A DNA stretch of 30,409 nucleotides from a virus, in the IMG/VR virus record IMGVR_UViG_3300025832_000042, positions 1 through 30,409 of that record. The stretch is one strand, 5' to 3'. Numbering within the stretch: the first letter of the stretch is position 1; each line of letters starts with the position of its first letter. A program made the position numbers and the translations under genes. A model generated the notes under the pieces. That model had not been told where the DNA came from. It did no database searches and was given only the letters and a program-made list of their open reading frames with translations. Positions 1-30,409 of this stretch are shown here, piece by piece.

Positions 1-1296
1 AACAATAGCATTTATTTCAGGTTTAAGATCATACGTGACTTTGTCAGTATTTTCATATTCTCTCAGACTTTTAGCTATTTGTGTTCTAATTTCCTTACTT
101 CCTTTTTTAAGAGATTCATTTTTATACCCAGACACTAATTTTATATCATCTTTGTATTTGTATTCTATTTCACCAGATGAAGTATTTGTCGTAGCAGTGA
201 TTGCCTTCTCAACACCATCCACATTTATAATACCAACAACAGTGTATCCTGCAACTTTTGTGTCTCCACCAGCATTAAATGTTGGATATCTACTTACCGT
301 CCCATCGTCAGATATTTTCTGATTTTCACCCCCCCTCATTTGTATATTAAATGATGGTGTTATTTCATTAGTTGCATTTGCTTTAATTTCTGCTGCTTTA
401 ACTTTTTCAGCATTTTGATATCTAGTTGTATCTATTTCTGCATCCGTAACTTGCGTTTTTTGTAACCCAAATGGAATTAACCTATTTTTCTTATATTCAT
501 CATAAGATTCTATTGGTATACCACTCTGTTCTGCTGTTTTTTGTGCATTTGCGTACTCTGATCTAAGATAAACATCAGCCCTAGTATCTAGAAAATCATT
601 AAAACTATTTATATCGTCTCCACCAATTCTCTGAATCTCTTTTATTATATCAATATTAGAGAAACCATTTTTTCTCATTTCTGATATATCTACACCTACA
701 TTTTTGTTGTTATCAATAAAAGTCTTCTGTAAATCTGTGATAGTGTTTTCATCTAGTTTTATTGCGGGAGTACCGTTCATTAAACCTTCTTGTAAACCTA
801 CAAATTTATTATATAAATCTGTTCCTGGTACATAGGTTGTGTTATATGCACTAATGTATTGATCTTTGTAATCACCAGACACATCTCTCCCATCAATAAT
901 AACTTGTTTGTCTTCAGCAGCAAGTTTCTTTAGGTTTTCATTAATATTATTTAATTGATTAGCTTCACCTGAGATTGTTTGAATCATTCTACGGAAATCA
1001 TATGATTCTGGATCAATCTCCCCGTTACGTACTTTATTGATTAAGTCTTCAACATTACTGTTAAGGTATCCTTGCATCTCCTTTGGTAGACCCAATGCCT
1101 GAATCTTAGCAAGGTTATCACGTAAATCTCTCTGTTCTTTAGCTTTACGTTCTGACTCTGCAAAGTTACGTTGATTCTCTGTTCGTGCTAACCAAGCTAA
1201 TTGTGTGTCATCAAGGGGTTTGTACTGAAATGCAGCTTGTTTACCCCTAACTAACTCTTTAGATAAGTCTTGTTTTATTAATCCTTTTTGTGCCAT
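1..1296 (-). CDS. Internal virion (cargo-type) protein, C-terminus cut by window edge
   Basis: An open frame of 432 codons runs without a stop from the ATG at 1296 to the left edge, so the gene is partial and its C-terminus is unseen. The product starts MAQKGLIKQDLSKEL and is rich in Lys, Glu, Asn and Gln, with long predicted helices around residues 35-110 (charged, coiled-coil-like) and no membrane segment or signal peptide. It is the last visible gene of the minus-strand virion module, 38 bases after the 247-aa protein. In podoviruses of Bacteroidota, large helical proteins placed after the tail-tip gene are usually packaged inside the capsid and ejected with the DNA; that role is inferred from position and composition only. 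No catalytic motif was recognised in the visible part. Confidence 0.75.
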   Translation of the reverse strand, partial: MAQKGLIKQDLSKELVRGKQAAFQYKPLDDTQLAWLARTENQRNFAESERKAKEQRDLRDNLAKIQALGLPKEMQGYLNSNVEDLINKVRNGEIDPESYDFRRMIQTISGEANQLNNINENLKKLAAEDKQVIIDGRDVSGDYKDQYISAYNTTYVPGTDLYNKFVGLQEGLMNGTPAIKLDENTITDLQKTFIDNNKNVGVDISEMRKNGFSNIDIIKEIQRIGGDDINSFNDFLDTRADVYLRSEYANAQKTAEQSGIPIESYDEYKKNRLIPFGLQKTQVTDAEIDTTRYQNAEKVKAAEIKANATNEITPSFNIQMRGGENQKISDDGTVSRYPTFNAGGDTKVAGYTVVGIINVDGVEKAITATTNTSSGEIEYKYKDDIKLVSGYKNESLKKGSKEIRTQIAKSLREYENTDKVTYDLKPEINAIV

Positions 1297-1334
1297 GTTA
1301 TATTATGTTACTATCAATAAATACCTAAAACAAA

Positions 1335-2078
1335 TCATATAAAAGGACTATTGTTTTGAGATAAAGATGGACTAGTGTTGTATGTTAATCCACCAGGTGT
1401 TGTATTCATACCTGTAGATTGATACGAATTAAGAGATGGATTAGTGTTGTATGTTAATCCACCAGGTGTTGTATTCATACCTGTAGATTGTTGTGGAGTG
1501 TTAGAACCATACAGATTTGGTTGTTGCTGTTGCCCCTCCATACTTGTTGCTATATTTGAACCACCATCAAATGCTGTTTGTAAACCTGCTTGTTGTTCAG
1601 CAAGACCTTCTTGCCTCATTTGTTCAGCAGCAGCGTAATCTAATTGAGTAAGTTGCATTTTCTCTTGGTAACCCTGTGCTCCACGATACCCCATCTCACC
1701 TAACATTTGCTGTGCATTTTGTTGCCTAGCTGCTACATCTGCCATACCTATGTCACGATATGCATTAGATAAACCTGCCTGAGATCTACCTATACCTATT
1801 AGTCCACCTCTCCTGTCTTCTGTGGCAGCTAACCCTACACCTGCAGCACGTTGAGCTCCCTGTCCCATGTACTGTTTCTGCTCCTCAGGTAAACCTACTT
1901 GCGCTCTACGATTTAATTCTTCATAGTATGCTTGATTATAGTCAGCATACCGGGTGTCTTCCATTTGTTGTCTAACATCAGCTTTTTTAAACTCAGCTTC
2001 ATGTGATTTTAGATAACCTGCTGTTGCTTGTCCCAGACCAAACCCAGTCTGTATAATTGCCATTGGGGATACTGCCAT
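1335..2078 (-). CDS. Putative internal virion protein with Gly/Asn/Gln-rich C-terminal repeats
   Basis: A 247-residue protein. Residues 1-22 are small and hydrophobic (AIIQTGFGLGQATAGYL). Residues 25-170 are Ala/Gln/Glu/Arg-rich and predicted helical, and residues 175-247 are a low-complexity Gln/Asn/Thr/Gly tail. The tail contains two copies of a 23-residue unit (consensus STGMNTTPGGLTYNTxPSL) at about 197-215 and 220-238. The size, a glycine-rich amphipathic N-terminus and the place between the tail-tip gene and a large helical protein recall the small internal virion/ejection proteins of podoviruses (T7 gp14 type); this is inference without a specific motif. A Bacteroidota -7 box, TAAATTTG, lies seven bases before the ATG, so this gene may start its own transcription unit. 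Confidence 0.75.
   Translation of the reverse strand: MAVSPMAIIQTGFGLGQATAGYLKSHEAEFKKADVRQQMEDTRYADYNQAYYEELNRRAQVGLPEEQKQYMGQGAQRAAGVGLAATEDRRGGLIGIGRSQAGLSNAYRDIGMADVAARQQNAQQMLGEMGYRGAQGYQEKMQLTQLDYAAAEQMRQEGLAEQQAGLQTAFDGGSNIATSMEGQQQQPNLYGSNTPQQSTGMNTTPGGLTYNTNPSLNSYQSTGMNTTPGGLTYNTSPSLSQNNSPFI
1365..1490 (-). repeat. Tandem repeat, two 57-bp copies, period 69 bp
   Basis: Copies at 1365-1421 and 1434-1490 differ at one position (C versus T at 1372/1441). They encode the repeated Thr/Gly-rich unit in the C-terminal tail of the 247-aa virion protein. The near identity at synonymous positions indicates a recent duplication. Confidence 0.9.
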
Positions 2079-2085
2079 AATATTA

Positions 2086-2093
2086 CAAATTTA
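2086..2093 (-). promoter_or_regulatory. Bacteroidota -7 promoter element (TAAATTTG)
   Basis: Exact match to the Bacteroidota primary-sigma -7 consensus TAnnTTTG, seven bases before the ATG at 2078. I see no clear -33 element. Transcription from here would give a very short or absent 5' leader. Confidence 0.45.
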
Positions 2094-2109
2094 ATGTTTT
2101 ATAATGCTG

Positions 2110-5100
2110 TTATCTTGTATAGTTTGATATTAAGAAATCAAACGATGCAGATATAATTTTATATATTTTACTAATACCTGAATTAATCTTAAACCTTGTG
2201 TACACCCAATATCCACGAACCTTATCACCTTCGATATAACCTGTGTAGTCTGTACCCGTACCTGATCGCATATACTCGGAGTACAGTTGATTCTCTTTAG
2301 ATATAAATGTTGTACCTGTAGATAGATTACCTCTACTGTCCTCTACACCACCTGAAATAGGGAAAACAGAACCTGTTGTGTCTGCGGATGATACAGGTAT
2401 TAAGAAGTCTGCCTCCACTACTTCAGCATCATCTGTTGTAGCTTTTAATGCCATTGTCTTCCATATCTTTACCTGATCACCACCCATGTTTGATATTATA
2501 TCAATATATGATGGATAGTCTACACCATAATAACTCATTGGGTTATTGTAGTCATCGTGGGTGTACAATTTACCTGCCTTGAAGGACACAAAGTCTAGTC
2601 CTGCACTTGTCATGTTCTCAGGAATATAAGAATGAAATGATGTCCAAGATTTAGTTTTTTCACTGTATGTCAATGTTCTTGACTTGAATGCATAGACATT
2701 TATTCTTCTTGCTCCACCTTCTCCTGTGAATTTTGAATTGTCCCATTGCTCTTCTGTAAACTGTAGTGTTATTGTACTACCTGAGACGTTAGAGACATAC
2801 ACAGATGTTGGTGCAAAACCTTGACGTTCAACCATTGAGTCATCAGTGTAGTTTTGACCCTCTACGACTAAACTTTGCCCTATATAGTAATCATAAGCAC
2901 TAATGTCTGCTGTGTACTGTACAGTGAATGTTGGACTACCTGTAAATGTTGCACCACCACCCTGTGTTACAGATATTGTATCTGTCCACTTTAAGTTTAA
3001 TGTGTACTCATCGGTTCGTTTATCGTATGCACCAAATGCATAGTCTACTTGTGGACTTTTAATCATGTCCCTGAACACCTCCTTGAAGTACTTGTCCATA
3101 CCTGCATCAGAGATTGGGGTTACCCCATCCTGGGATAGTCTACAGACCTGACCTTGGTCAATGTCAACAAAGTATTTTCTATTGTTATTGTTTGCAAATG
3201 ATTCAGGGTTAGTACCAATACCTGCACGTGTACCATAGTAAACAACATCACTTACCGGGGTGTTTGCACCAATGGTCATGTTGTTTTCATCTAGTGTGGT
3301 AATTACAGCACGATCACTCTCAGCCACACCTACAGCGTTTTCGTGAAAGACAATAGTCTTACTACCTTCTGTGTGCATATGCTGTATTGACTTCATTGCA
3401 CCATTTGCATCCTTGAAGTTTAAGTCATGTATTGTACCTAATCCATTATACCCTTGCTCTGGTAATAGTGGTTCTGAGTACCTTATTGTTGTGGGGCGTA
3501 CAGACTCACCTAAGAACCCTGTTATGTCTTCCTCTAGAGATGTAGAACGTATACTCCTGTTTGGTCTACCTGCCCCCCAACTCTTAGATGTTACTTTATC
3601 GTAAAAATTACCTTCTTCTACAAAGTAATTAAATACTTGGGTTGATGCTGTGTTAGTTAATGCTGTAACTGTTGACTTTATTGTATATGTTCTTCCTTTT
3701 ATAAAGGAATCACCATTATCTAACTCTATAACAGCACCTTGAGCAGAGTTTTGTGTTTGTTGATTTCCAACATGATAATATCTAGAGTTTGCTGTATCTG
3801 CACTTACAGTGCCAGTAAACATCTCATAATAGAACTCAGTATTTTTTTCTTTTGTGGGGGAGTATATCTCACACAGAAGTCCTCTAATCTTGGATTGACC
3901 AGCACTTACCCCACTACCTGTTTCATTATCTGTTGCAAAAATACCACCTGTACCAACAAGGGTTAATGGTAAATCATTTGGACGAATAGCTATTGAATTT
4001 AATTCTGTATCATAGAATAATATTTCAGCATCTGCTGTTGATTCAAAATATGCTGCTGGTGTTGTTGGAATATGTTGTCTATTAACCCCGTAAGCTAAAG
4101 AATAAGCAATTCTTATCCTATCACCTGGTGTAAAATCATAAGCAAGTGGAGCTTCGTTTAAATTAGTATAACCAACTAAAGAATTTTGTAATGATGTAAG
4201 AGGTATATAGATTAATTCCATATCATCTATGGTGTCATAATCTAATGTTGTTGTTGAATCAACATTACCAATATCTCTTCTTATAAACCCCCTACCATAA
4301 TATTTACCATCTAATGGATTATCTGCACCATTGGATAACTTTGGTAACCCTGTAGCAATAGATAAAGGAAATGATACATAATTATTAATACCATTACTGT
4401 TAGTTTTTAAAATATGATAATGTGTTGCCCAAGAAGGGGCATCGTGATTTAATGCTATTTGAGCATACCTTTGTCCTATATCACTAAATGCTGTACCAAC
4501 TGTTTCATTTGTATCTATCCACCAAGGATTATATTGTGAAAATGCATTATGTTCAATAACAGTAGATAGTCTACCATATTTATCACTGTAAGATATACCA
4601 AATTGTTGTTGTGATCCCCTCTTAAATGATTGTATTGACTTAAAGTTTAACCCAACAGAAGTTCTAGGTACTTTTCGATAGAAAAACTCTACATCAAAAG
4701 GATACCCACCTCCACCAGCTAAAATAGTTTCTTTTGGAATAGGTAGTACTAGTAAATAATCATTCCCTCCACTAGTAATAGATTGTGCTGTTGCTATTGA
4801 TTTATCTAGGATAAATCCTGTATTGTCAATATATCTATTTTTAGCTATAGTTTGAATAGCTGATACATATAAATCTTTAGCATAATTTATTTGATTTACA
4901 AAACTATCAATCAGTGCAGATGTTGCACTTGTCTGAGCAATCAAATCTACTTTAGTTGAGCACGTCTTTATGTTATAGTCTGATTGGTTAAAACCTGCCG
5001 CTGTAGCAGCACTACCAGGAATAAGTCTGTAAGATATTTCAACTTTAATACTATATAAAGTACCAGCTTTTACAGAACTTGGAAACTGAAAAGCTAAACC

Positions 5101-6567
5101 ATTTCCCCCAATACTATTAATAAATGGGGCAAAGGTTGTTTCTTCTGTTATTACTGATGCTATAGCACTAGAAGTATACCTTACTATTGGTATTGAATCA
5201 GTTGTTGTATTATATGGATTATCTCTTTCAAGAAAGTATACATTTGGAGAATTTTTATTAATTGAATATTCTCCGTTTAAATCATATGGTTGTCCTTCTG
5301 TAAAGTTAGAGTACAGTATTCTATTTCTAGATGTAATAGATTGTGCCTTTGCTTTCCTTGGAATCCATGACATTAATTGTGATGTGTCATTTGTGTCTAA
5401 TGGCATTTGGGCTTTAGATCCATCAAAAATATATTGTATTTGTACACCATCATCATATACATATGATTCGTAATCTGTGATGTCTAAATTTTCTGCTAAT
5501 TGCCAATCTGATGGTGTTCTATCATCCATAGATCTTCTTACAGCAATCTTTATACTTTTATATACTGATGCATCTGGTGCATCTATATATAAACGTATAC
5601 TGTTGTTTAATAATCTACTATTATTATAAGTATCAATATTTATTATACTATCTAATTCTGCTTCTGGTGCAAGAAATTTATTTATAGGACTCCAACAACT
5701 TTCTCTACCGTCTGCTCTAACATACTTTACTTTAAATTGAAATAAACTACCTTCTAAAAAATTGTAATCAGCATTAGCTGATTCGTAATTACCCTCTACT
5801 TGATTACTATGTTTCTTTACAATATTTGTAAAATTTTCTTCTGTGTGATTACCGTAAATAAATCCTGCTGGACATATTTCCCAATCACTTTGAGGGTTTG
5901 AATTAGTTAAGTCAACTGTTGGGTTTTGTGTTGTTGTCTTATTAGCTCTATAATATATTGTTATTTGACTAAGAGAACCACTAGTTGCCCTTATAGCTAT
6001 TTCTCTACTGTAAACATCATCCTTGTTTACTGTTGCGGGGGAGACTGTATCAAAATCCCCTAGAAACTTTCTATAGGTATATAGACCACTATCTGTAGTA
6101 GTGTCATATGTACGTATTCCCGCCTGTACGTCTATGTTCTTTGGTTCACCATAGTTATCAGTGAACAGTAAGTACTCTGTGCTTTGATCTGCCACTACAT
6201 TTATAGCAGTGACTAAATAGTCTACGTTTAAGTCTAACACGTTATTAGAGTCAGAAACAATAGTCTGTACTACACCTTCCTCATAGTTATAAGCAAATAT
6301 TCTGTTATTTCCCCCAGTGTTGTGTACTATGTATATTACTCTGTCATGTGCTTCATCATCGTATGCACCAATAACCCTGTTACCTCCTGCGGGGAGTGTA
6401 ACACTAAATTCTTGATTACCTTCAGCATTAGTTATAACACCAACAGCACCTCTCTCACTGTTACCGTTCCTAATGTTTAAAGCATAACGATACATCCCTG
6501 GAGACATTAATGACTCAGCAAGGTCTTGGTTCATTCCCTTCTCAAATGTTCGCTTTTCTAGTGGCAT
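2110..6567 (-). CDS. Giant tail-tip (muzzle-like) structural protein
   Basis: A 1485-residue protein, the largest in the window. It starts MPLEKRTFEKGMNQDLAES; this opening (a short basic peptide then GMNxDxA...) and its 'rounded' beta-propeller-like repeats of Asp/Tyr/Asn-rich strands are typical of the very large tail protein that follows the ring proteins in crAss-like and other Bacteroidota podoviruses. In the solved crassvirus virion the equivalent protein forms the muzzle at the end of the short tail. It is predominantly predicted beta strand, has no signal peptide and ends in a hydrophobic stretch (YKIISASFDFLISNYTR). It starts two bases after the stop of the upstream 242-aa gene, so the two are co-transcribed. 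The muzzle assignment is by length, gene order and N-terminal pattern. Confidence 0.8.
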   Translation of the reverse strand: MPLEKRTFEKGMNQDLAESLMSPGMYRYALNIRNGNSERGAVGVITNAEGNQEFSVTLPAGGNRVIGAYDDEAHDRVIYIVHNTGGNNRIFAYNYEEGVVQTIVSDSNNVLDLNVDYLVTAINVVADQSTEYLLFTDNYGEPKNIDVQAGIRTYDTTTDSGLYTYRKFLGDFDTVSPATVNKDDVYSREIAIRATSGSLSQITIYYRANKTTTQNPTVDLTNSNPQSDWEICPAGFIYGNHTEENFTNIVKKHSNQVEGNYESANADYNFLEGSLFQFKVKYVRADGRESCWSPINKFLAPEAELDSIINIDTYNNSRLLNNSIRLYIDAPDASVYKSIKIAVRRSMDDRTPSDWQLAENLDITDYESYVYDDGVQIQYIFDGSKAQMPLDTNDTSQLMSWIPRKAKAQSITSRNRILYSNFTEGQPYDLNGEYSINKNSPNVYFLERDNPYNTTTDSIPIVRYTSSAIASVITEETTFAPFINSIGGNGLAFQFPSSVKAGTLYSIKVEISYRLIPGSAATAAGFNQSDYNIKTCSTKVDLIAQTSATSALIDSFVNQINYAKDLYVSAIQTIAKNRYIDNTGFILDKSIATAQSITSGGNDYLLVLPIPKETILAGGGGYPFDVEFFYRKVPRTSVGLNFKSIQSFKRGSQQQFGISYSDKYGRLSTVIEHNAFSQYNPWWIDTNETVGTAFSDIGQRYAQIALNHDAPSWATHYHILKTNSNGINNYVSFPLSIATGLPKLSNGADNPLDGKYYGRGFIRRDIGNVDSTTTLDYDTIDDMELIYIPLTSLQNSLVGYTNLNEAPLAYDFTPGDRIRIAYSLAYGVNRQHIPTTPAAYFESTADAEILFYDTELNSIAIRPNDLPLTLVGTGGIFATDNETGSGVSAGQSKIRGLLCEIYSPTKEKNTEFYYEMFTGTVSADTANSRYYHVGNQQTQNSAQGAVIELDNGDSFIKGRTYTIKSTVTALTNTASTQVFNYFVEEGNFYDKVTSKSWGAGRPNRSIRSTSLEEDITGFLGESVRPTTIRYSEPLLPEQGYNGLGTIHDLNFKDANGAMKSIQHMHTEGSKTIVFHENAVGVAESDRAVITTLDENNMTIGANTPVSDVVYYGTRAGIGTNPESFANNNNRKYFVDIDQGQVCRLSQDGVTPISDAGMDKYFKEVFRDMIKSPQVDYAFGAYDKRTDEYTLNLKWTDTISVTQGGGATFTGSPTFTVQYTADISAYDYYIGQSLVVEGQNYTDDSMVERQGFAPTSVYVSNVSGSTITLQFTEEQWDNSKFTGEGGARRINVYAFKSRTLTYSEKTKSWTSFHSYIPENMTSAGLDFVSFKAGKLYTHDDYNNPMSYYGVDYPSYIDIISNMGGDQVKIWKTMALKATTDDAEVVEADFLIPVSSADTTGSVFPISGGVEDSRGNLSTGTTFISKENQLYSEYMRSGTGTDYTGYIEGDKVRGYWVYTRFKINSGISKIYKIISASFDFLISNYTR

Positions 6568-6569
6568 AT

Positions 6570-7298
6570 TTAGTACTTAGCTGATCCGTTTAAAGTAGTT
6601 CTAGATGCATTAATCATATTACCCATTGACTCACTTGCAAATCTTACACGAGCATGATGTTTAGCATTTAAGTAATCATTACGAGACATTTGCTTTTCAC
6701 CAGCAGAATAACTCCTTTTGAATTTCATCATACGATAATGTATACCATACTCAATCGCCTCTACTAAAAATGGATGCACTAAATACTCTGCACCAATCTT
6801 GTTTGGGTCACCAAGATATTCTATGATAACTTGTCCACTTACGTTTGAAGAGAACTCAACAAGACCCCTCTCCCAATCCATTCTAAAAGTGTATGCTCCA
6901 CCACCCTTATTGCCGTACCATCTACCAATAGATTGTCCATTACGGAATAATGATGAATCAAATGCTCCACCCATGACTGTACCCTCTGATTGATTGACCT
7001 CGTTCTGATTTGTGGGGGTATTTACAATTAAGTTATTGTCTGAGAATATCTCAACAAATCTCCCACTAGAGTCAGAGAAACCTAACCTAATCACACGTAT
7101 CACATCTTGTGGTAGTGTTGCCTTAGATGCATTCTCAACAGTTAATACCTCTACCTTTGGTGTACCCGAAACATCATAGTGCAAGTCTTTTAATGACGTA
7201 ATAGCAGCACGTAATGCTCTAGGGTACTCATGCATTGCATCTTGCCCCTTGTCAATCAAATATCCCCTTACTATACTATCTATTGTATACTGTGTCAT
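6570..7298 (-). CDS. Tail/neck ring-type structural protein
   Basis: A 242-residue protein starting MTQYTIDSIVRGYLIDKGQ. It combines an N-terminal helical part, a central beta part (residues ~60-170, containing VEVLTVENASKATLPQDV) and a C-terminal helical part with a conserved-looking Tyr/Arg region (EAIEYGIHYRMMKFKR). This layout fits the adaptor/ring proteins that stack below the portal in short-tailed Bacteroidota phages. It is the third of three consecutive, overlapping genes of 229, 203 and 242 codons and overlaps the previous gene by four bases (ATGA), which implies translational coupling. The exact ring position cannot be assigned from sequence alone. Confidence 0.7.
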   Translation of the reverse strand: MTQYTIDSIVRGYLIDKGQDAMHEYPRALRAAITSLKDLHYDVSGTPKVEVLTVENASKATLPQDVIRVIRLGFSDSSGRFVEIFSDNNLIVNTPTNQNEVNQSEGTVMGGAFDSSLFRNGQSIGRWYGNKGGGAYTFRMDWERGLVEFSSNVSGQVIIEYLGDPNKIGAEYLVHPFLVEAIEYGIHYRMMKFKRSYSAGEKQMSRNDYLNAKHHARVRFASESMGNMINASRTTLNGSAKY

Positions 7299-7906
7299 AC
7301 TCCGTCATTTTGATTGTCTCGTGGGACTTGCATTTGTGTAGCTAGTAGCTGTAGTGCTATTTGAATAATGTTTACTTCTAAGTCTACTGGTGCGGGTAAG
7401 TCATCTTCAGGTTCAAGTGATGTTGCATCCGGGATAAGTCTAACAAATATTTCAAAGTTTTCGTCAAACTCTGCACCTTGTATGTATACTCTGTCTTTCT
7501 CTGGTATGTAACCTAACTTACCCTCTAATTGGTATGAGTCTAATCCCTTGAACATAGAATTAAATCCTGCATCTAATGGAATCATAAGTTCATCTATGTC
7601 TGTTGCGGGGGAGACATGATAAATACCCATATTGTTAAGTAAAGACTCTAGAGTTCTAATTGGTAGTTTAGCATACCACTTGTTTCTAAATGTGTCTTGT
7701 TTGATTGGTAACACATACTCTCTAAAACACTGATAAGGAATTGTTTCAATACCCTGTGTCTTGTTAGCATATATTAAATCTCGCAGTATTTTATTTGTAG
7801 CTTGTGATGCTGCGAGAATTGCTTCTTGCCTTGTAATCTTACTACCAACAACTTTCTGTCCGTATAACTTCTGAACCTGTTCCCCTATTCGATATATTGT
7901 TGCCAT
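7295..7906 (-). CDS. Tail/neck ring-type structural protein
   Basis: A 203-residue protein starting MATIYRIGEQVQKLYGQKV. The N-terminal 60 residues look helical (EAILAASQATNKILRDLIYANK) and the rest mixed, ending in an acidic/Pro stretch and a helix (VNIIQIALQLLATQMQVP). It shares its first base position with the end of the upstream gene (stop and start overlap at 7906) and overlaps the next gene by four bases, so the three ring-type genes form one tight translational unit between the 624-aa virion protein and the giant tail-tip gene. Its role as a connector between portal and tail is inferred from this context, which matches crAss-like gene order. Confidence 0.7.
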   Translation of the reverse strand: MATIYRIGEQVQKLYGQKVVGSKITRQEAILAASQATNKILRDLIYANKTQGIETIPYQCFREYVLPIKQDTFRNKWYAKLPIRTLESLLNNMGIYHVSPATDIDELMIPLDAGFNSMFKGLDSYQLEGKLGYIPEKDRVYIQGAEFDENFEIFVRLIPDATSLEPEDDLPAPVDLEVNIIQIALQLLATQMQVPRDNQNDGV

Positions 7907-8595
7907 TAAGTGTTCTGTTCTGCATTAGCTGATTGATAAAGATCTCCTTCACGAGTCTCTATACCCATATATTTACATATTCTCCAAACAAAGTCTTCAA
8001 AATCATCAATCTCAAAATCTGTGCTGTCCCCTGCTGTTACACCTGCATTTGGATTAGTGGTTACACCACCTGTAGCTGCAAATACTGGAGTACTACCACT
8101 CAGGGTGTAATTCCACCAAGGGATTATTGGTTCTTTTATGTATGTAAGTGTTATGTTGTTTATCTCTTGTGGGTAGACATCAAAGAAACCATCCATGTTC
8201 CTCATTATTGGAAACTGTCTAGATGGTTTGTTTACCTCTGAACCTAACCTTTCTGCCCACTCACTGTCCCTTACAAACTCAACAGGTGTTGTACGCCCAC
8301 TGTCATTAAATATGTAATTAGCTAATGCACTACTGTAGTAATAATAGTCTGTTGGTTTTGTTGCTTGACCACCACTTAAAGTAATAGACTGTACCTTCTT
8401 TAGTGTTGAGAAGTTCTCGGATACCTCATAGTTAAACTCATAACCTTGTTGGTTAGCGTTGTAGTATGATTCATCTAATAGTTCAATCTGAGCAAACTCA
8501 GCATACCTATTAAATTCAGCGGGGGTTAATATCCCACTGACCTGGTTCTTGTTCACTAACTGTTGAACAGCTTTATATACTTTATCTACTAACAT
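7906..8595 (-). CDS. Tail/neck ring-type structural protein
   Basis: A 229-residue protein starting MLVDKVYKAVQQLVNKNQ. The pattern of an N-terminal helix, then 'GILTPAEFNRYAEFAQIELLDE' -like helical region followed by an aromatic-rich beta domain (YYYYSSALANYIF, ITLTYIKEPIIPWWNYTL) and a C-terminal acidic helix (FEDFVWRICKYMGIE) is characteristic of the first ring/adaptor protein of Bacteroidota podoviruses. 'LTYIKEPIIPWW' sits where these proteins usually carry a conserved Lys-x-Pro motif. The gene begins three bases after the end of the 624-aa virion protein gene and its stop overlaps the next start. Confidence is good for a structural neck protein and lower for the precise ring. Confidence 0.7.
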   Translation of the reverse strand: MLVDKVYKAVQQLVNKNQVSGILTPAEFNRYAEFAQIELLDESYYNANQQGYEFNYEVSENFSTLKKVQSITLSGGQATKPTDYYYYSSALANYIFNDSGRTTPVEFVRDSEWAERLGSEVNKPSRQFPIMRNMDGFFDVYPQEINNITLTYIKEPIIPWWNYTLSGSTPVFAATGGVTTNPNAGVTAGDSTDFEIDDFEDFVWRICKYMGIETREGDLYQSANAEQNT

Positions 8596-8598
8596 ATA

Positions 8599-10473
8599 TT
8601 ATAAAAAATTAAAATGACTGTAGTAAATTACAACTTTAATTTCAGTTGATCCACCCCATTCAGTATAAGTTCCACCTCCGTCACTATTTGTGAGGTAGAT
8701 ACCGTCTGATACTGACAAGTGATTTGGTGGGTTTATGCCTTCTTTTCTAAACATTTGATAAAGGGCATTTGCTCCTCCTAACACAGCTTGTGTAGAAGTC
8801 ATACCTGTTGTCTCCATCAATTCCCTAGTTGCTTCATATCCACCAGTTGTTGTACCCGTCATTAACCCAAAGTTAAACTCTTGTGTTCCTGATGAACCTG
8901 GTACAGTTGTTATTACCACACCAGCACTATGGATTTGAATATATGACGAAAGTAGTGGTGGGACAATTTCAACAGATGTACCAGTTAGTACTTCTAAGGA
9001 TGACCCTGTCACAGTTACCACTAACTTCTTCATATTATTTTGAAGTTCTGTTATAACAGTTGTTGTACTAATTGCAGTATTTAAATTAACTGACTTTTGT
9101 GGGGTTACAAGCAACTGTCCTGCAGATGTTCCTGATTTGATTACTGTAGCAATAAATTGAGATTCTGCATTTGCACCTGGATCAGTTATCAAGTTACCAC
9201 TAGTTGAAAGGTATAATTTAGTACCCTCTGATACCTCACTCAGAGCATTAACATCCCGTATTAATCCACTAACTAATGTTCTACCTGTGGCAGCAGGAGC
9301 AATGGTTGAAGCAACAAGACCTATACTATTAGATGTAGCAGATGAAGTATTATCAGCTTCTGTGACCTCAGGTAATCCTGTTGTTGCATCATAACCACTC
9401 ACATATACAGCTTTACCTTTTACAATTTCTAAACTTGTGTTGTTGTATACGTTTAAGAACAATGATTCATTCTCAAGTGATATTGTTGCTAAGTTGTCAT
9501 TGTATGTTGCCTTAACACCATAATTAATAGCATCTGTGAACATCTCCCCAACAATGTCTTGGATTGATTCACTACTACCACCGATTCCGTAAACCTTACG
9601 GGATTCTGTAGATGGGTTAGTGGTTGATGAACCTTGACAGTTAGTTATTGCCTTTATTTGTGCAATGATATCATCTAATGCTGCTGTCCTACTACAAGTC
9701 ACTGCTTCTCGGAACTGAAGTGCTAGTGAACAAGTGTATGTGTAGTCACTCAATAGACTTGCGTAATTACTCCTTCTGTTTGTTGCAGCACTGACAACTT
9801 GTTGGCGCAAGCTCTCAATACAGTCATATACATCACATAAAGCATTATCAGGACTTATGTTTTCTGTATCGTATCCTGCACCACTCTCTTGATAAGTGTA
9901 TGCATCAAAACCTGTAGTGGCAGCAATAGTGTATGTTATATCATACGCTAAAGTAGTCTGCATTGCACCTGTCCACAAGTTAGATGTAGTAATGTATAAA
10001 CTACTTGTTACATCTGTTGCTGTTGATGTCAGGTTTGCTTGCTCACTACCCTTAGGGTATTGAACTGTCAATGTACGACTTGCTGCTGTAACTGTTCCGT
10101 TACCTACAATATAACCTGAGTTATCATCTGTTCTGAAGCTAGGTGCATAAACATCTGCCTCTGATGCAATGACTGGACTGACCTCATCAATCTGAAAATT
10201 GATAGTGTCTGTATCACTGCTACCTACTGATGCTACAAAGTTAAAGTAGTACTTACCTTTATTGATTTGATTGTTAGCGTCCAATGGAATAGTGATCGTA
10301 GTATTTGATGCACCATTTGATATGTCATCTTCAGTACCTGTCAGATTATTGTATATGTCTGAATCGTTGTACTGTATTTGAAGTTTCCCCGTATCCCCAC
10401 TCCCCGCTGTGACAACAAATTTGTTGAGGGAAGCTCCTGTTCCTGTACGTAGTATTTTTACTGATAATGCCAT
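8599..10473 (-). CDS. Virion structural protein, beta-rich, fibre- or hub-like
   Basis: A 624-residue protein from the ATG at 10473 (MALSVKILRTGTGASLNKF). A further in-frame TTG eight codons upstream is possible but less likely. The N-terminal ~200 residues are Ser/Thr-rich and predicted beta. Residues ~205-290 are helical and unusual in carrying several cysteines (CDVYDC, TCSLALQF, TCSRTAA, TNCQG). Residues ~330-465 resemble a compact beta domain common in phage fibres and decoration proteins (GKAVYVSGYDATTG, TKLYLSTSGNL). The C-terminus (MTGTTTGGYEATRELMETTG...) is mixed alpha/beta. It lies between the large terminase and the ring proteins, which suits a tail or head appendage. A -7 promoter box sits 21 bases upstream of the ATG. 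Confidence 0.7.
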   Translation of the reverse strand: MALSVKILRTGTGASLNKFVVTAGSGDTGKLQIQYNDSDIYNNLTGTEDDISNGASNTTITIPLDANNQINKGKYYFNFVASVGSSDTDTINFQIDEVSPVIASEADVYAPSFRTDDNSGYIVGNGTVTAASRTLTVQYPKGSEQANLTSTATDVTSSLYITTSNLWTGAMQTTLAYDITYTIAATTGFDAYTYQESGAGYDTENISPDNALCDVYDCIESLRQQVVSAATNRRSNYASLLSDYTYTCSLALQFREAVTCSRTAALDDIIAQIKAITNCQGSSTTNPSTESRKVYGIGGSSESIQDIVGEMFTDAINYGVKATYNDNLATISLENESLFLNVYNNTSLEIVKGKAVYVSGYDATTGLPEVTEADNTSSATSNSIGLVASTIAPAATGRTLVSGLIRDVNALSEVSEGTKLYLSTSGNLITDPGANAESQFIATVIKSGTSAGQLLVTPQKSVNLNTAISTTTVITELQNNMKKLVVTVTGSSLEVLTGTSVEIVPPLLSSYIQIHSAGVVITTVPGSSGTQEFNFGLMTGTTTGGYEATRELMETTGMTSTQAVLGGANALYQMFRKEGINPPNHLSVSDGIYLTNSDGGGTYTEWGGSTEIKVVIYYSHFNFL

Positions 10474-10494
10474 TTTATAGAGTAATTTGTAAAA

Positions 10495-10502
10495 CAAAAG
10501 TA
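10495..10502 (-). promoter_or_regulatory. Bacteroidota -7 promoter element (TACTTTTG)
   Basis: Match to TAnnTTTG in the 60-base gap between the large terminase and the 624-aa virion gene, 21 bases before the ATG at 10473. The gap is the only sizeable one in this stretch, which supports a promoter here. Confidence 0.4.
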
Positions 10503-10533
10503 CCCCAACCTATATGTACAATTTTGTAAAAAA

Positions 10534-12615
10534 CTATCGCACCCTTTTAGATGTATTCCCTTTATTACTGTACTTAGGTAACCAATCTGATAGTTTATAA
10601 CTAACCTCCACTGTATGTTTTGGTTTGTGGGTGGCAATCAACGCCATACCCGCTGCCATAGCACAGTCAAACGCTGTTCGTTTATTAGGGTCAAACTTCT
10701 GCCAATCAGATATTAAATTGAGGAATGGACAGTAACCATGTGTTTTATTTTCTTGGTCATACCCAATGTAGTCCTCAATGTGTGCCTGGGTTATACTACT
10801 TAGTGCTTCACCCGCATCACTACCCGTCATTGGCATACCTCTGTGACCCTTTATCCTTTTCTTCAATGAGTCTGGATCTAGTGGGTTGAATAAACAGTAA
10901 CCGTCATACCCTCGTTTGTGAAAGTAATCTAATACACCATACACGTTCTTCTCACACAAAAACTCTGAGGAATAGAACACACACTGCATAATCATGTCCT
11001 CCGCTTGTTCATGTGGGTGATTTGTTCTAGCTAAGTACTGACAGACCCATGACATCTTCATACGTGGGAACTTATAGTGAGACTGTAATAATGTAAACGC
11101 TGCCCCCATAGACCCCTTCTGTGTTGTTTGTCTGTGTGCAAAAGGGTCAGCACCAGTCTTACAGTCATCCCTTGTTGGTTTCCAATGCCCAGCAAATTTC
11201 TCCTTCTTGTTCCTGTCCTCCTCTGGTGGCATCCATGCAACTAACCACTTACCGTCATCGTTTGGTTTGAATATTACACTACTGTCTTGTATACCATTAT
11301 CCCACATAAAGTTTCCCCTCACAGGTTCTGCTATAGGTTCTAGTGTTGAAGAATACATATACTGTTCATATAACTTTCTCTTGTTGTAGTTATTGTTGTT
11401 CTGTAACACAGCAAAACAGTCATCTATCTTGCGGGGGAACTTTCGTTTCCAGTCCACTAAATTATCACCGTCTAATCCCTTTTCCTCTGAGTTTAACCAT
11501 GACCTCGCACCATCTAAGTCAGAGTATCCCCAATCATCAATAAACCCACCCTCAAACAGACCATACTCTGCGGGGAAGAATAAACGTACCATAGTAGATG
11601 CTGTCCTACCATTGTCGTTTAATTTACGTGGGTTAGATGACTCCCATATCTTGTGTGCTGCCTCACCACCACCCTTCTCCATCTCCTCAACAGTGGTTGC
11701 CCAAAAAGCAAAACCCACAACCTTACGACCTACCACACAACATATCTTAGATATTTGCTGTGTCTTGTGTGCGTCAGATTCTTGTCTTTTACCAAACTCA
11801 TCCTGGAACTGAAATGTAGTACGTGTACCATCCATTGCTGCCTCCGTTGATGGATAAGCATATATACGTGAGTTTAATACTTCCTTGTACTCTCGCTTCT
11901 GTGTCTTGGTGGATTTACGTTGTGGTTCTGAAAACATTAGTTCCCTAGATACCGTAGTATATCCTGTATCTATTGGTTTCCAAAAGGACGGTAGTCTCTG
12001 CCATGATCCTACAAGTTTCATCAATATAGTCTTGGAGTCTGCATCAGTCTTGGACTGTAACCCAAACAGTGCATTGTACCTTTCTGTTGTGTCCCAATAA
12101 CCATGTGCTGCACCAAGCATTGTCTTACCTGAACGTCTAGTACCAAGGTACGCTAACCCGGTGTGCTGTTCGTGTTTCTTCGCCCACCATATAGAGTAAG
12201 TTATGTCTCTGTGTAAGTCAACAAACTTAGGGTTACCAAAACCACCATCTAAGTCTTCAATAGGTATTAACCAATACTGTAAGGTCATGTAGTAGTGACC
12301 TGTAACCCACTCTAATTTATCACCATTGTAGAACCATAAACCATTACGTCTACGATCCCACTCTTGGTCTAAGAACTCTTTTCTTTCTGTGTCATTACTA
12401 GATAAAGAGTCTATGTGCTTTATGTGTGAACTATCTAAGTATGGGAAGGTTCTGTCTTCCTTAGACTTACCGTAGTTATGTATAGTCTTATAGTTTGTGG
12501 GGGGTTCGGGTAGTTCAATGTCTATGTCCCAAATACAGTTAGGGATTTCCTTTGAGAAATTCCGCACTTTATCAAAGCTATCATACGCAGCTTTACACTC
12601 TTCCTTTGCTGTCAT
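10534..12615 (-). CDS. terL: Terminase large subunit (packaging ATPase/nuclease)
   Basis: A 693-residue protein with both TerL domains. In the ATPase half the Walker A motif is GTRRSGKT (residues 158-165), Walker B is FQFQDEF (268-274, with D272 and the catalytic E273), and the coupling motif is ATT (306-308). In the nuclease half the likely acidic residues are D490 (in TGADPF), E555 (in FLCEKN) and D650 (in AFDCAMAAG). The N-terminal segment with FYNGD...WVTGHYYMTLQYW (95-115) is typical of TerL from Bacteroidota phages, including crAss-like ones. It pumps concatemeric DNA into the prohead through the portal and cuts it. It overlaps the upstream 109-aa gene by four bases, as expected for a terminase pair. 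The length is normal for this TerL group. Confidence 0.95.
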   Translation of the reverse strand: MTAKEECKAAYDSFDKVRNFSKEIPNCIWDIDIELPEPPTNYKTIHNYGKSKEDRTFPYLDSSHIKHIDSLSSNDTERKEFLDQEWDRRRNGLWFYNGDKLEWVTGHYYMTLQYWLIPIEDLDGGFGNPKFVDLHRDITYSIWWAKKHEQHTGLAYLGTRRSGKTMLGAAHGYWDTTERYNALFGLQSKTDADSKTILMKLVGSWQRLPSFWKPIDTGYTTVSRELMFSEPQRKSTKTQKREYKEVLNSRIYAYPSTEAAMDGTRTTFQFQDEFGKRQESDAHKTQQISKICCVVGRKVVGFAFWATTVEEMEKGGGEAAHKIWESSNPRKLNDNGRTASTMVRLFFPAEYGLFEGGFIDDWGYSDLDGARSWLNSEEKGLDGDNLVDWKRKFPRKIDDCFAVLQNNNNYNKRKLYEQYMYSSTLEPIAEPVRGNFMWDNGIQDSSVIFKPNDDGKWLVAWMPPEEDRNKKEKFAGHWKPTRDDCKTGADPFAHRQTTQKGSMGAAFTLLQSHYKFPRMKMSWVCQYLARTNHPHEQAEDMIMQCVFYSSEFLCEKNVYGVLDYFHKRGYDGYCLFNPLDPDSLKKRIKGHRGMPMTGSDAGEALSSITQAHIEDYIGYDQENKTHGYCPFLNLISDWQKFDPNKRTAFDCAMAAGMALIATHKPKHTVEVSYKLSDWLPKYSNKGNTSKRVR

Positions 12616-12941
12616 TTTTTACGTATATATGACTCAACAGAACCATCCTCCGCTTTCACCCTACGTTCTTGCTGTTCTAGTAGTATAGACTTATCTATCT
12701 TAGCAAGTATCTGTTCTAGGTTAGATGTGATGGTTAATGACTTCTCACTCCAAGTAACAAAGTTCTTGAATGGTGCAGAGTCTTCCTTGAAATCAATCTG
12801 TGCGTTCTCTATCTCTTTAGAGAGTTTCTTGATCTGTGACTTGATTGAGAAGTATACATCACAGTAAGGGGAATTGTAAAATTCCAACAATAGTTCTTTT
12901 GCCTCTTTCTCAGACAAGGCATCAATCTGTTCTACTTTCAT
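12612..12941 (-). CDS. Small helical protein, terminase small subunit candidate
   Basis: A 109-residue, charged and almost entirely helical protein (MKVEQIDALSEKEAKELLL...), with a coiled-coil-like middle (QIKKLSKEIENAQIDF) and a basic C-terminus ending IRKK. It lies immediately upstream of the large terminase with a four-base overlap, the usual place of the small terminase subunit, and its size fits. I see no clear DNA-binding helix-turn-helix, so the assignment rests on position, size and helical character. A -7 promoter box lies 16 bases before the ATG, suggesting that the packaging genes can be transcribed separately. Confidence 0.6.
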   Translation of the reverse strand: MKVEQIDALSEKEAKELLLEFYNSPYCDVYFSIKSQIKKLSKEIENAQIDFKEDSAPFKNFVTWSEKSLTITSNLEQILAKIDKSILLEQQERRVKAEDGSVESYIRKK

Positions 12942-12957
12942 TTATAATTAATTATTA

Positions 12958-12965
12958 CAAATGTA
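12958..12965 (-). promoter_or_regulatory. Bacteroidota -7 promoter element (TACATTTG)
   Basis: Match to TAnnTTTG, 16 bases before the ATG at 12941 in an AT-rich gap of 38 bases between the basic 91-aa gene and the terminase small-subunit candidate. Confidence 0.4.
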
Positions 12966-12979
12966 GTATTAGATTATTT

Positions 12980-13255
12980 CTACTTTTTGTACTTTCTCCC
13001 TCTAGCTCTCTTGTCTCCTGGGGTATCATTCTTACTACCTCTGTTCTTACTTGGTGACTTTAAAGTAACACCATTCTTTGTATGAGAGACATCCTTACCC
13101 TTAGGGGCATTTAGTTTTCTCCTCAACCTTTTAAGTTCAGCACGTTTCTTTAAACCTTCTTTTGATGTTGATCTCTCTACATCTTTTTTTAGTTTTTTCT
13201 TGTAAGACTTTTTACCCTTTGCAGACTTATAGTATTTCATTGTCTTACCTGCCAT
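12980..13255 (-). CDS. Highly basic small phage protein
   Basis: A 91-residue protein with about a third Lys/Arg, starting MAGKTMKYYKSAKGKKSYK. The C-terminal half has a recognisable pattern seen in many marine and Bacteroidota phages: GKDVSHTKNG, LKSPSKNRGSKND, PGDKRARG. The function is unknown; such charge suggests nucleic-acid binding, perhaps in DNA condensation or as a minor virion component, but nothing in the sequence proves it. The start codon overlaps the stop of the 31-aa gene upstream (ATGA), so it is coupled to it. It is one of a cluster of Lys-rich small proteins placed before the terminase genes. Confidence 0.75.
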   Translation of the reverse strand: MAGKTMKYYKSAKGKKSYKKKLKKDVERSTSKEGLKKRAELKRLRRKLNAPKGKDVSHTKNGVTLKSPSKNRGSKNDTPGDKRARGRKYKK

Positions 13256-13350
13256 CAGTATCCTCCCTTACCTTTAGTTTTTTTAGTCTTGGTTGGTTTT
13301 TTCTTACCTGAACACAATCCACCTTTTCTAGTTTTTCCTCCGTATTTCAT
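13255..13350 (-). CDS. 31-aa Lys/Gly-rich peptide gene
   Basis: A short gene, ATG at 13350 and TGA at 13257-13255, encoding MKYGGKTRKGGLCSGKKK and then KKTKGKGGY-like sequence. Its stop overlaps the start of the basic 91-aa gene as ATGA, the same coupling seen elsewhere in this operon, and it fills a gap that otherwise would be unexplained. Tiny Lys/Gly/Cys proteins in this position occur next to terminase genes in related phages; the function is unknown. Confidence 0.6.
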   Translation of the reverse strand: MKYGGKTRKGGLCSGKKKPTKTKKTKGKGGY

Positions 13351-13418
13351 CTTTTTTTCTTTTTATGTAGTCCATGTTTTGAGAACTGCATTGACTGTTG
13401 ATTTTTTCTTCTTCACCA
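13347..13418 (-). other. Region with overlapping micro-frames (possible broken or frameshifted basic peptide)
   Basis: Between the 96-aa and 31-aa genes two minus-strand micro-frames overlap: 18 codons from the ATG at 13418 (MVKKKKSTVNAVLKTWTT) and 14 codons from the ATG at 13391 (MQFSKHGLHKKKKR), the latter ending in an ATGA overlap with the 31-aa gene. A run of six A's early in the first frame would join the two if read with a shift. I cannot decide between an intact tiny gene, a degraded one and a sequencing slip. Confidence 0.25.
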
Positions 13419-13703
13419 TTTCACTTTATTTGCCCAGTAAGCTGCACTCATCTTACCTTTTTTAATGTTCTTACCATGACGAGCTTTGAAACTTGCACGT
13501 TTCTTTTTCATCTTATCTGATTCACCCATCTTTGGTTTACCTGCTGTACTTGCTCCTTGCTCACCAAATCGTATGGTCTTAATCTTATCACCAACTTTAG
13601 CAACAACTACGTGTGATTTCTTTGGATGCTTGGGTGTACGTTTAGGTTTATTAAACCCAGACACTCCTGCCCTTGTTAATCTACTGTCTTTTTTTGCTGC
13701 CAT
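13413..13703 (-). CDS. DUF5872-like small basic phage protein
   Basis: A 96-residue Lys-rich protein starting MAAKKDSRLTRAGVSGFNKPKRTPKHP. The pattern KPKRTPKHPxKSHVVVAK..D..KTIRFGEQG and the C-terminal SFKARHGKNI..GKMSAAYWANKVKW closely match the small DUF5872-type protein found in many marine phages, cyanophages included. The function is unknown. It overlaps the previous gene's end by one base (13703) and is in the same minus-strand operon as the holin-like and terminase genes. The intact start and end motifs suggest a full-length protein. Confidence 0.8.
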   Translation of the reverse strand: MAAKKDSRLTRAGVSGFNKPKRTPKHPKKSHVVVAKVGDKIKTIRFGEQGASTAGKPKMGESDKMKKKRASFKARHGKNIKKGKMSAAYWANKVKW

Positions 13704-13885
13704 TAGTTATTATGTATTTCGTCTAGGAAATCAAAATTCTTATGCATAGATTGAGATATGGAACTGAATGCGTGTTTCATTATCTCATTGTTTAGTTCTA
13801 TATCTGCAACATAGTCAATAATTTCTTGATCTACTTCGTATGTAGCTTCTCTCCCATTATCTGATACTAATGTAAGATATGCCAT
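13703..13885 (-). CDS. Hypothetical 60-aa protein
   Basis: A 60-residue acidic protein, MAYLTLVSDNGREATYEVDQ..., from the ATG at 13885; an in-frame TTG one codon upstream is possible. An N-terminal beta hairpin-like part is followed by a helical region (EIIDYVADIELNNEIMKHAF). No family recognised. The ATG overlaps the stop of the upstream 43-aa gene (TGATG) and the gene's last base overlaps the start of the DUF5872-like gene, so it is a tightly packed operon member. Confidence 0.6.
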   Translation of the reverse strand: MAYLTLVSDNGREATYEVDQEIIDYVADIELNNEIMKHAFSSISQSMHKNFDFLDEIHNN

Positions 13886-14016
13886 CAACTACCACAACTT
13901 AAACATTCATCATCATCTAAATTACACACTTGTGGGGTTACTTCTGTGGTCTTGTCCACTTGATTCATTTTTTCCATAAGTTTTGAAAAATCTTCAGACT
14001 CTGATGTAATGTTCAT
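13885..14016 (-). CDS. 43-aa acidic peptide with C-terminal CxxC
   Basis: ATG at 14016, stop overlapping the next start. The product begins MNITSESEDFSKLMEKMNQ and ends VCNLDDDECLSCGS, so an Asp/Glu cluster runs into a Cys-x-x-Cys pair with a further Cys upstream. This Asp-rich, Cys-ending tail is a pattern I associate with small phage proteins beside holin genes, but no function is known. The three cysteines could bind a metal. The tight overlap with the 60-aa gene supports it as a real gene. Confidence 0.6.
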   Translation of the reverse strand: MNITSESEDFSKLMEKMNQVDKTTEVTPQVCNLDDDECLSCGS

Positions 14017-14034
14017 GTATATAAAATTTAATAG

Positions 14035-14274
14035 TTAATCTTCTTCTTTTGTTTTTTTACCAAATATCGCTCCAGCTTCTGCTATACCAAATGCCCCAAG
14101 TGTCACTATAACAAATGAGTTAAATATGGCATCGCTGTGTACTAATGCATTCCCGTATATACCGGTAACAATATCCACCACTGCAAATATTGTCATTACA
14201 GTAAACGATAGAAACCCAACAATGTTCTTCTCATTGTATCTGTTTCGTGTTCTAAATATATCCCAAAATCCCAT
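14035..14274 (-). CDS. Holin-like small membrane protein
   Basis: A 79-residue protein with two predicted membrane helices (about residues 17-41 and 49-71), a basic N-terminus (MGFWDIFRTRNRYNEKN) and a charged C-terminal tail (KKTKEED). Size and topology match phage holins, which form holes in the inner membrane at the time of lysis. No endolysin is seen nearby, so the assignment stays inferential; another small inner-membrane protein is possible. A -7 promoter box ends four bases before the ATG, so the mRNA may be leaderless or nearly so. Confidence 0.6.
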   Translation of the reverse strand: MGFWDIFRTRNRYNEKNIVGFLSFTVMTIFAVVDIVTGIYGNALVHSDAIFNSFVIVTLGAFGIAEAGAIFGKKTKEED

Positions 14275-14278
14275 ACTT

Positions 14279-14286
14279 CAAATTTA
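14279..14286 (-). promoter_or_regulatory. Bacteroidota -7 promoter element (TAAATTTG)
   Basis: Match to TAnnTTTG ending four bases before the ATG of the holin-like gene at 14274. The -7 element so close to the start predicts a leaderless or almost leaderless transcript. Confidence 0.45.
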
Positions 14287-14350
14287 TTGTTTATAACTAA
14301 ATCAAAATTGTATTTAAATATCTTCGTCAGGTTCAAATTCGTATTCTTTT

Positions 14351-14554
14351 TCAATCATCAGTTTCGGGAAAAAATGTTATTTCAGATTGATTGATTATAT
14401 CGAGTTGATCTGTATCTAGTTTCGTTTTGATCGATTCAGAGATCACCAGAGGATAGATGAATGAATCGGCAGGAATCATCACCTCTCGCCCATGAATGTG
14501 AAGGGATGCTACGGCTTCTGATTCTGCCCTATCTAGTATTATAAATTCCATCAA
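14351..14554 (-). CDS. Hypothetical 67-aa protein
   Basis: A 67-residue acidic protein, starting MMEFIILDRAESEAVASLH; the second Met is an equally likely start. No family recognised. It overlaps the stop of the 271-aa receptor-type gene by four bases. Like that gene it has a higher frequency of CG dinucleotides and GATC/TCGAT words than the surrounding genes, which suggests both were acquired as one cassette. In Bacteroidota phages small acidic proteins often follow fibre genes, as assembly partners or fibre tips, but there is no direct evidence here. Confidence 0.65.
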   Translation of the reverse strand: MMEFIILDRAESEAVASLHIHGREVMIPADSFIYPLVISESIKTKLDTDQLDIINQSEITFFPETDD

Positions 14555-15366
14555 ATTGCTGCTATAAATGTGTCAATGTCTGCTATCATTAGATCGACCT
14601 CCGCTGTTGTCATTCCTGTTGCCGCTACTTTGCAGCACCATTTTCCATTGGTGAAAGTGTCGATCACTCCTTGTTTGTTTCTTCCTCCAAAGGCGAAATC
14701 ATAAGCGATTCCCGTGGTTGGTCGGGTCGTTGTCGTTGTTGTTCGAGTAGCGCCAACGGTTATATGAAGTCTGTTGGTTGCGCTTCTATGCCCGATTATC
14801 ATTTTACCATCGGTTAAAGCTGTGCCACTTTTAGCGAAAGACGAAGAGTGACCATTACCGTAAACAGCCACATCGAAGGTAGCGCCATTTTGCGCTTGCA
14901 CCATTATTCGAGAAGCGGAAGTGTTCATCGCTCCGAGAATGGTGTTCGTTACCGTTCCTACAAATCCATTAATGTGATATGCCCCAACTAACCAATCTGA
15001 ACCTGAATTAAAGTCGGTGTTCAAGTCAATTTGAGTATCTGCCCATTGAGTTACACCATCCCAAGTTACCCCGATTGAACTATCAATTGTCGGTGAGTTT
15101 TTATAAATGTCATCCTTCGTCCCAGGACTAACCATATTGATTTCAGCCGATGCCTCCACCCCTCCACCAACGGGCATGAATTGAATCAACTTTGAATAAT
15201 ATCCATTCGCTTTTGCAGCTACAAATAAATCTGAGCAAGCAGCCTTGAATCCATTAGACAAAGACCCTCCAGCAGCTACTACAGCAGCAAAGTAAGTCAC
15301 AGCGTCCGTATCGTAGCTCACCCCCACTCCACTCGAACTTGTTGCTCCTAGATTTAATCCAAACAT
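14551..15366 (-). CDS. Tail/receptor-binding-type protein with lectin-like fold
   Basis: A 271-residue protein starting MFGLNLGATSSSG. The first ~75 residues carry the pattern DAVTYFAAVVAAGGSLSNGF...DLFVAAKANGYYSKLIQF, a helical module frequent in Bacteroidota phage and prophage tail proteins. The rest is beta-rich (WDGVTQWADTQIDLNTDF, GAYHINGFVG, MVQAQNG), resembling concanavalin-A-like (LamG-type) surface-binding domains. It is probably a tail appendage that contacts the host. It directly follows the 956-aa fibre gene (three-base gap). Base composition and dinucleotides differ visibly from the neighbours (more CG, GATC, fewer AT-rich codons), a sign of horizontal exchange of receptor-binding genes. 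Confidence 0.75.
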   Translation of the reverse strand: MFGLNLGATSSSGVGVSYDTDAVTYFAAVVAAGGSLSNGFKAACSDLFVAAKANGYYSKLIQFMPVGGGVEASAEINMVSPGTKDDIYKNSPTIDSSIGVTWDGVTQWADTQIDLNTDFNSGSDWLVGAYHINGFVGTVTNTILGAMNTSASRIMVQAQNGATFDVAVYGNGHSSSFAKSGTALTDGKMIIGHRSATNRLHITVGATRTTTTTTRPTTGIAYDFAFGGRNKQGVIDTFTNGKWCCKVAATGMTTAEVDLMIADIDTFIAAI

Positions 15367-15369
15367 ATA

Positions 15370-18240
15370 TTATATTTTACCAACAATTATCCAGTTATTT
15401 ACTGTTATTTGTTTCAATGTTACACCTCCCCATTGTGCTGTAATTGGTATTGCTGCATTTGCACCATTTAAATTAACGCTCCCCGCTGGGGTTATTGTTA
15501 CTGCACCTGCACCTGCTTGAATTATATCAATCTCTGTACCTACAGGAAACGCTTGTGTTGCATTTGCTATAATATTTACAGTCACAGGTAAACCGCTATC
15601 AGAGTATATAAAACTACCTTCATGTGTACCTAGCGTTAGGTCTATATTTGTAGTTGTGTCAGTAACTATAGGTCTTTTACCTGTTATGTCTTGATTACCA
15701 GTTATAGCCCCTGACATAATACCACCTGCTAATGGTAAGAAACCTGTTATACCTCCACCAAGTGTAAGGTTACCTGATGACGTTACTGTACCTGTAAGTG
15801 TTAATCCATTGACCGTACCCGTTCCACCAACAGATGTAACCGTACCAGATGTTTGTGATGTAAAAGATAACTGCCCAGCACCATCTGTTTTTAGTACTTG
15901 GTCTATTGTTCCATCTGCTTGTGGGTAGCTGATGCCATCTAATATAACACTACCTGCACCATCAGGTGTTATTGAAATATCTCCATTACCTAATGACACA
16001 ATACTGTTACCATTGACATCTAGGTTTCCACTAAGTATTGGTGTTGCATCACCCCCAACACTACTTAACTTATTGTTAAATGTGTTCCAATCAGTTGAAG
16101 TTAAATACCCATCTACTGACGTTGTTGCTTGTGTTATTGTCAAGTCAGGTGTTGATGTACCGCTTGCTACAGATAAAGGTGCATTAGTTGTCACTTCAGT
16201 TACTGTTCCACTACCACCACCTACTGTAGCAAATAATAACTGCCCTGCTCCGTTGGTCTGAAGCACTTGTCCTCCTGTTCCATCTGCTTGTGGGTACTTA
16301 ATACCATCTAATACAACATTACCCGAAGCATCAGGCGTTATCCTTATGTCTAATCCACTTGTTGACACAATACTATTATTGTTAACATCTAGGTTTCCAC
16401 CAAGTATTGGTGCGGCATCACCCCCAACACTACTTAACTTATTGTTAAATGTGTTCCAGTTAGTTGAGGTCAAGTACCCGTCTGTTGATGTTGTAGCTTG
16501 GGATATTGACAAGTCTGGTGTTGAAGTACCACTCGCTACAGATAATGGAGCGTTTGTCGTAACTTCTGTTACTGTTCCACCACCGCCACCACCTGCTGCA
16601 CTAATTTCAATGTTATTACCGACAGTATTGAATGTGATGTTTGTACCCTCTGAGATCGTTACATCACCTATCAAAGTGTTGAATTTGTCTACACCACCTC
16701 CCCCACCACCACCAGTACTACCCTTCTTGATCAATAACCATTCGTTAGCATCAATCTTCTTTAATGATGCACCACCCCATTGATTTGGTACTGTTACTGC
16801 ACCAGTAGCTGATGCATTTAATGTTACGTTTGTTGCAGCACTTACAGTAACTGCGCCTGCACCTTTTTGTGCAATCTCTATTTCAGTACCAAGTGTAAAG
16901 TTTGTTGTTGCACTTTCTGGTATGACTACTTTTGTTGGGGAACTTGATGTAGTGATAAGGAAATCACCACTATCGTCAATAGATAGTTGGTGTTCAGAAC
17001 CACTCTCTATAAGTATTGCTCTTCTACTGTCAGTGGCATAGTTTCCTGTAATAGCATTACCTTGTGTGTCTAATGCTGCTCCTAACTGTGGGGAGAGATC
17101 TTGTGATATCTCAAGCTCTGTAGCCGAACCATTTCCTCTAACATACTGTGTTGCTGTACCACCACTTGTAACAAAAGATGCTGCTGTTATGTTACCAGGT
17201 ATTGATATCTGATTTGGGGTGTCATTTGTTCTACCAATTGCTGCAACATTAAAACCCTTCATGGTTGTACCACCCGTATGCCTAATGCATACACCAACAT
17301 TCTGTATTAAATGTGTTGTCCCTGTTGGTTTAATTGGGGTAAGTAAATCAGACACTGTTGACCAAGTACTACCACCATGTGCTGCAACATATAGCACTTT
17401 ATTGTCTGTAAGACCTGAAAAGCTGTTTATGCTTTCATTTAATATACCACTAGCTATAGCGTTACCATCTTTCGTGGAAGTAGTATTCATCTCCTCCATA
17501 GCAACACCAATGCAAGGCATTTTGTTAGCATCACTAGCGTCAGCTACACCAACCAATATTCTATTAGAACCACCAATCTCTCCTCTTGAATATAAAGGAG
17601 CACCTACTGGAATTGTATAACTTTCTCCCTCTTCTGTACTATCATTCCTTACATTAAAATGAACTGTTGACTCAACATCTCTGTCACCTCTGTATAGGTG
17701 ATTGTCTCCAGAATTAATCCAAAGGTTATCATTAGGGTTTGTTGTCTCTGGGTTTGTTGCTTGCGGGGTGAGTAAATGACCCTCTGTTGTAAGTACATCA
17801 TCTGTACTGTTGTATGTGAATGTTGACTCACCACCAATAGTGTCTGAACCTATACCATACGCAACTTGATTAATACTAATACTACCACTAATAGCACCAC
17901 CACCGGTAGCTAGTTTAAGGTTAATTGCTGTTGTTACATCACTAACAGAATCAAGTACAGTTACAGCAGCAATTGTGTTTAGTCTTATTAATGTTTGATT
18001 AACTGTGTCTTGGATTGATGTTACACCGACTGCGTTTACATAAACATTTCCACCCTCACTATAGTTTAATGTAATTAACTCAGGTATAAGTGCTTGTAGT
18101 GTAGCTATAGAGTCTGTGGTGGTAATAAAAACACCCTCATAAAAAACTCTTCTTATTGTATTATCGTCTAATACGTAGGCAACTTTATCTGCTCGTATTT
18201 TTTCAGAACCTATTGTAAGTATTCGTAAGGGGGATGCCAT
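15370..18240 (-). CDS. Modular tail fibre protein
   Basis: A 956-residue, Gly/Thr/Ser-rich, beta-dominated protein without catalytic motifs. Modules in order: an N-terminal domain (1-110) probably for virion attachment; a compact beta domain (~189-340; APLYSRGEIGG, KVLYVAAHGG) like one in the 624-aa virion protein; a ~100-residue domain (~404-508) ending QWGG.SLKKIDANEWLLI; Gly-rich linkers (GGGGGG at ~510-516 and 550-555); two copies of a 123-residue repeat (~555-672 and ~678-793) each beginning GTVTEVTTNAPLSVASGTST; and a C-terminal domain (~861-956) homologous to the 404-508 one, ending NNWIIVGKI. It likely forms a trimeric host-recognition fibre. It begins 56 bases after the 118-aa gene; a hairpin lies just upstream. 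Confidence 0.85.
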   Translation of the reverse strand: MASPLRILTIGSEKIRADKVAYVLDDNTIRRVFYEGVFITTTDSIATLQALIPELITLNYSEGGNVYVNAVGVTSIQDTVNQTLIRLNTIAAVTVLDSVSDVTTAINLKLATGGGAISGSISINQVAYGIGSDTIGGESTFTYNSTDDVLTTEGHLLTPQATNPETTNPNDNLWINSGDNHLYRGDRDVESTVHFNVRNDSTEEGESYTIPVGAPLYSRGEIGGSNRILVGVADASDANKMPCIGVAMEEMNTTSTKDGNAIASGILNESINSFSGLTDNKVLYVAAHGGSTWSTVSDLLTPIKPTGTTHLIQNVGVCIRHTGGTTMKGFNVAAIGRTNDTPNQISIPGNITAASFVTSGGTATQYVRGNGSATELEISQDLSPQLGAALDTQGNAITGNYATDSRRAILIESGSEHQLSIDDSGDFLITTSSSPTKVVIPESATTNFTLGTEIEIAQKGAGAVTVSAATNVTLNASATGAVTVPNQWGGASLKKIDANEWLLIKKGSTGGGGGGGVDKFNTLIGDVTISEGTNITFNTVGNNIEISAAGGGGGGTVTEVTTNAPLSVASGTSTPDLSISQATTSTDGYLTSTNWNTFNNKLSSVGGDAAPILGGNLDVNNNSIVSTSGLDIRITPDASGNVVLDGIKYPQADGTGGQVLQTNGAGQLLFATVGGGSGTVTEVTTNAPLSVASGTSTPDLTITQATTSVDGYLTSTDWNTFNNKLSSVGGDATPILSGNLDVNGNSIVSLGNGDISITPDGAGSVILDGISYPQADGTIDQVLKTDGAGQLSFTSQTSGTVTSVGGTGTVNGLTLTGTVTSSGNLTLGGGITGFLPLAGGIMSGAITGNQDITGKRPIVTDTTTNIDLTLGTHEGSFIYSDSGLPVTVNIIANATQAFPVGTEIDIIQAGAGAVTITPAGSVNLNGANAAIPITAQWGGVTLKQITVNNWIIVGKI
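15862..16578 (-). repeat. Two ~120-codon internal repeats in the fibre gene, period 369 bp
   Basis: Copies at about 16225-16578 and 15862-16209 encode near-identical fibre modules (GTVTEVTTNAPLS... to the ...GAGQL segment). Shared runs at DNA level include the stretch coding for WNTFNNKLSSVGG. Boundaries are approximate. Confidence 0.85.
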
Positions 18241-18251
18241 AGCAAAGTTTT

Positions 18252-18271
18252 AGATTGTAAAAGTACAATCT
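18252..18271. promoter_or_regulatory. Perfect 8-bp inverted repeat upstream of the fibre gene
   Basis: AGATTGTA-AAAG-TACAATCT lies 12 bases upstream of the fibre ATG (18240), in a 55-base gap. Neither side carries a T-run, so it is not an intrinsic terminator. It could be an operator or a leader hairpin near the ribosome entry site. Confidence 0.45.
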
Positions 18272-18295
18272 TGACTATGCTTCAATTTGTAATTT

Positions 18296-18652
18296 TTAAT
18301 ACTTGACGTTGATGTATAAGTGATTTATCCAGGTATCTTCCTCCCAATATAAATCCCTACCCAAAGCTGCTGCTACAGAAATAAATTGACCTATTGTTTT
18401 TGGTTGTGTGAATATTGGTGTGTCCCAATAAAACAATACACCATGTGGTACACGATTACCTTGTTCATCTAACTCATCAAAGACTTCAAAGTCTGCATCT
18501 TTCTCTGTACGGATGTACTTGTTATAGTTTACCTCCGTCATTGGTTTTGAATAGATGTAATGGATACTTATCAGCTTTTCAACTTTCTTCTCAGGTTTTC
18601 CTGACAATTCTAGTAGGTGCTCATCTAATGGTTTTGCTTTGTACTTTTTCAT
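18296..18652 (-). CDS. Hypothetical 118-aa protein
   Basis: A 118-residue mixed alpha/beta protein, MKKYKAKPLDEHLLELSGK..., rich in Tyr, Trp and acidic residues toward the C-terminus (LYWEEDTWINHLYINVKY). No family recognised. Its ATG overlaps the stop of the 89-aa gene by four bases (ATGA), so the two are coupled, and it precedes the fibre gene. Genes in this place in tailed phages may help fibre assembly, which is only a contextual guess. Confidence 0.6.
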   Translation of the reverse strand: MKKYKAKPLDEHLLELSGKPEKKVEKLISIHYIYSKPMTEVNYNKYIRTEKDADFEVFDELDEQGNRVPHGVLFYWDTPIFTQPKTIGQFISVAAALGRDLYWEEDTWINHLYINVKY

Positions 18653-18918
18653 ACTTTACACGTAATACTCATTGGTATATTCTCAATCACTTTCCATAGT
18701 ATTTCATCACAATCTTTTTTCTTACCAAAGATTAATGCACGACTAATACCATACTCAACTAATGCGTTTTGGTCAAACTCAATACCTGTTATTGTAAGTC
18801 TAGTATCTCTACCACACGTATACTCATTACCAACAGTATATCGAATGTCAGTCTTAGGGTTTATACCCACAGTTACCTCGTGAATATTTTCGTTCTCTAT
18901 AAAATAAAAACTATCCAT
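18649..18918 (-). CDS. Hypothetical 89-aa protein
   Basis: An 89-residue mainly beta protein, MDSFYFIENENIHEVTVGINPKT..., with three cysteines. No family recognised. It is the first gene of a minus-strand unit that diverges from the glycosyltransferase operon on the other strand. A -7 box, TACATTTG, ends four bases before its ATG, so the transcript should have little or no leader. It overlaps the 118-aa gene by four bases. Confidence 0.6.
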   Translation of the reverse strand: MDSFYFIENENIHEVTVGINPKTDIRYTVGNEYTCGRDTRLTITGIEFDQNALVEYGISRALIFGKKKDCDEILWKVIENIPMSITCKV

Positions 18919-18922
18919 TTAA

Positions 18923-18930
18923 CAAATGTA
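18923..18930 (-). promoter_or_regulatory. Bacteroidota -7 promoter element (TACATTTG)
   Basis: Match to TAnnTTTG ending four bases before the ATG at 18918, in the 67-base divergent gap. Pairs with the plus-strand box at 18973 for the glycosyltransferase operon. Confidence 0.45.
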
Positions 18931-18972
18931 ATAAAAAATTAACAAAATTTAACATTTTACCCTATATTTATT

Positions 18973-18980
18973 TATTTTTG
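18973..18980 (+). promoter_or_regulatory. Bacteroidota -7 promoter element (TATTTTTG)
   Basis: Match to TAnnTTTG five bases before the ATG at 18986. This is the only plausible promoter for the plus-strand three-gene operon and again predicts an almost leaderless message. Confidence 0.45.
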
Positions 18981-18985
18981 TTGTG

Positions 18986-19939
18986 ATGAATATTTTAGTT
19001 ATACAGACAACAGACTCTGGTGTTTACTACCATAGACAACGTGCTCCACATTATGCTTGGGAAGAGTCAGGTGATGAGTTTGTAGATGATATAGTTGTTA
19101 TTGTAGAGTCAAACCATAGGGATAAGATAATGGAAGTTATCAATAACTATCATTTTGATATTGTACAGTTTTCTGTATCTAATACCGGGTTTGAACACAT
19201 CCCACACTTCTTAGACTTTATGAAAAGAAGGGGTAGTAAGTTTGTCTTGGATATTGATGACAGGTATCACAAACGCCCGGATGTAAGAAAAGGTATCAAA
19301 CAAGCAGATGCTATCACAACTGTGTCTAAAAACCTTTCAGACTATTACCTCAAGTATGGTGCAAGAAGGCATCCTTATGTAATTGAAAATGGTGTAGACT
19401 CAAAAGAGAGACAGTTCTTTAATTACCCTGTCGCTAATGATCAACCTATATTTGGTTATCTTGGGTCAACAAGACACCAAGCAGATTTACAGATGATGCA
19501 GTATGACTTTAGTTCTAGAGAGTTATTAGTTGTTTGTGAGGAGTATAAAGACATACTTAATGTCAACCACTACACTACACTAAAGCATTGGAATGAATAT
19601 GCCTGGGAATATAATGCAATTGATGTAGCACTAGCACCACTAATAGACACAACCTTTAATAATTCTAAGTCATTCTTAAAAGTTATTGAAGCAGGGTTTA
19701 AAAAGAAAGCGATTATCTGTTCTGATATAGAACCTTACAATAGAAAGATACATGATGATTTCAAAGATGTCATTGACTTAATACCTCTAGGTACATCCTG
19801 GAAAGATCGTATAGAATCTTATACAGTGGAAGAAGCTCATCAACGTGGGGAGGAACTGTACAAACTTGTTCAACCATATGAACTTAGAAATTTAAATAAA
19901 AAACGTAGAGATATCTACCAAGAAATAATTAATAGATAA
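18986..19939 (+). CDS. GT-B glycosyltransferase (GT4-like)
   Basis: A 317-residue protein from ATG 18986 (a GTG codon just before is an alternative). The two-domain GT-B layout is visible: N-terminal Rossmann-like start (MNILVIQTTDSGVYYHR), 'FVLDIDD' and 'ADAITTVSKNLSDYY' with 'ENGVD' in the first domain, then 'IFGYLGSTRHQADL' opening the second domain, and 'VALAPL..TTFNNSKSFLKVIEAGFKKKAIICSD' carrying the nucleotide-sugar binding E-x-A-G segment. The acceptor is unknown: a virion protein, DNA base or host surface are all possible. It is the first gene of a plus-strand operon opposite to the surrounding late genes and overlaps the next start by one base. Confidence 0.85.
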   Translation: MNILVIQTTDSGVYYHRQRAPHYAWEESGDEFVDDIVVIVESNHRDKIMEVINNYHFDIVQFSVSNTGFEHIPHFLDFMKRRGSKFVLDIDDRYHKRPDVRKGIKQADAITTVSKNLSDYYLKYGARRHPYVIENGVDSKERQFFNYPVANDQPIFGYLGSTRHQADLQMMQYDFSSRELLVVCEEYKDILNVNHYTTLKHWNEYAWEYNAIDVALAPLIDTTFNNSKSFLKVIEAGFKKKAIICSDIEPYNRKIHDDFKDVIDLIPLGTSWKDRIESYTVEEAHQRGEELYKLVQPYELRNLNKKRRDIYQEIINR

Positions 19940-20568
19940 TGAGGACAGTTCACTTTTTTGCTACATACTACCAACAGAAAGATGTAACACTTAATTTAGT
20001 GCAATCATTAATGACACAGACATCTGACAATTGGAAATTAACCATATGTTCTAATGGGGATGAATCACTGTTAGAGTTTAAAGACATCTTTACTACTGTT
20101 TACGGTGATGACGATAGAGTTTCATTTAAAATCACAGAAGAGAACAGTGGTCATTGGGGTGCTTTGAATCGTAAAGCATTCATTGAGAATGATTTAAAAG
20201 ATGATGAGTTGTTAGTTAACTGTAGTGTGGAGGATATTTATATACCTAAAACAGTGGAGTATATTAATGAACGTAAAGAGAACTTTATCTATTGGGACTT
20301 CACACACCATCAGTTTGATTATAAAACTTCATTTGCTATTTGCCAACTAAGAGCAAAGAAGGTTGATTGGGGAAGTTATGCTATACTTGGTGAGTATGCA
20401 AAGTCTGTTAAGATGTTACCACACAAGGCAACAAATGAAGGTGAAACAATTGAACAAGATTCTTGGACTAGTTTCTTTGCTGATGGATTATTTGTAGAGT
20501 ATGTATTCAACCAATGTTCGTATATTAGCAACATCCGTATACCTAAAATCTTATTTGTAAAAAACTAA
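19939..20568 (+). CDS. GT-A (GT2-like) glycosyltransferase
   Basis: A 209-residue protein starting MRTVHFFATYYQQKDVTLNL. It shows the GT-A start strand, the helix 'LVQSLMTQTSDNWKLTICSNG' typical of GT2 enzymes and a variant DxD-type metal site at VED (residues 97-99, in NCSVEDIYIPK). The protein is short for the family (usually 230-300), with a reduced C-terminal half, so activity is not certain. Its ATG overlaps the stop of the GT-B gene (TAATG) and it is followed three bases later by the GroES-like gene, indicating a single operon. Two different glycosyltransferases together imply stepwise addition of a short glycan. Confidence 0.75.
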   Translation: MRTVHFFATYYQQKDVTLNLVQSLMTQTSDNWKLTICSNGDESLLEFKDIFTTVYGDDDRVSFKITEENSGHWGALNRKAFIENDLKDDELLVNCSVEDIYIPKTVEYINERKENFIYWDFTHHQFDYKTSFAICQLRAKKVDWGSYAILGEYAKSVKMLPHKATNEGETIEQDSWTSFFADGLFVEYVFNQCSYISNIRIPKILFVKN

Positions 20569-20571
20569 ATC

Positions 20572-21384
20572 ATGTTTGATTCAATTGAAAACTTTATACC
20601 AACAGATACATACTTTGTCAAGGTTGACATGGAAGCTGTACACACATATACTACGGAAGGTGGTATGGAATTTTATCATCCCCATAATGCTGGTGATATG
20701 TATCAGAATAAACCTATGCATGGTGAACTTACGAATGCACCAAAGAATGCTACAATACCGATTGGGTCAACTGTTTATCTTAACTATCTTGCTTCTGAGT
20801 CGTTTATTAAAATTGGGGGTGATGAGTACTACATAATCAAGGAAGGTATGATAGTATCTTATGATGTAGACGGTGAACGTAAAGCATATAAGTCTGTACT
20901 ACTTACCCCAATTAAAGAAGATGATGACTCTAATATAATAGTAGACTTGTCTGAGGATGAGTTGATGGATGCTGTAATGAATGGGGGAGATAAGAAGACT
21001 AATAAGTACACTACTTGTGGTGAAGTAATAGATGCTGACAATGAGTGGTTAGAGAAGGAGTTTGGGTTTACACTGTCTGCGGGGGATATTATTGAGTACG
21101 AGTCAGCGTTAGATTGGGAGTATATTGTGAACAGAACATCATACTACTACATTCAGTGGGCAAATAGAATCATACGAAAAGGTGATGAAATAATTAATAC
21201 CTATAATGAGATTCTACCTATTCCAAAATATATTGAAAAGAATGGTTTAATAATCAAAAACACTGGTAGGTTTACCCCGGTAGTTGATGGTAAGTTTAAA
21301 GGTAAAAAGGTTTTACCCGAAACTAAAAATATAGATATGGGTAGGTATATTAAGAGTGAGTTTATATATGGTCACTTAGAGTAA
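20572..21384 (+). CDS. Tandem GroES-like (co-chaperonin fold) protein
   Basis: A 270-residue protein with two apparent GroES-type beta barrels. In the first (about 13-114): YFVKV.MEAV...GGMEFYHP.., a flexible stretch in place of the mobile loop, HGELTNAPK, IPIGSTVYLNYL, DEYYIIKEGMIVSY. In the second (about 145-220): TTCGEVIDADNEW, LSAGDIIEYES, SYYYIQWANRII. An acidic linker separates them. Phage GroES analogues (T4 gp31 type) replace or adjust the host co-chaperonin so that GroEL can fold the capsid protein; a fused pair is unusual. The assignment is from pattern spacing only, with weak residue identity. It ends overlapping a convergent minus-strand gene by 23 bases. Confidence 0.6.
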   Translation: MFDSIENFIPTDTYFVKVDMEAVHTYTTEGGMEFYHPHNAGDMYQNKPMHGELTNAPKNATIPIGSTVYLNYLASESFIKIGGDEYYIIKEGMIVSYDVDGERKAYKSVLLTPIKEDDDSNIIVDLSEDELMDAVMNGGDKKTNKYTTCGEVIDADNEWLEKEFGFTLSAGDIIEYESALDWEYIVNRTSYYYIQWANRIIRKGDEIINTYNEILPIPKYIEKNGLIIKNTGRFTPVVDGKFKGKKVLPETKNIDMGRYIKSEFIYGHLE

Positions 21385-21526
21385 AGTGATCCCCAACTTC
21401 TTTTTCAAACCAAGGGTGTGACTCACCAACAGTTACGTACCCCTTTACTTCATTACTATTGGGTGCAGCAAAATGTAATGTTTTACTAAACCCTCTGTCC
21501 TCTATTAAGTCTATTCTTAGATTCAT
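21362..21526 (-). CDS. Hypothetical 54-aa protein
   Basis: A short gene, ATG at 21526 and TAA at 21364-21362, MNLRIDLIEDRGFSKTLHF..., with a YVTVGE segment and an aromatic, acidic C-terminus. No family recognised. The ATG overlaps the stop of the 98-aa gene (ATGA), which is good evidence that it is translated. It overlaps the end of the convergent GroES-like gene by 23 bases. Confidence 0.55.
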   Translation of the reverse strand: MNLRIDLIEDRGFSKTLHFAAPNSNEVKGYVTVGESHPWFEKEVGDHFTLSDHI

Positions 21527-21819
21527 TTTATACCTGCTCTATCTAGTGATTGATTTAATTTTACTTTCTCTTCATCATGGGCAATGTCAGCATATGGTCT
21601 TTTGTAACACGCCCAAAATATCTCTACAATGTCTTTATCTAACAGATAGGCAATCTTTTCCATCTGTACAATTGTAAAATGCTTCCAGGGTTCTTTAAGG
21701 TGTGTAGTGTACACTATCCTTGCTGAAATATCTAGCAAATCTGTTAACTCTTGGTAACCATACTCATGGTCGTGGTGTAACCACTTCTCTATAACAGATA
21801 AATACTTTTTATTTTTCAT
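21523..21819 (-). CDS. Putative helix-turn-helix protein (98 aa)
   Basis: A 98-residue protein. Its middle (about residues 20-68), YQELTDLLDISARIVYTTHLKE...FTIVQMEKIAYLLDKDIVEIFW, has the spacing of an XRE/Cro-type helix-turn-helix: helix, DIS turn, recognition helix, then a later pair of helices ending in a 'LLDKDIVEIF' signature. The N-terminus adds a helix (KYLSVIEKWLHHD). It could be a small transcription regulator of the phage, but the match is partial. It sits second in a three-gene mini-operon between the capsid genes and the fibre genes and shares 11 bases with the upstream 43-aa gene. Confidence 0.6.
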   Translation of the reverse strand: MKNKKYLSVIEKWLHHDHEYGYQELTDLLDISARIVYTTHLKEPWKHFTIVQMEKIAYLLDKDIVEIFWACYKRPYADIAHDEEKVKLNQSLDRAGIK

Positions 21820-21940
21820 AGTGCTCTGTTAACCAACGATATAGACGATCTGCATCCTCAAAGTCTTTACGACCATCATAGTCTTTGGAACACACTAGTG
21901 CAATTATACGAGATATACGTTTATATAATTTATTAATCAT
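21809..21940 (-). CDS. Hypothetical 43-aa protein
   Basis: A short gene, ATG at 21940, stop at 21811-21809, starting MINKLYKRISRIIALVCSKD, a basic amphipathic helix followed by an acidic, Tyr/Trp-containing helix (FEDADRLYRWLTEHYEK). No family recognised. A -7 promoter box ends five bases before the ATG and overlaps the T-run of the terminator upstream, so this gene starts a separate transcription unit. It overlaps the 98-aa gene by 11 bases. Confidence 0.55.
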   Translation of the reverse strand: MINKLYKRISRIIALVCSKDYDGRKDFEDADRLYRWLTEHYEK

Positions 21941-21945
21941 AAGTT

Positions 21946-21953
21946 CAAATATA
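21946..21953 (-). promoter_or_regulatory. Bacteroidota -7 promoter element (TATATTTG)
   Basis: Match to TAnnTTTG directly after the terminator T-run and five bases before the ATG at 21940. Back-to-back terminator and promoter separate the head operon from the small regulatory operon. Confidence 0.5.
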
Positions 21954-21978
21954 AAAAAACCCCGCACAATGGCGGGGA
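21952..21978 (-). terminator. Intrinsic terminator after the 344-aa gene
   Basis: On the minus strand the stem CCCCGC/GCGGGG (loop CATTGT) is followed by seven T's. It lies about 90 bases downstream of the end of the 344-aa head-associated gene. Confidence 0.85.
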
Positions 21979-21986
21979 TTTCTTTT

Positions 21987-22033
21987 CGTTCTGTTTGTTT
22001 GATTTTGGTAAATCAGTTCAGAGAAACAGAACG
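21987..22033 (-). promoter_or_regulatory. Nested inverted repeat (10-bp arms) upstream of the terminator
   Basis: Perfect arms CGTTCTGTTT (21987-21996) and AAACAGAACG (22024-22033) enclose a second hairpin, TGATTT-TGGT-AAATCA. In the minus-strand transcript this 47-base structure sits between the 344-aa stop codon and the terminator. It might stabilise the mRNA 3' end or bind a protein; role unknown. Confidence 0.6.
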
Positions 22034-22068
22034 ACCATCGACCATAATGGATACGCAAATGTAAGTAA

Positions 22069-23103
22069 TTAAAGTAATTGTGCAGACAATTCTTTTTTAT
22101 GATCACCTACATATTCTAAAAGTTTAGCTTTACCCTTTATCTTATCGTTTCCGATAACAAAGAATGGAGCTTCCCAAGAAATTACACCTGTGTCTCTAAG
22201 TTCCTCAGTTAGTTCCTCAACAGTCTTACTGTTAAGTTCTTTAACTTGTGTAGATTTTGGTGCAGCTATACGCTCCATGTCCTCCTTAGGTGTAGAACGC
22301 TTATCCATTAGACGTTTAACTTCTATCCACGTTGAACTGTATTGGTCATCAAAGGATACCTCAGAGAAGTATTCTCTAGTGTCATAGTTCGCGGGGGTTT
22401 CTAGAATCTGTCTACTGTCTGCCCATAATAGTCGTTGACCATCAATACGGACAATACCCATCTTAATAGCTCTACCAACATCAGAGTAACGCTGAATTAC
22501 AGGACTGTCTAGTAGCTCTACAAACCGCTCTGCATTGTTCCTAGCATAGTTGTCAATATCCCACATAATAAGGTCACTCTCTCTGTCTGTGTCAAAACCT
22601 AAATACTGTGCAATAGGTACAATCTTACCCACGAAGTCAGAATCGTAAACCAATCTAGATGCATTGATTATCTTCTTATTACCTTCGTTTGCTTTACGAG
22701 CTAATTCTACAGGGTTACGTTCACGAAAAATAGATTTCTGTCCTTCCATGTCCCAGTGTTGATTTACTTCATTACATGAGTGATTACGTAGAAAATCTAA
22801 TAGATTTTGTTGTGAAGGTTTAACAGCAAGTATACCATCACTAAATTGTGGTTTACTTACTTGCCTTAACATATTTGACGTTGAACTAAATTCTGCCTGG
22901 TCATCTATAAATATTGACCTATGACTCTTCACATACCTTATTTCTCTTATGTATGTGTCTTCTTCTTCGTCTGTAAATAATATAGTTGATGTTGCGGGTA
23001 AACTGAATGATCGTGCAGTACTACGTCTATACCCATTAGTGTCTTCGTAGTTACTAGTTGTTGATGAGCATAACTCAAAAATAATTATCTCTTTCTTTTT
23101 CAT
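22069..23103 (-). CDS. Head-associated virion protein (344 aa)
   Basis: A 344-residue protein, starting MKKKEIIIFELCSSTTSNYED. Residues 1-115 are beta-rich, the middle is helical with many charges, and the C-terminus (about 290-344) has the helix-extended loop-helix pattern of SAP/HeH-type domains: LNSKTVEELTEELRDTGV..., KIKGKAKLLEYVG. Such domains can bind nucleic acid. It follows the major capsid gene, a common place for auxiliary head proteins in related phages, but a terminator hairpin lies between the two, so it may be made in lower amounts. No exact family recognised. Confidence 0.6.
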   Translation of the reverse strand: MKKKEIIIFELCSSTTSNYEDTNGYRRSTARSFSLPATSTILFTDEEEDTYIREIRYVKSHRSIFIDDQAEFSSTSNMLRQVSKPQFSDGILAVKPSQQNLLDFLRNHSCNEVNQHWDMEGQKSIFRERNPVELARKANEGNKKIINASRLVYDSDFVGKIVPIAQYLGFDTDRESDLIMWDIDNYARNNAERFVELLDSPVIQRYSDVGRAIKMGIVRIDGQRLLWADSRQILETPANYDTREYFSEVSFDDQYSSTWIEVKRLMDKRSTPKEDMERIAAPKSTQVKELNSKTVEELTEELRDTGVISWEAPFFVIGNDKIKGKAKLLEYVGDHKKELSAQLL

Positions 23104-23129
23104 TTTAATTTAATTTAAATAATAAAAAT

Positions 23130-23161
23130 AAATGCGGGAGGTAAAAACACCCCCCGCATTT
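23130..23161 (-). terminator. Terminator hairpin after the major capsid gene
   Basis: Arms 23130-23142 and 23149-23161 pair over 13 positions with one mismatch, GC-rich at the core, loop of six. On the minus strand the stem is followed by a T-rich but interrupted tract (ATTTTTATTATTT), so it could be partly leaky. Confidence 0.7.
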
Positions 23162-23172
23162 GTTATAGTAAA

Positions 23173-24627
23173 TTATGGTGCTACATAAGTAAATAAACCA
23201 AATCGGTTTAATGCAGACACTTCAAGACCACAGTGAGAAAGCATATGTACCTCAAAGAAATCATCACCGCTTGTAGCAGCACCCATTCCTTTTCCAGTAA
23301 CCCACTCCATGTAATCTCTTCCACCTTCATCGTTATCAAGGTAGTTAAGAGTCAATGATGGTACTAATACTCCTGTACTAGAGTTCATGTTGTTATAAAC
23401 AACAGTGTCATCCATAGGAATAACCATACCCATCTTTGAATAAGCTCCATCTTTATAACCAAGTAGGTTAGGGTCAGAGAACATATCTAAGACTTTCAAT
23501 GCAAACTTATATCCTCCAAACTCAATCGCATCAATAGAGAAACGAATGTCCTGATTTTCTACACCCTGGAATGCAGCAAACTGAACTGCTCCTCCTCCAC
23601 CAAGTGCTCCACCACCAGAATAAATAAGTTTATCAACATCCAACTTGAAGTCGTGACCACAAGCAAGCATTGATTCTCTTGCTCCACGATTCTTCTGAAG
23701 TTCCTTGGTCATGTTCTCAATATCAGTAATAGCTAAAGTACCATATCCTTCAACATTACCGTCCGCAGAAATCTGAGGAATAAGACCCTTAGTGAATGTT
23801 ACAGAGTTAGCATCTCCAAAAGAAGCACTACCTGCACCAGCAAGACCTGCAAGGTTAGATTGGAAGTCTTCACCTGTCAATAATGTAGCTTCACGCTCAT
23901 TAAGGAATCTGTGATACTCATCAGCAACACCTTGAAGATACCAGAAGTATCCTTTCTGTCCACTCTTACCTTCAACCTCAATCCAAGTCTTAGTACCAAA
24001 TTCAGTACCAGTAACCTTGTGAGTTCTACGCATAATCTGTAGATAGTTGCTGTAAGAAATCACTCTACTGTTACGTGAATCAGGTGCTCCAGAACCTTCA
24101 GGAGAAGCTGACCCCTTGATGATAATATCATCAGTTGTAGCTATAGGAGGATGACCATTTGCACTACTTGCATCAGAGTTTATAGCAGAGAATGCACTAC
24201 CATTAACAGCAGTAACATACATTGTGTATCCATTGACCTCAATAACATCATTAACAGATAATGGATTAACTGTATGTGTGTTTGTTGTTGGGTATGGAGA
24301 CTGTCCACTGTACGTGTACTGTGAAGTACCGGTAGCGATAGTAAACGCATGTTCACTAGCACCCGTCCCTGCTGCGGTCACAGCAGCTGCAAGGTTGAAT
24401 TTACCATGAATACGCTCTTGCTCGTAGTGAGAGAACTTAGGGTTGTTTACTGCTTTCTTGTTACCAAGCATTTCCAATAAACCTGTGATGTCCTGGCGAC
24501 CATATCGCTGAACATACACTGAACTTACTTCTGGCTTGTGCAGACCTTCTGCCAAAGCTAGAGAGTTCAAATAATTATACTCCGATGCAACCTTTACGGA
24601 TGCAGGAGCTAAAGTTGTAACTGCCAT
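23173..24627 (-). CDS. Major capsid protein
   Basis: A 484-residue protein, starting MAVTTLAPASVKVASEYNYL. The region YVQRYGRQDITGLLEMLGNKKAV followed by FSHYEQERIHGKF (about 40-75) is characteristic of the HK97-fold capsid proteins of Bacteroidota podoviruses, including marine and crAss-like ones. Other typical features are Ala/Gly-rich middle segments and aromatic C-terminal strands (LNYLDNDEGGRDYMEWVTG, LSHCGLEVSALNRFGLFTYV). Length matches the ~490-residue norm. It is placed directly after the scaffold-like gene (12-base gap) and before a terminator hairpin, which fits its high expression. The protein builds the icosahedral shell; no N-terminal pro-peptide cleavage site is evident. Confidence 0.85.
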   Translation of the reverse strand: MAVTTLAPASVKVASEYNYLNSLALAEGLHKPEVSSVYVQRYGRQDITGLLEMLGNKKAVNNPKFSHYEQERIHGKFNLAAAVTAAGTGASEHAFTIATGTSQYTYSGQSPYPTTNTHTVNPLSVNDVIEVNGYTMYVTAVNGSAFSAINSDASSANGHPPIATTDDIIIKGSASPEGSGAPDSRNSRVISYSNYLQIMRRTHKVTGTEFGTKTWIEVEGKSGQKGYFWYLQGVADEYHRFLNEREATLLTGEDFQSNLAGLAGAGSASFGDANSVTFTKGLIPQISADGNVEGYGTLAITDIENMTKELQKNRGARESMLACGHDFKLDVDKLIYSGGGALGGGGAVQFAAFQGVENQDIRFSIDAIEFGGYKFALKVLDMFSDPNLLGYKDGAYSKMGMVIPMDDTVVYNNMNSSTGVLVPSLTLNYLDNDEGGRDYMEWVTGKGMGAATSGDDFFEVHMLSHCGLEVSALNRFGLFTYVAP

Positions 24628-24639
24628 TTTTTATATTTT

Positions 24640-25734
24640 TTAGCGTTTTCTAGAATTTTGAATTGCATACTGTTCTAGAATTTGGTCTTTGAAAGAATTA
24701 GCAGTTTGTCGTTTTTGTGAAGAAACACTGTCAGAAGCATTCTCCAAATTATCAACAACCTGATCCTTACCAACAGAGATACCTTGTTCGTAAACAGTTT
24801 TGACGATCTTATCAAAGTCATGTATTCTCGCCATGTCTCTTCTCAATCTTGGGTAGTCTACATTATTGTCTTTAACGTAGTTGTCTACAAACCAAGTTTG
24901 ATTGTTGACGATGGACGATTCTACAAACTTCTTTGTGTCATCATTTGGGATATATTTTATCTCCAAATTATTATCAAGCTTAATTGGTTCTTCAACATAA
25001 GACTGAACATTCTTGCGTACATCTTTCAGAAACGCTTCATGTGCTGCTTTTGCCTCTGCCTCATTTTGCTCTTTTTGTTGAAGATCAACCTTCGGTAATT
25101 GCACCGATTCTTTATGCTGCTTCAGCTTAGTTACGCCTCGTGTAGCATCAATAGATAGATCTTCCATTGCCTCTTTATACTCTGTATCTTCGGCATCATA
25201 AGACTCATCAAATAAAGCAGAATAACTACGTTTTAATAGTCTGTTAATCTGCTGTTCATTCAAGTTTGGGTTCTCTAACTCTAGTTCGAGTTTTCTGAGT
25301 TCCAATGCTTGATTAACATTTGATGTATCATATTTATCTAAATCAGTGTACTGCCACTTCCAGAAATCTGGTGAGTCAACATCAATACCTGAACTTGCAA
25401 GCTCGTTGAGTTTAGCTATAGTTTCATTTGCGAAACTTGGTTTTTGGTTAGAGTATTCATCACTCAATTCTTTACGAATCTGTTCACGAATATCATCCAT
25501 ATTGACCTCTGGTTGTTTCTCAACGACCTCAGTCTTCTCAACTACTTGACTATCAGGTTCTTCTACTACCTCACCCCTTGGTGGAGTCACTGTTATATCT
25601 TCTTCTTCTGTCAAAGAACTTTCTTGGACTTCCTCATTTGGTTGTCCTTCCACTTGCCCCTCTGCTGTTTCCTCTACTACAGGAAACCCAACACGATTAG
25701 CTAAGTCTTTTGCAACTAATTCCTCTAAATTCAT
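24640..25734 (-). CDS. Capsid scaffold-like protein
   Basis: A 364-residue, strongly acidic and Gln/Glu/Lys-rich helical protein. The N-terminal ~85 residues are an unstructured, Glu/Pro/Val-rich segment (LTEEEDITVTPPRGE, VVEKTEVVEK). The central and C-terminal parts have long coiled-coil-like helices (ALELRKLELELENPNLNEQQ, DQVVDNLENASDS), ending in a basic SRKR. Its position between portal and major capsid protein, acidity and lack of other domain are typical for a capsid assembly scaffold, which is removed or expelled during maturation. No protease motif was seen. A separate promoter is possible, but no strong minus-strand box is present. Confidence 0.7.
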   Translation of the reverse strand: MNLEELVAKDLANRVGFPVVEETAEGQVEGQPNEEVQESSLTEEEDITVTPPRGEVVEEPDSQVVEKTEVVEKQPEVNMDDIREQIRKELSDEYSNQKPSFANETIAKLNELASSGIDVDSPDFWKWQYTDLDKYDTSNVNQALELRKLELELENPNLNEQQINRLLKRSYSALFDESYDAEDTEYKEAMEDLSIDATRGVTKLKQHKESVQLPKVDLQQKEQNEAEAKAAHEAFLKDVRKNVQSYVEEPIKLDNNLEIKYIPNDDTKKFVESSIVNNQTWFVDNYVKDNNVDYPRLRRDMARIHDFDKIVKTVYEQGISVGKDQVVDNLENASDSVSSQKRQTANSFKDQILEQYAIQNSRKR

Positions 25735-25751
25735 TACGGTTTTATTTTATT

Positions 25752-25759
25752 TATATTTG
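25752..25759 (+). promoter_or_regulatory. Bacteroidota -7 promoter element (TATATTTG), upstream copy
   Basis: Match to TAnnTTTG on the plus strand 47 bases before the XRE-type gene, in the divergent gap with the scaffold gene. It overlaps a copy of the polar octamer TTGCGGGG. Confidence 0.35.
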
Positions 25760-25789
25760 CGGGGTTAAAATTATTAACTAATTGATCCT

Positions 25790-25797
25790 TAATTTTG
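25790..25797 (+). promoter_or_regulatory. Bacteroidota -7 promoter element (TAATTTTG)
   Basis: Match to TAnnTTTG nine bases before the ATG at 25807. The closer of two plus-strand boxes ahead of the XRE-type regulator gene. Confidence 0.45.
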
Positions 25798-25806
25798 TAA
25801 AAATAT

Positions 25807-26049
25807 ATGTCACCTAAACAGTACTCAAAAATAAACAGAACACATCTAGGTAAAGGTTTGATGGGTTTAAGACTATTGAACGGATATAGTCTTGAAGACC
25901 TTGCTTTTTATATTGGTAAGGATGCTGCATATCTGTCTCGAATTGAGAATATGAAACTGTCTCCCAAGTTTGAGACTGTTTCTGAAATTCTTGCATTTTA
26001 TGAGATGACATTAAAAGATTTTTATGATAAATTAGATGATTTTATCTAG
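25807..26049 (+). CDS. XRE-family helix-turn-helix regulator
   Basis: An 80-residue protein with a full HTH_3 (XRE/Cro) domain at about residues 15-70: LRLLNGYSLEDLAFYIGKDAAYLSRIENMKLSP...ETVSEILAFYEMTLKDF. The turn and recognition helix (GKDAAYLSRIE) follow the family pattern well, including the Pro/Lys-rich stretch after it. It is a single-domain repressor or activator that should bind palindromic DNA as a dimer. It is on the plus strand, antisense to its neighbours, between portal and scaffold, and its end overlaps the portal gene's end by eight bases. Two -7 boxes precede it. Its targets are unknown, but its own divergent promoter region and the 28.8-kb divergence are candidates. Confidence 0.85.
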   Translation: MSPKQYSKINRTHLGKGLMGLRLLNGYSLEDLAFYIGKDAAYLSRIENMKLSPKFETVSEILAFYEMTLKDFYDKLDDFI

Positions 26050-28435
26050 TCATACCTGAAATATCTGGTGTAACCCCTGGCATTCTTGTACCAGCAACTT
26101 TTGGTATACTTATCCTGTCGTATGCTGTCTCCCCACCTTCTTGTTTTTTATCAGTCTTACCCATTTCTGCATCAGCAGCTTCCCTGATTAATTCTTTCTT
26201 AGCATCAAGTTCTAGTATAATAGTCTTACGCTTCTCGTCCTCCATTGTCTGATCGTTACGTAGTCTTAGGTCATACTCTTGCTGTGTGTTCTGAGCATCT
26301 ATCTGTGCCTCCATCTGCTTAGTTTGCTGTTTAGCTTGTTCAGCAGCTTGAGCAACTTGTGTCTGCATCTGAGCATTTTGCTGTTGCATCTGCTGAGACT
26401 TCTCCATGTTCTCTTTCCTTCTACGCTTCTCTCTAACGGACAATAACTGTTCTGCCTTGTCTACGTCCTCCTTTAGTACTCTACGTACAGCAAAAGCGTC
26501 CTGTAGGGTTATCATTGGGGGTTGTGACATTAGAGCTAACTCAATCTTACTCTCAAGGTATGCCATTTCCTCAACATCAGGTAACATATCTACACTAATT
26601 GAGAAATCACTAGTGGTTAGTTTAGTGACATCTAACTGATCCACTGTTTCCTTACCCACCATGTTTATGAAAGTACTCTTGTTGATACCCTTACGTATAA
26701 GTTGTTGTGATAACATAGAGACTTGCCTCGCTACGTCTTCGTTTATCTTTAGGTAGGTGGAGTACAGACTCTTCATTGCTGTCTTGTGTGCTGCCACCGC
26801 TAGTTTTTGTACCCCTATTAATGCTTTATTGTCGGGTTGTGATGAATCTATAGCGTCATTTACACCAATCGCCTCTTTCATACGCATTACCGCTGCGTTG
26901 TATGCATTGATTAGTAACATTATACTGTTATCTAGTCCATTAGGTAGTGGTGTGATTGGTGGTTGACCTGGTGTTATAGGTGTACCATCCTCACGTACCG
27001 CCCGGTAGTAGATATCACCAATCTGATCCCGCATAGCACGAGCATCTATTGGTTTCATACCACCAATACCCATACCCTGTAATCCTTCAACAATTGCATC
27101 TACGTTCATTGCGTAACCCGATGGGGCAGCTTTAGCAATTATCTGTTGCATCTTTAGTTGGATACGTATAAGTTCGTCAGCGTAAGGAATCATTTCTTCC
27201 ACCTTCGACTTATTCTCCATATCATAAATATCTGGAGCATATACCACAAAACCAAGAGTAGTATTAGTTGAGTACTTTCCATTGATTCTTTCCCTTATGA
27301 TGTTTTCTTTAAGACCGTAGTCAAATATCATGTCAGTGTCTACAACATACTTACCCAGGTAGATATTCTTAACCTTCTTTACCTTAGTGTTCTTCTCAGC
27401 ACGTTTATTAGTGGGTTCTTCGTTAATCAATGTCTTGAACCCATTGTTTTTTGCTTTAACATTAGTCACAGTTAAGTCATCTGTGGAGAAGAACTCAAAG
27501 TCAAGTATCATGACCTTAAACTTATTCACCCTGTCCCAATCGAAACTGTTGTCGTAGTATCTACGGTTTATTGTGTCCCATGAACCATTACCATACTTTC
27601 CAGCTACATTACTAGCTATGTCAAACAATTCCTCCTCTGTTAATTGCCCCGCAGCCATCACCCTTAAATCATCCACTGTGACCTCAGACATAACACCAAC
27701 GTGCTTAACATCCTTAAAATTAGACTGTTTCACATATGATGTGACCAAATCTACAGGGTCTATGTAATCAATCTTAATGTTTTTGTTCTCATCAAGTGTG
27801 ACACGTACCGCTGCAATCTTTAAGTCTATAAGGTCTTTAGCAATTCTGTCATTGATATAGTCCATGTCATTGTCCTCCATCACAGCTTTTGTGATAGTCT
27901 CCATAGCTATACTCTGTGCCAACTTGAAGTTGGTCTGCATATATATCTCTAGTTCATCATTGTCCTCAGGTAAGTCAGTCTTCTTCTGTATAATCCCCTC
28001 ATTAACTAGTGGTGCTAGTTTATCCTGGATCATCATCTCCGCTAACTTAACCTTCTTCTCCCTGTCATACTGTGTTAATGATAACGAGTCTACAGGGGTG
28101 AACTGTATCTTGTATGGTTGGTTCAACATCTGCCCCCGGAATACCTCTACAAGTTTTGGTAGTGGGGTGGACACTCCCCAATCAAAGTTTAAGTATGTGT
28201 TGTCACCAGTTACAGAGAACTGTTGCTTGAACTTCTCAATAGAGTGTAAACCCTCAGAGTATTTTCTGTTATTTATGTACCTGTCCTTACGTGCATTAAA
28301 AGAATAAGAGGTGGATGACTTCTTTGCTGCACCCCAAAGATCCTTAGCATACTGTAATATGTACTTCTTGTCCTTCTTTACCTCTTTGTCTTCAAACGAA
28401 GAAGGAAAGTTATTCTCGGAGTTTTGTATATCCAT
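26042..28435 (-). CDS. Portal protein
   Basis: A 797-residue protein that starts MDIQNSENNFPSSFEDKEVKK. It has the typical portal composition: a mixed N-terminal body with the motif YLNFDWGVSTPLPKLVEVFRGQML (residues ~80-105), a central crown/stem region (QMQQIIAKAAPSGYAMNV, AVREDGTPITPGQPP) and a helical, Gln-rich C-terminal coiled-coil region (roughly residues 660-770, QQMQQQNAQMQTQVAQ...). Length and pattern match portals of crAss-like podoviruses. As a dodecameric channel at one capsid vertex it docks the terminase and the ring proteins. It is the first large gene of the late module; the leader of 45 bases holds a hairpin and a -7 box. Confidence 0.85.
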   Translation of the reverse strand: MDIQNSENNFPSSFEDKEVKKDKKYILQYAKDLWGAAKKSSTSYSFNARKDRYINNRKYSEGLHSIEKFKQQFSVTGDNTYLNFDWGVSTPLPKLVEVFRGQMLNQPYKIQFTPVDSLSLTQYDREKKVKLAEMMIQDKLAPLVNEGIIQKKTDLPEDNDELEIYMQTNFKLAQSIAMETITKAVMEDNDMDYINDRIAKDLIDLKIAAVRVTLDENKNIKIDYIDPVDLVTSYVKQSNFKDVKHVGVMSEVTVDDLRVMAAGQLTEEELFDIASNVAGKYGNGSWDTINRRYYDNSFDWDRVNKFKVMILDFEFFSTDDLTVTNVKAKNNGFKTLINEEPTNKRAEKNTKVKKVKNIYLGKYVVDTDMIFDYGLKENIIRERINGKYSTNTTLGFVVYAPDIYDMENKSKVEEMIPYADELIRIQLKMQQIIAKAAPSGYAMNVDAIVEGLQGMGIGGMKPIDARAMRDQIGDIYYRAVREDGTPITPGQPPITPLPNGLDNSIMLLINAYNAAVMRMKEAIGVNDAIDSSQPDNKALIGVQKLAVAAHKTAMKSLYSTYLKINEDVARQVSMLSQQLIRKGINKSTFINMVGKETVDQLDVTKLTTSDFSISVDMLPDVEEMAYLESKIELALMSQPPMITLQDAFAVRRVLKEDVDKAEQLLSVREKRRRKENMEKSQQMQQQNAQMQTQVAQAAEQAKQQTKQMEAQIDAQNTQQEYDLRLRNDQTMEDEKRKTIILELDAKKELIREAADAEMGKTDKKQEGGETAYDRISIPKVAGTRMPGVTPDISGMTR

Positions 28436-28451
28436 GTCCTTAGTTCAGGTC

Positions 28452-28488
28452 TGTAGTTATAGACTACAATAATGTTTTTACAAAGTTA
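28452..28488 (-). promoter_or_regulatory. Late-module leader: -7 box TAACTTTG plus hairpin
   Basis: The -7 element lies at 28481-28488 (minus strand), 45 bases before the portal ATG. Between them an inverted repeat TGTAGT-TATAG-ACTACA (28452-28468) can fold in the leader RNA. A convincing -33 element was not found. Confidence 0.4.
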
Positions 28489-28504
28489 AGAATTGCTGTA
28501 TCCT

Positions 28505-28771
28505 CTATTTTGTAGTTTTATGTAATAACTCATACAGGTGGTCTGTTGCATCTACCGCCCATGTAAAAGCATCTAAATACCTCTCATCACCATGATACTC
28601 ATCTAATGACCTCAATACTACACTTAGTATATTATCTTGGGTTTGTTTAGTGTTAATACTGTACAATATCCCATCTTCATGCCTGTCATAGGTAGACTCA
28701 AGTGGTATGTCTATAATCTCTAAGAAGATTGGTACTGTTATCCCACCTTCGGGTATATATCCTGACTTCAT
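28505..28771 (-). CDS. Hypothetical 88-aa protein
   Basis: An 88-residue protein, MKSGYIPEGGITVPIFLEI..., with an N-terminal beta part and a helical C-terminal half (DNILSVVLRSLDEYHG, FTWAVDATDHLYELL). No family recognised. It is the first minus-strand gene beside the intergenic control region and precedes the portal gene by 69 bases, with a promoter box between, so it may be transcribed with or separately from the late module. Confidence 0.6.
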   Translation of the reverse strand: MKSGYIPEGGITVPIFLEIIDIPLESTYDRHEDGILYSINTKQTQDNILSVVLRSLDEYHGDERYLDAFTWAVDATDHLYELLHKTTK

Positions 28772-28807
28772 TTTATATATTTTTTACTAAATTAAATAAA
28801 TAATTAC

Positions 28808-28815
28808 TATATTTG
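28808..28815 (+). promoter_or_regulatory. Plus-strand -7 box (TATATTTG) inside an imperfect palindrome
   Basis: Match to TAnnTTTG, about 25 bases upstream of the terminator hairpin at 28841. The box lies in the near-palindrome ACTATATTTGTAAATAGT (28806-28823), which could be an operator for a dimeric repressor. Confidence 0.4.
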
Positions 28816-28840
28816 TAAATAGTTTCATGATTATTTGTTT

Positions 28841-28879
28841 AATGGAGGTGTAGATATAATGTTTACATCTCCATTTTTT
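28841..28879 (+). terminator. Strong plus-strand intrinsic terminator, attenuator-like
   Basis: A 15-bp stem (28841-28855 with 28861-28875, loop ATAAT) overlaps a run of six T's (28874-28879). Three pairs are G-U in the plus-strand RNA and would be A-C mismatches on the other strand, so the plus strand is the transcribed one. There is no plus-strand gene upstream to terminate. It sits just after a -7 box and before the hairpin-rich region, so it could attenuate that transcript. Confidence 0.75.
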
Positions 28880-29281
28880 AGCAACATAAACAAAACATTG
28901 ATAGGTGTTACGTACTAGTTGACCTTAACTCAACTCAAGCAATTAACTGTAAAGTTAATTTAGACTATAAACTACGGGTTTAAATCCAGGCAATGACCAA
29001 CCATGTCAACCTGGTCATAAGCGGAGGAGTTACTAACGTAACTTTTAAATAGAACCCACAGTATGCAGGGCTGATGTAGTGGAGGTAGTAAAGATTATAT
29101 ATAGATAAATATATATCTATAATTAAACATATAGTCTTGACACTAGCGGTTCTCTTAGTACCGCAGGAATAGATGGTCTGTACCCATACCCTAAGTGATA
29201 TATACCTATTGTCGACGGGTAGTGTTTCTGAAACCCTCTCATAGTAAGACTTACAGAAGGGGGTGTGTAAAGTAATTTTTT
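28880..29281 (+). ncRNA. Candidate large structured RNA (about 350-400 nt)
   Basis: No gene fits between 28,772 and 29,335. Hairpins found by eye on the plus strand: 28917-28935 (AGTTGA/TCAACT), 28941-28960 (AATTAAC/GTTAATT), a branch closed by 28976-28980/29053-29057 (GGGTT/AACCC) holding 28993-29018 (ATGACCA/TGGTCAT) and 29028-29043 (AGTTAC/GTAACT), 29091-29138 (10 bp plus an inner 7-bp ATAGATA/TATCTAT), 29146-29164 (GCGGT/ACCGC), and 29233-29264 (7 bp with inner GTAA/TTAC), then a T-run at 29275-29281. G-U pairs in several stems favour a plus-strand RNA. Order and density exceed what leader regions show elsewhere in this window. I cannot match it to a known family such as group I introns, tmRNA, RNase P, GOLLD or ROOL. 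It could also be a long 5' leader of the early genes or a cis replication element. Confidence 0.5.
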
Positions 29282-29335
29282 AACAAAGTGTTAAACTCCA
29301 CCACAGAACTGTAAATATTCTGTATTATTGTATTT

Positions 29336-29359
29336 ATGAAACCTAATGCTAAGATATGA
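29336..29359 (+). CDS. Possible 7-aa leader peptide ahead of the 72-aa gene
   Basis: The frame MKPNAKI ends in TGA that overlaps the next ATG (ATGA). It is the usual coupling geometry of this phage, but so short that chance is likely. Confidence 0.2.
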   Translation: MKPNAKI

Positions 29360-29574
29360 AAACATATATTTTAATCATAGTGCTTGGGACAACCAACCCA
29401 TCATTTGATACTATAAGACACGATACGATACGATATGATACGATAAAGTATTCAAACGTACAAACACGAAAAGACCTAAAGATTATAAAGCAGTTCTACA
29501 AGAGGGATGCCCTCATGATAAGTATTGACAGTACTGGTCAGAATAGAGAAACTAATAACAGAATACCCCAATGA
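29356..29574 (+). CDS. Hypothetical 72-aa protein with CGATA-repeat region
   Basis: A 72-residue frame, MKTYILIIVLGTTNPSF, then a repetitive Asp/Thr/Ile/Arg/Tyr segment (DTIRHDTIRYDTIKY, residues about 19-33) and a basic C-terminus (TRKDLKIIKQFYKRDALM). The N-terminal ten residues are hydrophobic but too short for a clear signal. The repeat at DNA level is CGATA, which may matter as DNA rather than as protein. It is the first of the plus-strand early-type genes. Reality of the gene is moderately supported by an uninterrupted frame and position; no family recognised. Confidence 0.45.
   Translation: MKTYILIIVLGTTNPSFDTIRHDTIRYDTIKYSNVQTRKDLKIIKQFYKRDALMISIDSTGQNRETNNRIPQ
29421..29445 (+). repeat. 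Short tandem repeat, five CGATA-type units
   Basis: CGATA x3, one TGATA, then CGATA, with a 15-base higher-order period at the protein level. It lies near the start of the early gene arm. Possibly iteron-like. Confidence 0.75.
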
Positions 29575-29610
29575 TTAAGAATTGGGTAAAGAAATAAGAA
29601 AAAAACTATT

Positions 29611-29865
29611 ATGGAGAATGAAGAACACTACGAGTACACAGCAATCAGACGAGGTAACGTAGAAATAGCTTGTATAATCGTAGACGATGTATACGATTCT
29701 GAAACAACACACCTTACAATCTATAACGAAGAGGATAAATGTATCATGTCATTCATATCCCCCGAAGAAATATATGACTTCACCAAGGACATAATGATAA
29801 CAGACACCATCTACGATGACCTCCATCTAGCAATGCAAAGAGCACACACCTATGAGTGGATTTGA
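29611..29865 (+). CDS. Hypothetical 84-aa acidic protein
   Basis: An 84-residue acidic protein, MENEEHYEYTAIRRGNVEIA..., predicted beta then helix (FISPEEIYDFTKDIMITD). No family recognised. It overlaps the nuclease gene by 14 bases, so the two are expressed together. Third positions are A/C-rich, unlike the T/A-rich late genes. Confidence 0.65.
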   Translation: MENEEHYEYTAIRRGNVEIACIIVDDVYDSETTHLTIYNEEDKCIMSFISPEEIYDFTKDIMITDTIYDDLHLAMQRAHTYEWI

Positions 29866-30286
29866 TGAATCACTAGCTTACGGTGAAGAAGTGGAGCTTG
29901 AAGTAGTTAAAAAACTACAGAAAACACACCCATCAACCGTAAAGATACCCGGTAAGTTCTCTCAGTATGACATATTTGTACCAGAAACAGATACCAAAAT
30001 AGAAGTCAAAACAGATAGAAAATCTATATACACTGGTAACTTTGTTGTCGAAATAGAAATGTATGACAAACCTAGTGGACTACTGACCACAAAAGCTGAT
30101 TGGTGGATCTTCACCGATAAAGTGGATATGATATGGATAACCCCCACTAAATTAATACAGACCATAATCCTAAACAATCTACAATGGGTTACATTCTACG
30201 GGAAGGGAGACACCCAAAGTAAAAAAGCATACCTCATCAAAAAAGAACTCCTGTACAAGTCTTCCAACAAAATACAACCCTACTGA
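29852..30286 (+). CDS. PD-(D/E)XK nuclease
   Basis: A 144-residue single-domain protein with a recognisable PD-(D/E)XK core: an N-terminal helix with GEEVELEVVKKL (E12/E13), the catalytic pair D40 (in QYDIFV) and E51-x-K53 (in KIEVKTD), then TGNFVVEIEM and a PSGLLTTKADWWIF segment that are typical for this group of phage and Holliday-junction-type nucleases. It may act in recombination, DNA repair, host DNA degradation or resolution of replication intermediates. The catalytic residues are all present, so it should be active. It overlaps the 84-aa gene by 14 bases and is followed by a tiny zinc-ribbon gene. Confidence 0.85.
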   Translation: MSGFDESLAYGEEVELEVVKKLQKTHPSTVKIPGKFSQYDIFVPETDTKIEVKTDRKSIYTGNFVVEIEMYDKPSGLLTTKADWWIFTDKVDMIWITPTKLIQTIILNNLQWVTFYGKGDTQSKKAYLIKKELLYKSSNKIQPY

Positions 30287-30299
30287 TTATAACCCCCCT

Positions 30300-30395
30300 A
30301 TGCCCAATCTCTGTAAGGTCTGTCACAAACCTATCCCCCCATCCCTCAAAACAAAAGTTATCTGTTACCCCTGCCTAACAAAACCCCAAAAATAG
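30300..30395 (+). CDS. 31-aa zinc-ribbon-type peptide
   Basis: ATG at 30300, TAG at 30393-30395: MPNLCKVCHKPIPPSLKTK then VICYPCLTKPQK. The two Cys-x-x-Cys pairs (C5/C8 and C22/C25) with a Pro/Lys loop make a classic mini zinc ribbon. It starts 13 bases after the nuclease stop, in the same orientation. Function is unknown; it may bind nucleic acid or a partner protein. Its intact motif supports it being a real gene. Confidence 0.65.
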   Translation: MPNLCKVCHKPIPPSLKTKVICYPCLTKPQK

Positions 30396-30409
30396 ATTTT
30401 CCCCGCAGG

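Follow-up and report, generated by a model that had tools for sequence, protein, structure and literature searches.

A conserved structured RNA at the divergent junction of a distant relative of Cellulophaga phage phi38:1

The divergent junction and its homologues

The window analysed here is a 30,409-base virus record (IMGVR_UViG_3300025832_000042) whose minus strand encodes large terminase, portal, major-head-like and crAss-type muzzle proteins. The phage is a distant relative of Cellulophaga phi38:1 (portal ~27% identical), and its closest named phages are the Cellulophaga phi38:1-like, Maribacter Panino and Flavobacterium elemo phages, with portals ~26–28% identical. Three plus-strand ORFs lie within the minus-strand structural operon at 18983–21384; one encodes a glycosyltransferase, one a protein of no assigned function, and one has a weak GroES-like match. 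The minus-strand operon ends at 28771 and the early ORFs on the plus strand start at 29356 or 29611. The region between them had been described in a first-pass annotation, made from the sequence alone, as a non-coding stretch in a divergent control region. This description is borne out, as the ORFs there are chance ones that do not exceed 39 aa, and a search for a conserved open frame of the kind expected of a protein-coding leader found no frame longer than 47 aa and none that is shared. ARAGORN found no tRNA or tmRNA (tRNA-like fold) in the whole window. A tandem repeat of about eight GATAC-like units just past this region (29407–29445) is a possible binding or replication site.

Relatives were found via their capsid protein, and the region upstream of portal was then inspected by synteny. 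One of them, L003 (IMGVR 3300010316_000079, identical in 3300022200_003589), carries at the same junction, on the equivalent strand, a sequence that is clearly related, and a DNA pattern built from the shared motifs found a third homologue in L040 (IMGVR 3300006802_013820). All three phages thus have the sequence at the divergent junction on the early-gene strand. The L003 and L040 RNAs are 97% identical beside first genes that are related to each other but only 50% identical in protein, and these two phages share 92% identical early-module DNA over 649 bases, a similarity that ends abruptly at a TATATTTG motif just upstream of the RNA. Compared with the window, L040 has a portal of only 33% and a terminase of only 28% identity, which argues that the RNA accompanies the early module rather than the virion module. 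The window early ORFs have no match in L003 or L040; the genes that follow the RNA are not the same from phage to phage, and so it is tied to no single gene.

No homologue beyond L003/L004 and L040 was found by four DNA-pattern scans of viral contigs, by a genome pattern scan, by BLAST of phage and plasmid sequences, or in ~790 Bacteroidota genomes. This absence is weak evidence, because a plain DNA search with the window misses even L003. Three genome matches at E 0.002–0.009 per genome were rejected as the chance expectation for 395 genomes, and candidates in L024, L032, L275 and L010 were rejected as coding sequence or chance-level. Two other relatives have features of their own: L008 lacks the RNA and has an IS605-type OrfB/TnpB gene (5226–6059) at the same portal-adjacent junction, and in L010 (IMGVR 3300038585_000120) the large terminase gene (18306–21407) is split by what appears to be an intein, an in-frame insertion that carries LAGLIDADG homing-endonuclease domains.

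A shared fold of nested three-way junctions

The first-pass annotation had seen an array of stem-loops at 28880–29281 and had asked whether it folds more stably than shuffled sequence. That advantage is weak and close to failing (z −1.5, with 7 of 100 shuffles as good; z −0.72 for the core defined below), so single-sequence folding alone is insufficient and the comparison of homologues carries the claim. But are the pairings kept when the sequence changes? A joint fold-and-align program that combines stacking energies with alignment was written for this analysis, and its null distribution was obtained as follows: the L003 bases were shuffled over those columns in which L003 and the window disagree, while the conserved columns were held fixed. 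Joint folding of positions 28896–29090 with L003 gave z = 6.05 on the plus strand (none of 300 permutations as good) and 2.99 on the minus strand, an asymmetry that agrees with the earlier suggestion of a plus-strand RNA; the whole region gave 5.7 and 2.8, respectively. An initial scoring by pair probabilities had been dropped since it yielded scattered lone pairs, and RNAalifold on MAFFT alignments was set aside because the helices were misaligned.

Without guidance the joint fold of window and L003 returns a single structure, P1 to P7, with 40 pairs. Every one of these is a standard pair in both sequences and 24 have changed on both sides, and identity is 38% at paired positions (30/80) and 70% at unpaired ones (80/115). 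The two-sided compensating changes exceed the null in a comparison of two independent lineages, the window on one side and the near-identical L003 and L040 on the other. The homologues therefore keep pairings, and the annotation's proviso that they might keep none is answered by the many two-sided changes. A covariance model built from the window alone matches both L003 and L040 at E ~1e-14; the fitted alignment has 98.2% of its cells paired versus 25–51% when slid, a figure to be read with the leaning of the alignment towards its own structure in mind. L003 and L040 differ at six core sites, of which two make a compensating G-C to U-A change in P2 and four are unpaired. The overlap of base-pair probabilities between window and L003, computed unguided, showed no excess agreement, since L003 on thermodynamic grounds folds differently.

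The fold is a conserved double three-way junction on the plus strand, in which the stems vary and the joining strands are conserved. The core (28896..29090, from the joint fold and the covariance-model match; all features below are on the plus strand) is ~190 nt long and has eight helices counting P5a: P1 and P2 are followed by a P3-P4-P7 three-way junction, and at the far end of the P4 arm P5 and P6 form a second three-way junction with it. P1 (28903–28906 with 28922–28925) is AGGU/ACCU here and AAGC/GCUU in L003/L040, and 3′ of it the alignment places a conserved unpaired strand, AACUCAACUCAA (28927..28938), which reads AACUCAACCCAA in L003/L040. The P2 hairpin (28942–28948 with 28953–28959) shows two-sided changes throughout the three phages (AUUAACU/AGUUAAU in the window, CAGCAGG/UCUGCUG in L003 and CAUCAGG/UCUGAUG in L040).

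P3 closes the inner three-way junction (28971–28975 with 29076–29080; ACUAC/GUAGU versus UUAAC/GUUAA in L003); its first register, which used the second GUAGU, was replaced by one with the first GUAGU, and the L003 model score rose from 58.4 to 63.4 bits. P4 (28976–28980 with 29053–29057; GGGUU/AACCC), placed by the joint fold, together with P5 and P6 is the closed GGGTT/AACCC branch with two sub-hairpins that had already been picked out in the window alone. Joining strand J4/5 (UAAAU, 28981–28985) leads into P5 (28986–28990 with 29010–29014), which carries the least certain helix, P5a (28994–28997 with 29005–29008), at whose position L003 can form a different, stronger hairpin. J5/6 (UCAUAAGCGGAGG, 29015–29027), in which UCANAAGCG is conserved, connects to hairpin P6 (29028–29033 with 29038–29043; AGUUAC/GUAACU versus GCAGUA/UGCUGU in L003). 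Hairpin P7 (29059–29062 with 29070–29073; CAGU/GCUG versus CCAU/AUGG) has a conserved AUGCAGG loop, of which UGCAGG is kept. Directly 3′ of P3 the window, L003 and L040 have in common a GGAGG (29081..29085 in the window), which is Shine-Dalgarno-like and has no following start codon.

Downstream of ~29095 no structure is shared with L003 (joint fold tested to 29200, z −0.9). Thus the array first described at 28880–29281 is supported at 28896–29090, and its boundaries and its 3′ third (29095–29281) are not. Within that 3′ part the block AGUACCGCAGGAAUAGA (29157..29173) is conserved in sequence and its structure is unsupported by the same joint fold. The T-run that had been taken to mark the end of the RNA is present (29276–29281), but it lies ~100 nt past the end of what is conserved, and the hairpin that precedes it does not exceed chance (z −0.32). 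Also rejected, for want of support in the joint fold, were P8-like hairpins 3′ of the core and a long-range AGACUAUA/UAUAGUCU helix that the window on its own had suggested.

The start of the RNA and its possible roles

The −7 box of flavobacterial promoters is TAnnTTTG at −12 to −5 (PMC9723704), and with the motif of L003 and L040 in that position transcription is predicted to begin (+1) at the C of CATTGATA, which is also the first base of the block that these two phages have in common with the window. The window has TATATTTG as a candidate promoter −7 element (28808..28815), the same motif that stands directly before the RNA in L003/L040; a single TAnnTTTG match means little, as the window has 45 where 36 are expected. 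The TTACTATATTTG motif of the window is ~80 nt farther upstream of the RNA than in L003/L040, and a terminator-like 16-bp hairpin followed by U6 (28841..28879), present in the window and absent in L003/L040, lies between motif and RNA (28816–28885 folds at −22.7 kcal/mol, z −5.9). This arrangement counts against placing the window RNA at the 5′ end of an early transcript. In L003/L040 a second promoter-like element, TACTTTTA, can be read by eye between the RNA and the first ORF, so the first gene could run without the RNA, which counts against an action in cis. No intrinsic terminator was found in L003 between the RNA and the first gene, and none within its early operon; the latter leaves nothing seen for an antiterminator to overcome and likewise counts against a cis mechanism.

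We conclude with high confidence that this is a real, conserved, structured and uncatalogued RNA, and the annotation's proposal of a structured plus-strand RNA of a possibly new class gains support from the kept pairings, the two-sided changes and the Rfam result (below). What it does is much less certain. The reading that we favour, tentatively, is that it is a structured noncoding RNA at the 5′ end of the early transcript that works in cis. Transcription would be early, from a host-type promoter; the nascent RNA would fold when the early operon is entered, and the folded RNA might then act on the transcript or on the elongating host RNA polymerase, whichever gene follows, with higher processivity or message stabilisation as the effect. 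The difference in early genes speaks against a single-gene switch and favours a role that does not depend on the gene, in cis or in trans.

A stand-alone RNA acting in trans, which would use its conserved unpaired strands to bind a host macromolecule (for example the ribosome, RNA polymerase or a defence component), is a serious but less favoured possibility. It would account for an RNA that is kept while the neighbouring gene changes, for the 97% identity of the L003 and L040 RNAs beside much more diverged first genes, for the conservation of the unpaired strands and for the possible separate promoter ahead of the first gene; against it, L003 shows no intrinsic terminator that would define a 3′ end, and the sole T-run of the window has no good hairpin. 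The evidence does not separate the cis and trans models, and cis is put slightly ahead because the RNA would head the early transcript and no intrinsic terminator follows it in L003.

A riboswitch-like or autoregulatory leader that controls one gene via a ligand or protein would suit the leader position and the junction architecture with conserved joining strands, but the first genes of the window and L003/L040 differ and no Rfam riboswitch matches, which makes it rather improbable. Less probable again is a DNA-level element (a replication origin or single-strand hairpins): the divergent-junction location and the nearby GATAC-like repeat would fit one, but the two-sided changes favour the plus strand and in L003/L040 the block begins at the predicted transcription start. 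Accidental hairpins in AT-rich intergenic sequence, with which the weak single-sequence fold and the pair-probability result agree, are contradicted by the joint-fold null and by homologous sequence at a syntenic place, and we regard chance as very improbable. A packaging RNA was set aside as unlikely, since the RNA in L040 accompanies the early module, not the portal and terminase genes.

Shine-Dalgarno sites are lacking from Bacteroidetes mRNAs, although the ribosomes retain the anti-Shine-Dalgarno (PMC6847099); with a GGAGG common to all three RNAs, this makes ribosome binding worth testing, nothing more. It is possible, though doubtful, that these RNAs form an undescribed class of autonomous folded RNAs, borne by the early module of Bacteroidetes phages and exchanged among them independently of virion genes, that seizes the host polymerase or, via GGAGG, the ribosomal anti-Shine-Dalgarno. 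Should the RNA act on the polymerase or ribosomes of the host, it would give phages outside the lambdoid group a protein-free device for takeover. It is small enough for probing, sits where early gene expression begins and is exchanged together with the early module. To our knowledge, few phage RNAs of such size are known, their functions are mostly unknown, and early takeover by Bacteroidetes phages has been little studied.

Comparison with known RNAs

The first-pass annotation recognised no hallmark of the known large phage RNAs, and a search against Rfam 15 (4227 families, among them GOLLD, ROOL, tmRNA, group I intron, 6S and RNase P) agrees in giving no match at gathering score; permissive searches up to E 10 gave chance-level matches only. 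Elsewhere in the window, 29529–29613 has a weak and probably chance match to RAGATH-17 (26.6 bits versus a cut-off of 102.3, E 0.6). The RNA resembles riboswitches and the leader RNAs of Rfam in its leader position and conserved joining strands, and differs from them in giving no match in those same searches, either at the gathering threshold or, apart from chance-level hits, up to E 10. ROOL and GOLLD are large structured phage RNAs of unknown function that are often found beside tRNA genes (PMC12286853); the RNA described here is smaller, matches neither in Rfam, and is in a window with no tRNA genes.

The nearest likeness is to the put RNAs of phage HK022 (putL and putR), cis-acting elements that follow early promoters (PMC9378689), and it is one of predicted position only, near the start of an early transcript. 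In L003/L040 the predicted start coincides with the start of the RNA, from a promoter that is itself predicted. The put RNAs are ~70 nt with two stem-loops and act on E. coli RNA polymerase, which they render terminator-resistant in cis, whereas the core here is ~190 nt with eight helices in nested three-way junctions and comes from a different host phylum; the comparison was one of size, architecture and position. We therefore do not count it as a put RNA, and suggest with some reserve that its mechanism may be put-like, acting in cis on the transcript or the host RNA polymerase.
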